A stretch of DNA of 64,000 bases. It comes from Photobacterium halotolerans DSM 18316. Its GTDB lineage: Bacteria > Pseudomonadota > Gammaproteobacteria > Enterobacterales > Vibrionaceae. Made by a program: the position numbers and the translations under genes. Below are positions 1 to 64,000 of the stretch, piece after piece. Under the pieces are notes generated by a model that was given only the letters and a program-made list of their open reading frames with translations, did not search any database and had not been told where the DNA came from. The stretch lies in the NCBI RefSeq assembly GCF_000425165.1, contig NZ_KE384319.1, positions 620,001 through 684,000 of the forward strand, given 5' to 3'. Within the stretch, counting starts at the first letter, position 1; the number at the start of each line of letters is the position of its first letter.

Positions 1-61
1 TGCGTGGGAATCTATTTCAGAACCCATAGGGTTCACATTTTCCGACACTGACAGGTACACC

Positions 62-961
62 ATGATAGTCCACCCCAAACCCACCCTGGCCGTGATTCTC
101 TTTTCATTAAAAGGGTCCATTGCAAAACGTATTGCCCTGCGCAGTTTGATGGTGACCGCTCTGGCGTCACTCATTGTACTGATAGAGGTGCTGTATCCGG
201 CGTCTTTTTCCCGCGTCAATGCCACCCCGTTTACGCTGCTGGGTATTTCACTCTCCATCTTTATGAGTTTTCGTAACAGCGCCTGTTACGGCCGATGGTG
301 GGAAGGGCGTCAGGCCTGGGGGAAAGTGATTATTGAAATACGCTCGTTCGCACGCGCCAGCGTGGCCATTCAGGACAACGTACAGCGTGAAGCCATACTC
401 AGAGCGCTTTGCGGTTATGCTCATGCGTTAAATGCCCGCCTGCGCGGCGAAAACGAATTACAAGCTGCCGGGAAATGGCTGCCGGCCATTCCCGGCCTCT
501 TGGGCAGCAATATCAGCGATGGCATACTCAGGCACATCAGCCAGCAATGTTCTGCATTAGCAGATAATCGCAGCATCAGCGAATGGCGCTATGTCACGCT
601 GGAAAAAAGCCTGCACGGACTGTCTGACGCCCAGGGCGTTTGCGAACGCATTAAAGGCACCCCATTGCCGTTTCCGTATACCCTGCTGCTGCACCGCACC
701 ATTTATATTTTCTGCCTGTTGCTGCCGTTTGCGATGGCGGAACCTTTGGGATGGCTGGCCCCCTTGTTTACCACCATCGTCAGCTATACCTTCTTCGGGC
801 TGGATGCCATAGGCGACGAGCTGGAAGACCCGTTTGGCCGCGACGAAAACGACCTGCCCACCGATGCCATGGTCCGCACCATTGAACGCGACCTGTTAGA
901 TTCGCTGGGCTACACAGCTTTACCGCCGCCATTGGCGCCACGGGAATTCGTACTACACTGA
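62..961 (+). CDS. Bestrophin-family (UPF0187) membrane channel protein
   Basis: The 299-residue protein matches the bacterial bestrophin family, pentameric anion or cation channels of the inner membrane. Two hydrophobic segments near residues 25-70 are followed by the family-typical stretch around RNSACYGRWWEGRQAWG (about 71-87), and a second pair of membrane helices lies near 210-245. The C-terminal GLDAIGDELEDPFGRDENDLP region (about 248-268) is the acidic bestrophin signature that follows the last helix. The length is normal for the family. It stands alone; the next gene is mobA about 160 bases away. The ion and the physiological role cannot be read from the sequence. Confidence 0.88.
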   Translation: MIVHPKPTLAVILFSLKGSIAKRIALRSLMVTALASLIVLIEVLYPASFSRVNATPFTLLGISLSIFMSFRNSACYGRWWEGRQAWGKVIIEIRSFARASVAIQDNVQREAILRALCGYAHALNARLRGENELQAAGKWLPAIPGLLGSNISDGILRHISQQCSALADNRSISEWRYVTLEKSLHGLSDAQGVCERIKGTPLPFPYTLLLHRTIYIFCLLLPFAMAEPLGWLAPLFTTIVSYTFFGLDAIGDELEDPFGRDENDLPTDAMVRTIERDLLDSLGYTALPPPLAPREFVLH

Positions 962-991
962 AAATGAGCCTCTCGTGACACCTCAGTAAAA

Positions 992-1022
992 CGGGCTGCC
1001 AGTCATTCACGACGGCAGCCCG
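992..1022. terminator. Hairpin between bestrophin gene and mobA
   Basis: A perfect 9-bp inverted repeat (CGGGCTGCC / GGCAGCCCG) with a 13-base loop lies 30 bases after the bestrophin stop. On the plus strand it is not followed by a T run; on the minus strand it is followed by TTTT. It may end the upstream transcript or be a stabilising hairpin. Confidence 0.45.
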
Positions 1023-1123
1023 CCTGATAAACCCTGTCTATCAATTCATCAGTCTGCTTTATTGGACTGACACGCAGAAACGTTATATTTTTTAAGGGCA
1101 TATTTTACCAGGCTGTTATCACC

Positions 1124-1714
1124 ATGAAACTCACTCCGCCTTGCTTTTCCGTACTCCTTCTTGCCGGCGGGCAGGGTTCCCGAATGGGAGGCAAAGACAA
1201 AGGACTGGTTTCCTTTCGCGGCAGGCCGTTAATTGCCAGCCTGTTTGACGTTGTCAGACCGCTGACAGATGACCTGCTGATCTCCTGCAACCGCAATACC
1301 GAACAGTACGCCACTTACTGTGACCATATACTGACCGACGATGTCAGCGGCTTTCCCGGCCCATTAACTGGCATTCTGAAAGGACTGACTGCAGCAAAAC
1401 ACGACTGGCTGCTGCTGTTTCCCTGCGATGCGCCCCTGATAGACCAATCCCTCGTCCGTCAGTTGCTGGATGCCGCCTCGGCCGATACACCGCGGCCCGT
1501 CATGGTTCGGCAGGGCAATCAGTGGCAGCCCATGTTCAGCCTGATCCCCAAACATCTGCTCCCCGTATTGCAACTGGCCTGGCAGTCGGGCGAGCGCAGC
1601 CTGATGGCGATCCTGACCCGCCATGATGTCGTGGCAGTAGACTGCGCGCTGAACGATCCCCGGCTGCAAAACATCAATACCCCACAACAATTACTCGATT
1701 TACACCATTATTAA
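1124..1714 (+). CDS. mobA: Molybdenum cofactor guanylyltransferase
   Basis: MobA transfers GMP from GTP to Mo-molybdopterin to make the bis-MGD cofactor of the DMSO-reductase family, which includes formate dehydrogenase. The 196 residues start with the nucleotidyltransferase signature LLAGGQGSRMGGKDKGL (about 12-28), and the catalytic-metal region FPCDAPLI lies near 100-106. The length equals that of E. coli MobA. It begins a short plus-strand set with a LysR regulator and fdhD. The moa genes lie 7 kb away on the other side of the integron, so the area is devoted to Mo-cofactor supply. Confidence 0.95.
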   Translation: MKLTPPCFSVLLLAGGQGSRMGGKDKGLVSFRGRPLIASLFDVVRPLTDDLLISCNRNTEQYATYCDHILTDDVSGFPGPLTGILKGLTAAKHDWLLLFPCDAPLIDQSLVRQLLDAASADTPRPVMVRQGNQWQPMFSLIPKHLLPVLQLAWQSGERSLMAILTRHDVVAVDCALNDPRLQNINTPQQLLDLHHY

Positions 1715-1778
1715 TAGATACCGTTTTTTATTTCAGACACACGCATTTTCCCAAATAACACTACCCTAAGGGTATTTC

Positions 1779-2678
1779 ATGGATATCAAACAACTTAAGT
1801 ACCTGATCGCGCTGGATCAAACCAAGCATTTCGGTCAGGCAGCAGCGCTGTGCCATATCACTCAGCCCACGCTTTCAATGCGGATCCGCAATCTGGAAGA
1901 CGAGCTGGATCTGGTGCTGATCACCCGCGGACAACGCTTTGAAGGTTTTACCGAAGAAGGCGAACGAATTCTGGCCTGGGCCCGAACCCTGCTGGCAGCG
2001 CATGACGGCTTACAGGCAGAAGCCGCGAGCTGTCGCGGGCAACTGGTCGGCAGTCTGCGCCTGGGCATGGTGCCCCTTGCCAGCCTGAACCCGATGCAAC
2101 TGCTGGAGCCGCTGTCGCAGCGTTATCCTGAATTGCATTTCCAGCTCAGCTCCATGACCTCAGAGCAAATTGTCGACAGCCTGAACCGCAATCAGCTCGA
2201 CCTCGGCTTCTGTTACCTGGATCAGATTGATACCCAGTTTTTTGACGTCATCCGGCTGACTGCCACCCGCATGGGCTTGCTGCATGATGTCCGGCATTTT
2301 ACCTTTGCAGCCTCTGAACTGAGCTGGGAAGCCCTCGGCAAACTACCGCTGGGACTGCTGACCAAAGGCATGCATTACCGCCAGTCGATCGACCTGAGTT
2401 TTCGCAGTCACGACATCGATCCGCACACCATTTTAGAGAGCGATTCCACCTTTCAGCTCATTCAATCGGTCAACGCCGGGATCTGCTGCGCCATCATGCC
2501 CCTGAGAAGCGGTATCGAAGAAATGAACGAACACCTGAAGATAATCCCCATCACAGATGCGGTGATTCACTCTCCGCTCGGACTGGTCATGCGCCGCAGC
2601 GAACCGCGCTCTGCGCTGGCGGATAAATGTTTTTCCGAAGCCAGAGAGATTTTCAAATCAGCCAGAGACAAACAATAA
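1779..2678 (+). CDS. LysR-family transcriptional regulator next to fdhD
   Basis: A 299-residue LysR-type regulator with an N-terminal winged helix-turn-helix (residues 1-60, including HFGQAAALCHITQPTLSMRIRNLE) and a periplasmic-binding-like effector domain (about 90-295). The overall layout resembles the OxyR/CynR branch, but no redox cysteine pair can be assigned with certainty (C145 and C237/C238 are candidates). An AAGGG sequence precedes the ATG. It is codirectional with mobA and fdhD, so control of formate dehydrogenase maturation or Mo-enzyme genes is a reasonable inference. The ligand is unknown. Confidence 0.87.
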   Translation: MDIKQLKYLIALDQTKHFGQAAALCHITQPTLSMRIRNLEDELDLVLITRGQRFEGFTEEGERILAWARTLLAAHDGLQAEAASCRGQLVGSLRLGMVPLASLNPMQLLEPLSQRYPELHFQLSSMTSEQIVDSLNRNQLDLGFCYLDQIDTQFFDVIRLTATRMGLLHDVRHFTFAASELSWEALGKLPLGLLTKGMHYRQSIDLSFRSHDIDPHTILESDSTFQLIQSVNAGICCAIMPLRSGIEEMNEHLKIIPITDAVIHSPLGLVMRRSEPRSALADKCFSEAREIFKSARDKQ

Positions 2679-2786
2679 CAGGCAATAGACAGGCCTTATC
2701 AGTCCATCAAAACAAGCCATTGGACTTCCGCCGGGCTGTTGAGTAGCCTGTCTGTATCAGGGTTTAAACCGACGTCAGGCAATAAG

Positions 2787-3635
2787 ATGAATGAAATTGA
2801 TAACAAACAATCTGTAATCGCAGATGTGAATGCGGCACCGCCTGCGCCTGATACATTCCGTTATGTTGAGCTGCACGATGACATTGCGCCTGACAACCCA
2901 ATCGCACACAGTGCCGTGTTAGCCAGTGAAACTGCACTGTCTATCAGTTACAACGGTATCAGTCAGGCCGTGATGATGGTGACACCGGGCAATATTGAAG
3001 ATTTCGTCAAAGGCTTCAGCCTGAGTAACGATATTGTTCGCTCGGTGAGCGAAATCTACGACATCACCCTCACCGCCGGCTGCGATGCCCACCATGCCGA
3101 AGTCAAGATTTCAAACCGCGCTTTCTGGTCACTGAAAAATCACCGCCGCCAGCTGGCAGGCACCAGCGGCTGTGGCATTTGTGGTGTGGAAGCCATCGAA
3201 CAGGCACTGCCGCCCTTAACCCCGCTGACGCCGGTTCCGCCCCCGCAAGCCAGCCTGCTGCACAACCTGCGAGAACGTATCACCGAGGCACAGGAAGTGG
3301 CCCGCAGCAGCGGCGCCCTGCACGCCGCGCTGTATGTCGATGCCGGGGGGAATATTCAGCTGTGCCGGGAAGATATCGGCCGCCACAACGCGCTGGACAA
3401 GCTGATCGGCGCCATGGCCACAGCCCGCATCGACCCGCAGTCCGGCTTCGCCGTGATGACCAGCCGCTGCAGCCTGGAACTGATTCAAAAAGCGGTCCGG
3501 GCCAAGATCAGTACTCTGGTGACCCTGTCCGCGCCCACCGCCATGACAGTGCGCTGGGCGCGGCACAATAACCTGAATTTAATCCATGTGCCGCACCGCA
3601 GTGCGCCGAGGTTGTATAGTGGTGGGACATTTTAG
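2787..3635 (+). CDS. fdhD: Formate dehydrogenase accessory sulfurtransferase FdhD
   Basis: FdhD carries sulfur from IscS to the Mo centre of formate dehydrogenase and also binds the bis-MGD cofactor. The hallmarks are the cysteine motif SGCGICG and the conserved EDIGRHNALDKLIGA region, followed by SRCSLELIQKA. An ATG at 2787 gives 282 residues, close to the family norm. A TTG at 2739 in the same frame would add 16 residues that do not look conserved, so the ATG is preferred. The gene ends immediately before the repeat that borders the integron region. Confidence 0.93.
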   Translation: MNEIDNKQSVIADVNAAPPAPDTFRYVELHDDIAPDNPIAHSAVLASETALSISYNGISQAVMMVTPGNIEDFVKGFSLSNDIVRSVSEIYDITLTAGCDAHHAEVKISNRAFWSLKNHRRQLAGTSGCGICGVEAIEQALPPLTPLTPVPPPQASLLHNLRERITEAQEVARSSGALHAALYVDAGGNIQLCREDIGRHNALDKLIGAMATARIDPQSGFAVMTSRCSLELIQKAVRAKISTLVTLSAPTAMTVRWARHNNLNLIHVPHRSAPRLYSGGTF

Positions 3636-3696
3636 GTTGATTGGGTAAATGGGCTGGAGGTAAGTTTGGGAGCGAAGATATATCTGAGTCTGAGGT

Positions 3697-3915
3697 ATGT
3701 CGCGCTTGGATTCGGTGTATATTTCAGCTGAGTTTGATTGTATGTCGCGCTTAAGTCCGGTGTTTTACTTGGCATGAACTGATGCGCGCCAGACACTCTT
3801 TGCTGGCTCAAAGAGTGCCCAGAAAAGCCTTTGATTTCGCTGGTGTTATCCGGGCCGGTTGTAGGCGCTCCCGGCGCCGACAACCTGAAAATTCGTCCTG
3901 AATTTTTCCCTGTGG
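3697..3915 (-). repeat. Inverted copy of the 234-bp hairpin repeat, left border of the integron
   Basis: The reverse complement matches the four tandem units at 7968-8846. It contains the 29-base hairpin core (3857-3885; arms GGTTGT-GGCGC and GCGCC-ACAACC), the second hairpin with arms CACTCTTTG / CAAAGAGTG in diverged form, and the tail motif AAGCGCGACATAC. The tail motif is present twice here (near 3700 and 3745). Open frames across this stretch are by-products of the repeat and are not called as genes. Confidence 0.85.
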
Positions 3916-3967
3916 GAGTGGAATACTCTAATGCTAACTCGTCAGTTTCAGATTAATATTTCTATGA

Positions 3968-4044
3968 GTTAACGCCACCAACAGCGGCCGAGCGTAGCGA
4001 GGTTCAGCGCACGTAGTGCGCGATGCTGCTTGGCTTTGTTATGC
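3968..4044 (-). other. attC-like recombination site (last cassette)
   Basis: Read on the minus strand, the site starts with GCATAACAAAG, has an imperfect palindromic interior (including GCGCAC-GTA-GTGCGC) and ends with GGCGTTAAC. This is the R''...R' layout of integron attC sites. It lies 8 bases beyond the stop of the gene at 4053-4628, as expected for the 3' end of a cassette. Confidence 0.75.
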
Positions 4045-4052
4045 ATATCGAT

Positions 4053-4628
4053 TTAGTCACATTCTCGAATTGCAATGCCGAAATCATGTTGTTTCGGCTT
4101 AGAAGCGACACCCAAAACGGTATAATTGCAACGAAGAGTAACAAATGGCTTTTTCTCAAGACGGTCTCGTGAAAGTAGATTGATATCTATTCGGATACGA
4201 GCAAATTCATTCGCCAGTAGACGAATAGGCTTGAAAGCCATGGGACGGTCTTCAACATCTTCTTGGGTAGAACGCCCTTGCCCAAGTTGCGAAATATCCA
4301 TGGTTTCTTGGTCACGTTTCACGATCTGTATGCGAAAATTTGTTCCGTCCGGGTCACGAATTTCAAATGACTCAAGGTACACAGAGTGCGCACCAAAGTT
4401 TGCGATGGTAGCCATAACCCTATGATTAGAATCGCTCGTTACACTGTCCTCTATAGTCACAACTAGTGGTTTGTCTGGCTTTAAGGCTACGTATGTATCT
4501 TTGGATGCGTCATATGCAAATTTCCCCAAGGATACAAGCGCGCTGGCAGTAATAGATTCAAGCAATGCTTTGGGAGACGTCGGAGCGTCGTTCTGTATAT
4601 CATCAGAACGTTGATTCTTTTTGTTCAT
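4053..4628 (-). CDS. Integron cassette protein of unknown function, 191 residues
   Basis: I do not recognise the family. The N-terminal 25 residues are polar. A possible amphipathic or weakly hydrophobic helix follows (ALLESITASALVSLGKFAYD, about 22-41). From residue 55 to the end the pattern is beta-rich (KPLVVTIEDSV, VMATIANFG, VYLESFEIRD, RIRIDINL, PFVTLRCNYTVLG), like an immunoglobulin-type sandwich. There is no signal peptide. The gene runs away from the integrase and is bracketed by attC-like sites at 3968-4044 and 4659-4762, so it is the last cassette of the array. Its AT-rich composition differs from that of the moa and fdhD genes. Confidence 0.75.
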   Translation of the reverse strand: MNKKNQRSDDIQNDAPTSPKALLESITASALVSLGKFAYDASKDTYVALKPDKPLVVTIEDSVTSDSNHRVMATIANFGAHSVYLESFEIRDPDGTNFRIQIVKRDQETMDISQLGQGRSTQEDVEDRPMAFKPIRLLANEFARIRIDINLLSRDRLEKKPFVTLRCNYTVLGVASKPKQHDFGIAIRECD

Positions 4629-4658
4629 TCACAGTTTCCCCCCAGCACGGATAAGAAT

Positions 4659-4762
4659 GCATAACGCCTATGTAAGAGGCATTTTTTCGTCGCTCGTTTT
4701 GTGCTATTTAAGCACAAAGCGAGCGACGGGAAAACGTCCTTCTTGACATATTTGTTATGTGC
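4659..4762 (-). other. attC-like site between cassettes, about 104 bp
   Basis: The minus strand reads GCACATAACAAAT at one end and GGCGTTATGC at the other. In between is a long stem whose arms include CGTCGCTCGC-TTTGTGCT and AGCACAAA-CGAGCGACG. The site abuts the stop codon of the HNH gene (4764). Confidence 0.85.
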
Positions 4763-4763
4763 T

Positions 4764-5660
4764 TTACGAACCAAGTTCAATGTTAAATTCACGAAGAATC
4801 TCAACTCTCGCATCACTTATCGCTTGTTCATCAATCCTGTAGTACTCATCAGGATTGGCCACCATCGTAGATAAGCTCATATTTATAATTTGATTTTCAC
4901 TTGAAATAAATTTTGGTGTTTTAGGAATGCAGCTTCGAAGCGCAACTATCTCACCGAGGGCAAGTTTATGTGAGGGAAATCTAGTATCTCTTTCATCTTC
5001 TTGCCTTACCCATTTCCTTAACCGTTCCAGCGTCTCTCCGTTTAAATAGTTTTTTGTGAGGTATCCATCACAAATGCACAAAATAAGTGTTAATGAGCCT
5101 ATCTTGAGCAAAATACTACTTGGGTCAACTAGAGTTACGAGGTCTGTATTAGTATTGCTTGTTTTGAAAACATATAGGCTCGATGGCAATTGAAAACCAT
5201 GGCCATTTTTATACGACGTTCGAACATACTCGAAGTTTTTCCCCGAAACAACGAATGAACAGATATCCCTCCATTCCTCATCTTGAGTTGAAATCAAATC
5301 ATAGTAGAAGAGCCCGTAATATATTTTAGATAACCATGTAGTAATTATTTCGGATACCGATTGACCTGGCCCATACATCATAAGGATTCCTGGCTCTTCT
5401 GATTTTATAGCCTCATAGAGAGCGTCAAGATCATCAAGGAGCTCAAGCACTTTGTTTTCATACTCACTGCCAAATTCGCTATTGCAGCTCGAGTGTGCAG
5501 GAACCTTTATCCGACTATATTGACTTTCCTTACGTCCAGTAATAGTCTCTTCTTTAATTCTGAGCCTCCCAAGAAGGCTGTTTGGAATGATATGTTCTAA
5601 CGTCTTTTTCTCTTCAATTTCTTTATTGCAAAAGAAGCAGACCCTTCTTAGATCGTTCAT
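4764..5660 (-). CDS. HNH-endonuclease-like cassette protein
   Basis: The 298-residue protein opens with an HNH/treble-clef layout: VCFFCNKEIEEKKTLEHIIP (Cys-x2-Cys then E-H-I-I-P, residues about 8-27), then HSSCNSEFG about 30 residues later. The zinc-binding cysteines and the catalytic His of HNH nucleases are therefore all visible. The remaining 220 residues are unrecognised, with a hydrophobic beta stretch near 185-200 (SILLKIGSLTLILCICDG). It occupies its own cassette, between attC-like sites at 4659-4762 and 5690-5761. HNH proteins of this size are often nucleases of restriction or phage defence, but that role is only inferred here. Confidence 0.78.
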   Translation of the reverse strand: MNDLRRVCFFCNKEIEEKKTLEHIIPNSLLGRLRIKEETITGRKESQYSRIKVPAHSSCNSEFGSEYENKVLELLDDLDALYEAIKSEEPGILMMYGPGQSVSEIITTWLSKIYYGLFYYDLISTQDEEWRDICSFVVSGKNFEYVRTSYKNGHGFQLPSSLYVFKTSNTNTDLVTLVDPSSILLKIGSLTLILCICDGYLTKNYLNGETLERLRKWVRQEDERDTRFPSHKLALGEIVALRSCIPKTPKFISSENQIINMSLSTMVANPDEYYRIDEQAISDARVEILREFNIELGS

Positions 5661-5689
5661 TGTTCTACTATCCCTGAATATTCATCAGC

Positions 5690-5761
5690 ACATAACGCCG
5701 TGCTCACCGGTAAATTAGGAGCGTAGCGAGTAATTTATCCGTGTGCAGCACTTTGTTAACT
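5690..5761 (-). other. attC-like site, about 72 bp
   Basis: The minus strand reads GCAGTTAACAAAGTGCTGCAC ... GTGAGCACGGCGTTATGTGC. The arms GTGCTGCAC/GTGAGCAC can pair around the interior GAGCGTAGCGAG stretch. The stop codon of the upstream cassette gene (5756-5758) lies inside the R'' end. Confidence 0.85.
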
Positions 5762-6511
5762 GCCGATTAGTGCAGGAGGATTCAGCATCCACACAATTAC
5801 AAACACAGCTATGGCACCTGTTGCCCTTATAGAAAACTTTTGAAATCTAGATTCCACCGTTAATAGTCCAGGAATGATAGCTGCGATAGCAGCCAATGAA
5901 ATTGCAAATACTCCTCGAAAAATAAAGAACTGCGTTGTTGTAGGGCTAGGAATAAATACCGCAAGAAGGATTATTATTAAAGCGAACAGTACTCCGACAA
6001 TAAGGCCAGCTATAAGCTGCCATTTAGGTGTTTCTTTCAAGTCATTTGCTCCAGAGTATTCAAACCCTTTCGTTGGTAGGTTGTTCTCATTAAACAGGCT
6101 TTTTAGTTTCTGCCACTGTTCCTTTTGAAGATATTCTTTCGTCATTCTCTGCATATTTGCGTATGTAGAGTCGCCGGGGTGTTCTAGAGCACCGACAAGA
6201 ATCTCAGAGTAGCTACGAAGAAAATTAACATGAACTACAAACGCTTTTAAGACGCTGTGGCATGTCTCTGCGAAGCCTGTAATCCATTTCCCATTTGCAT
6301 GGGCCCCTAATAGCCCACTATTTCCAACAAAGTTTTCAATATAATTAAAATAGCTCGCACCTAATTTTTGGCATTCTAATAAATCCTGAAGAGACGGTTC
6401 TTCTGCCTTTTCATGGATTTTAATTACGATCGGATTTAGGTGCGCCATGTAGGCTTGTTTAAGCTTTTCGATTTCAGCCTCAGCGTGAATGACTGCCTGC
6501 TCATTAGTCAT
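5756..6511 (-). CDS. Three-helix membrane protein, last gene of a three-gene cassette
   Basis: A 251-residue protein with a soluble helical N-terminal part (about 1-160) and three C-terminal membrane segments: WQLIAGLIVGVLFALIIILL (about 165-184), FRGVFAISLAAIAAIIPGLL (about 196-215) and ATGAIAVFVIVWMLNPPAL (about 229-247). The C-terminal IPG...GA(I/L)AVFV...NP pattern resembles a membrane module I recall from many bacterial conflict proteins that carry effector-associated domains; this is from memory and was not searched. It starts 3 bases after the stop of the preceding small gene and is almost certainly co-translated with the two paralogous small proteins. A pore or membrane effector is a possible role. 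Confidence 0.75.
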   Translation of the reverse strand: MTNEQAVIHAEAEIEKLKQAYMAHLNPIVIKIHEKAEEPSLQDLLECQKLGASYFNYIENFVGNSGLLGAHANGKWITGFAETCHSVLKAFVVHVNFLRSYSEILVGALEHPGDSTYANMQRMTKEYLQKEQWQKLKSLFNENNLPTKGFEYSGANDLKETPKWQLIAGLIVGVLFALIIILLAVFIPSPTTTQFFIFRGVFAISLAAIAAIIPGLLTVESRFQKFSIRATGAIAVFVIVWMLNPPALIGS

Positions 6512-6514
6512 AAT

Positions 6515-6760
6515 TTATTTTGTCGTTTTCGTTGCTAAAAGAAGCAAAGTAGTCAGGTCAGTATTGTCAACACCTTCCAATGCCATGCATTCATATGAAC
6601 CAACTACATCATAAACTATCTTTTCAATATCAGTCTTTGAGGCTGAGCGACCTAATTTTTTAATTCGGTTGCCAATTTCACGAAGTTCATCTTCAGTTGG
6701 AGACCAATCAGTAATCAGAAGTGCTGCTTCTAGTTCTCTTTTTAAATTTGTTATGCTCAT
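6515..6760 (-). CDS. Small cassette protein, paralogue of its upstream neighbour
   Basis: An 81-residue, probably all-helical protein of unknown family. It aligns with the 83-residue product at 6771-7022: both have P-T at 19-25, an I...I..L helix, S..D...IV, and a closing G-(A/V)-D-x-(S/T)-DL-x-TL-x-x-LATK motif. It lies 10 bases downstream of its paralogue and 3 bases upstream of the membrane-protein gene, so the three form one cassette transcript. Two diverged copies of one small domain next to a membrane protein suggest partner subunits or a sensor/adaptor pair. Confidence 0.7.
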   Translation of the reverse strand: MSITNLKRELEAALLITDWSPTEDELREIGNRIKKLGRSASKTDIEKIVYDVVGSYECMALEGVDNTDLTTLLLLATKTTK

Positions 6761-6770
6761 ATCAGTTATC

Positions 6771-7022
6771 CTACTTCTTTGTTGCTAATTGCATTAGGGT
6801 AATAAGATCAGAAGTATCTGCACCTTTGTAAAGGTAAGTGCCAGCACCAGGGCAATGCTTTCGAACAATATCTGCCCAGTCTTGTTCTGAAGGGGTAATA
6901 CCCTTTGCTACGAGAGCTTGTATATCTTGCTTTATTCGCTCTAGTTGATGAGGGGTTGGATCATTTGGTGCAGTACCAAACTTAATTTTTATTCTATGAG
7001 CTAAGTCTTGATCACTATTCAT
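6771..7022 (-). CDS. Small cassette protein, first gene of the array
   Basis: An 83-residue helical protein of unknown family, paralogous to the product of 6515-6760 (shared ending GADTSDLITLMQLATKK versus GVDNTDLTTLLLLATK). As the first gene after the attI region it would be the best-expressed cassette if a Pc-type promoter is present. A GGAACTC stretch 5-11 bases before the ATG is only a weak ribosome site. The similarity to its neighbour is direct sequence evidence that both are real genes rather than chance frames. Confidence 0.7.
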   Translation of the reverse strand: MNSDQDLAHRIKIKFGTAPNDPTPHQLERIKQDIQALVAKGITPSEQDWADIVRKHCPGAGTYLYKGADTSDLITLMQLATKK

Positions 7023-7053
7023 AAGAGTTCCTTGTGTAGTTCAATTTAAGGTA

Positions 7054-7120
7054 GTTAACATTTTATTAGCGCGCATGCGCGTTTTGCTCGTTAGACCAGT
7101 GAAAACGCGCACAGTTAACT
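7054..7120 (-). other. attI-like region between intI and the first cassette
   Basis: Two GTTAAC core-like sites (7054-7059 and 7114-7119) flank a perfect 10-bp inverted repeat, TGCGCGTTTT / AAAACGCGCA (7076-7085 and 7102-7111). The position between the divergent integrase and the first cassette is where attI should be. The structure could also be read as a small attC of an empty cassette. Confidence 0.55.
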
Positions 7121-7224
7121 ATCTGTATGTTAAGAACTTATCAGCTTTCTACCAAATACACCATCTGGAAAACGCGCAAAAATTTTTCACTATTTTCCTT
7201 GATATCCGGCAATCTTAAATAATA

Positions 7225-7240
7225 CTGTATAAAAAAACAG
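7225..7240 (+). promoter_or_regulatory. LexA box upstream of intI
   Basis: CTGTATAAAAAAACAG matches the CTG-N10-CAG LexA operator with an AT-rich centre. It lies 22 bases before the preferred integrase start. SOS control of integron integrases by LexA at this position is established for Vibrio and mobile integrons. Confidence 0.8.
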
Positions 7241-7261
7241 CATCTTAAGGTGGGGGTTATC

Positions 7262-7936
7262 ATGAGTGTAAAAAGCCCATTTCTAAGCGGTCTTCAAGAA
7301 GAAATGCGTATGCGTGGTTACAGTATTAGAACGGAAAAAACCTATCTGTATTGGATCAAGGCATTCATTAACTTTCACGACAAACGTCACCCTGAAACAA
7401 TGGGAACGAAAGAAATTGCACAATTTTTAACCTTTCTTGCCAATCGACGAAATGTGGCTATCAACACACAAAAAATTGCACTGAACGCATTAGCCTATCT
7501 GTATCAGAAGCATTTGCACCATGAGCTTGGGGATTTAGGTTTTTGCTATGCCACTAAACAGCGACATTTACCGACAGTGTTATCTCCATTGGAGATCTCA
7601 TCGATATTAAATCAACTTCATGGCCGAGACAGGCTAATCATTGAGATGCTCTATGGTAGTGGACTGAGAGTTTCAGAATGTCTCCGGTTACGCGTCCAAG
7701 ACATTGATATTGATAGAGCTTCGCTGACTGTTAGAGACGGTAAAGGACATAAAGATAGACAAACCATCCTCAGCCATAGATGCGCAGAAAAGCTCACTAC
7801 ATATATTAAAAAAGCTATTAAGATTCAACAGGATGAAAACCAACAAGGGATAGGCCCATCTCTGCCAAATGCATTAGAACGTAAGTACCCCAATGCGCGA
7901 CATACCCTCCAAACCCCAAATTACACTTGCTATTAG
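7262..7936 (+). pseudogene. intI: Truncated integron integrase (IntI-type tyrosine recombinase)
   Basis: The first about 210 residues are a clear IntI: N-terminal SAM-like domain with MRMRGYSIRTEKTYLYWI, catalytic box I GSGLRVSECLRLRVQDID carrying the first active-site Arg, the GKGHKDR strand with the catalytic Lys, and the start of the IntI-specific insert ending at LPNALERKYPNA. At about 7893 the frame runs into the tail of the hairpin repeat and stops after about 13 unrelated residues. Full IntI proteins have about 320 residues, so the HxxR box, the last His and the nucleophilic Tyr are missing. The protein cannot be a working recombinase. ATG 7262 is preferred over GTG 7250 because it follows AAGGTGG at normal spacing. 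Confidence 0.88.
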
Positions 7937-7967
7937 CGTTAGCACATATGCTGGTAAGTACCAACCC
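7893..7967 (+). repeat. Partial repeat tail fused to the broken integrase
   Basis: The sequence GCGCGACATACC marks entry into the tail of the hairpin repeat (compare AAGCGCGACATACC in the full units). The remaining about 60 bases are poorly conserved. This is the junction that removed the 3' end of intI. Confidence 0.6.
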
Positions 7968-8206
7968 AGGGAAAAATTCAGGACGAATTTTTAGGTTGTC
8001 GGCGCCGGGAGCGCCTACAACCGCCCCGGACCACACCAAAGAACAAAAGGGCTTTCTGCTGGGCACTCTTTGGCCCGACAAAGAGTGTCTGGCGCGCAGC
8101 ATACCATGCCAAAAGAAATACTAAACTCAAGCGCGACATACCTTCATATCTTACTTGAAGCACTTACCCTCAACACCCCAAAAACGCCAAAGAAACCCAC
8201 TCCCCA
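7968..8206 (+). repeat. Hairpin repeat unit 1
   Basis: The unit begins AGGGAAAAA. It has a strong hairpin at 7994-8022 (arms GGTTGT-GGCGC / GCGCC-ACAACC), a second hairpin with arms CACTCTTTG / CAAAGAGTG, then CTGGCGCGCA and the tail AAGCGCGACATACC. Its length is 239 bases. No credible gene is encoded; the reading frames across it follow the repeat. Confidence 0.85.
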
Positions 8207-8440
8207 AGGGAAAAATACATGGACGAATTTTTAGGTTGTCGGCGCCGGGAGCGCCTACAACCGCCCCGGACCACGCCAAAGAACAAAAAGGGCTTTCTGG
8301 GCACTCTTTGGCACTACAAAGAGTGTCTGGCGCGCGTCACACCATGCCGAAAGAACCACCGAACTCAAGCGCGACATACCTCAGCCGTACCAGAATCCCC
8401 AGCCACAACACCCAAAAACGCCAAAGAAACCCACTCCCCC
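8207..8440 (+). repeat. Hairpin repeat unit 2
   Basis: A 234-base unit with the GC-rich hairpin at 8234-8262 and the second hairpin at 8302-8325 (CACTCTTTG-GCACTA-CAAAGAGTG). It is highly similar to unit 3 over its whole length, including the spacer rich in CCAAAAACGCCAAAGAAACCC. Confidence 0.87.
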
Positions 8441-8673
8441 AGGGAAAAATTCAGGACGAATTTTTAGGTTGTCGGCGCCGGGAGCGCCTACAACCGACCC
8501 GGACCACACCAAAGAACAAAAAGGGCTTTCTGGGCACTCTTTGGCACTACAAAGAGTGTCTGGCGCGCATCACACCATGCCAAGAAAACCACCTGATTCA
8601 AGCGCGACATACCTCAGCCGTACCAAAATCCGCAGCCACAACACCCAAAAACACCAAAGAAACCCACTCCCCG
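8441..8673 (+). repeat. Hairpin repeat unit 3
   Basis: A 233-base unit with the GC-rich hairpin starting at 8467. It shares both hairpins, the GCGCGACATACC tail and the CAAAGAAACCCACTCCCC end with unit 2. Confidence 0.87.
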
Positions 8674-8846
8674 AGGGAAAAATTCATGGACGAATTTTCA
8701 GGTTGTCGGCGCCGGGAGCGCCTGCAACCGCCCCGGATCACGCCAAAACACAAAAAGGGCTTTCCGGACACTCTTCGGCTCGACAAAGAGTGTCTGGCGC
8801 ACATCAAACCATACTGAGAGAAACACCAAACACAAGCGCGACATGC
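8674..8846 (+). repeat. Hairpin repeat unit 4, shortened and diverged
   Basis: The hairpin core starts at 8701. The second hairpin is changed to CACTCTTCG / CAAAGAGTG, and the unit ends soon after AAGCGCGACATGC, so it is about 60 bases short of a full unit. Degeneration at the array end is typical of tandem repeats. Confidence 0.8.
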
Positions 8847-8883
8847 AGAACCACCAAACCACAAAGTAAACGGGTACAGACAT

Positions 8884-8920
8884 AAAAAACCGGCGCCAGA
8901 CAGTGCAAGTAAGGCGCCGG
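8884..8920 (-). terminator. Rho-independent terminator of the moa operon
   Basis: On the minus strand an 8-bp stem (CCGGCGCC / GGCGCCGG, loop 15 bases) is followed by TTTTTT. It lies about 45 bases beyond the moaE stop. Confidence 0.8.
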
Positions 8921-8965
8921 GAAAACGTAGTGCGTATTTTCCTGCAAAAGTGAGAGAAAGCGAAT

Positions 8966-9421
8966 TCAGGGCATCCAGCGTTTTACTGCCTGGTGATCGC
9001 TGTCGCGTGCGTCCAGCCAGCGCTCCCCATCCGGGGTGGATTCGCGCTTCCAGAACGGGGCCTGGGTTTTCAGAATATCCATCATAAACTCAGCGGCGGC
9101 GAAGGCGTTGTTGCGGTGGGCGCTGCTGACACCGACCATGACGATGTCTTCACCAGCGCCCAGTTCACCGACCCGGTGAATGATGGTCACACGGTTTAAT
9201 GTCCAACGCTGGCGAGCCTGTTCAATAATATCCCGCAGGGCTTTTTCAGTCATACCCGGATAATGTTCCAGCGCCAGCTTGCTGACATCGTCACCCAGAT
9301 TGTAATGACGGACTTTGCCGTGAAAAGTGACCACAGCCCCGTCCTGATCATCACCGGCCAGCCAGTTATATTCAGCCTGGGTGTCAAACGGCTTTGGACC
9401 AACAACTATTCTGCTATTCAT
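8966..9421 (-). CDS. moaE: Molybdopterin synthase catalytic subunit
   Basis: MoaE is the large subunit of molybdopterin synthase, which puts two sulfurs from MoaD into precursor Z (cPMP). The 151 residues carry family motifs: GAVVTFHGKVR, LALEHYPGMTEKAL, VGELGAGEDIVMVGVSSAHR and the C-terminal PFWKRE, which contains a catalytic Lys. ATG 9421 is chosen because it follows the moaD stop by one base and starts MNSRIVVGPKPFD; an upstream in-frame start would lie inside moaD. It is the last gene of moaA-C-D-E. Confidence 0.95.
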   Translation of the reverse strand: MNSRIVVGPKPFDTQAEYNWLAGDDQDGAVVTFHGKVRHYNLGDDVSKLALEHYPGMTEKALRDIIEQARQRWTLNRVTIIHRVGELGAGEDIVMVGVSSAHRNNAFAAAEFMMDILKTQAPFWKRESTPDGERWLDARDSDHQAVKRWMP

Positions 9422-9422
9422 C

Positions 9423-9668
9423 TTATCCCCCGGTGACCGGCGGGAATAAGGCCACTTCATCGCCGGCTTTTAATGGAAAGGTCAGCGGCACCATAGTCTG
9501 ATTGACCGCCGCCAGCAATTTGCCGGGCTCCAGTGCCAGCGACCAGCGCTCACCTCTCTGCGACAGCTCTGCCCTGAGTTGTTCAACACTGTCGTAGTGG
9601 CCCTCCAGCTGCAATACATCGCAACCGGTCAGTTCCCGGACCTGAGCAAAAAACAATACTTTAATCAT
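9423..9668 (-). CDS. moaD: Molybdopterin synthase sulfur carrier subunit
   Basis: An 81-residue ubiquitin-fold protein ending in the diagnostic Gly-Gly (PPVTGG), whose C-terminus is thiocarboxylated and donates sulfur to MoaE-bound cPMP. ATG 9668 ([13 protein letters not shown]) matches the usual N-terminus and overlaps the moaC end by 8 bases, implying translational coupling. The next gene, moaE, starts one base after its stop. Confidence 0.95.
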
Positions 9669-10164
9669 GTTCAGCCACCTGATAATCACCCGACTTACCG
9701 CCGCTTTTGCTCAGCAGGCGAACCCGTTCAATCGACATGTCTTTCTGCACCGCTTTACACATGTCATACATAGTCAGCGCGGCCACAGAGACCGCCGTCA
9801 GCGCTTCCATTTCAACGCCGGTTTTACCGCTCAGCCGGCACAGGCTGGTAATCCGTACCCGGCTGTTTGGCCTGTCCGCTCTGATATCCACCGTCACTTT
9901 ACTGAGCATCAGCGGATGACAAAGCGGGATCAGCTGCCAGGTGCATTTAGCCGCCTGAATACCGGCAATCCGGGCCGTCGCGAAGACATCGCCTTTATGG
10001 TGCCTGCCGTCGATGATCATGCTCAGGGTATCCGGATGCATTACAACTACCGCCTCTGCACTCGCTTCGCGCACTGTGTCATTTTTTTCTGATACATCAA
10101 CCATATGGGCTTCGCCACAACCATTGATGTGCGTAAGGGCGGGTCTGTTATTCGACTCCGTCAT
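9661..10164 (-). CDS. moaC: Cyclic pyranopterin monophosphate synthase
   Basis: MoaC converts the MoaA product to cyclic pyranopterin monophosphate. The 167 residues show the conserved [18 protein letters not shown] start, [24 protein letters not shown] and [23 protein letters not shown] with the active-site residues. The length is normal. It starts 13 bases after moaA ends, leaving no room for moaB. Confidence 0.96.
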
Positions 10165-10177
10165 GAAATTGCTCCTG

Positions 10178-11209
10178 TCAGCCGCCGATATAAGACAAAT
10201 TCTGGGTGATGCCTGTCTGTCCCTGATGCAGAAAATGCGTTTGCTTTTTCTGGCCCAGACTTGCAGCTATTCTGGTCTGCAGTTCCGGTAATTGTTCATC
10301 GGAAGCCAGCAAATCGCGCAACGGCACACCGTCTTCGCCAAATAAACACAAGTGTAATTTGCCGGCCGATGACACCCGCAGACGATTGCAGTTGGCACAG
10401 AAATGGGTGTCGTACGGCATGATAAGACCAATCTCGCCGACATAGTCCGGATGTGAAAAAACCTGTGCCGGGCCATCGCTCCGGCCTCTGGTCTGCAGTT
10501 GCCAGCCCATATCAGTCAGTTGGTTACGGATCACCTGGCCGGACACGTGATGCCGCTGGAAGATGTCTCTGCCGTCGCCGGTTTCCATCAGTTCGATAAA
10601 CCGCAGTTGCAGCGGACGGTGACGAATCCAGTCGAGAAAAGTGCTCAGGCTGTGATGATTAATGTCACGCATGAGCACGGTATTCACTTTGACCTTTTCA
10701 AAGCCAGCCTCAAAAGCCGCATCAATTCCCGCCATCACCTGATGAAACTTGTCCTGGCCGGTGATCGCGTGAAACTGCCTGGCATCAAGACTGTCGATGC
10801 TGACATTTATTGCCGTCAGTCCGGCTTCGCGCCAGGCTGCAACATCCCTTGCCATCCGGTAACCGTTGGTGGTCATTGCCAACTGGCGAATGGTCGGGTT
10901 TTCCCGGACGGCGGCAATAATGTCGACAAAGTCACGGCGTAACGAAGGCTCTCCGCCGGTTAAACGGACTTTCTCTGTCCCCGCCAGCGCAAAAGCGCGG
11001 GTCACACGCCGGATTTCATCCAGGTTCAGAAAGCTTTTATTGTTTCCGCCATGCGGCCGGTAACCATTTGGCAGGCAATAGGTACAGCGAAAATTACACA
11101 CATCCGTCACAGACAAACGCAGGTAATAAAACTTACGGTGCCAGCTATCTTCAAATTGCGACACAGGTATAGTGTTATCCAGTGTCTGTATTAAATCAGG
11201 AGCAGTCAT
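10178..11209 (-). CDS. moaA: GTP 3',8-cyclase, radical SAM enzyme
   Basis: MoaA starts Mo-cofactor synthesis from GTP using two 4Fe-4S clusters. The radical SAM triad is in [12 protein letters not shown] near residue 33, the second cluster cysteines are in [10 protein letters not shown] plus the later LHLCLFG, and the C-terminus ends in the GG required for MoaC-MoaA catalysis. Total length is 343 residues. ATG 11209 ([12 protein letters not shown]) is preceded by a strong AAAGGAGG; further upstream in-frame starts lack a ribosome site. It heads the minus-strand moaA-C-D-E operon. Confidence 0.96.
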
Positions 11210-11333
11210 GGCCCCTCCTTTTTCTTTTTTCATCTGACATAAAAAAAGAAACATGAAATTCGTAATAAACAATTGAATTCAATTAAAAGTGAATTCATTT
11301 AACAGAAACACAATGAATCCGTATTGAAAACCC

Positions 11334-11376
11334 GAATACCGATAATATCCTTATGCTTAAAACAGTATCGGTATTC
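11334..11376. promoter_or_regulatory. Perfect 11-bp inverted repeat upstream of moaA
   Basis: GAATACCGATA at 11334-11344 and TATCGGTATTC at 11366-11376, 21 bases apart, lie about 125 bases before the moaA start. They could form an operator for a dimeric regulator or a leader hairpin. I could not fit the published Moco riboswitch pattern to this leader by eye. Confidence 0.5.
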
Positions 11377-11414
11377 TGATTGCAACAGACATACTTAAAT
11401 AACCCAATGCAGTA

Positions 11415-11600
11415 TCAATGCATTTTCATACCGGCCGCCATCATGAAAATCCGGATCAGACTGGCGATCAAGGTCAGTGCCAGTACGCTGCCAGCCCAGA
11501 GATAAGCCATCCACAACCAGTGTTTCCAGCCACTTTGTACTGAAGGCGCCTCAGGTTTCATATTGCCTGATTCTTCCGGCCGAACAACAGAAAGCTTCAT
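11415..11600 (-). CDS. Small single-pass membrane protein, DUF2474-like
   Basis: A 61-residue protein with a polar N-terminus and one long hydrophobic helix (about 25-55) containing W-x3-YLWAGSVLALTLIASLIR and ending AAGMKMH. The W...W.AS(V)..L..(I/V)ASLIR..M..AGM pattern resembles the DUF2474 family from memory. An AAGGAG lies 7 bases before the ATG. It is in the leader region of moaA on the same strand, about 205 bases upstream, with an inverted repeat between them. DUF2474 genes usually accompany cydAB, which is not seen here. Confidence 0.6.
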   Translation of the reverse strand: MKLSVVRPEESGNMKPEAPSVQSGWKHWLWMAYLWAGSVLALTLIASLIRIFMMAAGMKMH

Positions 11601-11737
11601 ATCCGCGACTCCTTAAATAAAAACCTGATGAAAGATTGATGTAAAACAAATTAAACTCTTATCGATTTGTTTATTATTTTAGAGCTGTGAGTCATAGCGT
11701 CAAATCACTTTCCTATATCAAGTGATAGAGGGAATTG

Positions 11738-11923
11738 ATGAAAGTCCTGCTGCGATATATATTATCCGCGACGTTATACATGAAAATGTTACTGGTACTT
11801 CCTCTGGCACAAACCTTTCTTTTTATATCAATCAATACCTGGCTGAGTGCTGTTGGCCGCCACCTTCCGATCTCCTCCCGACACGAAAAGACACCTTTGA
11901 AAATACCACTCACTGACATATAA
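11738..11923 (+). CDS. Possible small hydrophobic protein
   Basis: A 61-codon frame with a GAGGG ribosome site 6 bases before its ATG. It encodes a hydrophobic N-terminal half (MKVLLRYILSATLYMKMLLV...) and a polar end. It sits 52 bases before the antiporter gene. No family is recognised and the surrounding about 375 bases (11601-11975) hold nothing else obvious. It may be a chance frame. Confidence 0.3.
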   Translation: MKVLLRYILSATLYMKMLLVLPLAQTFLFISINTWLSAVGRHLPISSRHEKTPLKIPLTDI

Positions 11924-11975
11924 CTATCAGTCTGTGTACAAGATTCCCCCGCCACGTCGGTCAAAAGGAAGCAAC

Positions 11976-13856
11976 ATGACGGAATATCTCATCTATGCCT
12001 TTATTTATCTGATCGCGGCCGTGATTGCTGTGCCGCTGGCGCAGCGCTTTGGCCTCGGCTCCGTGCTTGGCTATCTAATTGCCGGGGTGGTTATCGGGCC
12101 GGTCATCGGCTTAGTGGGCGAAGAGACCACTTCTATTCAGCACTTTGCCGAATTTGGTGTGGTCATCATGCTGTTTCTGGTCGGCCTCGAACTGGAGCCA
12201 AAATCACTGTGGGCCATGCGGCACCGGCTCATCGGACTGGGCGGGTTACAAATCGGTCTGACTGCCCTTGCTTTTACCGGCGCGGGACTGCTTTTCGAAT
12301 TGCCCTGGACGCTGGCACTGGCAATTGGCCTGATTCTGGCGATGTCCTCCACAGCCATTGTGCTGCAAACCTTCAACGAAAAAGGGCTCGGCCGGACCGA
12401 AGGCGGTAAAAATGCATTTTCTGTGTTGCTGTTTCAGGACATAGCCGTCATCCCCATGCTGGCGCTGCTACCGCTGCTTGCATTGCCCGAGTTGATTGCG
12501 CAGGCACAATCAGTGACAGCGGCGGCGGCGGAACACCATGAAGAACTCAGCCTGGTAGCGGGATTGCCCGGTTGGGCTTATGGTCTGGTGATCACCGCCT
12601 CCATTGCCTTTGTGGTGGTTGGCGGCCACTACCTCAGCCGCCCTTTGTTCCGCTTTGTCGCCGCTTCAGGTCTGCGGGAAATTTTTACCGCCACCGCCCT
12701 GATGCTGGTGCTGGGTGTCTCTATCCTGATGAGTCTGGTGGGTTTATCGCCGGCGCTGGGCACTTTTCTTGCCGGTGTAGTGCTGGCAAACAGTGAATTT
12801 CGCCATGAACTGGAATCCAACATCGATCCCTTTAAAGGCCTGCTGCTGGGCCTGTTCTTTATCACGGTTGGTGCCGGGATCAATTTCAACATTCTGTTCA
12901 GCGAGTTCTTCACCGTGATTGGTCTGACACTGGGCATCATGCTGGTAAAAGCACTGGTGCTATTCTTGCTGGCGTTGATTTTCCGGATCCGCAACAGTAA
13001 CCGCTGGCTGTTTGCCCTGAGTCTGGCCCAGGCCGGTGAGTTCGGGTTCGTCCTTATCAGTTTCACTGTCCAGAATCATGTGCTGCCCCCAGAGCTGGCG
13101 CAAACCTTGTCTTTGGTAGTTGCGCTGTCGATGATGTTCACCCCCGGACTGTTCATTTTCTACGACAAAGTCATTCTGCCGCGCTTCGAGCATTCCTCCA
13201 ATGAACGCGAAGCCGATACCATTGATGAACAGGGCACAGTGATCATTGCCGGAATCGGTCGCTTCGGGCAAATCGTTAACCGCCTGCTGATCGCCAACGG
13301 CATCAAAACTGTGGTGCTGGATCACCAGTCGACCATCATAGATACCATGCGAAGAATCAACACCAAGGCCTATTTTGGCGATGCCACCCGCCCGGACCTG
13401 CTGCACACTGCAGGGATAGAACATGCCGCCATGGTGGTGGTTGCGATGGACAATCAAGAAAGCAGCATCATGCTGGTCAAACATATCAAGCACACTTACC
13501 CGAACGTCAAAATCCTGGCTCGGGCCTTCGACCGCGGCCACAGTTACCGGCTCCGTCAGGCCGGCGCTGATGTGATTGAGTCTGAAACCTACCATTCGGC
13601 GCTGGAAATCGGCGCCGCCGCCCTGCGTGAACTGGGTCTACCGCCTCGTCTGGCCCAGCAACAGAAATCCGCGTACAAACGGGTGGATGACGAACTGTCT
13701 GCCGGTCTCTATCAGGCCTGGCTGGGCGAGTCGAACGAAGGCGAACGGTTTGATAATAACTACCTCAAACTCTTCAGGCAGTTTGAAGACAGAATCCACG
13801 AAGAAATGGCCTTTGAGCGCTCGAATCATGATACTGAAGAAAACCACAAAGCATGA
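11976..13856 (+). CDS. CPA2-family cation/proton antiporter, KefB/KefC type
   Basis: A 626-residue inner-membrane protein with about 12 membrane helices (residues 3-380; GLELEPKSLWAMR loop, SSTAIVLQTF, GEFGFVL), followed by a cytosolic RCK/TrkA-N domain beginning GTVIIAGIGRFGQIVNRLL, with the Gly-x-Gly-x-x-Gly nucleotide motif and an Asp at the end of beta-2. Length and layout equal E. coli KefB/KefC, glutathione-gated K+ efflux systems. No KefF/KefG-like ancillary oxidoreductase is adjacent. ATG 11976 follows AAGGAAG; the longer upstream frame lacks such a site. Confidence 0.9.
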   Translation: MTEYLIYAFIYLIAAVIAVPLAQRFGLGSVLGYLIAGVVIGPVIGLVGEETTSIQHFAEFGVVIMLFLVGLELEPKSLWAMRHRLIGLGGLQIGLTALAFTGAGLLFELPWTLALAIGLILAMSSTAIVLQTFNEKGLGRTEGGKNAFSVLLFQDIAVIPMLALLPLLALPELIAQAQSVTAAAAEHHEELSLVAGLPGWAYGLVITASIAFVVVGGHYLSRPLFRFVAASGLREIFTATALMLVLGVSILMSLVGLSPALGTFLAGVVLANSEFRHELESNIDPFKGLLLGLFFITVGAGINFNILFSEFFTVIGLTLGIMLVKALVLFLLALIFRIRNSNRWLFALSLAQAGEFGFVLISFTVQNHVLPPELAQTLSLVVALSMMFTPGLFIFYDKVILPRFEHSSNEREADTIDEQGTVIIAGIGRFGQIVNRLLIANGIKTVVLDHQSTIIDTMRRINTKAYFGDATRPDLLHTAGIEHAAMVVVAMDNQESSIMLVKHIKHTYPNVKILARAFDRGHSYRLRQAGADVIESETYHSALEIGAAALRELGLPPRLAQQQKSAYKRVDDELSAGLYQAWLGESNEGERFDNNYLKLFRQFEDRIHEEMAFERSNHDTEENHKA

Positions 13857-14183
13857 GTCGCGCTTGATCTAAAAAACACCATAAATTGACAGGTTGTTTC
13901 ATGATGCTTGGTATGACAAGGGTCGTGATTCAGCCTCATCCTTTACTGACAATTTTGATAAAAATGTATTCAGTGATCTCAGTCGAAAAAATACTTTAAA
14001 ATAAGATATCTCATTCTCCAATTTATTTCTTCGGGACTATAGTCAGACTAAATCCAGATATTAATGAGATTAACAAGCCGTATTAATGGAATTATTGGAG
14101 TTATAGTTAGTTTTGTTTTTATTCACAAAAACATCACCGAACTTTAAGACAAATAATGATGATCCAATGAAAAGGAGAATATA
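13857..14183. other. Gene-free AT-rich spacer
   Basis: About 327 bases between the antiporter and the beta-prism protein gene. No convincing reading frame or clear hairpin is seen. The last bases carry AAAAGGAG, the ribosome site of the next gene. Confidence 0.6.
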
Positions 14184-14669
14184 ATGACTCAAGCACTAAC
14201 CAACTTAACTATCCAGTCTGTCGACACTCGTGGACCATTATATGAGCGCGGTTGGGAGTTTTACTCTGTCGATTTAAATTCAGGTGTTGGCGGAAATTAT
14301 ATTTATGTTGGTTTTCAGAAAGAAGAACAGCCAAGCGATCCAATCACTTCCGTCACCTTCAAAGCTTATGATACAAAACAAGATAACAGCATGCCGGGCT
14401 GGGAGTGGTCTGCAGATGATTTGAATGCCGGTGCAGGTGGTAAATATATTTACATGTACTGGAAAAAAGGTGAACCAAATAAACAGCCTATTACTAGCCT
14501 GATGTTTATGGTTCTTGAAGAAAGTACACCACCAACAATGGGTGGCTGGGAAGTCATTCATCAAGATTTGAATGAAGGTTCAGGTGGCCCTTATATCTGG
14601 CCATATTATTCAAATGAATTCTCTGGCAACCAAATGAAATTAAAAGTAAATAAAAACAAACCAGAATAA
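14184..14669 (+). CDS. Three-repeat beta-prism (MABP-like) protein
   Basis: A 161-residue protein made of three repeats with a 49-residue period. Each starts GWE (residues 23, 72, 121) and contains DLN-x-G-x-GG-x-YI (30-40, 79-89, 128-138). This DLN...GAGG.YIY pattern is the MABP-type beta-prism signature, known from eukaryotic MVB12/DENN proteins and from C-terminal domains of some bacterial MACPF toxins. Three repeats would make one three-fold beta-prism. There is no signal peptide and no second domain. A strong AAAAGGAG precedes the ATG and a terminator follows, so it is a stand-alone gene. Membrane or glycan binding is an inference. Confidence 0.75.
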   Translation: MTQALTNLTIQSVDTRGPLYERGWEFYSVDLNSGVGGNYIYVGFQKEEQPSDPITSVTFKAYDTKQDNSMPGWEWSADDLNAGAGGKYIYMYWKKGEPNKQPITSLMFMVLEESTPPTMGGWEVIHQDLNEGSGGPYIWPYYSNEFSGNQMKLKVNKNKPE

Positions 14670-14709
14670 TAGATTGATAATTATTACTTGAAAATTTGTT
14701 TTTATGACA

Positions 14710-14740
14710 GGTGCAAAATATAGCTTATTTTGCACCTTTT
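14710..14740 (+). terminator. Rho-independent terminator after the beta-prism gene
   Basis: The 10-bp stem GGTGCAAAAT / ATTTTGCACC with a 7-base loop is followed by TTTT, 40 bases after the stop codon. Confidence 0.85.
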
Positions 14741-14894
14741 CTGATCATGTAAAAGCATCACTCCAGACCTTATTTATTGATTTTTAATGTTTGATGTGAA
14801 CGATCCATTCGAAGCAATATTCTGTCTGTTTACCAGACTGCAATAAACAGGCATAGTCAGGCAATCGTTCATTGTTGATATGAAAGAAGGGTCC

Positions 14895-15878
14895 ATGACG
14901 CTACCGCCTCGCTCAATATTAGATCTAGCCCCTGTTGCTGAAGGGGCTGATTTCTCGTCCACTTATGCGCGTTCTGTATCTCTGGCGCAACACGCTGAAA
15001 AATGGGGTTACAAGCGGTTCTGGCTGGCTGAACACCACAACATGCCCGATATTGCCAGTGCCGCTACCTCTGTGCTGCTCAGCCATATCGGTGCACATAC
15101 CAATTCCATCCGGCTGGGTTCGGGCGGGGTGATGCTGCCCAATCATGCGCCCTTGGTGATTGCCGAGCAGTTCGGCACCCTGGAAGCGCTGTATCCCAAC
15201 CGTATCGATCTCGGTCTGGGCCGTGCGCCGGGCACCGACTACCCCACAATGCATGCGCTGCGCCGCGATCCGGATCGCATGGATCCCAACTTTGATGAGC
15301 TGCTGGAAGAATTGCAGTTTTTCATGGGGCCGGTGTCACCCAACCAGCCGGTCAAAGCGTACCCAGGCTCGGACTCTTCCGTCCCCATCTGGCTGTTAGG
15401 CTCCAGCACTTACAGTGCCCGATTAGCCGGTATTAAAGGCCTGCCGTTTGCTTTTGCCTCTCACTTCGCGCCGGATGCCATGATGAACGCGATACAGATC
15501 TACCGTGAGCATTTCCAGCCTTCAGAACAGCTGGATAAGCCGTATGTGATGATAGGCGTGAACATCATAGTGGCGGACACTAATGACGAAGCGCAGTATC
15601 TGGGCACCACGGAAAAGCAGAAGTTTCTTAATATGATCCGCGGAGTCCAGGGCAAAATCCCGCCACCGGTCTGGAGCATGGAATCGGTGTGGCTGCCCCA
15701 TGAAAAGTACCAGATCGAAAAACAACTGCGGGAATCCATTCACGGTGATCAGGACACTGTCCGGGCCCGATTGATCGAATTGACAGAACGTACACAGGCC
15801 GATGAAATCATGGCCAATGCCCTGATCTTCGACCATGAGAAAAAACTGCGTTCCTATGAGTTGCTGGCAGGGCTGTAA
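14895..15878 (+). CDS. Luciferase-like flavin monooxygenase, YhbW type
   Basis: A 327-residue LLM-class flavin-dependent oxidoreductase of the bacterial luciferase superfamily (TIM barrel). Family-typical stretches are [69 protein letters not shown] and the IWLLGSS strand. It closely resembles E. coli YhbW in length and layout. The substrate is unknown. ATG 14895 (MTLPPRS) is preferred to 14880 because it follows GAAGGG closely. The convergent neighbour is a DMT transporter. Confidence 0.88.
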
Positions 15879-15926
15879 TAATGGCCGGGAGTGGTGACAC
15901 TCCCGACCATTGCTGACGACATGTGT

Positions 15927-16847
15927 TTATACCGCCTGCGTCGCTTTCCTGAATACCGGCAGCCTTGGCAACAGTAACCCCAGAATCACAATCGCAATCC
16001 CGACCAGTTGCAGCAGCGTCACGGCCTGCCCCATCAGGTACGCGGTGAGCACCGCAAACACAGGGACAAAATTAAAGAACAGCGCGGCGGTTGGCGAGCC
16101 CAGCTCCCGGACACCGTGCAGCCACAGCAGATAACCCGCCACTGTTCCAAACAAGCCGATGTACGCCACTTCAAGCAGCCCGACGGACGAGCTGCCCGAC
16201 AACTCGGCAAAGGGTTTGACCTCCGGTGTGGCCAGACACATCAGGCCAATCACCACTGCCCCGCTGACCATGCCGACAAAAGTATAAGGGATCACAGGTA
16301 TCCAGCGGCTGATCCCCTGACTGCAGTAAGTGTAAAAACTCCACGCCAGCATGCCGGAGAAAATCATCTTATCGCCCTGATTAAACGCCATGTTCAGTAG
16401 CGTCTCCAGATGACCGTTAGTGATCACCATCAGCACGCCAGACAAGCTGACCACCAGACTGAGGCATTGCGGTAAGGTGGGTAAAGTCCGCATCGCAACA
16501 CAGGCGATCAGCGCCGTCATCAGAGGGCTGAGGGCCATAATTAGCGAACCGTTGGTGGCCTCAGTGTGCTCCAGCCCGGTGAACAGGCCCAGGTTCAGGC
16601 CACCGACCCCCACAGCACTGACCCCAATCACCCAGCACCATTGCTTCGCCGATAACACAAAGCGCTCTGAGCCAATCAGCTTCAGACAGAGCGCAAGGCA
16701 GATTGCCGCGATAACAAAGCGCCAGAACACCAGCGTGAGTGCATGCACTTCGTTAAGTGCATGTTTACCAATCGGAAAGCAGCTGCCCCAAAAGAAGGTA
16801 CAGATAATGAGCAGAACAACGGCTTTCGTTGTTGATGAAGCATTCAT
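15927..16847 (-). CDS. EamA/DMT-family transporter
   Basis: A 306-residue inner-membrane protein with about ten hydrophobic helices in two EamA repeats; the first starts AVVLLIICTFFWGSCFPIGK. It resembles RhaT/YdcZ-type metabolite exporters. ATG 16847 follows GGAGTGACT. It is divergent from a LysR gene (16941), which probably regulates it. The substrate cannot be told. Confidence 0.87.
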   Translation of the reverse strand: MNASSTTKAVVLLIICTFFWGSCFPIGKHALNEVHALTLVFWRFVIAAICLALCLKLIGSERFVLSAKQWCWVIGVSAVGVGGLNLGLFTGLEHTEATNGSLIMALSPLMTALIACVAMRTLPTLPQCLSLVVSLSGVLMVITNGHLETLLNMAFNQGDKMIFSGMLAWSFYTYCSQGISRWIPVIPYTFVGMVSGAVVIGLMCLATPEVKPFAELSGSSSVGLLEVAYIGLFGTVAGYLLWLHGVRELGSPTAALFFNFVPVFAVLTAYLMGQAVTLLQLVGIAIVILGLLLPRLPVFRKATQAV

Positions 16848-16940
16848 AGTCACTCCAGATGACTTGTCACATGATAACCGCTAGTCTATTGGTTTCATGA
16901 TCTGAATAAACAGGCATTATCAGCACGGTAAATCCCAAAT

Positions 16941-17837
16941 ATGAAATCTAACTATTCTCTCGACGATCTGCGCTGTTTTTGTACCGTTGCCCGGCTGGGC
17001 AGCTTTAAAACAGCCGCTGAACATTTAAGTATGCCACTGTCGACACTCAGTCGGCGGATTCGTCAGTTAGAAACAGATCTGCAATTGCGATTGCTGAACC
17101 GGGATGCCCACAGGGTGTCACTCACCCATACCGGTCAGCAATATTTTGAACGCTCCAGCACACTGTTTGATGAGCTGAGTGACATCGGGGAAGATCTGCA
17201 CAGAGACAAGCATGAGCCGAAAGGTAAAATTCGTATCAGTGCGCCTATCAATGCAGGCTCCCAGTTTCTGCGTGATATCTTTTTTGATTTTTTGCTGCAA
17301 TATCCTGACATTCAGCTAGATCTGCAGTTTTCCAACACTCTGATTGATATTGAAGCCCAGGCGATGGATGTGGTATTTCGTGTCGGCACGCCTGTGGTAG
17401 AAAACTGGATAGCCCGTCCGCTCAAAGACATTCACTTCATTGTCTGTGCTCATCAAGACTATCCGGTGCAGTCCATCACTCACCCGGAAATGCTGAGCGA
17501 CCATCCGTCGATCCTCTGTCATCCCATGTCGCCCTGGCAACTGGTTCATACAGAAACAGGAATGGAATATGATCACCAACCGGTGAAAGGCCTGCGTCTG
17601 GAAGTCGATGAAATCCGCATGCTGACCCATGCCATCCAGTCTGGCCTGGGCATAGGTTATATTCCTGACTATTTTGCCCTGCCTATGATCGCAAATGGCG
17701 AACTCAGCAGAGTCCTGCCGGACTGGTGCAGCAAACCCCGCACCCTGTTTATGCTCTATCGCGACCGCGATCATCTGCCAATGCGGGTGCGGCTGTTTGT
17801 TGAGTTCGTGATGGCGCGGTTTGAGGCGATGGCATGA
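16941..17837 (+). CDS. LysR-family regulator divergent from the DMT transporter
   Basis: A 298-residue LysR protein with an N-terminal helix-turn-helix (DLRCFCTVARLGSFKTAAEHLSMPLSTLSRRIRQLE) and a type-2 periplasmic-binding effector domain containing GKIRISAPINAGSQF, typical of the LTTR branch close to AaeR/DsdC-like regulators. The 93-base gap to the divergent transporter suggests control of that gene. Confidence 0.88.
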   Translation: MKSNYSLDDLRCFCTVARLGSFKTAAEHLSMPLSTLSRRIRQLETDLQLRLLNRDAHRVSLTHTGQQYFERSSTLFDELSDIGEDLHRDKHEPKGKIRISAPINAGSQFLRDIFFDFLLQYPDIQLDLQFSNTLIDIEAQAMDVVFRVGTPVVENWIARPLKDIHFIVCAHQDYPVQSITHPEMLSDHPSILCHPMSPWQLVHTETGMEYDHQPVKGLRLEVDEIRMLTHAIQSGLGIGYIPDYFALPMIANGELSRVLPDWCSKPRTLFMLYRDRDHLPMRVRLFVEFVMARFEAMA

Positions 17838-17884
17838 GTCGTTACCTGTTCTCGCACCACCTTACCTGCTTGCACAATCAATCA

Positions 17885-19039
17885 TCAGCGCCTGAGAATC
17901 TGTTCAGCCACAGACGCGGCTTTTCCTGACAGGCTCAGCAAAACCATCAGAGCGGCAATGATGATCTGATAACCGCTGAACTCTGCTGTGATGCCTGCGA
18001 CCGACAAGCCCACGCCGATTAGCAGGTAGTACAGCAGCCCAAACAAGGCTCCCGCTGACCCGGCCTGTGCCTGATACGCCTGCAAAGACTGGCTCAGGAT
18101 GTTCGGAATGCCCATGCCATATCCCACCACAATCAGCAGCATGGGCAACAAAAACCACAGGCTGTGCTGCAAGATAACGACACCGGCAGCGCCTGCCAGA
18201 GCGAACCCCGAGGCAACCTGAATCAACACACTCTGAGAGCGCCCTTTGTGCAACCATTGCTTGTTGAGAAAACTGCCGGTGATGGTTCCGGCTGCCAGAA
18301 CAAGGCCGCTGTAACCAAACACCTGCGGACTGTATCCCAACCGCGCAAACACAAAGGGCCCCTGCAGGTAATAAGAAAACAACAACACATTGAATCCCGC
18401 CACCAGCATCGCATGCCGCCAGAGATGCGTATCAACAACCATTCGTTTGCCCAGCACCAGCAGTGAAAATCTGGCGACATCCTGCGGTCTGGTCTCAGGT
18501 AAACCCAGCAGACAGAGCAGCCATAAAGCGCCCGCCAGCAGACTCAGCGCGGCAAAAACAGCCGGGTATCCGCCATACTCAGTCAGCACCCCACCCGCCA
18601 GCATGCCAATCACAGGGCTGACTGACACACCAATACCAATATAAGAAAACGCGTTGGCAAGCGCGGCGCGGTCACAACTGTCCCTGAGCATGGTTTGTGT
18701 TACCACAGAGCCAACGGCTGCCCCAAAAGCCGTCAGCACCCGACACAGCAACAATGCTTCAAACTGTTGCGCCTGCATCGCGGCCAGTGCTGCAACACCG
18801 TAAACCGTCAGCCCGGCCAGCATGGCTTTGCGCCGGCCAATCCAGTCTGACATGACCCCCCAGAACACAACACCTGCCGCAAACGCAGTGAAATAGACAG
18901 ACAATGTCTGGCTGGCAACAGGTACCGACACACCAAAACCGGACGCAATATCCGGTAACGCCGGGCTGTAAATGGTCTCGACAATCTGGGGGAACATGAT
19001 CAAAACCACCATCAGCCACAAAGAAGGAGATGGATTCAT
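17885..19039 (-). CDS. MFS drug-resistance transporter, Bcr/CflA type
   Basis: A 384-residue 12-helix major-facilitator protein. The MFS motif GVMSDWIGRRKAMLAGL follows helix 2, and LLCRVLTAFGAAVGSVV matches the Bcr/CflA helix-4 region. ATG 19039 gives MNPSPSLWLMVVLIMFPQ; the longer frame to 19072 lacks a ribosome site. Divergent from an AraC regulator at 19139, 99 bases away. Efflux of a drug or metabolite is likely. Confidence 0.87.
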   Translation of the reverse strand: MNPSPSLWLMVVLIMFPQIVETIYSPALPDIASGFGVSVPVASQTLSVYFTAFAAGVVFWGVMSDWIGRRKAMLAGLTVYGVAALAAMQAQQFEALLLCRVLTAFGAAVGSVVTQTMLRDSCDRAALANAFSYIGIGVSVSPVIGMLAGGVLTEYGGYPAVFAALSLLAGALWLLCLLGLPETRPQDVARFSLLVLGKRMVVDTHLWRHAMLVAGFNVLLFSYYLQGPFVFARLGYSPQVFGYSGLVLAAGTITGSFLNKQWLHKGRSQSVLIQVASGFALAGAAGVVILQHSLWFLLPMLLIVVGYGMGIPNILSQSLQAYQAQAGSAGALFGLLYYLLIGVGLSVAGITAEFSGYQIIIAALMVLLSLSGKAASVAEQILRR

Positions 19040-19138
19040 TATTGTGCGCTCATCTGAATAAAAGATGCGCACAGTCTACTCAACCCTGTTATTGTCCCAA
19101 TAACATCACTAAGACAAAAAACATCAAGATAAAGACAC

Positions 19139-19915
19139 ATGGCTTTGATTGAGCAATCTACCTACTTTGACGCCGATGATTTCGAAACCGACGTGATTGG
19201 CATTGCCGCCCGGCTGGGAAAACATGACTCTGGGTTGCACCGGCACCAGAAAGCACAACTGCTCTATGCCCCGCAGGGATGCATGAACATTACCCTGAAC
19301 GGGATGCGCTGTGTGCTGCCGCCGACCCGTGCGGCATGGATTCCGGCCGGTACACTGCATTGTGCGGAAATGTATCAGGTGGTGGAGTACCGTTCGCTCT
19401 ATTTTGATCCCAGGCTCACCACCCACCTTGAAGATAAGGTGAAAATTATTGAGGTCAATCCACTGCTGCAGGCCCTGATCGAGCGAATGGCTTTCTGGCC
19501 GTGGGACAAGCCCGCTGACAGCATGCAACTGACACACGGGCTATTTTTTGAGGAACTGCATCATGCGCGTGAAGCCTGTTTATCCCTGCCTCTGCCATCA
19601 GACAGACGTCTTTCTGCATGGCTCAATGCACTGCACCTGGATCAGCAAAATGCCCCGACACTCAAGATGTTAAGTGAACAGATTGGCGCCAGCAGTAAAA
19701 CCATCAGCCGGCTGTTTATACGGGAAACCGGGATGCCTTATCAGGACTGGCGCAAGCAATGGCGGTTACTGAAAGCCATCGAGCTGTTATCTGCCGGGCT
19801 TCAGGTTAATGACGTGGCGTACCGGCTTGAATTTTCCAGCGACAGTGCCTTTATCGCGTTTTTCAAGCAGCAAACCGGCCAAACCCCGCTGCACTATATT
19901 CGGGGCGGTCACTGA
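19139..19915 (+). CDS. AraC-family regulator with cupin N-terminus
   Basis: A 258-residue protein with an N-terminal cupin-like domain (RHQKAQLLYAPQGCMNITLNG, AAWIPAGTLHC) and a C-terminal double helix-turn-helix (about 160-255; LKMLSEQIGASSKTISRLF and FIAFFKQQTGQTPLHYI). This layout is common in regulators of divergently placed MFS exporters, such as the neighbour at 17885-19039. Confidence 0.87.
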   Translation: MALIEQSTYFDADDFETDVIGIAARLGKHDSGLHRHQKAQLLYAPQGCMNITLNGMRCVLPPTRAAWIPAGTLHCAEMYQVVEYRSLYFDPRLTTHLEDKVKIIEVNPLLQALIERMAFWPWDKPADSMQLTHGLFFEELHHAREACLSLPLPSDRRLSAWLNALHLDQQNAPTLKMLSEQIGASSKTISRLFIRETGMPYQDWRKQWRLLKAIELLSAGLQVNDVAYRLEFSSDSAFIAFFKQQTGQTPLHYIRGGH

Positions 19916-19931
19916 GCCTTCAGTAAGAAAG

Positions 19932-20213
19932 TCAGAGTTCAGACGGCTCGATCTGCCAGATGATCTGGCCGTCTTGCTCTCCCCGGCAAAGGTCCATAAT
20001 CACAGTCTCTGTCGATCCGGCCGTCTGCTCAGGCAAGCTGGTCAAAGCGGCCGGATTCAGCAGATACTGCCAGGCCTCGCCATCGTATTGCGAAGCCTCC
20101 CGAGGGGCCTGAAACAGCCTCTCGGGTGACAGTGAGCGGTCAAGCACCGGAGAGAAGCTGACGGCACTGTACAGCAGTATGCCGACACATGTGTCCTGCC
20201 AGATATCACTCAT
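19932..20213 (-). CDS. Small hypothetical protein coupled to the RND pump gene
   Basis: A 93-residue acidic protein of unknown family with no signal peptide or membrane helix. Its ATG overlaps the stop codon of the RND gene (ATGA overlap), which implies translational coupling and argues that it is real. It contains SPERLFQAPREASQYDGEAWQYLLNP. It may be a pump-associated accessory or an unrelated rider on the operon. Confidence 0.6.
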   Translation of the reverse strand: MSDIWQDTCVGILLYSAVSFSPVLDRSLSPERLFQAPREASQYDGEAWQYLLNPAALTSLPEQTAGSTETVIMDLCRGEQDGQIIWQIEPSEL

Positions 20214-23200
20214 GATGCCTCTTGAACGCTTTCCAACACGGGTGGTTCTGTTGTCGCCGGTGCTTTCTGCTGTCCGCGTTTTGCCAGCAGGTAATAAAAC
20301 AGCGGTGTCAGCAACAGACCAAACACAGTCACACCTATCATGCCCGAGAAGACCGCCACGCCCATGGCCTGACGCATCTCGGCGCCCGCGCCGGTGGAAT
20401 ACACCAGCGGTGCCACACCCATAATAAATGCAATAGACGTCATCAGGATCGGACGCAACCGCAGCCGGCTGGCTTCCAAAATTGCGTCTTTCACTGAATA
20501 GCCCCGATCCTGCAGCTCTTTGGCGAACTCCACGATCAGAATCGCATTCTTGGTGGCCAGCCCGACCAGTACGATAAAGCCGATCTGGGTCAGGATATTG
20601 TTATCACCGCCGTAGAGCACCACACCACTGAGCGCAGACAGCAAGGTGAGCGGAATAATCAGAATGATCGCCAGCGGCAGGCGGACACTTTCATACTGCG
20701 CCGCCAGTACCATGAACACCAGCAGGATCACCAAGGGATACACGTACAGGTTAGAGTCCCCGGTGATCATCTGCTGATAGGTCAGTTCAGTCCACTCGTA
20801 ACTCATGCCCCGCGGCAGAGTGTCAGCCAGTATTTTCTCAATGGCCGCCTGCGCTTCCCCGGAGCTGTAACCGGGAGCCGGTCCGCCATTGATTTCAGCC
20901 GTCATAAAGCCGTTGTAATGCATCACGCGATCCGGTCCGGCGCTGTCTTTCACATTGATGAAAGAATCAATCGGCACCATATCGCCCTGCGCATTGCGGA
21001 CTTTGATCTGGCCTACCTGCGCGGCATCCTGACGATATGCCTGATCGGCCTGCATATTGACCTGATACGTGCGGCCAAACAGGTTCAGATCATTGACGTA
21101 CGTTGAGCTGAGATACCCTTGCAGGGTCTGGAAAAGCACATCCAGGTTCACGCCCTGCTGCATGGCCTTGGTGCGGTCGACCTCGATATCCAGCTGCGGC
21201 ACGTTGACCTGATAGCCGGAAAAGACCCCGGCCAGCTCAGGGGTCGCGGCTGCCTTTTGCATCACCGTCATGGTTGCCTGATGCAAGGCCTCAAAACCCA
21301 GCCCGTTTCTGTCTTCAATCTGCAGCCGGAATCCGCCGATAGTGCCAAGGCCCATCACAGGTGGCGGCGGGAAGACAGCAACGAACGCCTCTTCAATGCC
21401 GGCATACTGCTGATTGAGCCGGGCAGCAATCGCGCTGGCACTGGCCGCCGGATCCTGACGTTTGTCGAAATCATCCAGCGTCACAAACACGATGCCGCTG
21501 TTGGACGCATTGGTAAAACCGTTGATGCTCAGTCCGGGGAAACCCAGAGTCTTGGTGACGCCGGTCTGCGCCTGCGCCAGATCGGACATCTTTTCCAGCA
21601 CCGCATCGGTGCGATCCAGCGACGCGGCATTCGGCAATTGCGCAAAGGCAATCAGATACTGCTTGTCCTGCGCCGGAATATAGCCGGTTGGCGTGGTGGC
21701 AAACTGATAGCCAGTGAAACCCAGCAAGGCAACATAAGCCACCGAAGCAATGGCACCGGCCCGGATGACTTTGCGCACTACCACGCCATAGCCGCCCGAC
21801 AAGGCACTGAAAAAACGGTTAAACGGATTGAACAGCCAGCGGCCGAACAGCCGGTCCATGCCTCGGGTCAGCCAGTCTTTCGGCGCATCATGGCCTTTGA
21901 GCAACAGCGCTGATAACGCCGGGCTCAGGGTCAGCGAATTGATCGCTGAGATAAAAGTAGAAATGGTGATGGTCAGCGCAAACTGCTTGTAAAACTGGCC
22001 GGTCAGTCCGGTCATAAAGGCGGTGGGAATAAACACTGCCGCCAGCACCAGTGTGGTGGCCACAATCGGCCCGGTGACTTCGCGCATGGCTTTCACCGTG
22101 GCATCGACCGGAGACAGGCCTTCACTGATGTTCCGCTCAACATTTTCCACCACCACAATGGCATCATCGACCACAATCCCGATCGCCAGCACCAGGCCAA
22201 AGAGCGACAGCGCATTGAGGGAGAACCCCATCAGCAGCATAAAGGCGAAAGTGCCGATCAGCGACACAGGCACCGCCACCAGCGGAATGATCGACGCCCG
22301 CCAGGTTTGCAGGAACAGCACCACCACGGCGACCACCAGCAACACGGCTTCCAGCAGGGTCTGAATCACGGCTTCAATTGAGCCGCGCACAAAGACAGTC
22401 GGGTCATAAGCGATCTCGTAAGACACCCCTTCCGGGAAATCTTGCGCCAGACGCGCCATGGTCGCGCGCACATCATTGGAGATCTGAATCGCATTCGAAC
22501 CCGCCGCCTGAAAAATACCGATGGCGGCGGCATCCTGATTATCCAGGGTGGAGCGCAGCGCGTAGGAATCGGCACCCAGCTCAATCCGCGCCACATCTTT
22601 CAGGCGGCTGATTTCACCCTGCTCCCCGACACGGATGATGATGTTTTCAAATTCCTCAACCGTCGACAGACGCCCTTTGACATTGATCAGTAACTGATAA
22701 TCCGAATGGCTTGCCGGCTGGGTACCCAGACTGCCTGCCACAGCCTGCTGGTTCTGCTGGCGGATCGCCTCGGCAATATCGGACGGCGTGAGGTTCAGCG
22801 CGGCGACCTGATTGGGATCCAGCCAGACCCGCATGCTGAAATTACCGGCGCCAAAGGCTCGCACCGAGCCGACACCGCTGACTTTCGCCAGTTCATCTTT
22901 GACCTTGAGATTGGCAAAGTTGGACAGATACAGCATGTCATAGCGATCGTCAGGCGAGAACAGATGCACCACCATGGTCAGGTTGGGCGAGGATTTTTCC
23001 GTCACCACGCCCAGCCGCTGCACCTGCTGTGGCAGACGCGGCAGCGCCCGATCGACCCGGCTTTGCACCTGCGAGACGGCGAGATCAACATCTGTGCCGA
23101 TAGCAAAAGTGATGGTCAGCGTCATCATGCCGTCTGCGGTGGACTGCGAAGACATGTACAGCATGTTCTCCACACCATTGATTTCCTGCTCCAGCGGCGA

Positions 23201-23389
23201 GGCCACTGTCTGGGCAATCACCCCCGGATTGGCGCCGGGATACTTGGCCGTGACCACCACTGTCGGCGGCACCACTTCCGGATATTCAGTCACCGGCAAC
23301 TGCCAGACCGCGATGCTGCCGACAATGACAAACAGCAGCGACAACACAGAAGCAAATACCGGTCTGCGGATAAAAAATTGTGAAAACAT
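20210..23389 (-). CDS. RND efflux pump inner-membrane transporter, AcrB/HAE1 family
   Basis: A 1059-residue proton-driven tripartite-pump transporter. It begins MFSQFFIRRPVFASVLSL; the proton-relay Asp pair is in VVDDAIVVVENVER and the relay Lys in GLATKNAILIVEFAKE. The two large periplasmic loops are present and the length matches AcrB/MexB. It is the second gene of a minus-strand operon after its membrane fusion protein (12-base gap). No outer-membrane TolC-type gene is adjacent, so a shared TolC is expected. Confidence 0.95.
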   Translation of the reverse strand: MFSQFFIRRPVFASVLSLLFVIVGSIAVWQLPVTEYPEVVPPTVVVTAKYPGANPGVIAQTVASPLEQEINGVENMLYMSSQSTADGMMTLTITFAIGTDVDLAVSQVQSRVDRALPRLPQQVQRLGVVTEKSSPNLTMVVHLFSPDDRYDMLYLSNFANLKVKDELAKVSGVGSVRAFGAGNFSMRVWLDPNQVAALNLTPSDIAEAIRQQNQQAVAGSLGTQPASHSDYQLLINVKGRLSTVEEFENIIIRVGEQGEISRLKDVARIELGADSYALRSTLDNQDAAAIGIFQAAGSNAIQISNDVRATMARLAQDFPEGVSYEIAYDPTVFVRGSIEAVIQTLLEAVLLVVAVVVLFLQTWRASIIPLVAVPVSLIGTFAFMLLMGFSLNALSLFGLVLAIGIVVDDAIVVVENVERNISEGLSPVDATVKAMREVTGPIVATTLVLAAVFIPTAFMTGLTGQFYKQFALTITISTFISAINSLTLSPALSALLLKGHDAPKDWLTRGMDRLFGRWLFNPFNRFFSALSGGYGVVVRKVIRAGAIASVAYVALLGFTGYQFATTPTGYIPAQDKQYLIAFAQLPNAASLDRTDAVLEKMSDLAQAQTGVTKTLGFPGLSINGFTNASNSGIVFVTLDDFDKRQDPAASASAIAARLNQQYAGIEEAFVAVFPPPPVMGLGTIGGFRLQIEDRNGLGFEALHQATMTVMQKAAATPELAGVFSGYQVNVPQLDIEVDRTKAMQQGVNLDVLFQTLQGYLSSTYVNDLNLFGRTYQVNMQADQAYRQDAAQVGQIKVRNAQGDMVPIDSFINVKDSAGPDRVMHYNGFMTAEINGGPAPGYSSGEAQAAIEKILADTLPRGMSYEWTELTYQQMITGDSNLYVYPLVILLVFMVLAAQYESVRLPLAIILIIPLTLLSALSGVVLYGGDNNILTQIGFIVLVGLATKNAILIVEFAKELQDRGYSVKDAILEASRLRLRPILMTSIAFIMGVAPLVYSTGAGAEMRQAMGVAVFSGMIGVTVFGLLLTPLFYYLLAKRGQQKAPATTEPPVLESVQEAS

Positions 23390-23401
23390 AGTCTGTCCTG
23401 A

Positions 23402-24643
23402 TTACTGTGCGTCGGTTGATTGGCGGGCGGTCACCGCACTGCTGTCTTCTGTGTGCCACTGCTGATAGCGGTGAATATCGGCCAGTTGTTCTGTGGTGGC
23501 CATTTCCACGACTTTCGGCGCAACCTGCATACTCGGCCGGATCTTCTGCAGCCCGCTGACCACAATTCTGTCCTCTGTCGTCAGGCCGGATTGCACCACA
23601 CGCAAACCGGCGACTTTCTCACCCAGGGTCACTGGCTGGTAAGTCACCACATTGGCGTCATCGAGCTTGAGGACATACTTTCGGTTGAGATCGGTACCGA
23701 CGGCTTTTTCATCGATCAGAATCGCGTCATACGGTTTGCTGGCGATCAGCCGTAAACGGGCAAACAGGCCGGGCATCAGCATCTGGGCGTCGTTCTCAAA
23801 GGTGGCCCGCATCCGAATCGAGCCGGTCTGCTGATTGACACTGTTATTGATAAAATCGATATGGCCCTGATATGCATAACCGGCGTCGCCGGACAGTGCC
23901 ATCATCACCGGACTGGAATCACGGGTTGCCGATACACGCACCAGATGGTTGCGGACATAATTGAGATAGGTTTGCTCATCGACATCAAACCAGGCGTACA
24001 TCTGTTCGGTCGACACTATGGTCGTCAGCTCGCTCTGGCCACTGGTGACATAATTGCCCTGCGTGACCTGCGCGTGTGAGACTCTGCCGTCAATCGGCGA
24101 CACCACCTGGGTGAATGACAACTGCAAGCGCGCGTGCTTGAGCGAAGCTTTCAGCGCATCCAGCTCGGCCCTGGCCTGCTGTAATGCCGCCTGACGGTTG
24201 TCATAGACATCGGCAGAAATGGCTTTGGTAGCGTTCAGTCGTTTGGCGCGGACAAACTCACTCTCGGCCAGTTTTAACTGACTCTGCAAACTGGCCTGCT
24301 GCGCCTCCAAGCGTTCAACTTCGGCGCGAAACAGACGATCGTCAATACTGAACAGCACATCACCCTGATGAACCAGATCGCCTTCACGGTAAGCCACTTC
24401 AGTCACATAACCGGAAACGCGGGGTTTGAGCACCACTGTCTCGGGGGCCTGCAAGCGGCCTGTGTATTCATCCCACTCAGTGATACGTTCACTGAGCACC
24501 GTCGCCACACTAATGGCAGGCAGCGGCGGGGATGCCGGAGATTCATTGCCAAACGCTGTCCCGGAGGCGGACACCAGAAAGACAGACATGCCACCAAGAA
24601 GCTGTTTCCTGAACACGTTTCTGAATGGGGTGAATAGGGTCAT
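23402..24643 (-). CDS. RND efflux periplasmic adaptor (membrane fusion protein)
   Basis: A 413-residue AcrA/MexE-type adaptor. An N-terminal signal or anchor (about 13-32) without a lipobox cysteine is followed by the lipoyl half-motif (VVLKPRVSGYVTEVAYREGDLVHQGDVLFSIDDR), a coiled hairpin (about 110-170) and the second lipoyl half (VVSPIDGRVSHAQVTQGNYV). It precedes the transporter gene by 12 bases. The ITEWDEYTGRLQAPETV start resembles the MexE/OqxA branch. A divergent AraC gene at 25012 is the probable regulator. Confidence 0.93.
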   Translation of the reverse strand: MTLFTPFRNVFRKQLLGGMSVFLVSASGTAFGNESPASPPLPAISVATVLSERITEWDEYTGRLQAPETVVLKPRVSGYVTEVAYREGDLVHQGDVLFSIDDRLFRAEVERLEAQQASLQSQLKLAESEFVRAKRLNATKAISADVYDNRQAALQQARAELDALKASLKHARLQLSFTQVVSPIDGRVSHAQVTQGNYVTSGQSELTTIVSTEQMYAWFDVDEQTYLNYVRNHLVRVSATRDSSPVMMALSGDAGYAYQGHIDFINNSVNQQTGSIRMRATFENDAQMLMPGLFARLRLIASKPYDAILIDEKAVGTDLNRKYVLKLDDANVVTYQPVTLGEKVAGLRVVQSGLTTEDRIVVSGLQKIRPSMQVAPKVVEMATTEQLADIHRYQQWHTEDSSAVTARQSTDAQ

Positions 24644-25011
24644 CAGGCAATCCTCTCTGACTTTGATACGCGGAAATCAATAAATGCAATGTCTTATCCG
24701 AACCACCAAAGAGGGATCGGATTTCACCTTGTCATTCTATGTCCCATTCAGCGTATTGATATTGTCGAAAGCTCGGAGAAGATTGCCTATTTCTACAAAC
24801 CGGTCAGTTCAGCAAGTAATAACACCAGTACCGGTAAAGATTACAGACTCTTGAGCCTGTAAAATACAGCAACGCGCCATGCCTGACATCTTGCCTTTTT
24901 CTACACAATCCTTGCCTAATCCTCTAATTGTCATTATGAGATAAAACAGTGGCAGTGAGCTTGCCTTATACTCTATAGTCGCATGTGGATGAGAAAATGG
25001 TGAGTGACACA
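24644..25011. promoter_or_regulatory. Divergent promoter region between the RND operon and AraC gene
   Basis: About 370 gene-free bases separate the two divergent genes and must hold both promoters. No clear inverted repeat or named operator could be assigned by eye. Confidence 0.5.
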
Positions 25012-25926
25012 ATGACGGCTATCCAACAAGAATTAATCAACCTGGTGAATCGGCATATTGACGGACCGGGACTGACCGAAACGGCGCTGCCGGACATTAA
25101 GCTGGTGCACAGCACGGAAAATACCTCCTGCTCACCCACCATCTACAGCCCGATGCTGTGTTTGCTGCTGCAGGGTGAAAAGCGTATTACGGCCGGGGCG
25201 CGTGAATTGTTACTGAAGGAAGGCGATTTATTACTGGTGCCTGTGATGATGCCTGTTGTCGGCGAGATCCTTCGCGCTTCAGCAGAGCAGCCTTATATCG
25301 GCATCAGTATTGCGCTGGATCTCAAGGAACTGACCGATTTACTGATCACCATGAACGAACCGCCCGAAGCCATCACCAAGTGCCCTTACTGCATCAGAAC
25401 CGTAACATCTGATGACGATATACTGTCGGTGTTCAAACGTTTTCTGGCCTTACTCGACCATCCTGAAGATGTCCCCGTCATGTTGCCACTGCTTAAACGG
25501 GAACTCATGTTCAGGCTGCTGAAAAGCCCGGTAGGGGTTCAGCTTCGCCAGTTTTTGTTACGGGATACCCAGGCCAACCGCATCAGTAAAGTCGTCGAGC
25601 TGATCCAGCAGCGATTCAAAGAGCCGATCCGGGTGCAGGAGCTGGCCGATATGGTTCATATGAGTCAGTCTTCGCTGTTCAACGCCTTCAAAGCCGTGAC
25701 ATCCATGACACCGCTGCAGTTCCAGAAACAACTCCGGCTCAATGAAGCGCGCCGAATCATGTTACAGGACGGCATAGACGCCTCTGCCGCCAGCTACAGA
25801 GTCGGTTACGAAAGCCCGTCCCATTTCAACCGCGAATACAGCCGGCTGTTTGGTATTCCACCGATGACAGACATCAGCCGCCTGCGAGGTCACAAACCAA
25901 CGACCGATGACAGGATTCAGATGTGA
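25012..25926 (+). CDS. AraC-family regulator divergent from the RND pump
   Basis: A 304-residue protein with an AraC_N-type ligand domain (SPMLCLLLQGEKRITAGARELLLKEGDLLLVPV) and a C-terminal pair of helix-turn-helix motifs (IRVQELADMVHMSQSSLFNAFKAVT; SYRVGYESPSHFNREYSRLFG). ATG 25012 is preferred because GGTGA lies 8 bases upstream; in-frame starts at 24997 and 24985 (GTG) are alternatives. Its position suggests that it controls the pump operon. Confidence 0.86.
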   Translation: MTAIQQELINLVNRHIDGPGLTETALPDIKLVHSTENTSCSPTIYSPMLCLLLQGEKRITAGARELLLKEGDLLLVPVMMPVVGEILRASAEQPYIGISIALDLKELTDLLITMNEPPEAITKCPYCIRTVTSDDDILSVFKRFLALLDHPEDVPVMLPLLKRELMFRLLKSPVGVQLRQFLLRDTQANRISKVVELIQQRFKEPIRVQELADMVHMSQSSLFNAFKAVTSMTPLQFQKQLRLNEARRIMLQDGIDASAASYRVGYESPSHFNREYSRLFGIPPMTDISRLRGHKPTTDDRIQM

Positions 25927-25992
25927 TGCGGGGCGTTACCAACCACTGAGTAAAAGCGCGGTAATGCGATTGCGGCGATCCTTTGAAATAAT

Positions 25993-26055
25993 CACCACCG
26001 CCATAGACGGTGGTGTAAGGGTGACAACAGCAAGTGGCAGACGACGCTGCCACTT
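25993..26055. terminator. Two adjacent hairpins between convergent genes
   Basis: CACCACCG/CGGTGGTG (25993-26015, loop 7) and AAGTGGCAG/CTGCCACTT (26032-26055, loop 6) are perfect stems. They lie between the AraC gene (+) and the glutathione transferase (-). Neither has a strong T run, so termination is plausible rather than certain. Confidence 0.5.
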
Positions 26056-26104
26056 CGAAGCCTGTTGCTTAAGAGCAACTTCTGAAAAATGAAGACTGAC
26101 TGAA

Positions 26105-26962
26105 TCAGGGCTTCAGTTTCAGTACCGCGTCAATATCTGCAGCGCTGTGTCGCTCAGGTAGTATTTCCCATTCTTCACCGGACGTTCTGTTCACAATACG
26201 GCCGCGCTGTACCGCCGGACGTTCAAGGATCGCTTTCGCCCACCGCTGCACATGCTGATAACTGCCGGCATCGAGAAACTCTGCCGCATCATAGGCATAG
26301 CCCAGCACCAGATTGCCGTACCAGGGCCAGATCGCCATATCAGCAATGCTGTATTCTTCACCGGCAATAAAAGTGTTGTTTGCCAGCTGCTTATCCAGCA
26401 CATCCAGCTGGCGTTTGGTTTCCATGGTGAAACGATTAATCGGGTATTCAAACTTCTCCGGCGCATACGCATAAAAGTGCCCGAAGCCGCCGCCCAGATA
26501 AGGCGCAGAGCCTTGCAACCAGAACAACCAGTTCAGTACCCGGGTACGCTCGGCGATATCGACCGGTAAAAAGTAGCCGAATTTTTCCGCCAGATAGACC
26601 AGAATCGAGCCCGACTCAAACACATTGACAGGTGCGGGGCCGGATTGATCCACCAGCGCCGGAATTTTTGAATTCGGATTGACCGCCACAAAGCCCGAGG
26701 AGAACTGATCGCCATCGCCTATGTTAATCAGGTGCGCATCATACTCGGCATCGGTAACCCCCAGCGCCAGCAGCTCTTCAAGCATAATGGTAATCTTCTG
26801 GCCATTTGGCGTGGCCAGAGAATAAAGCTGTAATGGATGGACACCCACAGGCAATGCCTGCTGATACCTGGCGCCGGAATCGGGACGGTTGATACTCGCC
26901 CACTCACCGCCGTTTTCAGCATCCATAGTCCAGACTTTCGGTGGTACGTATTCATTTGCCAT
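26105..26962 (-). CDS. yghU: Glutathione S-transferase, YghU/Nu-class
   Basis: A 285-residue GST with the thioredoxin-fold N-terminal domain (PLQLYSLATPNGQKITIMLEEL, then NPNSKIPALVD, ESGSILVYLAEKFG) and an all-helical C-terminal domain. The early YVPPKVWTMDAENGG segment is typical of YghU, a GSH-dependent disulfide-bond oxidoreductase with organic-peroxide activity in E. coli. ATG 26962 (MANEYVPPKVW) follows GAGGTAACAGC; 36 further upstream codons look non-conserved. Confidence 0.9.
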   Translation of the reverse strand: MANEYVPPKVWTMDAENGGEWASINRPDSGARYQQALPVGVHPLQLYSLATPNGQKITIMLEELLALGVTDAEYDAHLINIGDGDQFSSGFVAVNPNSKIPALVDQSGPAPVNVFESGSILVYLAEKFGYFLPVDIAERTRVLNWLFWLQGSAPYLGGGFGHFYAYAPEKFEYPINRFTMETKRQLDVLDKQLANNTFIAGEEYSIADMAIWPWYGNLVLGYAYDAAEFLDAGSYQHVQRWAKAILERPAVQRGRIVNRTSGEEWEILPERHSAADIDAVLKLKP

Positions 26963-27901
26963 GCTGTTACCTCGTTGAATAAATTCGACCCTGACTGATA
27001 CATATTGGGCCATTCTCTGCCAAATCACGGTCTCAAACGCCTTTGAGTTAGAACCCTTTACTATTAACAAGTTTCACAAAGTATATAGGCCTGAGTGACA
27101 AGGCGATCGGGAGGCGCTTTTGCCAATCCCGCCAGAACAATACACACCCGACTGCATATATCAGTCCGCCCAGGCGCTCTGAGTCTTTCATAAGCTCTTG
27201 TATTGGCACTTGCGCTGGCTTTACATTGACAGAGACAGACCGATACACAGACAGAATATTGCAAAGCCTGGGGAACGGTCAGGGGGCATTCTTCATTATT
27301 TGACCTTTTCAGATGTATTTCTGAATTAAGCTACAAAAATACACAGACTTTTACTTATCATCAGGCACCATCTTATAAATAAACCGCTTTACTGATCACG
27401 CCTATTTCCTGCTGTCACTACTCCGGACTTTGCTTTATCCTTTGTGAATAATAAACCAAAGTGTAAAAGCCCCAGCGGCTTAAAATCATCACAGAATTAT
27501 AAAAAACCACAACAACAACCCGTAAGAAACATTGAAATAATAACACCTTACCATTCCACACTTTCAGATGCGCAAATTAATTTAATTAATCATTCAATTA
27601 AAAACAAACCATTATTATCAGTCATAAAAAACCTAATAAAAACAATGTCAACCTCTTTATGGTTATTATTTATCACATTAAATATCCTGATAAATAATCG
27701 TGACACAAGTCACACCAGAAGACATTCTATCGACGAATTACTTTAATAAAAACAATAATATTGTCAGGGTATTAAAGGACTGAAACTGAAAATTGCCACT
27801 ATTCAACCGGATAAAAACCACAATTAACCGTATGTTAAACCGTCACGGATTGATTATTTTTGTCTGAAATGGCTTTAACGCATTCCAAAAGGAGGGACGT
27901 G
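26963..27901. other. Long AT-rich region without a confident gene
   Basis: About 940 bases upstream of the TRAP operon. A frame from a GTG at 27444 to 27746 would encode 100 residues with one hydrophobic stretch (SLWLLFITLNILI), but it has no good ribosome site or recognised family. A palindrome GTGAC-ACAA-GTCAC lies at 27700-27713. The strong AT bias from 27440 to 27780 suggests promoter or regulatory DNA for the TRAP operon. Confidence 0.5.
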
Positions 27902-28924
27902 ATGTTTATTCACCGTCATATCAAGCAAATTGCTGCAATGTCTTGTGTTGCTGCAACGTTAGGATTTTCCACTCTGGCTAATGCAGATACCTGGCGTTAC
28001 GCTCACGAAGAATATGAAGGCGATGTGCAAGACGTTTATGCCCACAAATTTAAAGATTATATTGAAGAGCACTCTGACCATAATCTGAAAATATACCGCT
28101 TTGGTGAGCTGGGTGAATCCGACGATATTATGGAGCAAACCCAGGCCGGTATTCTGCAGTTTGTTAACCAGTCACCCGGTTTTACCGGCTCGCTCATTCC
28201 TGAGGCACAAATTTTCTTCATCCCTTACCTGATGCCAACAGACATGAAAGCCGTGATCAATTTCTTCAAAACCAGTAAAGCGGTGAACAACAACTTCCCT
28301 GCACTGTATGAAGAACAAGGCTTAGAGCTGCTGAAGATGTACCCTGAAGGCGAAATGGTGCTAACGGTTGATGAACCTGTTACCTCTCCGGAAGAGCTCA
28401 AAGGTAAAAAAATCCGTGTCATGACCAACCCTCTGCTGTCCTCCACCTATGAAGCTTTTGGCGCTACCCCGACCCCACTGCCCTGGGGTGAAGTCTACGG
28501 TGCCCTGCAGACCAATATGATTCAGGGTCAGGAAAACCCGATCTTCTGGATTGAGTCCGGCGGTTTGTACGAAGTCTCGCCAAACCTGATCTTTACGCAC
28601 CACGGCTGGTTTACCACAGCTTCAATGGCTAACAAGAAATTCTTTGATGGCCTGTCGGACGAAGACCAGCAAATGGTCAGGCAAGCGGCGGAATACGCAT
28701 TCAGCGAGACCATGAAACACATTACGGGCCTGGCTGAAAAATCCCTCGCTAAAATCGAGCAATCCAGTGACGATGTCACGGTAACGCGCTTATCTGCCGA
28801 GCAGATTGCCAAATTCAAAGAACGTGCACCTCAGGTAGAAAAAACCTTTATTGAAATGACAGGGTCGGACGGTCAGGAACTGCTGGACCAGTTCAAAGCT
28901 GACTTAAAAGCTGCTCAACAATAA
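27902..28924 (+). CDS. dctP: TRAP transporter solute-binding protein
   Basis: A 340-residue periplasmic DctP-type receptor. The signal peptide (residues 1-28; TLGFSTLANA cleavage site before DTWRYAHEE) precedes the DctP domain with the conserved ELKGKKIRVMTNPL and PLPWGEVYGALQTNMIQGQENP stretches; the Arg in IRVMTNP is the usual carboxylate clamp. ATG 27902 is chosen because it sits 6 bases after AAGGAGG. First gene of dctP-dctQ-dctM. The substrate is probably an organic acid, but no neighbouring catabolic enzyme names it. Confidence 0.92.
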   Translation: MFIHRHIKQIAAMSCVAATLGFSTLANADTWRYAHEEYEGDVQDVYAHKFKDYIEEHSDHNLKIYRFGELGESDDIMEQTQAGILQFVNQSPGFTGSLIPEAQIFFIPYLMPTDMKAVINFFKTSKAVNNNFPALYEEQGLELLKMYPEGEMVLTVDEPVTSPEELKGKKIRVMTNPLLSSTYEAFGATPTPLPWGEVYGALQTNMIQGQENPIFWIESGGLYEVSPNLIFTHHGWFTTASMANKKFFDGLSDEDQQMVRQAAEYAFSETMKHITGLAEKSLAKIEQSSDDVTVTRLSAEQIAKFKERAPQVEKTFIEMTGSDGQELLDQFKADLKAAQQ

Positions 28925-28936
28925 TAAAGTCGTACG

Positions 28937-28961
28937 AGGTACCGTCTGACAGGCGGTACCT
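28937..28961 (+). promoter_or_regulatory. Intercistronic hairpin after dctP
   Basis: AGGTACCG / CGGTACCT, an 8-bp perfect stem with a 9-base loop, lies between dctP and dctQ. Such hairpins commonly protect the abundant receptor transcript and lower expression of the membrane subunits. Confidence 0.6.
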
Positions 28962-28981
28962 TACTGTTTGAGGAAGTTGTT

Positions 28982-29557
28982 ATGTCCGATTCCGAATCAT
29001 TGGAATACCACTCGGAATTGCCCGGTGTGCTCGGCAAAGTCGATACACTGATCAGTAAAATTGAATCCTTCATGCTTGCCACAGGCGTGCTGCTCATGGC
29101 CCTGAACACCTGCGTTAACGTAGTGGCGCGGTTCGGCTTTGGCCAGGGCCTGTTCTTCTCCGGCGAAATCAATCGCATACTCATCATTCTGATTACTTTT
29201 GCCGGCATTGGTTATGCTGCCCGTCATGGCCGCCACATCCGCATGTCTGCGGTGTATGACATGCTGCCTTTCAAAGGCCGGAAAATCGTCATGATCCTGA
29301 TTTCAGTTATCACCGCCGCGATCATGTTCCTGCTGGCTTATTTTTCCTATCAGTATGTGCTGTCTGTTTTTGAGCGTGGCCGTATTTTACCGGCATTAGG
29401 TTTTGAGATTTGGTGGATATATATCTGGGTTCCCCTGGGATTTGCCGTCACGGGTGTGCAGTACCTGCTCACCGCCTATAAAAATGCGACCAGCCCGGAA
29501 ATCTACCTGTCCACCGGTGTGCTTGACGAGTACACAGATACCAAAAATAAAGCATAA
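28982..29557 (+). CDS. dctQ: TRAP transporter small permease subunit
   Basis: A 191-residue DctQ with four membrane helices (about 35-55, 65-82, 100-122, 145-165) and the central [29 protein letters not shown] stretch typical of the family. It assists the large permease. Follows dctP by 57 bases and precedes dctM by 26. Confidence 0.9.
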
Positions 29558-29583
29558 AAAATGAAGTACAAAAGGTATTCACC

Positions 29584-30870
29584 ATGGCAATGACCTTAAT
29601 GCTGATCATGATAGTGATGCTGTTGATCGGCTTCCCTATGATGATCCCACTGATTACCGCCGCCCTGACCGGCTTCTACATGATGTTTGGCGGTATGGGC
29701 CAAATGGATACCTTTATCCAGCAAGTGCTGGGCGGGATCCGGCCGGCCTCTCTGATCGCCGTCCCTATGTTTATTCTGGCCGCTGATATTATGACCCGTG
29801 GCCATTCAGCCAACCGCCTGATTGATATGGTGATGACCTTTATCGGCCATATCCGGGGTGGCCTTGCCATCAGTACCGCGGCTTCCTGCACCCTGTTTGG
29901 CGCGGTTTCGGGCTCTACTCAGGCTACCGTGGTCGCTGTGGGTTCAACACTGCGCCCCAAGCTGCTCAAAGCCGGCTACAGCGATTCTTTTTCACTGGCC
30001 CTGATCATCAACTCCAGCGATATAGCCTTCCTGATCCCACCCAGTATCGGGATGATCATTTACGGTGTCATTTCAGAAACCTCTATTGCTGAGCTTTTCA
30101 TTGCAGGCGTCGGCCCCGGCCTGATGATTCTGATGTTCTTTTCTCTGTATTGTCTGGCTTACGCCACTATCAATAAGGTACCGACAGAAGAACGCGCCAA
30201 CTGGTCTGAGCGCTTTGATGCCGCTAAAAGCGCCATCTGGCCGCTGATGTTTCCGGTGATCATAGTTGGCGGAATTTACGGCGGAATTTTCAGCCCGACC
30301 GAAGCTGCAGCCGTGTGTGTGCTTTACGCTGTGTTTCTGGAGTTCATTGTTTTTCGCTCGCTGGGCAGCAAAGATATTTACGCCATCGCCAAATCCACCG
30401 GTTTGATCACCGCGGTCGTTTTCATTCTGGTCGGTGTGGGGAATGGCTTTTCCTGGATCATATCCTTCGCGCAGATTCCGCAAATGATCCTGGAAGCGGT
30501 CGGTATTGATGAAATGGGTCCGCTCGGCGTGCTGGCATCTATCTCGGTGGCCTTCTTCATTGCCTGTATGTTCGTCGACCCGATTGTGGTGATTCTGGTG
30601 CTGACGCCAATTTTTGCCCCGGCCATCGAAGCGACTAATCTCGATCCGGTTCATGTCGGGATCATTATTACCTTGCAAGTGGCGATCGGCTCCGCCACAC
30701 CGCCGTTCGGCTGTGACATCTTTACTGCCATTGCGATATTTAAAAAACCCTATTGGGAAGTGGTGCGAGGCACTGGCCCCTTTATTGCCATCTTGCTGCT
30801 TTCCGCTGCCCTGCTGGTGGTCTTTCCTGAGATTGCTTTATTCCTGAGGGACATCGCCTTCGCAGAATAG
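29584..30870 (+). CDS. dctM: TRAP transporter large permease subunit
   Basis: A 428-residue, about 12-helix DctM permease of the ion-transporter superfamily. Family markers include PMFILAADIMTRGHSANRLIDM, SGSTQATVVAVGS, DIAFLIPPSIGMIIYGV and ATPPFGCDIFTA. It forms the Na+-coupled channel with DctQ. Last gene of the operon; a 15-bp inverted repeat follows 32 bases after the stop. Confidence 0.94.
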   Translation: MAMTLMLIMIVMLLIGFPMMIPLITAALTGFYMMFGGMGQMDTFIQQVLGGIRPASLIAVPMFILAADIMTRGHSANRLIDMVMTFIGHIRGGLAISTAASCTLFGAVSGSTQATVVAVGSTLRPKLLKAGYSDSFSLALIINSSDIAFLIPPSIGMIIYGVISETSIAELFIAGVGPGLMILMFFSLYCLAYATINKVPTEERANWSERFDAAKSAIWPLMFPVIIVGGIYGGIFSPTEAAAVCVLYAVFLEFIVFRSLGSKDIYAIAKSTGLITAVVFILVGVGNGFSWIISFAQIPQMILEAVGIDEMGPLGVLASISVAFFIACMFVDPIVVILVLTPIFAPAIEATNLDPVHVGIIITLQVAIGSATPPFGCDIFTAIAIFKKPYWEVVRGTGPFIAILLLSAALLVVFPEIALFLRDIAFAE

Positions 30871-30902
30871 CCTCCACAGCAGCTTAACGTCTGTGCTCTG
30901 CT

Positions 30903-30950
30903 CAGGCAGTCTGTCAGCTAATCAATTAACCCTTTCTGACAGACTGCCTG
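30903..30950. repeat. 15-bp perfect inverted repeat after the TRAP operon
   Basis: CAGGCAGTCTGTCAG (30903-30917) and its exact reverse complement (30936-30950) with an 18-base spacer. It is not followed by a T run. It may be a transcript-end hairpin or a processing or protein-binding site. Confidence 0.75.
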
Positions 30951-31033
30951 CCCGGTAAAACCTTCTCTCCAGCGCTTCCCCCAAAGCCATTTGCTAACCC
31001 GCAAGCGCAATGCTTTCTCTATCACGGAAAAAA

Positions 31034-31058
31034 GAAACCGGTTACAGAAACCGGTTAC
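31034..31058. promoter_or_regulatory. Two tandem LacI-family operators (AscG-like)
   Basis: GAAACCGGTTAC occurs twice (31034-31045 and 31047-31058), one base apart. Each copy is an imperfect palindrome around the ACCGGT centre, as bound by AscG/GalR-type LacI regulators. They lie about 85 bases before the 6-phospho-beta-glucosidase start, and the LacI-type gene lies downstream of it. Confidence 0.75.
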
Positions 31059-31110
31059 ATTTTGAGATTGAATGATCTACACTTCGCTCAGGATCCAATA
31101 TTGTTCTTGA

Positions 31111-32577
<1,467 letters not shown>

Positions 32578-32623
32578 CGGCGGATAAAGCATTCTAACAA
32601 CAGCTAAAGTTCGCTACACTCGC

Positions 32624-32657
32624 CATCCGGCCGCGGCTTACTGCCCGTGGCCGGATG
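32624..32657. promoter_or_regulatory. Inverted repeat between the glucosidase and LacI genes
   Basis: CATCCGGCC (32624-32632) and GGCCGGATG (32649-32657) form a 9-bp perfect stem with a 16-base loop, ending 16 bases before the regulator start. It could be a hairpin that lowers regulator expression. Confidence 0.5.
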
Positions 32658-32673
32658 ATAAAGAGGACAGGCA

Positions 32674-33678
32674 ATGGCAACCATAAACGATGTGTGTAAA
32701 GCAACAGGCTATTCCAAAGCCACAGTGTCACGTGTTTTAAACGGCACCGGGCAGGTAAAAGCCGCCACCCGCGACGCTGTGCTTTCTGCCATGCAAGCTC
32801 TCGGCTATCAGCCCAACGCAATGGCGCAGGCGCTGGCAACCAATACCTCCAATACCATCGGCCTTATCCTGCCCCACTTTCAGAGCAGCTATTTTGGCAG
32901 CATTCTGCACCATGCCGAGCAAAGCACTCAGCAGGCCAATAAGAAGCTGTTGGTGGTCAACAGCCGCAACACCACCAGCGGTGAGCGGGAAGCCGTTGCC
33001 ACCTTAGCCAATCAGCGCTGCGACGCGATATTGCTCTACAGCCGCCATTTAAGCATTGCAGATCTGGTTGCTCTGCAGCAGAGCGTACTGCCACCTTTGA
33101 TCATCCTGAACCGCCAGTTTGAAGATAACACCCTGCACAGTTTCGGTTTGGATCAGCGCCAACTGGCAGAGATTGCGATGCAACATTTGCTGTCTCTCGG
33201 CCATCGCCACATTGCCTGCATTACTTCCCCACTGGCAAGCGAAACCGGTCAGATCCGCTATGCGGTGTATCAGCAAATGCTGGAGCAGCACCAGATAGCC
33301 ATGCAGCCCGGCTGGGTCTACGAAGGGAAAAATACTCTGGCGAGCGGTTATCAGGCTGTGGAACACTTTCTCAGCAACCAGCAGAGCGTCAGCGCCATTT
33401 TTGCCTGTAACGATGACATGGCAATCGGCGCCATTCGTGCCTTGTTCGATCACGGTCTGCGCGTGCCGCAGGATGTCTCAGTGATGGGCATTGATAACGA
33501 ACCTGCCGCCGCTTATGCAATTCCCAGCCTGACCACCGTCTCCTTGCCTATTGTCCGGCTCACTCAGGATGCCATGACACTGGCGATAGCCTTAGCCAAT
33601 AAACAGCACACCCCAACACAGCACCAGACCTATAACGGGGAGCTGGTATTGCGTGAATCAACGCAAGCCCTGACATAG
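32674..33678 (+). CDS. LacI-family repressor, AscG-like
   Basis: A 334-residue LacI-type protein: DNA-binding head (ATINDVCKATGYSKATVSRVLNG, hinge near residue 50) and a periplasmic-binding-fold sugar domain (TIGLILPHFQSSYFG; CNDDMAIGAIRAL; VMGIDNEPAAAYAIPSLTTV). It resembles AscG, the repressor of cryptic beta-glucoside genes in E. coli. It follows the glucosidase by 96 bases; the tandem sites at 31034-31058 are its likely operators. Confidence 0.9.
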   Translation: MATINDVCKATGYSKATVSRVLNGTGQVKAATRDAVLSAMQALGYQPNAMAQALATNTSNTIGLILPHFQSSYFGSILHHAEQSTQQANKKLLVVNSRNTTSGEREAVATLANQRCDAILLYSRHLSIADLVALQQSVLPPLIILNRQFEDNTLHSFGLDQRQLAEIAMQHLLSLGHRHIACITSPLASETGQIRYAVYQQMLEQHQIAMQPGWVYEGKNTLASGYQAVEHFLSNQQSVSAIFACNDDMAIGAIRALFDHGLRVPQDVSVMGIDNEPAAAYAIPSLTTVSLPIVRLTQDAMTLAIALANKQHTPTQHQTYNGELVLRESTQALT

Positions 33679-33776
33679 AGCCACTCCCCCAGCTCAGGCT
33701 GAGCAGTGAGTGCAGAGTACCGCATCGCTTCCCTTTCACTGAACGTCCCCTTTACTGCACATCCTTTTCACTGACA

Positions 33777-33798
33777 AAGCAGGGCAAATGCCCTGCTT
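33777..33798. terminator. Hairpin between convergent LacI and hemolysin genes
   Basis: A perfect 9-bp stem AAGCAGGGC / GCCCTGCTT with the 4-base loop AAAT. The minus-strand side continues TTTG. It probably ends transcription from one or both convergent genes. Confidence 0.65.
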
Positions 33799-33817
33799 GC
33801 CAAGATCCAGTATGTCG

Positions 33818-35125
33818 CTAAGGCTGGATGTTAAACGCGGAAATCACTGGCAGATACATGGCATTGGCGATGTATTTATGGGTTGCTGTAGTTGGGTGTG
33901 TTACACCCCAGAACACATACTTATCCGAACCATGATACGCACATTCATCGGTAAAGCTGTGGCTGTACAGATAGTCCGCTGCGGAATTGCGATTGATATC
34001 CAGACAGGCATCTTTGGCATTGGCAAAACCGTGTGATGCAGGATTTGAAGTGATCTGGTCGAACAGTTGGTGCGCATCAAACAACACCACCTTTACGCCT
34101 TGGTCCTGATAACGTTTTGCCTCGGCCTTTATGAAAGCGTTGAAGGCCAGAATCTTCGCCTGTACCTTGTCGATCTCTTCCTGCGTCGCGTACTTAAACT
34201 GCGGCGCACGGGTGGCATCCGGTAAGGTCATCAGCAGAATGTTTTTGGCGCCCGATTCGGTTAAGCGCTTCATGGCCGTGCTGTAATCTGCTTTGGCCTC
34301 TTCCACCGTGCGGTCGTAATTCATGAAATCATTCAGCCCGAATTCCAGCGTAAACAGGGTATTGGCCGGATGGTAATTCTGAGCCAGTTGCATGTACTCA
34401 AGATACGAGCTCACCTGCTCAGTCACCCCTGTCAGAGCGACATACTGATTGGAACCGGCTGCACCGCCCACTGCCCAGTTATACAGCGGAAGATTCAGGC
34501 TTTCTGCCAGATATTCCGTCCAGACAAAGCCGTTAGAAAAATGGCCGAGGAACCAGGAATTGCGGTTCGGGAACACCCACTGCGATGCGTTGAACAGGTT
34601 GCCGGTATCCGACAAGCTGTCACCAAAGGCGACCACTTTATTGATGCCCATTGAGGCAGCCAGATCGTTGGTCCAGATGGAATGGTTGTAAGACAGGCTG
34701 TTATCAGCTGCAAAATAGGTCATGTCAGCCGTTTCATGACTGACCCCCAGGGTTTCAGCACAGCGCGCTTTGATCTCTGACTGCGGCGTATGGGTATAGA
34801 ACATGTTCTTAAACGACCAGGATGACCACCAGTAACCATTCAGCTGGTAATAGTCGCCCTTTTCATCCAGTGCCCATTCCCAGGTGGTGGCAGGATCATC
34901 GTGCGTCTGCGCCGGACGATACCAGCACCGGACATAGGTGTAAGTGTTGCTGCCCTGCACCTGCTCAATCTGCGCCGCCGACAATGGCTGAGTTATGGGC
35001 TGAGACATGGGTTGAAACATGGATTGAGACATAGCTTGAGCAAAAGGATGCTGTGAAGCAGACGCATCTCCACTTTGCGCAGCAGCAGTAAAAGGTAACA
35101 GCATGAAGAGTAATAATTTTTTCAT
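33818..35125 (-). CDS. Secreted SGNH phospholipase / thermolabile-hemolysin family
   Basis: A 435-residue protein with a signal peptide (MKKLLLFMLLPFTAAAQ), a Met/Gln-rich low-complexity stretch (about 31-48), and then the TLH-type domain. The SGNH blocks are visible: VVAFGDSLSDTGN (catalytic Ser, about 167), GGAAGSNQ, LEFGLNDF (block III) and GVTHPTTATH (catalytic His near the C-terminus). The family includes Vibrio parahaemolyticus Tlh and related glycerophospholipid:cholesterol acyltransferases, which act on lecithin outside the cell. Length is slightly above Tlh because of the inserted repeats. Confidence 0.9.
   Translation of the reverse strand: MKKLLLFMLLPFTAAAQSGDASASQHPFAQAMSQSMFQPMSQPITQPLSAAQIEQVQGSNTYTYVRCWYRPAQTHDDPATTWEWALDEKGDYYQLNGYWWSSWSFKNMFYTHTPQSEIKARCAETLGVSHETADMTYFAADNSLSYNHSIWTNDLAASMGINKVVAFGDSLSDTGNLFNASQWVFPNRNSWFLGHFSNGFVWTEYLAESLNLPLYNWAVGGAAGSNQYVALTGVTEQVSSYLEYMQLAQNYHPANTLFTLEFGLNDFMNYDRTVEEAKADYSTAMKRLTESGAKNILLMTLPDATRAPQFKYATQEEIDKVQAKILAFNAFIKAEAKRYQDQGVKVVLFDAHQLFDQITSNPASHGFANAKDACLDINRNSAADYLYSHSFTDECAYHGSDKYVFWGVTHPTTATHKYIANAMYLPVISAFNIQP
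34985..35032 (-). repeat. Four 12-bp tandem repeats in the hemolysin gene
   Basis: On the coding strand four 12-base units (ATGTCTCAATCC and variants) encode MSQS-MFQP-MSQP-ITQP just after the signal peptide. The 12-base unit keeps the frame, so copy number can vary without breaking the gene. Confidence 0.75.
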
Positions 35126-35609
35126 AATGAGCCATACGTTATTGGTAAGAGGTATGACCTATAGATGATGGTAACGGAAGGTGTCAAAGTTGCACTGAAA
35201 CTACGAGCAATAAAATGGAACCCAGTTCAAACCGGGGTGAATTTGTAAACGATTAAAACGGTGCGAATCTGGCAGCCATACATAACTCTGCCCATATTAT
35301 CGTCAGTCCTACACAGGTACACGAAATCCGCCTTCCCGGTTGATATTTTTCTCACTTCAGAATTGGCGGATGCTAAATAAGATTCATTGGCTCTATGTTC
35401 TTACTTTAATGGCTCAATCTCAGGAACCGCATCAAGAATATCAATTTATTATGTTTTTGAATTTAATAGCAATCTCGAGTCAAAGCTTCAAGTTTTCAGT
35501 TTGGTGCAGGTATATACTGAACCCCAACCGCACTGTTTTCAAATTCAATTTCTGGTATTAAAACCTGTGTGATATAAAGGCTGAACAGCAGTCTAATATT
35601 TTGAAAATT
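35126..35609. other. Gene-free region upstream of the hemolysin gene
   Basis: About 480 bases between divergent genes, holding the hemolysin promoter. A 73-codon frame at 35340-35561 lacks a ribosome site and family resemblance and is not called. Confidence 0.5.
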
Positions 35610-36002
35610 ATGCGTTTGTGGAAACTATATTTCTGGTTCAGTATTTATAATCTCATCATGGCGATTCGTCTTACCTATCAGGATGCGCTGACGCTTCTGA
35701 GTATTATCGACTGTGTTGTTTTATTATTCGCTGTGATTGGTTTACAGGGCTATGTATACCGTATTCAATATTTTTCAGCACAATTTTGGCGGTATTTCTC
35801 ACCTTTCTTCATGGTATGGCCCTGTCTCGTTACCTTAATGATTATTGATCTGGAAGCGATAGAGACAGTGGCAATGGCGTTGTTCTCGTTTCTCATCATG
35901 ACCTATATTCCGATGAATGTGGCTCTATATCGTTATAAATCACTCCATCCAACACTGAGTAAAATACAGCAACCTGAAAGTCATCAGGAAACACAACCAT
36001 AA
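35610..36002 (+). CDS. Hypothetical four-helix membrane protein
   Basis: A 130-residue protein with about four hydrophobic segments (about 4-20, 27-50, 63-85 and 88-108) and a polar C-terminal tail. The family is not recognised. ATG 35610 is preferred over the TTG at 35601. It is convergent with the TelA operon, with a shared terminator at its end. AT-rich codon use resembles that of the flanking spacer. Confidence 0.55.
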   Translation: MRLWKLYFWFSIYNLIMAIRLTYQDALTLLSIIDCVVLLFAVIGLQGYVYRIQYFSAQFWRYFSPFFMVWPCLVTLMIIDLEAIETVAMALFSFLIMTYIPMNVALYRYKSLHPTLSKIQQPESHQETQP

Positions 36003-36027
36003 AAAAACGGCAGTTTTCACTGCCGTT
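36001..36027 (-). terminator. Terminator of the TelA operon
   Basis: The 8-bp stem AACGGCAG / CTGCCGTT with a 6-base loop is followed on the minus strand by a run of seven T. It lies 37 bases beyond the TelA stop and directly at the stop of the convergent membrane-protein gene, so it may serve both directions. Confidence 0.85.
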
Positions 36028-36063
36028 CTGATTAATGTCCGCCTATGATGCAGCTCAACAGCA

Positions 36064-37152
36064 TCATTCAAGCGTTTGCTGCAAGGCCACTTTCAGCTCT
36101 TGCTCGGCTTTCGCAATGACTTTTTCGGCCTGTTCGCGTTGCTGACGACCTTCTTTGACGCGGGATAGCGTGTTGTTCAGCGTTTCAATCGTCAATTGAT
36201 TTACCGCCTGCAGGGAGTCGAGATCCAGAATGCCGCGCTGGTAGTTTTCAGCAATTTGCTCTTCCAGCACTTTCAGGTGTTCTGCGTTTTTCACGTACTG
36301 TTTGTTGGTGTAATCCTTCACCGTCCGGGTGACTCTCAACGCCTTTTCTTTCTCGTAGTTGGAAATCGCAATCAGGAACTGACGTTTCCACAGCGGGAAA
36401 GTGTTGTGGATGATATCCTGAATATCTTCCATCAGCATCTTATTGCCTTCCTGCGACAAACGGATCTGCGGTGCGGTTTGCACCGCGGCAAGCCGGGTGA
36501 GCTCCAGATTGTGAACCCGTTTTTCCAGCCGCGCGACTGCCTGACTGGCATCACGGTATTTCTGTGCTTCCAGCGCATCGCCGGATTGAACAGAGGCCGC
36601 GTGCAAGGCCGGTAATACATCCGTGTTCAACTGACTGAGTTTGTATTTACCCGCGGCAATGAAGTGCTCCAGGCCTTTGAGCAACTCGAGGTTGTTATCG
36701 TACAGGCCATCCAATTGCGTGATATCGTGCGCCAGTTTCACTTCCTGCGCTTCCAACTGCTGCGACAACTGCTCAAGCTGTTGCTTGACCGAATCAAAGC
36801 TGCGGGAGAACTTCCTGAAGGAATCAAACAGCTCGCCAATCAGCGGCAGGTTCGCCAGAAAGCTATTGCCTTTGAGGCGGTCAAACGCGGCGCTGTCCAT
36901 CGACTCCACCATAGATTGCAGGATTTCTCCGGCATCCCCGGTATCACGGACCCGAACCTGCTCCAGCACGTTATCGGAAAACGCAGTGATTTTTTCCAGC
37001 GCCTCTTTACCAAAAGTGATGGTTGCCACAGCGTCGAAAGGATCAAAACTGTCAGACAAGGCAACGATTTCGGGTGTCACGTCCAACTCCGACAAGTCTG
37101 CCGGACTGGCTGAGCGGACAGGTTGCGGCTCAGGGTTCACAATGTCATTCAT
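36064..37152 (-). CDS. TelA-family (toxic anion resistance) protein
   Basis: A 362-residue, highly helical cytosolic protein of the TelA/KlaA family (tellurite-resistance associated). The conserved core includes FLANLPLIGELFDSFRKF (about 103-120), a long coiled coil (about 121-185), LLMEDIQDIIHNTFPLWKRQFLIAISN and a second coiled coil at the C-terminus (about 300-362). ATG 37152 (MNDIVNPEP) follows AAGGAG at 7 bases; the longer frame lacks a ribosome site. Last gene of the five-gene operon, 11 bases after the PLD gene. The biochemical role of TelA is not settled. Confidence 0.88.
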   Translation of the reverse strand: MNDIVNPEPQPVRSASPADLSELDVTPEIVALSDSFDPFDAVATITFGKEALEKITAFSDNVLEQVRVRDTGDAGEILQSMVESMDSAAFDRLKGNSFLANLPLIGELFDSFRKFSRSFDSVKQQLEQLSQQLEAQEVKLAHDITQLDGLYDNNLELLKGLEHFIAAGKYKLSQLNTDVLPALHAASVQSGDALEAQKYRDASQAVARLEKRVHNLELTRLAAVQTAPQIRLSQEGNKMLMEDIQDIIHNTFPLWKRQFLIAISNYEKEKALRVTRTVKDYTNKQYVKNAEHLKVLEEQIAENYQRGILDLDSLQAVNQLTIETLNNTLSRVKEGRQQREQAEKVIAKAEQELKVALQQTLE

Positions 37153-37163
37153 CTGGGCTCTCC

Positions 37164-37868
37164 TTAACTCGGCTGATGACAAGGAAAACGCTGCCACAGA
37201 TCTTCGAACTGCTGCTCGAACGCTGTCAGAAAACGGCGGTCATCCGTCAGCGTAATGTCTTCCTGATTGTATCTGGACGCACTGCGTGTCCAGTTGAAAC
37301 TGCCGTTGATAAGCCGGGTGCCATCAAATACGGCAAACTTATGATGCATATGATAAGCCGTGGTATCAATTTTCACGGCGACGCCTTTACGGGCCAGATA
37401 ATCAATGTCACTGCCAGCATCATTGAGTTTGTCGTTATCGGTGATCACCCGCACTTGCACGCCGCGTTCATGGGCCGCCAGAATGTGTTTGGTCAGCTCA
37501 TCATCCGCAATCGTAAAGACACAAATATCCACTTTACTGCGCACCTGTCGCAGTTGCTCAATGATGCCGCCCGCACAGTCACGCCCCGGTGAAAACCAAC
37601 TGGTTGCGACTTCTGCAATGGCAGCGCTGCGGGTGTTATCAAGCACTTTCACTACCCGTTCCAGCCAGCGAAGTACAGCAAGGGACTCAGTCCCTTGCTG
37701 TATGGCTTGTTGTGCCAGTTTGAAGCTCTGGTTGCGCAAAAAAGCACGATCATCATCCGATAAACCGGCTTCGACCAGCGATGCCTGTAAATCTCGGCGC
37801 TCGCTGTCGTCCAGCCGGCCATCGTCAAGCGACGCTTTCAGCCAGTCGAGCCACTGTTGCTGATTCAT
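37164..37868 (-). CDS. Phospholipase-D-like protein with a single HKD motif
   Basis: A 234-residue protein. The N-terminal about 60 residues are helical and acidic (DDGRLDDSERRDLQASLVEAG), perhaps TerB-like. The C-terminal PLD domain has one HKD motif, HHKFAVFDGTRLINGSFNWT (about 175-194), preceded by VDICVFTIADDELTKHILAAHERGV. Single-HKD proteins such as Nuc act as dimers, cutting DNA or phospholipid. Its ATG overlaps the stop of the giant ATPase gene by four bases, so the two are translationally coupled. Nuclease or lipase activity is inferred. Confidence 0.85.
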   Translation of the reverse strand: MNQQQWLDWLKASLDDGRLDDSERRDLQASLVEAGLSDDDRAFLRNQSFKLAQQAIQQGTESLAVLRWLERVVKVLDNTRSAAIAEVATSWFSPGRDCAGGIIEQLRQVRSKVDICVFTIADDELTKHILAAHERGVQVRVITDNDKLNDAGSDIDYLARKGVAVKIDTTAYHMHHKFAVFDGTRLINGSFNWTRSASRYNQEDITLTDDRRFLTAFEQQFEDLWQRFPCHQPS

Positions 37869-40800
37869 TGCAAATCCTCCGGTTTTACAGGCTGAGTGAA
37901 CCGCGCAACATGCTGATTCAGCATCGCTAATTGCTGAACAACTTGTCCGGCACGGTCACTTTCATCACCCATCATTTGCTTGCGCTGATAGGCTTGTTTA
38001 ATGTCTTCCCAGCGGGCTTTCTGTTCAGCGCTCATGTTGCCGCGCAGCTCTGCCAGCTTGAGCAGGTTTTCTTCTGTGCCATTGGCCAGCGTTTGCGCTT
38101 CACCCTGATAGTGATCCTGAAGCAGCGTATTGAGTTCATCATCCGTCATCACCGAAGCGATTTTCTCAGCCAGCTTGTTCATGTTCCGGTAAGAACCCTG
38201 CAGCTTAAACGGCGGCTCAACGCGATAGTCATCAGCCGTGGCCGCCGACAGAATGTACTGCTGATTCACCTTCAGAACCGTCTGCTGAACCAGCATCAGT
38301 TTTTGCAGCGTCGCCACAATTTCGTTGGCTTCGGTTGATGAATACGAGTGCGACATATCGCTCAGCGCAACGCCATCCCCTTGTGCCATTTTGACAAACC
38401 GGTACAGATCATTCAGATCGCGGGTTGCCAGTGGCGCCAGAACCGGATTAGAGGTGAGTGAGTTCTCAATGAAGCTCAGCTCAAACGCATATTGCTGATC
38501 CGACAGCATGTCACCCAGGTTATAAATATCGGCCCGGTTGGCCAGCATGTCCGGAATCCGGAACGCTTCACCGGTTTCGGTATACGGGTTCCCGGCCATA
38601 ACCACAGCGAACTTCTTGCCGCGCATATCATAGGTTTTGGTTTTCCCCTGCCAGGTTCCTTCAATCCGTCGGGTACCGTCACAGAGCGAGATGAATTTCT
38701 GCAGCAGTTCCGGGCTGGTGTGCTGAATATCATCCAGATACAGCAACACGTTGTTGCCCATTTCAAAGGCCAGATTGATCTTCTCAATTTCACGCGCAGA
38801 GTTCTGATCCGGCGCATCGGCCGGATCCAGCGAGGTGACCTGATGGCCAATTGACGGGCCGTTGACCTTCATAAAGACCAGTCCCAGCTTATGCGCCACG
38901 TATTCGATCAGGGTGGTTTTACCGTAGCCAGGCGGAGAAATCAGCAGCAGCATCCCCATCAGATCTGTCCGCTTCTTGTCGCCGACTGTGCCCATCTGCT
39001 TGGCAAAATTGTCACCAATCAGATGCAGGTAGCTGTCGCTGATCAGCTTGTTGCGGACGAAAGAGGTCAGCGGCCGCGGTTTGAACTCGTTCAGCCTGAA
39101 TTGATCTTTTGCCTGATTCAGCAATGCCGTCCGCTGACTCAGATAAGCTTCAAACTGAGGAACCACTTCGCTGCGGTGGTGTTCACAGCGCTGGATGAAA
39201 TCATCCAGTACCAGTGTTAATGTGCCACCTTCAACCCGATCGTGCTCGCCCAGCAGTCCCTGCACAGGACAAGCCAGAGAGAAGTCCACCGGGCTCAGCA
39301 AGCGGTCTGAATGAGTTTTGCATACCGCAATCGCAGCGGCTTCTACTACAAACGCCTCACCGTATTGCTTCTGAGCGGTGTAAGCACTCAACCATTGCTG
39401 ATGATCGGCAAAGGCGACATCCAGCGCCTGTTGCTCGCCGTTCCAGCCCAGACTGCGACGAAATTGCAGGTAATCTTCACTCAGTTCAAAGCCATCCTGA
39501 CTGACTTCAATCCGCACATCCGTTCCTGCCAGTAACCGAATCAGATAATCGCTGCTTTCCATAGCAGCCTGCCCTTGCACCGACTCGGCCAGCGTGTGCT
39601 GCAGCGACAAGAATGCATCCGCGGAATTCAGGTGCTCTTTCAGCAACTGTGCATTTTTCGCTTTTTCCTGCCAGCGATGCAGTTCCGTTTCCTCCTGCAT
39701 CATCAGCCACAACAGCGCATTGGCCCGCGCACGCTGGCTGAATCGCAGCAATCCGGCCTGTTCAAAGGTCGGCAGCACATCCTGCAATATCAGAGCGGCA
39801 TCGTGATCGTGGATCCCTTTGACATACCCTTCTTTGTAACGCGGCGCTGCAAAGCGCTGAACCAGCGGCAACAAGGCTTTGTCACGGCCAGCCTGATAAA
39901 GCTGAGCAAGCGACAGATCATCGGCCTTATTCATCGCACTGTGCAGCATCAGGTATGCCAGGTATTCACCGCGATAAACCGCCTCACTTTCAGACGACAC
40001 ATCAAGGCGCGCGATCTGCTGCAGCGACAGGAAGGTTTCATCTTCAATGGGCTGATAAAAATCGGTACCGGAAATATGGGTGCAAAGCTGTTTGTTATGC
40101 TCCACCAGACTCAGATCAAGCCCCTGCTGGTTGACGCTGAACTTGTGACGGCCCAACCGCAGTACTTTGCCGCCATCTTCGAAGATATCCTGATTATCTC
40201 GCAGCGAGCGCAGCGACTGGTCTTGCAGCGATTTGAGCTTAGCATCCAGACTGTCCGCCTTGACGCTGTCGCCCAGATCACGAATCGACTGCGACAGCTG
40301 ATGCAGTTTGAGCACCATGGCGTCGGTGGCGAAATAACTGTTCAGCGCTTTCACATCATCAAAACGGGACACCCGTTTTTCGACGCTGCCCATGGTGACA
40401 TTGGCAGCCTGCATCAGGTTCTGTACCCGGCGCTGCTGCGCTGCAATCAGCTGTTGTTTGTGATTGTCCAGCGTCGACTGAATCTCATCGCGCTTGGCGT
40501 AAATCTCCACCAGAAACTGGTCGAAATCGGCAAAGCGGGACTCGAGTTTGTCCAGCTGACCAACCAGTTTCGCCAGTTGTGTATCACACTCATCCGGCGT
40601 GGTCGCCTGCTCCATCGCACTGCTGACCGACTGCCCCAGCAGTTTGAACTGGGCACTGAACTCGGCCTGAGCCTCGTTACTTTGCAGGCTCTGTGATTTG
40701 TTTCTCAGTCTGGCCGACACCGCATTCAGTAACGACGAGACTTCGGTGGTGAGATCCAGAATCCGGGTCGACTGGGTCGGATCATCGGTTTCAATGTCCG

Positions 40801-42736
40801 TGACTTCTTCCGACACCAGCTGCAAGTCTGCACGCAGCGTGTCAACCTGCTGCTGAAGCGCCTGAATGTCTGCGGTCTTGCTGACATCCGCCAGCACAGA
40901 GTCTATGTCGTGAATCTGTTGCTTAAACGGCTGATACGCCTTTTCTTCCTGTAACAACGCCAGCAACTGCTGGTTCAACTGCTCGCGGTGCTGCTGCAGA
41001 TTGTCAAGTAAGGCATCAACACTGTCGCTATCCATATAATGCTGCTGACGCAGCGCCATGGTGGCCCCCACTTGCGCTTTCAGCTCGGACAGCAGGGACA
41101 ACAGGACATTTGCCTGCTCTTTGGGTGCCAGTTTGATCTTCGCAATCAGGTTGGTTACGACCTGCTGATGCTCAACCAGGGCCTCTTCAGCGTGACGCTG
41201 CATCTGAAGAACTTTGGCAAACTCATCGATGATCTTGTTTGCCGTGTCCATCAGACTGTTGATCACCTCACCCATGCCCAGCGCATAGTGATGATTCAGC
41301 CAGTGATAGTGATCCAGCGTGGTCTGACACTCTTTCAGCAGCACTTCAAAAGCTGCCTGAGTGACTTCTTCTGTCTGAGCCAGCTGGCAGATAGACAGCA
41401 CGGATGACAGTGCACGAACCAGTTCGGCATTGCCCAGATTAAACAGCGGGCTGGTGTTGTCAGCATTGGCATTCTGCGCGGCATAGTGTTCCGGGGTAGA
41501 AAACGGCGTATCCCAGATTCGCAGCGGGTGAATGGTTGACGCTTCCGCATTTTCAGACAGCTGGAATACCAGCATCCGGCCGTCGGGATAGAGGCTGAAT
41601 CCGTGGCTCTCCAGAGGCGCCGCAAATTTCTTCTCAATCATGTTATAGGTAAAGCCAACATAATGGCCTTCGAGCATGTTGAAGAAGAAATACAGGATAT
41701 CTTCACCGTTGGGGGAGGCAATTTTCTGGAAGAACTTCAGGTGCTGCCAGGGCATGTCAAACTGCTTGCTTTCACCGTTTGCCAGCACAAAACCGTGGGA
41801 ATACAACACACCATGATCTTCCGGCAGCGCTTTGGCGCTCAGCCCTAACGCATCAGCCCGGGTAACTGACTGGTTGATCGGGTTATAAATAAAATAGCGC
41901 GAGTGCTTTTCACGGTGCGGTTTGATTTTTAATGTGATCAGCTCACCAATGAAGGCGTATTCAATGAAAGCATCGGCAACACTCTGGTGCGGGTCGTCGA
42001 CCGATTCGCTGTAGATCCCTTTACCATCATCCGTGTTGTCTTCCACCTTGATGGTCAGATCGCCGCCAATGCATTCGACAAACAGCTTGTCGCGGATCGA
42101 CACGTGCGGATGAGTACCGGCTACATGATCGTCACGGGTTGTGGCAATCCAGTCAAAGTCATGCTGCTGAACGTTTTCCAGCTGTTTGTTACCCAGCGAG
42201 TCAATATATTCAATTGAGTTTGCATTGAGCTGGAAACGGAAGACTTTGCGGTCTTCGGGACGCATCCCGATCTGGAAGGCAATGTACAAAATGCTTTCCT
42301 GACGCGAGATCTGTGTCAGGCGGGCATCGCTGTAGTAAGTAAAAAGTTCGGTGAATTCGTGCAGAAAACGGGCATCCGTCAGAAAACTGTTTTCCAGCGG
42401 CAAAGGTTCAATGCGGAACGTGCCGTCCTGCTCGTGTAATTGATATAAACCAAAGACATCCTGTAGGGACGGAGCGGATTTCAGGCCGACATGAACCTGA
42501 TAACCGAACAGAAGCTGCTGATTGACCTGCGCCATATCAATGGGAATGGAGCGGGCTTGTGTCTGGACATTCGCTTTACCGACCAGTTGGCTTTCTTGGC
42601 CACCAAAGATTGTCTGACGATTCTGATTAAAGGTTTGAGACAGGGACTTGAGCTGTTTACCTTGCTGAAATAGACGGGATTTCAGTATTTCGTACGCCCC
42701 ACCCTCGCTCACCGCTTGTTGAGTTGTTTCGGACAT
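37865..42736 (-). CDS. Giant coiled-coil AAA ATPase (annotated elsewhere as DNA repair ATPase)
   Basis: A 1623-residue protein. The first about 430 residues form a beta-rich domain (NQQLLFGYQVHVGLKSAP, then WIATTRDDHVAGTHPHVS). Residues about 430-860 are mostly coiled coil. A further helical region ends in a MoxR-type AAA module near 1270-1450: Walker A PPGYGKTTLIEY, Walker B VLLYLDDIQHT and sensor-1 VVMAGNPYTETG. I know the family as DNA repair ATPase in database annotation, but I know of no direct proof of DNA repair. ATG 42736 (MSETTQQAVSEGG) is preferred over 42763. It lies between flotillin and PLD genes in the operon. Confidence 0.88.
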   Translation of the reverse strand: MSETTQQAVSEGGAYEILKSRLFQQGKQLKSLSQTFNQNRQTIFGGQESQLVGKANVQTQARSIPIDMAQVNQQLLFGYQVHVGLKSAPSLQDVFGLYQLHEQDGTFRIEPLPLENSFLTDARFLHEFTELFTYYSDARLTQISRQESILYIAFQIGMRPEDRKVFRFQLNANSIEYIDSLGNKQLENVQQHDFDWIATTRDDHVAGTHPHVSIRDKLFVECIGGDLTIKVEDNTDDGKGIYSESVDDPHQSVADAFIEYAFIGELITLKIKPHREKHSRYFIYNPINQSVTRADALGLSAKALPEDHGVLYSHGFVLANGESKQFDMPWQHLKFFQKIASPNGEDILYFFFNMLEGHYVGFTYNMIEKKFAAPLESHGFSLYPDGRMLVFQLSENAEASTIHPLRIWDTPFSTPEHYAAQNANADNTSPLFNLGNAELVRALSSVLSICQLAQTEEVTQAAFEVLLKECQTTLDHYHWLNHHYALGMGEVINSLMDTANKIIDEFAKVLQMQRHAEEALVEHQQVVTNLIAKIKLAPKEQANVLLSLLSELKAQVGATMALRQQHYMDSDSVDALLDNLQQHREQLNQQLLALLQEEKAYQPFKQQIHDIDSVLADVSKTADIQALQQQVDTLRADLQLVSEEVTDIETDDPTQSTRILDLTTEVSSLLNAVSARLRNKSQSLQSNEAQAEFSAQFKLLGQSVSSAMEQATTPDECDTQLAKLVGQLDKLESRFADFDQFLVEIYAKRDEIQSTLDNHKQQLIAAQQRRVQNLMQAANVTMGSVEKRVSRFDDVKALNSYFATDAMVLKLHQLSQSIRDLGDSVKADSLDAKLKSLQDQSLRSLRDNQDIFEDGGKVLRLGRHKFSVNQQGLDLSLVEHNKQLCTHISGTDFYQPIEDETFLSLQQIARLDVSSESEAVYRGEYLAYLMLHSAMNKADDLSLAQLYQAGRDKALLPLVQRFAAPRYKEGYVKGIHDHDAALILQDVLPTFEQAGLLRFSQRARANALLWLMMQEETELHRWQEKAKNAQLLKEHLNSADAFLSLQHTLAESVQGQAAMESSDYLIRLLAGTDVRIEVSQDGFELSEDYLQFRRSLGWNGEQQALDVAFADHQQWLSAYTAQKQYGEAFVVEAAAIAVCKTHSDRLLSPVDFSLACPVQGLLGEHDRVEGGTLTLVLDDFIQRCEHHRSEVVPQFEAYLSQRTALLNQAKDQFRLNEFKPRPLTSFVRNKLISDSYLHLIGDNFAKQMGTVGDKKRTDLMGMLLLISPPGYGKTTLIEYVAHKLGLVFMKVNGPSIGHQVTSLDPADAPDQNSAREIEKINLAFEMGNNVLLYLDDIQHTSPELLQKFISLCDGTRRIEGTWQGKTKTYDMRGKKFAVVMAGNPYTETGEAFRIPDMLANRADIYNLGDMLSDQQYAFELSFIENSLTSNPVLAPLATRDLNDLYRFVKMAQGDGVALSDMSHSYSSTEANEIVATLQKLMLVQQTVLKVNQQYILSAATADDYRVEPPFKLQGSYRNMNKLAEKIASVMTDDELNTLLQDHYQGEAQTLANGTEENLLKLAELRGNMSAEQKARWEDIKQAYQRKQMMGDESDRAGQVVQQLAMLNQHVARFTQPVKPEDLQ

Positions 42737-42796
42737 GCAATTACCTAATAAATCCCGCCTCATAAGAGGCGGGAAGCGTGGGATGATAGACGTAAA

Positions 42797-44884
42797 TTAC
42801 AGTTTGTCTTCTGAGTGAGTGCTCAGGGTACTTTGAATTTTCTTCAGCAATTCTGATGCACCGCCCTGTGAATTCAGCAGACCGGCCAGCGCGACATTAC
42901 TCAGGTCGCTGCTTTTCAGATCTGTGTTTTCCAGGATGTCTTTAATGTCCTGAGGCATGCTGCGCAGGCCTTCAACATATTCAGAAACCAGTGGATTCAG
43001 TACTTTAGATTCGGCAAACTTCGCATCCATTGAAGCAGCATCCATAATGGTACGACGGATTTGCTCCATGCCTTCACCACCGAACAGCTTGATGTCCGCC
43101 TGAGACAGAGCCTGAGCCAGCGCTTTCGCGTTCTCGCCCACCACAGATTTCTGCGCGTCGATACGGGCGATTTCCAGCTCTTTATCCTGTTGCAGCTGCA
43201 TCACCCACTTATCATGCTCGCGTGTGTGCTCATCGTACTGCTGAGCCGCTTCGAAACGAGCAGTTTGCGCTTCGGCTTCGGCCAGACCTTTCGCACGCAA
43301 TGCCTGCGCTTCCGCTTCACCCGCACTCTGCAGTGCGAAAGCTTCCGCTTCACCCACTTCACGGATCGCCAGTGCACGCTCACGTTCCACTTCAATTTCG
43401 GCCAGCCCCGTTGAGCTGATCACTTCTTTCTCAGCTTTCGCCATGCGCTCTTTCGCTGCAGCTTCACGCTCTTTCGCGATAAATTCCGCTTCAGCACGCT
43501 TGGTCGCTACGATCTGGTCAGCTTCTGCTTCACGGGTCTTCACAGCCAGTGCGTTTTCAGCATCACGGGTCTTAACCTTCAGCGCAGCGTCATTTTCAAT
43601 CAGCAGACGTTCCGCTTTCTCGCGGGCAGCGTCTTTCTCTGCACGGGCAGCAACCAGCAGTTCCAGCTGTTTCGCTTCTGCAATCGCTTCGGCTTCAGTC
43701 AGAGTGACACGTTTCTGACGGTTCACTTGTTCGTGAACACGCAGGTTCTCTGTCTCTTCCTCTTCGCGTGCAATCTTACGTTCAATTTCAACACGTTGAG
43801 AACGCGTTTCCGCCACAGCTTTGAGCGATTCTTCCACTGTGGTCTCTTTGTGCATTTCTTTCTCTGCCACTTCCGTTGCAGTACGGACCTTCTCCGTTTC
43901 AACAGCGCGTGTCAGTTCTTCCTGCTGGATTGCCACCTGACGCTGATTGGTAATACGCGTCATTTCGACTTCCATCTGAACGCTTTCGCGTTTCTTGGCT
44001 ACTTCTTCTTCGGTCTCCAGTTTCGCCAACTGCGTCACGCGTTCATATTCTTCACGCTTCTCGGAAGACAAAGCTTCTTCCTGCGCTTTGATAATATCAA
44101 TTTCACGTTTCGCACGCGCAATGCTTTCCTGCTCCTGCTTATCCAGTTGCAAACGGTTGGCTTCCGCTTCAACATTTTTCTTCTTGATGGTGGTGCGCTC
44201 GTCCTGACGAATCGCATTGGTTTCGGTATTCTTTTGCGCAGTGATCATGGAAATCTTGCGAATACCTTCAACGTCCAGAATATTGTCCGGGCTGTGTGCG
44301 TCCAATGAAGTCTGGTCAATTTTATCGATCACAACGTCATAGATTTTGAAGCCATCCATTTCGCTGCCGATCACTTCAACTACAGCATCACGGAAAGTCC
44401 GGCGATTAGTCAGCAGTTCTTCAAATTCAAACTGTTTGACGGCCGTTTTCAGTGCTTCAGAAAACTTCGGCTGGAAATGTTCTTTCAGACGTTCAATATT
44501 CGATGCTTCATGGGCGGTAAACAGCTTGGCAACACGAACAATATCTTCTTCTTCGTGGTTCACACCGATATAGAAATCCACTTTCAGGTCGGCACGAATA
44601 TTATCGCGGCAGTGCAGACCTTCGTACTCTTCACCTTCCTGATCTTTACGACCGCTGCGAATCACAGATATCTTCTTACGCGTGATATCCATATATTCGT
44701 GCTGGTTAATGACCGGCCAGACGAAGGTACCGGTCAGAGACGCACGGGTGGCATGCAGACCATTGACGATCAGTGCATCACCTTCCCCTCGAACCTTTTT
44801 ATATCTGGATGTGAGAAAAATTAAAATCAGTAAAAATATACCGACTCCAGCACTAATAAAGATAACGCTTGGAGAGATTTGCAT
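42797..44884 (-). CDS. yqiK: Flotillin-family protein, YqiK-like
   Basis: A 695-residue membrane scaffold. One N-terminal helix (VIFISAGVGIFLLILIFL) anchors it, the SPFH/PHB domain spans about 30-210 (ALIVNGLHATRASLTGTFVWPV; DKIDQTSLDAHSPDN), and a very long Glu/Ala/Arg-rich coiled coil follows (about 220-600; repeated A-E-A motifs such as GEAEAFALQSAGEAEAQAL). A short C-terminal tail contains LFGGEGMEQIRRTI. It matches YqiK/flotillin architecture. ATG 44884 follows AAGGAG. Upstream is its usual partner, the OB-fold protein YqiJ, 16 bases away. Confidence 0.93.
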   Translation of the reverse strand: MQISPSVIFISAGVGIFLLILIFLTSRYKKVRGEGDALIVNGLHATRASLTGTFVWPVINQHEYMDITRKKISVIRSGRKDQEGEEYEGLHCRDNIRADLKVDFYIGVNHEEEDIVRVAKLFTAHEASNIERLKEHFQPKFSEALKTAVKQFEFEELLTNRRTFRDAVVEVIGSEMDGFKIYDVVIDKIDQTSLDAHSPDNILDVEGIRKISMITAQKNTETNAIRQDERTTIKKKNVEAEANRLQLDKQEQESIARAKREIDIIKAQEEALSSEKREEYERVTQLAKLETEEEVAKKRESVQMEVEMTRITNQRQVAIQQEELTRAVETEKVRTATEVAEKEMHKETTVEESLKAVAETRSQRVEIERKIAREEEETENLRVHEQVNRQKRVTLTEAEAIAEAKQLELLVAARAEKDAAREKAERLLIENDAALKVKTRDAENALAVKTREAEADQIVATKRAEAEFIAKEREAAAKERMAKAEKEVISSTGLAEIEVERERALAIREVGEAEAFALQSAGEAEAQALRAKGLAEAEAQTARFEAAQQYDEHTREHDKWVMQLQQDKELEIARIDAQKSVVGENAKALAQALSQADIKLFGGEGMEQIRRTIMDAASMDAKFAESKVLNPLVSEYVEGLRSMPQDIKDILENTDLKSSDLSNVALAGLLNSQGGASELLKKIQSTLSTHSEDKL

Positions 44885-44900
44885 AGCCAACTCCTTATAC

Positions 44901-45521
44901 TTAGCTATTTTTCGCTACTATATAATGTTTTGTTGTTTTATTTTGAGAAACGATGATCACTTCATCGCCATATTCCATTGACATCTCCGGCTCAATCACC
45001 CGGACATCAAGTAAGAATTCGCTGCCGTTATGCTGCACGACAACTTCACCCCGGTTCTGGTTCACCAAACTGCTGTGAACCCGGCCTTTCAGGCCAATAA
45101 AGTCAACCTTGGCAAAGCTTTTCTTTTTATCAAACAATGGTGCCAAAGGTTTGAGCAACCAGGCGGCAATGAAAAGAGCCAGATAAGCCGTAAATGGAAT
45201 CGACACGACTTCGGCAATCATCATCCAACCGGCTTCTGAGACAGCATTCAGCGCTTGTGCCAGATAAAAAGAGACAATGGTTCCGGCAAAGAAGCTGACG
45301 CACAAGGCCACCATTAACGGCACTTTCGACAGAATCGGCGGCAGAATCAAACCCGCACCCGGGATATTCTCCGCATCAAACAGATCAACATCCGGTGCGA
45401 CACTTTCAACAATGTTGAATACCAGATCCACCAGCATGATGACCAAAAAGATCACAAAAGGAACGAAAAAAACATTCGTTGGAAAAGAGAGCAATATCGA
45501 GATCATTTCTTGAATGGTCAT
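44901..45521 (-). CDS. yqiJ: OB-fold membrane protein, YqiJ-like (NfeD-related)
   Basis: A 206-residue inner-membrane protein. There are three hydrophobic regions (about 14-38, 65-88, 96-120) and then a C-terminal OB-fold of about 70 residues beginning DFIGLKGRVHSSLVNQNRGEVVVQHNGSEFLLDVRV. NfeD/YqiJ-type proteins pair with flotillins. ATG 45521 is preferred; it starts MTIQEMISILL. First gene of the five-gene minus-strand operon ending in TelA. Confidence 0.88.
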   Translation of the reverse strand: MTIQEMISILLSFPTNVFFVPFVIFLVIMLVDLVFNIVESVAPDVDLFDAENIPGAGLILPPILSKVPLMVALCVSFFAGTIVSFYLAQALNAVSEAGWMMIAEVVSIPFTAYLALFIAAWLLKPLAPLFDKKKSFAKVDFIGLKGRVHSSLVNQNRGEVVVQHNGSEFLLDVRVIEPEMSMEYGDEVIIVSQNKTTKHYIVAKNS

Positions 45522-46075
45522 GCACACCAACTAATTTATAGAATTATCAATTTCAATTTATTTCAGGAAACCAGTCACATCTTGCGACCGTATATAAGGA
45601 AACGTTAAACAAGGTTTCTGGAATTTATCATCCCCATTCTTTGCCGACAATGACTTTTCCCCACATGAATAAATTGAAACATGACGTCGTGAGTCTGCTT
45701 AATTCGAAACGCCATCGGTCACTGTCAGATAAAAGGCTTATTTCTTACTTTTTTTGCTGTTATTTTCACTTTATAGACAGTGATTCTGACAGGCCGGTTA
45801 CTCCTTCAGATCCGTATCAAACTTTGCCTGTTGGAACCCGAATCTGAAATTCACTTTTCCGTCAGAAAAAATATCTTTCCTCAAATCTCGTTGCTGCCAA
45901 ACTGCGCAGGAACTGGAGGTGTAATTTAAAACTGAGGGGTATATATGAAAATCATGAAACTGATAAATTTGTTATTTTCTTGATGTTCCGGTCCTGATTA
46001 TATCGGACCGGACTTAAGGTAACAGGACGGAAAGGCGGTCATTTCAGCAATAAGCCGAAAGCTGAAGTCAGCAAA
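45522..46075. other. Gene-free region upstream of the YqiJ operon
   Basis: About 550 bases. No convincing gene; a 68-codon frame at 45641 has no support. A perfect 8-bp stem TCCGGTCC / GGACCGGA (45987-45994 and 46005-46012) lies 64 bases beyond the stop of the lipoprotein gene and may be its terminator. The promoter of the yqiJ operon must lie within this region. Confidence 0.5.
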
Positions 46076-46468
46076 CTAATCAATCGCCGGAAAAGTTCGA
46101 TACCCATCGACGATGCCATCTTTGATGAAAAAAACGAGTAAGTACCCTTCACCATACTGGCTTTGAACATTTCCGCCAATGAAATAAGCCAGATCATGAT
46201 CGTACTCATGATACCCGGTTGGCTCACCAAGCAAATCAATCAAGGTCTCGCTTTTCATTCCGATAACACTATGTTCTTTAAGAAAGGAATAAACCATCGC
46301 ACCTCTGACTGATTCATCTGCTTCGCTCCAGGCACTCTGACTGAACGCTTGATCACCTAAGGTTAAAAACGCTTCATTACTTTGCGGCTCAGAGCATGCT
46401 GAAAGTGTCAGTGCTGCCGATAAAATACATGCGCATTGCAAGTTTTCTGTCGTTCTGAATTTTGTCAT
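46076..46468 (-). CDS. Small lipoprotein, SmpA/BLIP-like fold suspected
   Basis: A 130-residue protein with a lipoprotein signal (ALTLSAC lipobox, Cys at 25). The mature part has VIGMKSETLIDLLGEPTGY (about 69-86), which resembles the hairpin of SmpA/OmlA (BamE)-type domains, then beta strands AYFIGGN and YLLVFFIKDGIVDGYR. It is probably outer-membrane anchored. Monocistronic and AT-rich. The function is unknown. Confidence 0.7.
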   Translation of the reverse strand: MTKFRTTENLQCACILSAALTLSACSEPQSNEAFLTLGDQAFSQSAWSEADESVRGAMVYSFLKEHSVIGMKSETLIDLLGEPTGYHEYDHDLAYFIGGNVQSQYGEGYLLVFFIKDGIVDGYRTFPAID

Positions 46469-46769
46469 TTCAATTTCAAAATTCCCTTGGCTATCATTTC
46501 TTAACTCTGATTAGCCCGATGTCTAGCTCTAATTATGTTCACGCCTTCAATACAGAATGAACAAAAAATGTATTTTACATCATGAGTTTGGCGCTAACGT
46601 ACTGACAAAACAACTACACTGGCAGTGAAAGTGTTGGTGAACCCGAATATGGGTAGGAAATCACAGTAGGCGACGAATAATCGGTAAGCGATGAGGTACT
46701 AATAGCGATTCCGAAGGCAGGAAAAGAAAAACGGCTTACAAGCGTTAGCCTGTCAGCCGTTGATTTTGA

Positions 46770-46856
46770 TGGTGCCCCGGGCCGGACTTGAACCGGCACA
46801 ACGCGAACGTCGAGGGATTTTAAATCCCTTGTGTCTACCAATTTCACCACCAGGGC
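46770..46856 (-). tRNA. tRNA-Leu (anticodon TAA)
   Basis: An 87-base gene with encoded CCA. The minus strand folds with acceptor GCCCTGG / CCGGGGC, D arm, anticodon stem GGGAT/ATCCC around TAA, long variable arm and GGTTCAAGTCC T-arm. It closely resembles E. coli tRNA-Leu(TAA). Confidence 0.96.
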
Positions 46857-46988
46857 ACGCAATTCTGGATTGCGATGGGTCAACACCATCTTTCACACCG
46901 AAAGTTATCGTTGTGATTTAAAATCTGTAGCGACTCGACTGGATTCAGGCACGAGCTTGCTCGTGTTCAATCAAATCGCTATAAAATC

Positions 46989-47064
46989 TGGAGCGACACA
47001 CGAGGTTCGAACTCGTGACCTCAACCTTGGCAAGGTTGCGCTCTACCAACTGAGCTAGTGTCGC
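46989..47064 (-). tRNA. tRNA-Gly (anticodon GCC), copy 2
   Basis: A 76-base gene with CCA: GCGACAC acceptor, CTTGCCAAG anticodon loop with GCC, GTTCGAAC T-loop. It is identical in sequence to the copy at 47117-47192. Confidence 0.97.
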
Positions 47065-47116
47065 ATCATTTTTCATCGTCAGGTACGATGACAACCGCTT
47101 TTGCAAGCTGAGAATT

Positions 47117-47192
47117 TGGAGCGACACACGAGGTTCGAACTCGTGACCTCAACCTTGGCAAGGTTGCGCTCTACCAACTGAGCTAGTGTCGC
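47117..47192 (-). tRNA. tRNA-Gly (anticodon GCC), copy 1
   Basis: A 76-base gene with CCA, the same sequence as the next copy downstream. It lies 3 bases after the tRNA-Cys gene in a common minus-strand transcript. Confidence 0.97.
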
Positions 47193-47195
47193 AAA

Positions 47196-47269
47196 TGGAG
47201 GCGCGTCCCGGAGTCGAACCGAGGTACACGGATTTGCAATCCGCTGCATAGCCACTCTGCCAACGCGCC
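47196..47269 (-). tRNA. tRNA-Cys (anticodon GCA)
   Basis: A 74-base gene with CCA: GGCGCGT acceptor, anticodon loop TTGCAAA with GCA, GGTTCGACTCC T-arm. It is the first gene of the Cys-Gly-Gly-Leu tRNA run. Confidence 0.97.
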
Positions 47270-47645
47270 TTAAACTGATGAACCGATTCGGTTATCGTTT
47301 ATTACCATGACCGCTTCGTCGTTAGCCTCCGTTGCGGTACGGGATGCATTCTACGCAATGGAGAGATCGAGTCAACTGCAAAATTCATCATTTTGAACTG
47401 AGTGATTATTTTGCGTTCAAAACCTGTCTTTCTTCTCGTTTTTTGCCCGATGGCGTATGGCCTCAGGCTGAGTTTTCAGCGCTACAAGAGGGAGTTAGCC
47501 TCTTTTACAGGTAAAAGCAGTCGTCTGTTTTTTTGCTAATTCAGCGATTTTTCTGCCACCTGTTCTTACACCATGTCACCTGGCCTCTTGTCATTTCCTT
47601 GCAAAAAGCAGAAAATAGCGACCCAGATCACGTTCCGATATTGTT
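47270..47645. promoter_or_regulatory. Spacer holding the tRNA operon promoter
   Basis: About 375 bases between the tRNA run (minus) and the lipoprotein gene (plus). A 60-codon frame at 47332 is unconvincing. The tRNA promoter must lie just above 47270 on the minus strand; I did not assign -35/-10 boxes. Confidence 0.45.
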
Positions 47646-48398
47646 ATGCGCCGTTTCATCCTTTGCCTTTTTCTTCTGATGGGTTCCTTGCTGGCAGGCT
47701 GCACGCCCAGCCTGCAGGATAGTGCTCATCTGCAGGTTCGCTTTCTGACTCAGTTGCCGCCTTCGCCAAGTCAGGCTGATCTTGATCATGTTACCCTGCC
47801 AAGCCGTGATGGCATCACCTTTTATTCCGCGCAAAATCCGAATGTGGAACATCAGCCGTTTTCCTATATCACAGCCATTACTTCAGAGGTACGGGAATAC
47901 AAAGATTCGGTGAATCTGCTGCCGCAGGCAAATTATCCGGTACTGGCGAGCAATATTGATTTTGGGCTGAAGCAGAGTGAGACAGGCGTTTATGCCTATA
48001 ACCGTTATAAAGGCCGGGCGGACGCGCTGATTCGCTGGTATGGCAATACGCAGGTGGCTTATCTGGCGTTAATTAATCCGTATCATGATCAAACGAATAG
48101 CTTACAAGAGCAGGATCTTGAGTTACTGCGCAACAGTGTCGACCGTCTGCAAATCAAAGGTATCAAAAACATCGTGTTATTAAGCCAGTATCCGGCCAGT
48201 GCTTCACCAGCCTTACTGCAAGCCATTCAGGGCGTGGATGTGGTCATCAGTACCGGCGAAAAGAGTCAGACACAATTGGCCAAAAACACTTGTATGGCAC
48301 AGTTCTCCCAGAGCCGGACAGATAACTTAGCCCTGGTGTTTGATCCCAAAGGACATCTGACACAGTGCCGTTTCGATTCATCAGGTTCGGCAACGTAA
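47646..48398 (+). CDS. Lipoprotein with a degenerate 5'-nucleotidase-like fold
   Basis: A 250-residue protein with a lipoprotein signal (MGSLLAGC, Cys at 19). Parts resemble the metallophosphatase domain of UshA-type 5'-nucleotidases: NYPVLASNIDF, then GIKNIVLLSQYP and LLQAIQGVDVVISTGEKSQ, where active enzymes have a GVDV(I/V)(I/V)GGHSH ending. The metal-binding His residues are absent, so it looks catalytically dead or repurposed. Stand-alone gene ending at the terminator at 48401-48428. The family call is by eye and tentative. Confidence 0.65.
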   Translation: MRRFILCLFLLMGSLLAGCTPSLQDSAHLQVRFLTQLPPSPSQADLDHVTLPSRDGITFYSAQNPNVEHQPFSYITAITSEVREYKDSVNLLPQANYPVLASNIDFGLKQSETGVYAYNRYKGRADALIRWYGNTQVAYLALINPYHDQTNSLQEQDLELLRNSVDRLQIKGIKNIVLLSQYPASASPALLQAIQGVDVVISTGEKSQTQLAKNTCMAQFSQSRTDNLALVFDPKGHLTQCRFDSSGSAT

Positions 48399-48400
48399 CA

Positions 48401-48428
48401 AAAAAGCCACCCCGTTCACGGAGTGGCA
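48401..48428 (-). terminator. Terminator of the eda operon
   Basis: On the minus strand GCCACTCC / GGGGTGGC (one mismatch, 6-base loop) is followed by TTTTTT, 30 bases after the eda stop. Confidence 0.85.
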
Positions 48429-48458
48429 CACAACTCAAACAAGAATGAAAGTCATGAC

Positions 48459-49091
48459 TTAGTCGCGAACCAGCTCGACGGCTTCGCGCACCAGACGACC
48501 GATCTCATCCCAGTCGCCATTGTCGATCAGTGCCGGTGACACCATCCAGGTTCCGCCGCAACAAAGCACACGATCAACAGCCAGATAATCGCGAACGTTC
48601 GCTTTGCTGATCCCGCCGGTTGGCATCAGGCTGACATCAACATAAGGTGCCAGCAGGGATTTCACCATGTTGATGCCACCTGACGCTTCTGCCGGGAAGA
48701 ATTTCAGAAAATTCAGCCCCAGCTCCAGCGCCTGTTCAATCTGGCTTGGGTTATTCACGCCCGGCACCACAGCAATGCCTTTCTCCTGACAATAGCTAAC
48801 CGTGTTCGGGTTCAGACCCGGTGCCACAATAAACTCTGCACCAGCTTCCTGCGCGCGATCAACCTGCTCGGCATTCAACACAGTGCCGGCACCAATACAC
48901 AGCGACGGATACGCTTGATGCATCAGACGGATCGCTTCCGCCGCAGCGTCGGTACGGAAAGTCACTTCCGCCACAGGCAGGCCATTTTCTACCAGGGTTT
49001 TCGCCAGCGGCACTGCCTGCTCAACACTGTTGATCTGGATAACAGGAATGACTTTAAATTGTTTCAGTTTTTCAATCAGGGATTGAGACAT
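48459..49091 (-). CDS. eda: KDPG / KHG aldolase
   Basis: A 210-residue class I aldolase that splits 2-keto-3-deoxy-6-phosphogluconate to pyruvate and glyceraldehyde-3-phosphate. The Schiff-base Lys lies in NFLKFFPAEASGG, the catalytic Glu in VAEVTFRTD, and the phosphate-binding loop is LMPTGGISKANV. Length is normal. It is the last gene of a minus-strand operon, 14 bases after KDG kinase. Its placement with deacylase and deaminase genes suggests service to an amino-sugar-acid pathway rather than the central Entner-Doudoroff route. Confidence 0.95.
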   Translation of the reverse strand: MSQSLIEKLKQFKVIPVIQINSVEQAVPLAKTLVENGLPVAEVTFRTDAAAEAIRLMHQAYPSLCIGAGTVLNAEQVDRAQEAGAEFIVAPGLNPNTVSYCQEKGIAVVPGVNNPSQIEQALELGLNFLKFFPAEASGGINMVKSLLAPYVDVSLMPTGGISKANVRDYLAVDRVLCCGGTWMVSPALIDNGDWDEIGRLVREAVELVRD

Positions 49092-49105
49092 TAACTTCTA
49101 GCTCC

Positions 49106-50026
49106 TTACATAATGTCTGTCATAGCGTCAGGCGGGATAATGGCGCCTGGGTGTTGAATAACGATTGCGGCCAGTTGATGGCCCAGTTCGGCAGCAACAC
49201 TGGCCGTTTGCCCACTTAAGCGTCCCGCCAGGTATCCGGCAGCGAATGAATCGCCGGCAGCACAGGTATCCACCACGTTGTCGACCGGATTGGCCGCCAC
49301 TTCACAGGCTTCGGGCTGTTGACTCTGCAAACCGGTCACCACCACGCAGGGTGCAGCGCCGCGTTTGATGACCACCTCGTGGCAGCCCAGATCGCGGCAC
49401 CGTTCGATCACGTCACTCTGGCCCCACACTTTGTGGTCATCATCTTCTGTGATCAGGGCAATATCGACAAATGGCAGCACCTGCTTGTACCAGTACTGCG
49501 CCTGTTTCGCCGTCCACAGCTGCGGACGGAAATTATTATCGAAGACGACTTTGCCGCCGTTGGCTTTGTGCTTTTCCAGTAAGGTGATCAGAATGGCTTT
49601 GGCTTCTTCAGCCAGAATGGCCAGACTGATACCACTGATATAAAATACATCAAACTCTTTGTTCACAATTGACTTTTCCAATGGCGTGACGTCTGAGGCG
49701 AAATAAAACTTCGCCGCACTGTCGTTGCGCCAGTAATGAAAATGACGCTCGCCATTAGGTTCGGTTTCAACCAGATACAAACCGGGTAACTTATCTTCCA
49801 GACGTCGCACCAGCCGCGTATCGATATATTCTTCCTGCCAGGCAGACAACATATCCTGACTGATATTGTCTTTTCCGAGCGCAGTCGCATAGCTGACATC
49901 CAGTCGGCGGGAACGCCCTAAACGCGACAGATACAGCGCCGTATTTAAGGTGTCTCCCCCAAACGTACGACGCAGTGGCTGGCCGCTTAACTCGACCATA
50001 CATTCACCAAAAAATGCGATTTTCAC
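49106..50026 (-). CDS. kdgK: 2-keto-3-deoxygluconate kinase, PfkB family
   Basis: A 306-residue PfkB-type sugar kinase. Substrate-side motif FGECMVELSG at the N-terminus, GGDTLNTALYLSRLG, and the C-terminal DTCAAGDSFAAGYLAG with the catalytic Asp and anion hole. A GTG at 50026 is chosen because GAAGGG lies 7 bases upstream and VKIAFFGECM is the family start; a TTG at 50041 would be the alternative. It phosphorylates KDG to KDPG for the adjacent aldolase. Confidence 0.92.
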   Translation of the reverse strand: MKIAFFGECMVELSGQPLRRTFGGDTLNTALYLSRLGRSRRLDVSYATALGKDNISQDMLSAWQEEYIDTRLVRRLEDKLPGLYLVETEPNGERHFHYWRNDSAAKFYFASDVTPLEKSIVNKEFDVFYISGISLAILAEEAKAILITLLEKHKANGGKVVFDNNFRPQLWTAKQAQYWYKQVLPFVDIALITEDDDHKVWGQSDVIERCRDLGCHEVVIKRGAAPCVVVTGLQSQQPEACEVAANPVDNVVDTCAAGDSFAAGYLAGRLSGQTASVAAELGHQLAAIVIQHPGAIIPPDAMTDIM

Positions 50027-50192
50027 ACTGGTACCCTTCAATGAGATTGAACACTAGAGCCGGCAAACCTTTTGCGTTGAGTACGGCTTAACGACACCAA
50101 CAGCAAAGGTTAACCGCTTCTAATTAAAGCCTAATTCATGATGCAGGCCTTGGTTCATCACAAAGACCTGCATTTTTACAAGTTTCAGCGAA

Positions 50193-51683
50193 TTATTTCG
50201 CACAAGCAGCTTGAGTACCGATGTCCTTCTGAACAGTGTTTTCCATCGCTTCACGCTCTGCATCCAGAATGGCTTTCGCCTGAGCAGGCGTGACCTTGTT
50301 GGCAGGTGTGACCAGGCTGACGGCAACACCGGCGGCCAGCGCTGTGATCACAGAAGGGATACACGGATTGCCCCAGTAAGCACCCCACTCGGCATTCAGG
50401 ATAATGGCAAAGGAGGCTGCCGATGCACCAGCCAGTGTCGCCAGCGCGCCCTGCCAGGTGTAACGTTGCCAGAAGCGTCCCAGCATGCCGCAGACAAACA
50501 TGCCTGACATCACGGTGGAAATCATTTTGGTGATATAGCCGATAATGTCATTGGAGGTCAGGGCAAACAGCAACGCCATGCCAATCACGATCACCAGCGA
50601 CAGGCGGGAGTACAACACCATTTTGTCTTTGGATGGCACTTTGCCGGTGAACAGGATTAAGACATCGCGCAGCAAAATAGACACCCCGGCAATGGCATCC
50701 GAACTGGCGCTGGACATAGTGGCTGACAGACCGGCAATCAGCACGACCATGCCAATACCCACCGGTAATACCGTTGCCGCAATGTACGGAAAAGCATAAT
50801 TGGCGTTATTCAGCTCGGGATTGATCGCATGGGCTGACATACCAATGATGGCCGGAATGATAGAGAAAAACAGATACAGCACACCGGACATCACGAAAGA
50901 GCGCCGGATGGTAGACACATTTTTGCCGGAGTAAATACGCTGGCGGAAAGACGGTGTGGCTAAGATACCCACACCCACCACAGTGGCCAGAGACAGCGCT
51001 GGCAGACCGCCCAGTTTATCAATACCCAACAGGCTGACAGCGGCAGGGTCCATGGCTGCGTAGAGGTTTTCCAGCCCGCCGATCTGATTGACTGACAGCA
51101 CTGCCATCAGGATAAAACCGGCAAACAGAATGACGGCCTGGATAGTATCCGTCCACACCACAGCGGTATATCCACCTATCACCACATAAATCGTAAAAGC
51201 AGCGGCGATAATGATTTTAGCGGTATTCAGGTCAATATCGGCAATCCAGGCCAGATACAGACCGCCACCCAGAATATGGGCGCCAAGCCAGCCGATACAC
51301 GCGATAAAGATCAGCAATCCGACCACGTTTTTGACCGCTTTGTTAGCGCCCACGTAGTAAGCCAGTTCTTCGCTCATGGTCATGAAGTTCAGCTTGCGCA
51401 CCGGCGCAAACCACCAGGCGAGCAGCAGGATACCCAACGCACCGCCGATACCGTAAAGCGCACCGGCCCAACCATTGTTATAGCCGAAACCCACGGCCCC
51501 CATACTGGAGCCGGTACCGACCATAGTCGCCACTGTTGTCCCTAACATCAGGAATAATGGGAGACCGCGTCCGCCCAGCAGGAAATCTTCACCCGATTTC
51601 TGCGAACGGGACACAAACCATCCCAGCCAGATCATAAACACTACATATGCACCGAATCCGGTGAGAAAGAGTGTACTGTTCAT
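50193..51683 (-). CDS. Sodium:solute symporter (SSS family)
   Basis: A 496-residue, about 13-helix Na+-coupled symporter. SSS markers are ATMVGTGSSMGAVGFGYNNGWAGALYG, TAVVWTDTIQAVILFAG and AGLSATMSSASSDAIAG. ATG 51683 follows AAGAGGT. It lies between RidA and KDG kinase in the operon, so it probably imports the pathway substrate, which I infer to be an N-acylated or free aldonic amino acid such as (N-acetyl)glucosaminate. Confidence 0.92.
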   Translation of the reverse strand: MNSTLFLTGFGAYVVFMIWLGWFVSRSQKSGEDFLLGGRGLPLFLMLGTTVATMVGTGSSMGAVGFGYNNGWAGALYGIGGALGILLLAWWFAPVRKLNFMTMSEELAYYVGANKAVKNVVGLLIFIACIGWLGAHILGGGLYLAWIADIDLNTAKIIIAAAFTIYVVIGGYTAVVWTDTIQAVILFAGFILMAVLSVNQIGGLENLYAAMDPAAVSLLGIDKLGGLPALSLATVVGVGILATPSFRQRIYSGKNVSTIRRSFVMSGVLYLFFSIIPAIIGMSAHAINPELNNANYAFPYIAATVLPVGIGMVVLIAGLSATMSSASSDAIAGVSILLRDVLILFTGKVPSKDKMVLYSRLSLVIVIGMALLFALTSNDIIGYITKMISTVMSGMFVCGMLGRFWQRYTWQGALATLAGASAASFAIILNAEWGAYWGNPCIPSVITALAAGVAVSLVTPANKVTPAQAKAILDAEREAMENTVQKDIGTQAACAK

Positions 51684-51792
51684 TCCATACCTCTTATAAT
51701 CCGTCATTGCTTTTATTTGCTTGGGGATAAACCTGCTTGGTTATCCCATGTATTACTGAATTGAGCTTTCATTTCAGTAATTTGCTTTTTAT

Positions 51793-51818
51793 GGGCTGGT
51801 GCATTGCCAGCCCTTTTT
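51793..51818 (+). terminator. Terminator-like hairpin on the strand opposite the operon
   Basis: GGGCTGG / CCAGCCC with a 7-base loop is followed on the plus strand by TTTTT. The surrounding genes run on the minus strand, where there is no T run. It may end an antisense or small RNA, or be an operon-internal mRNA hairpin. Confidence 0.45.
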
Positions 51819-51904
51819 CTGTGTCTCCGTCTGATATATTCCAGCTCAGAGTGATTGTTCTTGCGCTATTTCAGGCTTCAGCGTTTCCGATAAAGCTCAG
51901 CCAA

Positions 51905-52297
51905 TTAACGGCGATCTTCACGGTAACAAGTGACATCCACTTCGACTTTCACATCGACCACCAGATCGCACACCATGCAGATACGCGCCGGCGGATGCTC
52001 ACCAAAAAACTCTTTGAAAACTTTATTGAAAGACTGGAAATAGCGTGAATCGGTCAGCACCACTTTCACATGCACCACATCTTCCAGGCCGTAACCGGCT
52101 TCTGTCATGATATCGACACAGTTCTGAATCGCCAGACGCGACTGATCAACAATGCCGCCTTCAACCACTTCGCCGTCTGTCATCGGCGTCTGCCCGGACA
52201 CATACAAAAATCCGCCCGCCTGGGTTGCACGTGCAAATGGCAAATGCTGACCGCCGGTTCCTGTTCCGCCTTCTACGCCATAACGAATGATCGTCAT
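51905..52297 (-). CDS. RidA-family enamine/imine deaminase
   Basis: A 130-residue YjgF/YER057c/UK114 protein. Family pattern: HLPFARATQAGGFLYVSGQTP, DQSRLAIQNCVDIMTEAGYGLEDVVHVKVVL, then HPPARICMVCDLV with the conserved Arg that binds the carboxylate. RidA proteins hydrolyse 2-aminoacrylate-type intermediates made by PLP dehydratases, which matches the divergent PLP lyase at 54877. Lies 45 bases after the deacylase gene. Confidence 0.9.
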   Translation of the reverse strand: MTIIRYGVEGGTGTGGQHLPFARATQAGGFLYVSGQTPMTDGEVVEGGIVDQSRLAIQNCVDIMTEAGYGLEDVVHVKVVLTDSRYFQSFNKVFKEFFGEHPPARICMVCDLVVDVKVEVDVTCYREDRR

Positions 52298-52342
52298 ATT
52301 TGTTCTCCACTAATGTTCACTGCTAAAAATTCGGTGTAAGAG

Positions 52343-53782
52343 TCAGGATTGTTGTCTGGTCAGAAAGCGGCCATGACGTTGCGGGCTGACCCGGCCCTGC
52401 CGGTAACTTATCTGTCCGTTCACCATCACCAGCTCAATGCCTTCTGCGGCGGCAATCGGGTTTTCGAAACTGGCTGCATCTTTAATGGTGTTCGGGTTAA
52501 ACAGCACCAGATCAGCATGAGCGCCTTGCGCAATCACGCCGCGGTCTTGCAGGCCGAAACGCTTCGCTGACATGCCTGTCATTTTGTGGACCGCCTGCTC
52601 AAGCGAGAACAGCTTGCGCTCCCGGCTGTAATAACCCAGCACGCGGGGGAATGCGCCCCACAAGCGCGGATGCGGGTGCGGATCATTGGGCAGACCGTCT
52701 GAACCCACCATGGTCAGGCGATATTTCAGTACACGCTCAACATCGGCTTCATCCATACAGTGATACACGGCACCGGCAGGTTGCAGGGCGTTGGCCGCCT
52801 CTATCAGCGGCAGGCCCATGTCACTGGCAATGTCTTTGAGCATGGTGCCAGCGTATTGCGGGTGCTTTTCTGACCAGGTAATAAAGATGTCGAACTCATC
52901 CGTGACCTGATTCAGATCCAGGGTTGATGAACTGGCGGAATACGGATAGCAATCGCAGGCAACGTCCTGACGCTGAGCGGCCGATTCCATTCGCTCCAGC
53001 ACTTCGACCGTCCGGCCCCAGTTACCGGCACCGGCACATTTCAGATGCGAAATCACCACTGGCACTTTGGCGTGCTGGCCGGTACGGAACGCTTCATCCA
53101 TGGCATCAAGGATCTGCTCAAACTCAGTGCGCATGTGGGTGGTATAAATACCACCGAATGCCGCCAGTTCTTCCGCCAGTGCCATGACTTCTTCCGTCGG
53201 TGCCTGCTTGGCCGAGGCATAAGCCAGACCAGAGCTCAGCCCTAACGCACCGTCTGCCATCGCCTGCTTTAACTGTGCTTTCATTGCCGAAATTTCCTGC
53301 TTGCTGGCAGCGCGGTACAAATCATCCATCACGTTATTACGCAATGTGGTATGGCCGACCAGCGCCGCCACATTCACGGCCGGCTGCGCCTGACGAACAG
53401 CGTCTGCGTAAGCGGCAAATGTCGGGTACTTAAAGTCCTGCTGTTTGCCCAGCAGGTTCATGGGATCGGGCGGATCCCCGGCCAGAATCGCAGGCGAAGC
53501 ACTGATGCCGCAGTTACCGACAATCACAGTGGTAACACCCTGGCTGATCTTCGGCTGACAATCGGGAAAACGAATGACATTGGTGTCGTCATGGGTATGG
53601 ACATCAATGAAACCCGGAGACAGGGCCAGATGCTGACCATCAATGATCTGCGCCGCTTCACTGCCAGCCAGATCACCTATGGCGGCAATACGGCCATCCT
53701 TGACGGCCAGATCAGCCAGATACGCCTTGGCACCTGTGCCATCAACGATGGTGACATGGCGGAATACGGTCTCAAAATGCAT
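52343..53782 (-). CDS. N-acyl-D-amino-acid deacylase
   Basis: A 479-residue amidohydrolase-superfamily enzyme of the D-aminoacylase type. Metal ligands are in PGFIDVHTHDD, the bridging Cys in VIVGNCGIS, further His in VGHTTLRN, IYTTHMRTE and VISHLKCAG, and the catalytic Asp in MVGSDGLPNDPHPHPR. Length matches characterised D-aminoacylases. Substrates of the family are N-acetyl D-amino acids; N-acetyl-D-glucosaminate also has D configuration at C2, which fits the operon partners. Confidence 0.93.
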   Translation of the reverse strand: MHFETVFRHVTIVDGTGAKAYLADLAVKDGRIAAIGDLAGSEAAQIIDGQHLALSPGFIDVHTHDDTNVIRFPDCQPKISQGVTTVIVGNCGISASPAILAGDPPDPMNLLGKQQDFKYPTFAAYADAVRQAQPAVNVAALVGHTTLRNNVMDDLYRAASKQEISAMKAQLKQAMADGALGLSSGLAYASAKQAPTEEVMALAEELAAFGGIYTTHMRTEFEQILDAMDEAFRTGQHAKVPVVISHLKCAGAGNWGRTVEVLERMESAAQRQDVACDCYPYSASSSTLDLNQVTDEFDIFITWSEKHPQYAGTMLKDIASDMGLPLIEAANALQPAGAVYHCMDEADVERVLKYRLTMVGSDGLPNDPHPHPRLWGAFPRVLGYYSRERKLFSLEQAVHKMTGMSAKRFGLQDRGVIAQGAHADLVLFNPNTIKDAASFENPIAAAEGIELVMVNGQISYRQGRVSPQRHGRFLTRQQS

Positions 53783-53843
53783 GCGTTTTCCTTCTCTTTG
53801 TATGCTTGGATACCGCCATGCCGGGATACATCAGGCTAGCGGG

Positions 53844-54707
53844 TTAATCTCCCAACGGCTGGCGATCATCGCCGCCCCTGTGGCTGTCTAACGCCAGTTT
53901 CAGCCGGCGCAGCCTGTCGCGGGAACGACGCTTCTGGCTCAGTGCCAGTTCAGTCGACAGCACATCAATCAGTGCCATCATGGCGTACCGCGAGGCCGAG
54001 GGCTTATAAATGAAGTCGGTTTCATCCGTGACCAGCGGCAGCACCACATCACTGACCTTTGCCAGCGGTGAATCCGGTGCGGTTATCGCGATCACCTTCA
54101 GCCCGTATTGCTTGGCAATCGATGCCGGTTCAACCACTTCAGCCGTATAACCTGTGACTGACAGCGCAACCATCACATCTTTGCTGTCGGCCGTTGAGGC
54201 CACCATCCGGGCTAACAGACCATCGTTGTAAGCACTGACGGCAAAGCCAATACGGAACAAGCGAAACTGCAGCTCCTGCGACATGATGGTAGAGCCGCCC
54301 CCCATCCCGATGGACAAAACCTGGCGCGCATTCAGCAGCATCTCAACGGCTTGGGCGACATCTGCCTCGTTCACGATTTTGCGGTTGATGTTGATGACGT
54401 TCTTAATCGACTCGTACACCCCCTGGATCCCCGACTCATCCGGACTTTCATGGATGAATCTTTGTCCTACCGCCAGTGACTGGGCCAGCTTCATTTTCAG
54501 GTCGCGCACATTTTTACAGCCCACCGCTTTGGCAAAGCGGGTGATCGTGGCTTCACTGACGCCGGCTTCTTGAGCCAGCTCTGTGATGCTGGCTGACGCT
54601 GCACCACTTAAATCGTCCATCACCAGGCGGGCGACTTTTTTTTCTGCTTCTCTTAATTGAGGGAAGCATTCTGTAATTCTGGACACTATGTCCACTTCAA
54701 TGGTCAC
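53844..54707 (-). CDS. RpiR/MurR-family regulator with SIS domain
   Basis: A 287-residue regulator. The N-terminal HTH_6 domain (REAEKKVARLVMDDLSGAASASITELAQEAGVSEATITRFAKAVGCK) is followed by a sugar-phosphate isomerase (SIS) domain (about 120-260; VLSIGMGGGSTIMSQELQFRLFRIG, VALSVTGYTAEVVE). SIS regulators sense phosphorylated sugars, such as KDPG. It is first in the minus-strand operon and divergent from the PLP lyase, so it should control both units. Confidence 0.92.
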   Translation of the reverse strand: MTIEVDIVSRITECFPQLREAEKKVARLVMDDLSGAASASITELAQEAGVSEATITRFAKAVGCKNVRDLKMKLAQSLAVGQRFIHESPDESGIQGVYESIKNVININRKIVNEADVAQAVEMLLNARQVLSIGMGGGSTIMSQELQFRLFRIGFAVSAYNDGLLARMVASTADSKDVMVALSVTGYTAEVVEPASIAKQYGLKVIAITAPDSPLAKVSDVVLPLVTDETDFIYKPSASRYAMMALIDVLSTELALSQKRRSRDRLRRLKLALDSHRGGDDRQPLGD

Positions 54708-54790
54708 GGCTGCCTTTCCTCTATGGGGTGAATACTAGTAAGACGGGCGGCAACAAACAGTGAGAAACCGCACAATTCATCTCGTATTGT

Positions 54791-54822
54791 TTGATAGTTT
54801 CTAACACCAGGAATACTATCAA
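54791..54822. promoter_or_regulatory. Inverted repeat, probable RpiR operator
   Basis: TTGATAGT (54791-54798) and ACTATCAA (54815-54822), 16 bases apart, lie in the 169-base gap between the divergent RpiR regulator and PLP lyase genes. Confidence 0.6.
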
Positions 54823-54876
54823 CGTGCCACAAGTCATACATGGCAAGGCCTAAAGGCTATGTTAGGAGAATAACCA

Positions 54877-56151
54877 ATGCCTCAAGCAAACAAAAAGCAT
54901 GTTAGTAAATACCAAGAATTCGATCACAAAAACTTTCCTGCAGGCACCAAAGGTGTGTGGGTAGACGAAAAAAGTGACGGTCTGTACAGCCTGATTAACG
55001 AGGAGATCTGCCTGCCTGCTGCCGTGATCCGCAAATCGGCTATCAACAATAACCTGAACTGGATGCAGCAGTTCGCCAATCATCATCAGGTGAAATTGTC
55101 GCCGCACGGTAAAACCACAATGACACCGGCGCTGTTTTCAGAGCAGCTGGAAGCCGGTGCCTGGGGAATCACTGTGGCCACTCCCGCGCAGGCCGAGACA
55201 GCGGCAGTGGCGGGCGCCAGACACATTCTGATGGCCAATCAGCTGGTCGGCAAAGCCAACATGGCACTGATTGCCCGGCTGATGCGCCAGCACGGCGCAC
55301 AATTCTATTGCTGTGTTGACTCCTGTGAAAACGCCGCTCAGCTGAGCCACTTCTTTTCAGAAGCGTCGCTCACGCTGAATGTGCTGATTGAATACGGTGT
55401 ACCTGGCGGGCGATGCGGGTGCCGTAATCACGAAGAAGTCGAGACACTGGCCGGCTTCATTCAGGCCGCCAAAGGCCTGACTTTGCACGGGCTGGAGGTT
55501 TACGAAGGTGTGATCCACGGTGCGGATGCTGAAGATAAGATCCGGTTATTTCTGCGCGATGCCGTAATGCTGGTCGAGCAACTGGCCGAGAAAAAACTGC
55601 TCACAGTCGACAGCCCGATTGTCACAGGGGCAGGCTCTGCCTGGTACGACATAGTGGCTGATGAGTTTTCATCCCATCCGCACTTAAATGCCATCATACG
55701 TCCGGGTTGCTATCTGATCCACGACACAGGTATTTATCAGGATGCTCAACAACAGGTGATGTCCCGGGCGAAACACAATCAGGGCTATGCCTGTGAACTG
55801 GGCGGCGATCTGGAGTCTGCCCTTGAACTGTGGGCCTATGTATTGTCTGTGCCTGAAGCCTGCAAAGCCGTGATCGGTATGGGGAAACGGGATGTGGCTT
55901 TTGATGCCGGGCTGCCTCTGGTTGAACGCGGATTCCGCGACGGCCAGCCGCTGAATGTGCAGGGACTGGAAGCCACCGCGATCATGGATCAGCATACCTT
56001 TGTCAATGTGCCGGCCGGTTGTGATCTCAAAGTCGGGGATATCCTGGTGTTCTCGACCTCACACCCCTGCCTGACCTTCGACAAATGGCGCTACATCTGT
56101 GTCGCCGATGATGCAGATACGGTGACGCATTTCGTGGATACCCGCTTCTGA
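54877..56151 (+). CDS. Fold-type III PLP ammonia-lyase / D-amino-acid deaminase
   Basis: A 424-residue member of the D-serine dehydratase / D-threonine aldolase-like family. The N-terminal TIM barrel carries the PLP Lys at about 79 in VKLSPHGKTTM; the C-terminal metal pair is His396-x-Cys398 in TSHPCLTFDKW, as in eukaryotic-type D-serine dehydratases. It should remove ammonia from a beta-hydroxy D-amino acid. Opposite the deacylase, RidA, KDG kinase and KDPG aldolase genes, the best fit is conversion of D-glucosaminate to 2-keto-3-deoxygluconate. ATG 54877 is preceded by AGGAG. Confidence 0.87.
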   Translation: MPQANKKHVSKYQEFDHKNFPAGTKGVWVDEKSDGLYSLINEEICLPAAVIRKSAINNNLNWMQQFANHHQVKLSPHGKTTMTPALFSEQLEAGAWGITVATPAQAETAAVAGARHILMANQLVGKANMALIARLMRQHGAQFYCCVDSCENAAQLSHFFSEASLTLNVLIEYGVPGGRCGCRNHEEVETLAGFIQAAKGLTLHGLEVYEGVIHGADAEDKIRLFLRDAVMLVEQLAEKKLLTVDSPIVTGAGSAWYDIVADEFSSHPHLNAIIRPGCYLIHDTGIYQDAQQQVMSRAKHNQGYACELGGDLESALELWAYVLSVPEACKAVIGMGKRDVAFDAGLPLVERGFRDGQPLNVQGLEATAIMDQHTFVNVPAGCDLKVGDILVFSTSHPCLTFDKWRYICVADDADTVTHFVDTRF

Positions 56152-56291
56152 TACCTGCTCCTTATGCCTGTCTCAGGTTATGACGCCGCAGCCATCCTCA
56201 GGGTGGCTGTTTTTACGTCACGCCTGCGCCGATGCCATGCCTGTGTCGATGCCATGTCTGTGTCGAGAATAGAAGACGCATCTGCAAGCAC

Positions 56292-57203
56292 TCAGCGACC
56301 TAATTTACCCACAATATAATCAGCAAACAGGCTCACTTTGGCCGGAATATGGCGCGTTGCCGGGTACAGCATCCACAAATCACCTGTGTAGGCGGTTTCA
56401 AATTCCCAATCCGGCAAGACCTGTATGATGCTGCCATTGGCGATGCCCGCTTCTGCCACAAACACCGGCAGACTGGCTATGCCTATGCCCTGCTCCGCCG
56501 CTTCGAGCCGCACACGGGAATGGTTGGCGCGGTAACGACCGGTCACAGGCACAGTCAGCCGGCTTTCGCCCTGCCTGAAGCGCCATTTTGAATCTGCATC
56601 GTTTTCGCCCAGCGAAATACAGCTGTGCTGCGTCAGCGCTTTGGGGTGGGTCGGCGTCCCTCTGCGACTGAGATAATCCGGTGACGCGCAAAGCACATGA
56701 TCGATCGGCATCAGGCTGCGCCCTATCAGTCCTTGCGGCGGCTGGCGGGTAATTCTGAACAGGATGTCTATCTCCTGCTCAATCAGATCCAGCGCCTGAT
56801 CATCCAGCACCAGGTGCACATCAATGTCCGGATACAAACTGAGAAACTCCGCCACATAAGGATGAATCAGCGAATGCGCAACGGCTTTGGGCGCGGCGAC
56901 TTTCACCACACCACGGGCTGAGCTGTCCTGGCTTTCGCAAAGTGCTAACACCTCTCTTGCGGTGTCATCCAGCTGCAGGCAACGCTCGTACACTGTCCGG
57001 CCGGTTTCACTCAACCGCAGTTTGCGCGTGGTACGCTGCAACAAGCACACCCCCAGTTGCTGCTCAAGCTGCTTGATGGCGCGACTGACCGCAGAAGGCG
57101 ACACACCCAATAACCTGGCAGATTCGGAAAAACTGCCGGTTTTCACCACAGACACAAAAATCGCCATGTCCTGCATTAAGCCAATGTGTTTATTACTGCT
57201 CAT
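56292..57203 (-). CDS. LysR-family regulator
   Basis: A 303-residue LysR protein: helix-turn-helix MAIFVSVVKTGSFSESARLLGVSPSAVSRAIKQLE and an effector domain with GVVKVAAPKAVAHSLIHPYVAEF, of the large group near AaeR/PgrR/DmlR. ATG 57203 (MSSNKHIGLMQDM) is chosen; the frame extends 48 codons upstream into the neighbouring promoter. It is divergent from the alaX gene (57317). The target is unknown. Confidence 0.87.
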   Translation of the reverse strand: MSSNKHIGLMQDMAIFVSVVKTGSFSESARLLGVSPSAVSRAIKQLEQQLGVCLLQRTTRKLRLSETGRTVYERCLQLDDTAREVLALCESQDSSARGVVKVAAPKAVAHSLIHPYVAEFLSLYPDIDVHLVLDDQALDLIEQEIDILFRITRQPPQGLIGRSLMPIDHVLCASPDYLSRRGTPTHPKALTQHSCISLGENDADSKWRFRQGESRLTVPVTGRYRANHSRVRLEAAEQGIGIASLPVFVAEAGIANGSIIQVLPDWEFETAYTGDLWMLYPATRHIPAKVSLFADYIVGKLGR

Positions 57204-57316
57204 GCCGCCTCTGATTAATGCACTCTGCGCAAAAGTTATTTGAATTGATGATGGATTATCATGTAGTGCAGCCACTATTACAATGGATAACAAACAAGCG
57301 GACAGGGAAGCACAAG

Positions 57317-57973
57317 ATGACAACACAAGCCTTATACCTGGATTCACATGCCCTTCACTGTGAAGCCGAGTTACTCGCCTGCTATCAGGAAGGCGAGCAT
57401 TGGATTGCCGTGCTGGACAAAACCGTCTTTCATCCGCAAGGCGGTGGCCAGCCCGGCGACACAGGCCGCATTACCACCCATTGCGGTGAACGGGCGCAGG
57501 TACTGCACACCAAAAAAGCGGGTGACATTATCCAGCATGTGATCAGCCAGCCGTTACCGACCGGCATAGTGACCATTGCTATGGATAAAGAACCCAGAAA
57601 TACCCACAGCATACTGCACAGTCTGGGTCATCTGATTGGCAATATCGGGCAGCAGAATGGCTGGCAACCCGAGAAAGCACACCACTGGCCTAACGAGTGC
57701 CGGGTCGAATTCTCGCCCCGTGATCATGTTGTCGAGCTGGACGAACACACTATATTACAGCACCTGACCCGACTGATTGCGGCCGATCTGCCCATGCGCT
57801 CGCACACAGAAGCAGATGGCACACGCTGGGTTGGCTTCGGTGATCTGGCGGCCTGGCCCTGCGGCGGCACCCATGTCGCGACCACCGGCGAGATCCCGGC
57901 CAATGTACAGGTTTCAACCAAACTGAAAAAAGGTAAGCTTCAGGTTCGCTATCAGATTGCTGATAGGGGCTGA
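57317..57973 (+). CDS. Alanyl-tRNA editing protein AlaX-like
   Basis: A 218-residue stand-alone editing domain that hydrolyses mischarged Ser- or Gly-tRNA(Ala). The beta-barrel segment FHPQGGGQPGDTG is followed by the zinc site: HSILHSLGHLIG (H-x3-H) and later WPCGGTHVATTGEI (C-x3-H). ATG 57317 starts MTTQALYLDS. The length matches short AlaX forms. Next is a LysE exporter 26 bases downstream, probably cotranscribed. Confidence 0.9.
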   Translation: MTTQALYLDSHALHCEAELLACYQEGEHWIAVLDKTVFHPQGGGQPGDTGRITTHCGERAQVLHTKKAGDIIQHVISQPLPTGIVTIAMDKEPRNTHSILHSLGHLIGNIGQQNGWQPEKAHHWPNECRVEFSPRDHVVELDEHTILQHLTRLIAADLPMRSHTEADGTRWVGFGDLAAWPCGGTHVATTGEIPANVQVSTKLKKGKLQVRYQIADRG

Positions 57974-57999
57974 GTCCAACAAGCATAAGGATATTGCTG

Positions 58000-58635
58000 A
58001 TGTTAAGTGAATACTGGCCTGAATTTATTTCTCTGGCGCTGATCCATTTTATGGCCGTTGTCGCCCCCGGCCCCGATTTTGTCATGACGGTCCGCCAGAG
58101 CCTCAGGTTTGGCCGCCGACACGGTATAATGACCGCCTTCGGCATCGGCGCGGGACTGTCGGTGCACGTGCTCTATACCTTGCTGGGCGTCAGCGCCATT
58201 ATGCACACCTCAGAGTGGCTATTGATCGCCGCCAAACTGCTGGGCGCCGCGTACCTTGTGTATCTCGGTGTGCAATTATGCCGCAGCAAACCGGCCGCCA
58301 GTGATGCCCCGGCAGTCGATGCAACACCGGAATCAGGCCATCAGACCCTGCGTCGCGCGTTTGGCACAGGTTTTCTGACCAATGCCACCAACCCGAAAGC
58401 CACGCTGTTTTTTCTGGCCATTATCACCAATGTGGTCAGCCTGGATACACCACTGACGATTCAGATGTTCTATGGTGTCTGGATGTGCATCGTTACCGCC
58501 TTGTGGTTTGTCCTGGTCAGCCTGCTGTTTTCCGCCGAAAAAGCCCGGCTGTGGTTTCACCGTCAGATGCACATCATTGAGCGTACTTTAGGCGTGGTCC
58601 TGATTGCCTTCGCGGCAAGACTGGCTTTCGTGTGA
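58000..58635 (+). CDS. LysE/RhtB-family amino-acid exporter
   Basis: A 211-residue, six-helix inner-membrane exporter. It starts ALIHFMAVVAPGPDFVMTVRQSLRFGRRHG, the family signature at residues about 14-43, and has NATNPKATLFFLAIITNVVS near 130. ATG 58000 follows AAGGATATTGCTG. Likely exports a neutral or basic amino acid; the exact substrate is unknown. Confidence 0.9.
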   Translation: MLSEYWPEFISLALIHFMAVVAPGPDFVMTVRQSLRFGRRHGIMTAFGIGAGLSVHVLYTLLGVSAIMHTSEWLLIAAKLLGAAYLVYLGVQLCRSKPAASDAPAVDATPESGHQTLRRAFGTGFLTNATNPKATLFFLAIITNVVSLDTPLTIQMFYGVWMCIVTALWFVLVSLLFSAEKARLWFHRQMHIIERTLGVVLIAFAARLAFV

Positions 58636-58862
58636 CAAGCGGCAGACAAACAATCCCTTCGTCTTTACAGCTTTGTCACCCCTGATTACATCCTCCGGGA
58701 TTACACTCGCGGTCAGAAGGTGTATCATTCGCCCCGAAATAACGACCAATCCGGGTAATATTCCGGTTGGTATTAGACGTGCAGTTCGTCCGTTACTGGC
58801 TGTCAGCCGGGAAGGCCAACAACAAGCATGCATACACCTTGGACTCATAAAAGAGGATTGAT

Positions 58863-59063
58863 ATGGCGTTTATTGATTTCGTCCAGGCAGGTCTGTTCAG
58901 TCTGGGCGTGCTGGCCGTTGCTCTGGCGGGAGGCTGCTTGTTCAGCATGCTGACCGTTCAAAAAGAAGAAGTAGATTGTATCGTTGAAAAGCGCGTCGAA
59001 TACGGCGTTTTTGGCGGGGCTTGTATTATTTTTGCCAGCCTGATTGGCTACGCCCTGTCGTAA
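58863..59063 (+). CDS. Small two-helix membrane protein
   Basis: A 66-residue protein with two hydrophobic segments (about 5-30 and 46-65) separated by a charged linker KEEVDCIVEKRVEYG. AGAGGATTGAT precedes the ATG and a hairpin follows. No family is recognised. The good ribosome site and clean hydropathy suggest a real gene. Confidence 0.65.
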   Translation: MAFIDFVQAGLFSLGVLAVALAGGCLFSMLTVQKEEVDCIVEKRVEYGVFGGACIIFASLIGYALS

Positions 59064-59090
59064 TCATCTGCAAACTGCGTGACAAGACAA

Positions 59091-59110
59091 CGGGCTACCT
59101 GCGTAGCCCG
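59091..59110. terminator. Hairpin after the small membrane protein gene
   Basis: The 8-bp stem CGGGCTAC / GTAGCCCG with loop CTGC lies between convergent genes. Plus-strand continuation is TGCTT, minus-strand TTGTCTTG, so it may act in either direction. Confidence 0.7.
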
Positions 59111-59134
59111 TGCTTAATGACTGAAAACGCCCCT

Positions 59135-59521
59135 TCATTCGCCTTGATACAACTCCAGCGGCAAACCATCCGGATCACTGAAAAACGTAAAGGCTTTTCC
59201 TGTCAGTTCGTCAATACGAACCGCTTCAGTCGCAATGCCCTGCTCATTGAGCCATAGTGCCGCGGCCTCTACCGATTCAACGGCAAACGCAAGGTGCCTG
59301 AGCCCCTGAGCTTCAGGATAACTTGGCCTCGGCGGGGCGTCGGGAAAAGAGAACAGCTCAATCTGACTGCCGTCCGGCAGGGCTAAGTCGAGCTTCCAGG
59401 ATTGCCGGGCTTCACGGTAATGTTCAGAGACAATATCCAGCCCGAGCAGATCGACATAAAACGCTTTCGATCTGGCATAATCGGAACAGATGATCGCCGT
59501 ATGGTGGATCCCTTTCAACAT
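59135..59521 (-). CDS. VOC-family (glyoxalase-like) protein, YaeR type
   Basis: A 128-residue single VOC domain. The metal-ligand pattern is His at GIHHTAIICSDY, Glu at IELFSFPD, His at LRHLAFAV and Glu at LPLELYQG, so the four-ligand site is complete. It closely resembles E. coli YaeR in length. The activity of that group is not firmly known. Its ATG shares a base with the stop of the MOSC gene, so the two are coupled. Confidence 0.88.
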   Translation of the reverse strand: MLKGIHHTAIICSDYARSKAFYVDLLGLDIVSEHYREARQSWKLDLALPDGSQIELFSFPDAPPRPSYPEAQGLRHLAFAVESVEAAALWLNEQGIATEAVRIDELTGKAFTFFSDPDGLPLELYQGE

Positions 59522-60210
59522 CAGCCCGCTCCGTTGAGGCGGAAATGCCAGTTTTCGAGCTCACCGGTATTCAGGCGTTTCTCAACCGTGTTGCGCCAGC
59601 TGACCGACAGCGCCTCACACTCTTGCAGCATGCGCAGCTTGTCCAGATTCATCGGGTCATTGAAATACCAATCCAGCACGCGTTTCACCGTGAACCTGTC
59701 TTCTCCTTGCTTGATCAGCACCAAAGGTTCATCGCTGCTGACATATCCCGGTGTAATCACCCGGTACAGCCAGCCGCAACGCCCTGTCTGCTGCATAACT
59801 TCAGAGAAGTCCGGCAGTTCCCAGCGTCGGCTGAGCTTAAAGCAAGGAGAACGGGGCTGGCTGATTTCTATCACCGCCTCGCCCCACTGGTAGCGATCAC
59901 CCAGCCGCACATTCTCTTCTGTCATTCCCTGGGTACTGATGTTCTCTCCCACCCCGGGTGTCGGCCAGTCACGGTCCGGGAACTGCTGCTGCCAGAACGC
60001 ATAATGTTCCAGCGGATACTGATGCAACGCCCTTTCTGTACCGCCATGAAATTTAGGCTCGGCGCATTCATCGCCATCCAGTCCGGTTACTGAGAGGTAC
60101 AGTTTGCCGCTGACCGCCTGCTTGGCCATTGCGGTTCTGATGCCGTATCTTTGCGCCACTTTACCGCTGTACAGGCCTGCCAGTGCTATGGCCGTATCGA
60201 GCTGAATCAA
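59521..60210 (-). CDS. MOSC-domain protein, YiiM-like
   Basis: A 229-residue MOSC (Mo-cofactor sulfurase C-terminal) protein. Typical segments are GLDGDECAEPKFHGGTERALHQYPLEHY, GVGENISTQGMTEENVRLGD and QPRSPCFKLSRRW, which holds the conserved Cys. YiiM uses Mo cofactor to reduce N-hydroxylated compounds, linking this locus to the Mo-cofactor genes at the window start. Overlaps the OsmC stop by 4 bases. Confidence 0.9.
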   Translation of the reverse strand: MIQLDTAIALAGLYSGKVAQRYGIRTAMAKQAVSGKLYLSVTGLDGDECAEPKFHGGTERALHQYPLEHYAFWQQQFPDRDWPTPGVGENISTQGMTEENVRLGDRYQWGEAVIEISQPRSPCFKLSRRWELPDFSEVMQQTGRCGWLYRVITPGYVSSDEPLVLIKQGEDRFTVKRVLDWYFNDPMNLDKLRMLQECEALSVSWRNTVEKRLNTGELENWHFRLNGAG

Positions 60211-60659
60211 TGACTGAACTCCTTTCCATTCAGCCGGACTGTGGTATTCAGGCTGTTGGCAATAAAACAGTTGTCGTGCGCTTTGTGATGCATTTTTTCC
60301 AGCACTTCAGGTGATACCTCTACACCGTCGACAAAAGTGATGACAGGGTTGAGATCGATAGCGGCCACTTTGGTTTTTCCGGCGTCGTTCTTACCCAGTT
60401 CAGCCGTGACATTGTCCTGATAGCTGGCAACCGGCAATCGTTTGAGGTGAGCAATGGCCAGGAAAGTCAGCATGTGGCAGGAAGACAGAGCCGCCATCAG
60501 GCCTTCTTCCGGGTTGACTTTATCGGCACTGCCTTTGAAATCCGGCGCTGACGAAGCATTGAGAGATTGCCCGCTGCCAAACTGGATCTGATGATCCCGG
60601 CTGAATTCTTCACCCGGCTGACTGTTACCCTGCCAGGCGACTTTGACGTTAAAACTCAT
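60207..60659 (-). CDS. OsmC-family protein
   Basis: A 150-residue OsmC/Ohr-fold protein: NPEEGLMAALSSCHMLTFLAIAHLKRLPV carries the first reactive Cys, and HDNCFIANSLNTTV the second. Such proteins are thiol peroxidases or detoxify electrophiles. First of three overlapping minus-strand genes (OsmC, MOSC, VOC). A GGAGG site precedes the ATG. Confidence 0.88.
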   Translation of the reverse strand: MSFNVKVAWQGNSQPGEEFSRDHQIQFGSGQSLNASSAPDFKGSADKVNPEEGLMAALSSCHMLTFLAIAHLKRLPVASYQDNVTAELGKNDAGKTKVAAIDLNPVITFVDGVEVSPEVLEKMHHKAHDNCFIANSLNTTVRLNGKEFSH

Positions 60660-60690
60660 ACCGACCTCCTACTGAATGGTTAATCAATAA

Positions 60691-60715
60691 AGAAAAGGCT
60701 CCCAACGGGAGCCTT
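60691..60715 (-). terminator. Terminator after the glutaredoxin gene
   Basis: The 9-bp stem AAGGCTCCC / GGGAGCCTT with a 3-base loop is followed by TTTTCTTT on the minus strand, 6 bases after the glutaredoxin stop. Confidence 0.88.
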
Positions 60716-60720
60716 GCTTA

Positions 60721-61020
60721 TCACAATTCGAAATCACCAAGCGCATCGGCTTCAACCTGCCGCTCTAAAAAAGCGACCAGATCATCGTGACCCCCGATAT
60801 ATTTACCGTCCAGGATGATTTGCGGCACAGTGCGTACTGTGGTATTTGCCACTTGCTCGATAAATGCAACCATCTCGGTTTTTTCTAACTGCTGACCCAG
60901 TACCAGCGTTGTATAGTCAGTACCGCGATCATCCAGGATAGCTTTTGCTCTCACACAGTAAGGGCAGTTTGGTTGGGTAATGACCAGGTTCTGAAACTGG
61001 TGTAATTCTTCAATAGTCAT
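60721..61020 (-). CDS. Glutaredoxin
   Basis: A 99-residue dithiol glutaredoxin with the CPYC active site at about 17-20, the GSH-binding TVRTVPQIILDGKYIGGHDDL stretch and normal length. ATG 61020 (MTIEELHQFQN) is chosen; the frame extends 16 codons upstream without a ribosome site. Reduces protein or GSH mixed disulfides in the cytosol. Confidence 0.9.
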   Translation of the reverse strand: MTIEELHQFQNLVITQPNCPYCVRAKAILDDRGTDYTTLVLGQQLEKTEMVAFIEQVANTTVRTVPQIILDGKYIGGHDDLVAFLERQVEADALGDFEL

Positions 61021-61119
61021 ACGGGACGTTCTCTGTTTGGTACCGGGAAAAACGGTAAGATAATGCAAAGCGGCACAGGAGTAAAATCTCAGTGCCCGGC
61101 TTGCTGGTTTTATCCGCTT

Positions 61120-62244
61120 TCAGGCACGAATTTGGATTGGGATCCTTCTGCGACCAAAGCTGCCCTGGTAAGCCGTAAACCGTCCTGCCAGATGAAAACC
61201 GCAATGTTTACAGCAGCCGTTCTCCGTCAGGGAGTAATCGCCCAGTGCATACCAGTTGCGTGAAATCACCCGCTGTCCACAACCCGGGCAATAAGTGCTG
61301 TCGCCAGCCTGATCGAACATATTACCGACATAGACATAATGCAGACCGGCCTCCAGCGCAATCCGTCTGGCCTGCAGGACAGTGGCAGGCGGTGTCGGCG
61401 GCGTATCCATCATTTTAAAATCAGGATGGAAGGCACTGAAGTGTAAAGGCACATCCGGGCCAAGGTTGTCCATCAGCCAGCGGGACATTGCTGCGATTTC
61501 GGCCGGGCTGTCATTCTCACCCGGGATCAGCAAAGTGGTGATTTCAAACCACACACAGGTTTCGTGGCGAAGGTATAACAGCGTATCGAGCACAGGGGCC
61601 AGATGGCCGCTGCAGATTTTATGATAAAAGTGCTCAGTGAAGGCTTTCAGATCGATATTCGCAGCATCCATCTGGCGGTAGAACGCCTGCCGGGGCGCAT
61701 CGCAAATATAGCCCGCACTCACCGCCACGCTGTGGATACCATGAGCATGGCAGGCTTGCGCACAATCCATGGCGTACTCCATGAAAATGACCGGATCGTT
61801 GTAAGTGAAGGCAATAGAATCACAGCCGTACGCCTTGGCCGCCCGGGCAATCTGCTCCGGCATGGCCGTTGCGCCTAAGGTATCGATTTCACGCGATTTG
61901 CTGATGCTCCAGTTCTGACAAAATTTACAGCCCAGGTTGCAGCCCGCCGTACCGAATGACAACACTGAGCTGCCGGGATAGAAATGATTCAGCGGTTTTT
62001 TCTCAATAGGATCAATACAAAAACCGCTCGAACGCCCATAGCTGGTCAGCACTATCTGGCCATGCTCCGCCATGCGTACAAAGCAGGCGCCGCGCTTACC
62101 CTCGCGCAACCGGCAGTGCCGCGGGCAAACGTCACACACCACCCGGCCGTCGTCCAGCTGGTGCCAGAACTCGGTAGGCCAGCTTTCAGCTGAGCCGTTT
62201 CCTTTTGCAATCTGCACTGTCGGTGCCGGGGTTCGTTGTGCCAT
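61120..62244 (-). CDS. amrS: AmmeMemoRadiSam system radical SAM enzyme
   Basis: A 374-residue radical SAM protein. N-terminal cysteine cluster VCDVCPRHCRLREGKRGACF, then the SAM-cluster motif CNLGCKFC (C-x3-C-x2-C, about 100-107), and two C-terminal zinc-ribbon-like pairs (YCPGCG and CCKHCG). It belongs to the pyruvate-formate-lyase-activating-like group that co-occurs with AMMECR1 and MEMO proteins. The name amrS is the label used in databases. Divergent from the other two members, 62414-63785. Confidence 0.92.
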   Translation of the reverse strand: MAQRTPAPTVQIAKGNGSAESWPTEFWHQLDDGRVVCDVCPRHCRLREGKRGACFVRMAEHGQIVLTSYGRSSGFCIDPIEKKPLNHFYPGSSVLSFGTAGCNLGCKFCQNWSISKSREIDTLGATAMPEQIARAAKAYGCDSIAFTYNDPVIFMEYAMDCAQACHAHGIHSVAVSAGYICDAPRQAFYRQMDAANIDLKAFTEHFYHKICSGHLAPVLDTLLYLRHETCVWFEITTLLIPGENDSPAEIAAMSRWLMDNLGPDVPLHFSAFHPDFKMMDTPPTPPATVLQARRIALEAGLHYVYVGNMFDQAGDSTYCPGCGQRVISRNWYALGDYSLTENGCCKHCGFHLAGRFTAYQGSFGRRRIPIQIRA

Positions 62245-62413
62245 GGCGGTGATTTCTGTCCGGTTGGGTTGCTGGCAATGGTTCCGGTCGCTGTTCTGGT
62301 AACAGCCCGGTCATTATTCCTTCCTATACTTAACTATAGTTGGTGGCGCTCTGTTCTTGCCTGCAAGCGGTGCGTTACCTTGTTGCAGTAATAACGAAGA
62401 CAAAGGCCAGACA

Positions 62414-63217
62414 ATGACCATTCGCGCTCCCGCCGTGGCTGGACGGTTTTATCAGGCTTCACCGCTCGGGCTGAGAAAACAGATTCAGCAATGGTTTGCT
62501 GAACCCTGTGACGCTGAGCTGATGCCAAGGGCGCTGATCGTGCCGCACGCGGGATATATGTTCTCCGGCGAAGTAGCTGCCAAGGCTTTTCGCTGGCTGA
62601 AAAAAGCGCACAGTCAGTATCGCAAAGTGATTTTGATTGGACCCAGCCATCATTATGTGTTTGACGGTTGCGCCCTGCCTGCTGACCAGTATTTCGCCAC
62701 ACCGTTAGGTGACGTCAAAATCGACTTACAAGGTGTTGAAAAGCTGTCGCATTTGAATGATATTGAGTTATCAGATCATATACACGAGCTGGAGCATTGC
62801 CTGGAAGTACAGTTACCTTTCCTGCAAAGCTGCCTTTCTGCGTTTACCCTGCTGCCTGTTCTGACCAGCCGCATTGCACCATCCCGGCTGGCAGAGATTA
62901 TCGATCCCCTGTGGCAGGACGATACCCTGCTGGTGATCAGCAGTGATCTGAGCCATTACCACCCCTATGCAGATGCACAGGATATCGATCACCGTACACT
63001 GACAGTGATCGAAACGTTCGACCCCAGTCTGACACCGCAGCAAGCCTGCGGATCAACCGGGATCAACACCTTGTTATTACTGGCGAAGCAAAGAGGCTAT
63101 TTCTTAACACAAATAGAATACAAAAATTCCGGCGACACAGAAGCCGGAGATAAGGAGAGAGTCGTTGGATATGTCAGTTACCTCGTGTCCGCCACCACCC
63201 AAACCGGCCCTGAATAA
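62414..63217 (+). CDS. amrB: AmmeMemoRadiSam system protein B (MEMO family)
   Basis: A 267-residue MEMO1-like protein related in fold to extradiol dioxygenases. Conserved segments: RAPAVAGRFYQASP, LIVPHAGYMFSGEVAAKAF, LIGPSHHYVFDGCALP, HSLEVQLPF-like HCLEVQLPFLQ, ISSDLSHYHPY and ACGSTGINTLL, giving the His/His/Cys metal pocket. ATG 62414 is chosen over an upstream in-frame ATG. Its end overlaps the AMMECR1 gene by 47 bases. Confidence 0.93.
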   Translation: MTIRAPAVAGRFYQASPLGLRKQIQQWFAEPCDAELMPRALIVPHAGYMFSGEVAAKAFRWLKKAHSQYRKVILIGPSHHYVFDGCALPADQYFATPLGDVKIDLQGVEKLSHLNDIELSDHIHELEHCLEVQLPFLQSCLSAFTLLPVLTSRIAPSRLAEIIDPLWQDDTLLVISSDLSHYHPYADAQDIDHRTLTVIETFDPSLTPQQACGSTGINTLLLLAKQRGYFLTQIEYKNSGDTEAGDKERVVGYVSYLVSATTQTGPE

Positions 63218-63785
63218 AGGGGAAATGACCCAACTGCTGGATATTGCCAGAGAGGCCATTCGCAGCCATTTCTCTGAAGCACTGCCGCGACCACCACAAC
63301 TGGATCTATACAACCGTAAGTTGCTCGCCAACGGCGCATGTTTTGTGACTCTGGAAGTTGACGGCGAACTGCAGGGCTGCCTGGGAACAGTGACCGCCAA
63401 TGAGCCTCTGGTACTTGAAGTGCACAATAAAGCCAGAGACAGCGCCTATCAGGACAGACGCTTCATGCCGCTGACCGAAGAGCAGCTCAGCAGCCTGACC
63501 ATAGAGGTGTCTGTGCTTTCTGATCCTAAACTGTTGCAGGTCGATTCCGAAGAAGCGCTTCTCGCCTATCTTGAAGAGCACAAAGTGGGAGTGATTCTGA
63601 CCGAGCACCATTCGCAGGCGGTCTTTTTACCTCAGGTTTGGGATAAACTGACCTCACCGGCTGCCTTTATCAAAGCGCTGAAGCAAAAAGCCGGCTGGCC
63701 GATCAATCACTGGTCACCCAATGTCAGAGTGAAAACCTTCACCACGACGCAAATCAAAGGGAAGTATTTTTCCCAGTTTGTATAA
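63171..63785 (+). CDS. amrA: AmmeMemoRadiSam system protein A (AMMECR1 family)
   Basis: A 204-residue AMMECR1-domain protein with the hallmark LQGCLGTVTANEPLVLEVHNKARDSAYQDRRF and the later LTIEVSVLSDP and GVILTEHHSQAVFLPQVW. ATG 63171 is preferred over TTG 63165; AAGGAGA lies 13 bases upstream. It overlaps the MEMO gene and is surely cotranscribed. Confidence 0.92.
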   Translation: MSVTSCPPPPKPALNKGEMTQLLDIAREAIRSHFSEALPRPPQLDLYNRKLLANGACFVTLEVDGELQGCLGTVTANEPLVLEVHNKARDSAYQDRRFMPLTEEQLSSLTIEVSVLSDPKLLQVDSEEALLAYLEEHKVGVILTEHHSQAVFLPQVWDKLTSPAAFIKALKQKAGWPINHWSPNVRVKTFTTTQIKGKYFSQFV

Positions 63786-63810
63786 GCAGCTATTGCCAAA
63801 CGAATACCGC

Positions 63811-63840
63811 ACCCGATGCTGACACATGCCGGCATCGGGT
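63811..63840. terminator. Hairpin between convergent amrA and barrel genes
   Basis: The 9-bp stem ACCCGATGC / GCATCGGGT with a 12-base loop is followed by TTTA on the plus strand. A bidirectional terminator is likely. Confidence 0.7.
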
Positions 63841-63868
63841 TTACCTGGCTATGATTTCCGGCTACGGG

Positions 63869-64000
63869 CTACTGCCCAAACTGGTAACTCAGCGTCAATG
63901 TGACCTGGCTGACATCGTTGATATCAATGAAATAACGATTGAATTTCCCACCGACCCGCCATGCCGGTGTGATGCGATAATCCAGCCCGGCTGTCAGATA
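63869..64000 (-). CDS. Outer-membrane beta-barrel protein, C-terminal fragment
   Basis: The last 43 codons of a gene that continues past the window. They translate to alternating strands (AGLDYRITPAWRVGGKFNRYF, then DVSQVTLTLSYQFGQ), the typical closing strands of an outer-membrane barrel. The family cannot be decided from the fragment. Confidence 0.7.
   Translation of the reverse strand, partial: YLTAGLDYRITPAWRVGGKFNRYFIDINDVSQVTLTLSYQFGQ

What the first reader, a model, noticed from the sequence alone, without database searches (positions are those of the whole stretch)
5756..7022. Three-gene integron cassette: two paralogous mini-proteins plus a three-helix membrane protein
Three genes are packed with gaps of 10 and 3 bases into one cassette between the attI region and an attC. 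The two small products (83 and 81 residues) share an ending G-x-D-x-x-DL-x-TL-x-x-LATK and an internal S..D...IV pattern, so they are paralogues. The third has a helical cytosolic part and a C-terminal three-helix module resembling one I recall from conflict-system proteins. Most cassettes carry one gene; a co-translated sensor/adaptor pair with a membrane effector would fit an abortive-infection or toxin-antitoxin system. I know of no described system with this layout.
Basis: partly seen in the sequence, partly recalled or inferred. Interest (0 to 1): 0.85.

Follow-up and report, generated by a model that had tools for sequence, protein, structure and literature searches.

The report
Mobile membrane-protein operon with paralogous mini-proteins
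A three-gene integron cassette makes two related small proteins and a membrane protein, and the same family turns up in phages and plasmids at sites known for anti-phage genes, which makes it a good but untested candidate for a new bacterial defence system.

Summary
Three minus-strand genes (83, 81 and 251 aa; gaps 10 and 3 bases) form one cassette between the attI side of a truncated intI and an attC. The small proteins are true paralogues. The membrane protein has a helical soluble part and three C-terminal TM segments.

The trio recurs in 8 of the 20 distinct loci I collected; 17 of 20 have at least one small partner directly upstream, 13 of 20 two or more. Partners share a C-terminal motif (roughly G-x-D-T/N-S/T...L-L); in enterobacterial-type loci some are tiny ORFs with little beyond it.

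Loci sit in integrons, plasmids, filamentous phages and both lysogenic-conversion sites of P2-like phages (A–Q, where old/tin lie; G–FI, where fun(Z) lies). Related filamentous prophages carry Fic, AbiJ-type or DpnII-type genes at that spot. No Pfam or NCBIfam family reaches its cut-off and no PADLOC match is convincing; only PHROGs of unknown function fit.

Best reading: an uncharacterised mobile defence or exclusion module, a membrane effector gated by cytosolic motif-bearing partners. Function is inferred from context. A published study that tested lysogens of four P2-like phages, one carrying the duo, reports protection only for another.

The parts
6771..7022 (-). gene a: small protein without TM segment, 83 aa, C-terminal motif GADTSDLITLM
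   Evidence: orthologues in L002, L003, L004, L005, L020, L047, L053; dN/dS 0.03-0.10
6515..6760 (-). gene b: paralogue of a, 81 aa, C-terminal motif GVDNTDLTTLL
   Evidence: phrog_6502 E 2e-7 and phrog_31842 E 2.5e-6; paralogy to a; dN/dS 0.08-0.19
5756..6511 (-). gene c: 251-aa protein, N-terminal helical soluble domain (about 1-155) and three C-terminal TM helices
   Evidence: phrog_5814 E 4e-48; dN/dS 0.06-0.11
5690..5758 (-). attC closing the three-gene cassette; it overlaps the stop codon of gene c
   Evidence: fold (modest); DNA homology with L002, L003, L004 ends at or near its end
7040..7249 (-). attI/leader region between intI and gene a; GTTAAC core at 7054-7059
   Evidence: sequence; homology to other cassettes starts at 7059 (L002, L003) or 7041 (L004)
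7262..7936 (+). integron integrase gene, truncated before its C-terminal part; the dispersed repeat begins at 7965
   Evidence: TIGR02249 E 3e-67, profile 1-212 of 315, on a translation begun one codon after the ATG
4764..5660 (-). next cassette gene, 298 aa, HNH_5-like N-terminus
   Evidence: PF14279 E 5.5e-6, 26.6 bits against a cut-off of 27.5
4660..4758 (-). attC of the HNH cassette
   Evidence: fold z -8.0, 0 of 200 shuffles as stable
4053..4628 (-). third cassette gene, 191 aa, no family above cut-off
3965..4048 (-). probable attC of the third cassette, called by eye from its end motifs
   Evidence: sequence; its fold is not better than shuffles (z -0.2)

Best explanation
A mobile anti-phage or anti-rival-element module of the membrane-effector type. 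Gene c makes a membrane protein whose soluble N-terminal bundle faces the cytosol and whose three TM helices act on the inner membrane. Genes a and b make cytosolic partners that dock through a shared C-terminal helix motif and hold or switch the effector; when infection changes one of them, the effector oligomerises or opens and stops the cell or the incoming phage. Shown: gene anatomy, paralogy, recurrence, purifying selection, mobile context, shared motif. Inferred: topology, binding of the motif to protein c, sensing, and membrane damage or arrest.
For: Full trio in 8 of 20 distinct loci; at least one motif-bearing small partner directly upstream in 17 of 20 and two or more in 13 of 20. 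Purifying selection on all three genes. Two P2-family sites: between A and Q in L020, where P2 has old and tin, and between G and FI in the P2 DC1 record and an E. coli prophage, where P2 has fun(Z), annotated as blocking T5. PMC9122126 calls the A-Q site a hotspot of anti-phage systems (section 10) and PMC9519451 calls the fun site a second defence-enriched locus (passage). E. coli filamentous prophages beside hipAB carry relatives at a site where others carry Fic, AbiJ_NTD4 or DpnII-MboI-type genes; relatives of the two types cover at least 80% of the query in 22 and 8 of 5,426 E. coli genomes. Known defence genes lie near some loci: HamA in L008, ThsB 2.4 kb from L011, an Abi_C gene by L002, a retron-type RT fragment next to L009.
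Against: No functional test. PMC9122126 tested lysogens of four P2-like phages, DC1 among those isolated, and reports protection only for AC1, though with a small phage panel that the authors name as a limitation. No PADLOC family matches any of 17 membrane relatives better than E 0.0023. Neighbours were scanned in only part of the loci, and those of L003 and L004 (4 proteins) matched no PADLOC family; HamA and the TIR gene of L011 were named in annotation before scanning, so that evidence is selected. The TM module also occurs on unrelated proteins. Three of 20 loci (L008, L009, L031) lack a recognised motif-bearing partner. The P2-type duo is rare: 1 of 5,426 E. coli genomes.
Confidence: 0.5

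Rival explanations
1. Superinfection exclusion: the membrane protein, tuned by its partners, blocks entry or receptor use of related phages without killing the host.
For: Carried by temperate P2-like phages and filamentous phages; the host survives with a filamentous phage, which fits non-lethal exclusion better than suicide.
Against: Also in integron cassettes, where no resident phage profits; the two small proteins of the window have no TM segment.
Confidence: 0.2
2. Toxin-antitoxin or addiction module: c is a membrane toxin, a and b neutralise it, and the module stabilises mobile elements.
For: Small genes directly before a membrane gene, also on plasmids; a Fic gene at the same filamentous-phage site in one prophage.
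Against: One to four paralogous partners per membrane protein would be unusual for an antitoxin (judgement from general knowledge); three of 20 loci have none recognised; no Pfam or NCBIfam family reaches its cut-off.
Confidence: 0.15
3. Host-physiology cargo (envelope stress, transport or signalling) unrelated to conflict.
For: The TM module is attached to other soluble domains elsewhere; no convincing defence profile.
Against: Patchy distribution, the window's own genome counted each time: 2 of 197 family-level, 1 of 369 class-level, 6 of 398 phylum-level and 5 of 394 order-level genomes, some by the TM module only and some genomes in two of the searches; repeated presence at defence sites of phages.
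Confidence: 0.15

Closest known systems
P2 fun(Z), old and tin (lysogenic-conversion genes)
   Same: same two genomic sites in P2-like phages
   Different: tblastn with the window's protein c at E <= 0.1 matched 2 phage records, OU784750 and NC_070905, and not the reference P2; fun(Z) is a single 528-aa gene
UPphi filamentous phage accessory ORFs h3-h5 (PMC7307601)
   Same: the E. coli filamentous prophages probably carry these ORFs; the paper reports h3 in 221 of 229 and h4 and h5 in 56 and 57 genomes and discusses ECONIH2, which is listed (passages)
   Different: identity of h4/h5 with the small and membrane genes is inferred, not tested by sequence; the passages read give no function and no wider family
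phrog_5814, phrog_6502, phrog_31842
   Same: sequence families matched by the membrane protein (phrog_5814) and by small protein b (the other two)
   Different: annotated as unknown function; protein a matched none of them at E <= 1
RexAB, CBASS and retron membrane effectors (recalled)
   Same: logic of cytosolic sensor plus membrane effector
   Different: no PADLOC model matched protein c at E <= 1; no sequence relation found

Membership tests
Integron gene cassette | lies between attI and attC, transferable as a unit | tested here: met
   attC fold, modest; shared cassette boundaries with L002, L003, L004; integron integrase profile on the neighbouring truncated gene
phrog_5814 | profile match over the full length | tested here: met
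   E 4.1e-48, residues 13-248, profile 13-230 of 230
Known PADLOC defence system | profile match to a system component | tested here: not met
   proteins b and c: no family at E <= 1; protein a: PD-T7-4 at E 0.042 over 27 residues; 17 relatives of c: best E 0.0023, one member
Toxin-antitoxin system | toxicity of one product, neutralised by the other | not testable with these tools
   needs expression tests
Abortive-infection system | protects the population while infected cells stop or die | not testable with these tools
   no phage assay here; published lysogen tests report protection for AC1 only, not DC1
Known fold in PDB or BFVD | confident structural match of protein c or b | tested here: inconclusive

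The most novel reading that the evidence does not exclude
A previously undescribed immune architecture in which one membrane effector is read by a changeable array of one to four cytosolic partners that all end in the same docking motif; some partners are little more than the motif on a low-complexity tail, so the array would act as several independent tripwires for different invaders.
Probability: 0.25. Interest if true: 0.85.

Novelty: new variant of a known kind. Interest (0 to 1): 0.6.

Why it matters
If defensive, it would be a new family carried by integrons, plasmids, filamentous phages and P2-like phages, with a simple and testable logic (motif partners on a membrane effector). Relatives already exist in E. 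coli and in a P2 phage, so it can be tested at once in laboratory strains.

Tried and rejected
Pfam, NCBIfam and PADLOC gave only sub-threshold or generic hits for the trio. Structure searches of proteins c and b gave no confident match; helical-bundle matches were set aside as common arrangements. Protein a was not modelled. Profile searches against PDB sequences gave only weak hits: one synaptonemal-complex protein for c (E 0.053), 13 sequences, mostly troponin C, for the small proteins (best E 0.022). A crude attC scan by script found 1 site in the first 12 kb of the window and none in 16 loci; it was too strict, missing the attC at 5690, and attC claims rest. tblastn of protein b in plasmids found nothing. 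Viral-contig scans with single proteins gave nothing new. A promoter scan found 2 promoter-like sites against 1.0 expected, so nothing can be said. Literature searches answered; six protein accessions of relatives were in 0 papers. A recalled paper on phage defence in mobile integrons did not appear in the listings.

Rows dropped: L033 and L034 (remnants of the membrane gene), loci with the TM module only (L028, L035, L036, L050-L052, L054) and repeats of one locus or of near-identical phage copies (L021-L023 and L029 with L007; L030 with L026; L037 with L025; L049 with L006; L001 and L027 with the window) are not in the count of 20. L009 lacks the first N-terminal part. L006 was aligned only over its first 257 residues. 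Of the E. coli matches, 161 genomes had some match; the 139 with less than 80% coverage were not examined.

Full report
What is there. Window 5756-7022 holds three minus-strand genes: a (6771-7022, 83 aa), b (6515-6760, 81 aa) and c (5756-6511, 251 aa), with gaps of 10 and 3 bases. They form the first of three cassettes beside an integron integrase gene that is cut short: TIGR02249 matches only to profile position 212 of 315. The minus strand between gene c and the next cassette folds as an attC, with modest support on its own (z -2.0). The second cassette carries an HNH_5-like gene and has a very strong attC fold (z -8.0); the third carries an unknown gene, and its attC is called by eye (z -0.2).

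The small proteins are paralogues. Direct BLASTP is not convincing (E 0.079), but the profile of seven a-type proteins against six b-type proteins scores 52.3, E 1e-9, while 30 column-shuffled controls reach at most 19.7. In the four closest trios (window, L002, L003, L004) dN/dS is 0.03-0.10 for a, 0.08-0.19 for b and 0.06-0.11 for c, so these are real, constrained proteins.

The cassette recurs. A genome-contig scan gave five relatives, four with the same three genes. In L002 and L003 homologous DNA begins at the GTTAAC core before gene a (in L004 18 bases further in) and in all three it ends at or near the end of the attC, so this is the same travelling cassette. L048 is homologous through the attC region as well, but has a single small partner. 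L005 and L020 keep the three genes without the attC; homology in L047 ends part-way into it. Whole-genome searches added L047, L048 and L053. The family is patchy: 2 of 197 family-level, 1 of 369 class-level, 6 of 398 phylum-level and 5 of 394 order-level genomes matched, the window's own counted each time, some genomes in two searches and some matches covering only the TM module.

The set I count is 20 distinct loci: the window, L002-L011, L020, L024, L025, L026, L031, L032, L047, L048, L053. The complete trio is in 8 (window, L002-L005, L020, L047, L053). At least one small partner with the motif lies directly upstream in 17 of 20, and two or more in 13 of 20 (three in L024, four in L025); L008, L009 and L031 have none recognised, though L031 has an 89-aa ORF in that place. 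In enterobacterial-type loci some partners are ORFs of 46-71 aa with little but the motif. Against shuffled versions of themselves, scored with a motif matrix built from 14 larger partners (some from the same loci), two of four tested are never equalled in 20,000 shuffles and the others are equalled in 11 and 20 of 20,000. A scan of 430 ORFs of 40-130 aa from twelve loci (two of them copies of one module) puts partners of the system in all of the 22 top rows printed, among them tiny ones in L024 and L025 that I had not noticed.

Where the relatives sit. In the P2 DC1 record and in an E. coli prophage the duo lies between G and FI, the place of fun(Z) in reference P2. In L020 the trio lies between genes A and Q of a P2-like phage, the place of old and tin. 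PMC9122126 (section 10 and passages read) describes the A-Q site as a hotspot of anti-phage systems; PMC9519451 (passages read) names the fun site as a second defence-enriched locus. E. coli filamentous prophages carry relatives: 22 and 8 of 5,426 genomes at 80% coverage or more for the two types, against 1 of 5,426 for the P2-type duo. Of 54 genomes that share the filamentous phage's replication region I looked at 7 others; at the copy viewed they carry a Fic gene, an AbiJ_NTD4 gene, a DpnII-MboI-type nuclease with a DUF6953 gene, a zinc-protein with an unknown gene (two genomes), or unknown genes (two genomes). PMC7307601 (passages read) reports accessory ORFs h4 and h5 in 56 and 57 genomes with such phages; that they are these genes is my inference.

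Neighbours. HamA lies beside L008 on a plasmid with intI1, ThsB 2.4 kb from L011, an Abi_C gene and a NYN gene on either side of L002, and a fragment matching a retron RT model (RT_VI, E 1.6e-34) directly upstream of L009. Neighbours of L003 and L004 matched no PADLOC family. I scanned neighbours in only part of the loci, and HamA and the TIR gene were already named in annotation, so this is support, not a measured enrichment.

Protein c. The model has an N-terminal helical domain (block means of pLDDT 70-94 over residues 1-150), two TM helices at about 63-78 and a third below 55. The loop between TM2 and TM3 is positive (3 K/R, 1 D/E), which weakly favours a cytosolic N-domain. The TM module also occurs near the N-terminus of unrelated proteins in L028, L035, L036, L050 and L051 and within another in L052. 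No fold match is confident.

Reading. I think this is a mobile defence or exclusion module with a membrane effector and cytosolic partners. Against it: no functional test, and lysogens of four P2-like phages were tested in PMC9122126 with protection reported only for AC1. The distribution, the sites and the layout argue for conflict; the mechanism is inference.

Noticed in passing
window 7965-8874 (+) and 3740-3921 (-): Tandem repeats of about 233 nt on one side and an inverted copy on the other flank the integron remnant; 73 matches in the own genome, many clustered.
   Followed up: partly
window 7262-7936: The integrase gene lacks its C-terminal part and the dispersed repeat begins 29 bases after its last base, so the array is probably no longer shuffled by it.
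   Followed up: partly
window 4764-5660 and 4053-4628: Two further cassettes, one with an HNH_5-like gene, one unknown.
   Followed up: no
L028, L035, L036, L050, L051, L052: The three-TM module of protein c occurs on unrelated proteins: a TPR-like one (by eye) in L028, one annotated DUF4019 in L036, others unknown.
   Followed up: partly
L038-L044: The cargo site of E. coli filamentous prophages beside hipAB carries varied toxin- and defence-like genes; among them a 369-aa protein (L041) and a 159-aa protein (L040) matched no Pfam or PADLOC family at E 0.01.
   Followed up: partly
L009 607-1164: A fragment matching retron RT models, best RT_VI, lies directly before the membrane gene.
   Followed up: no
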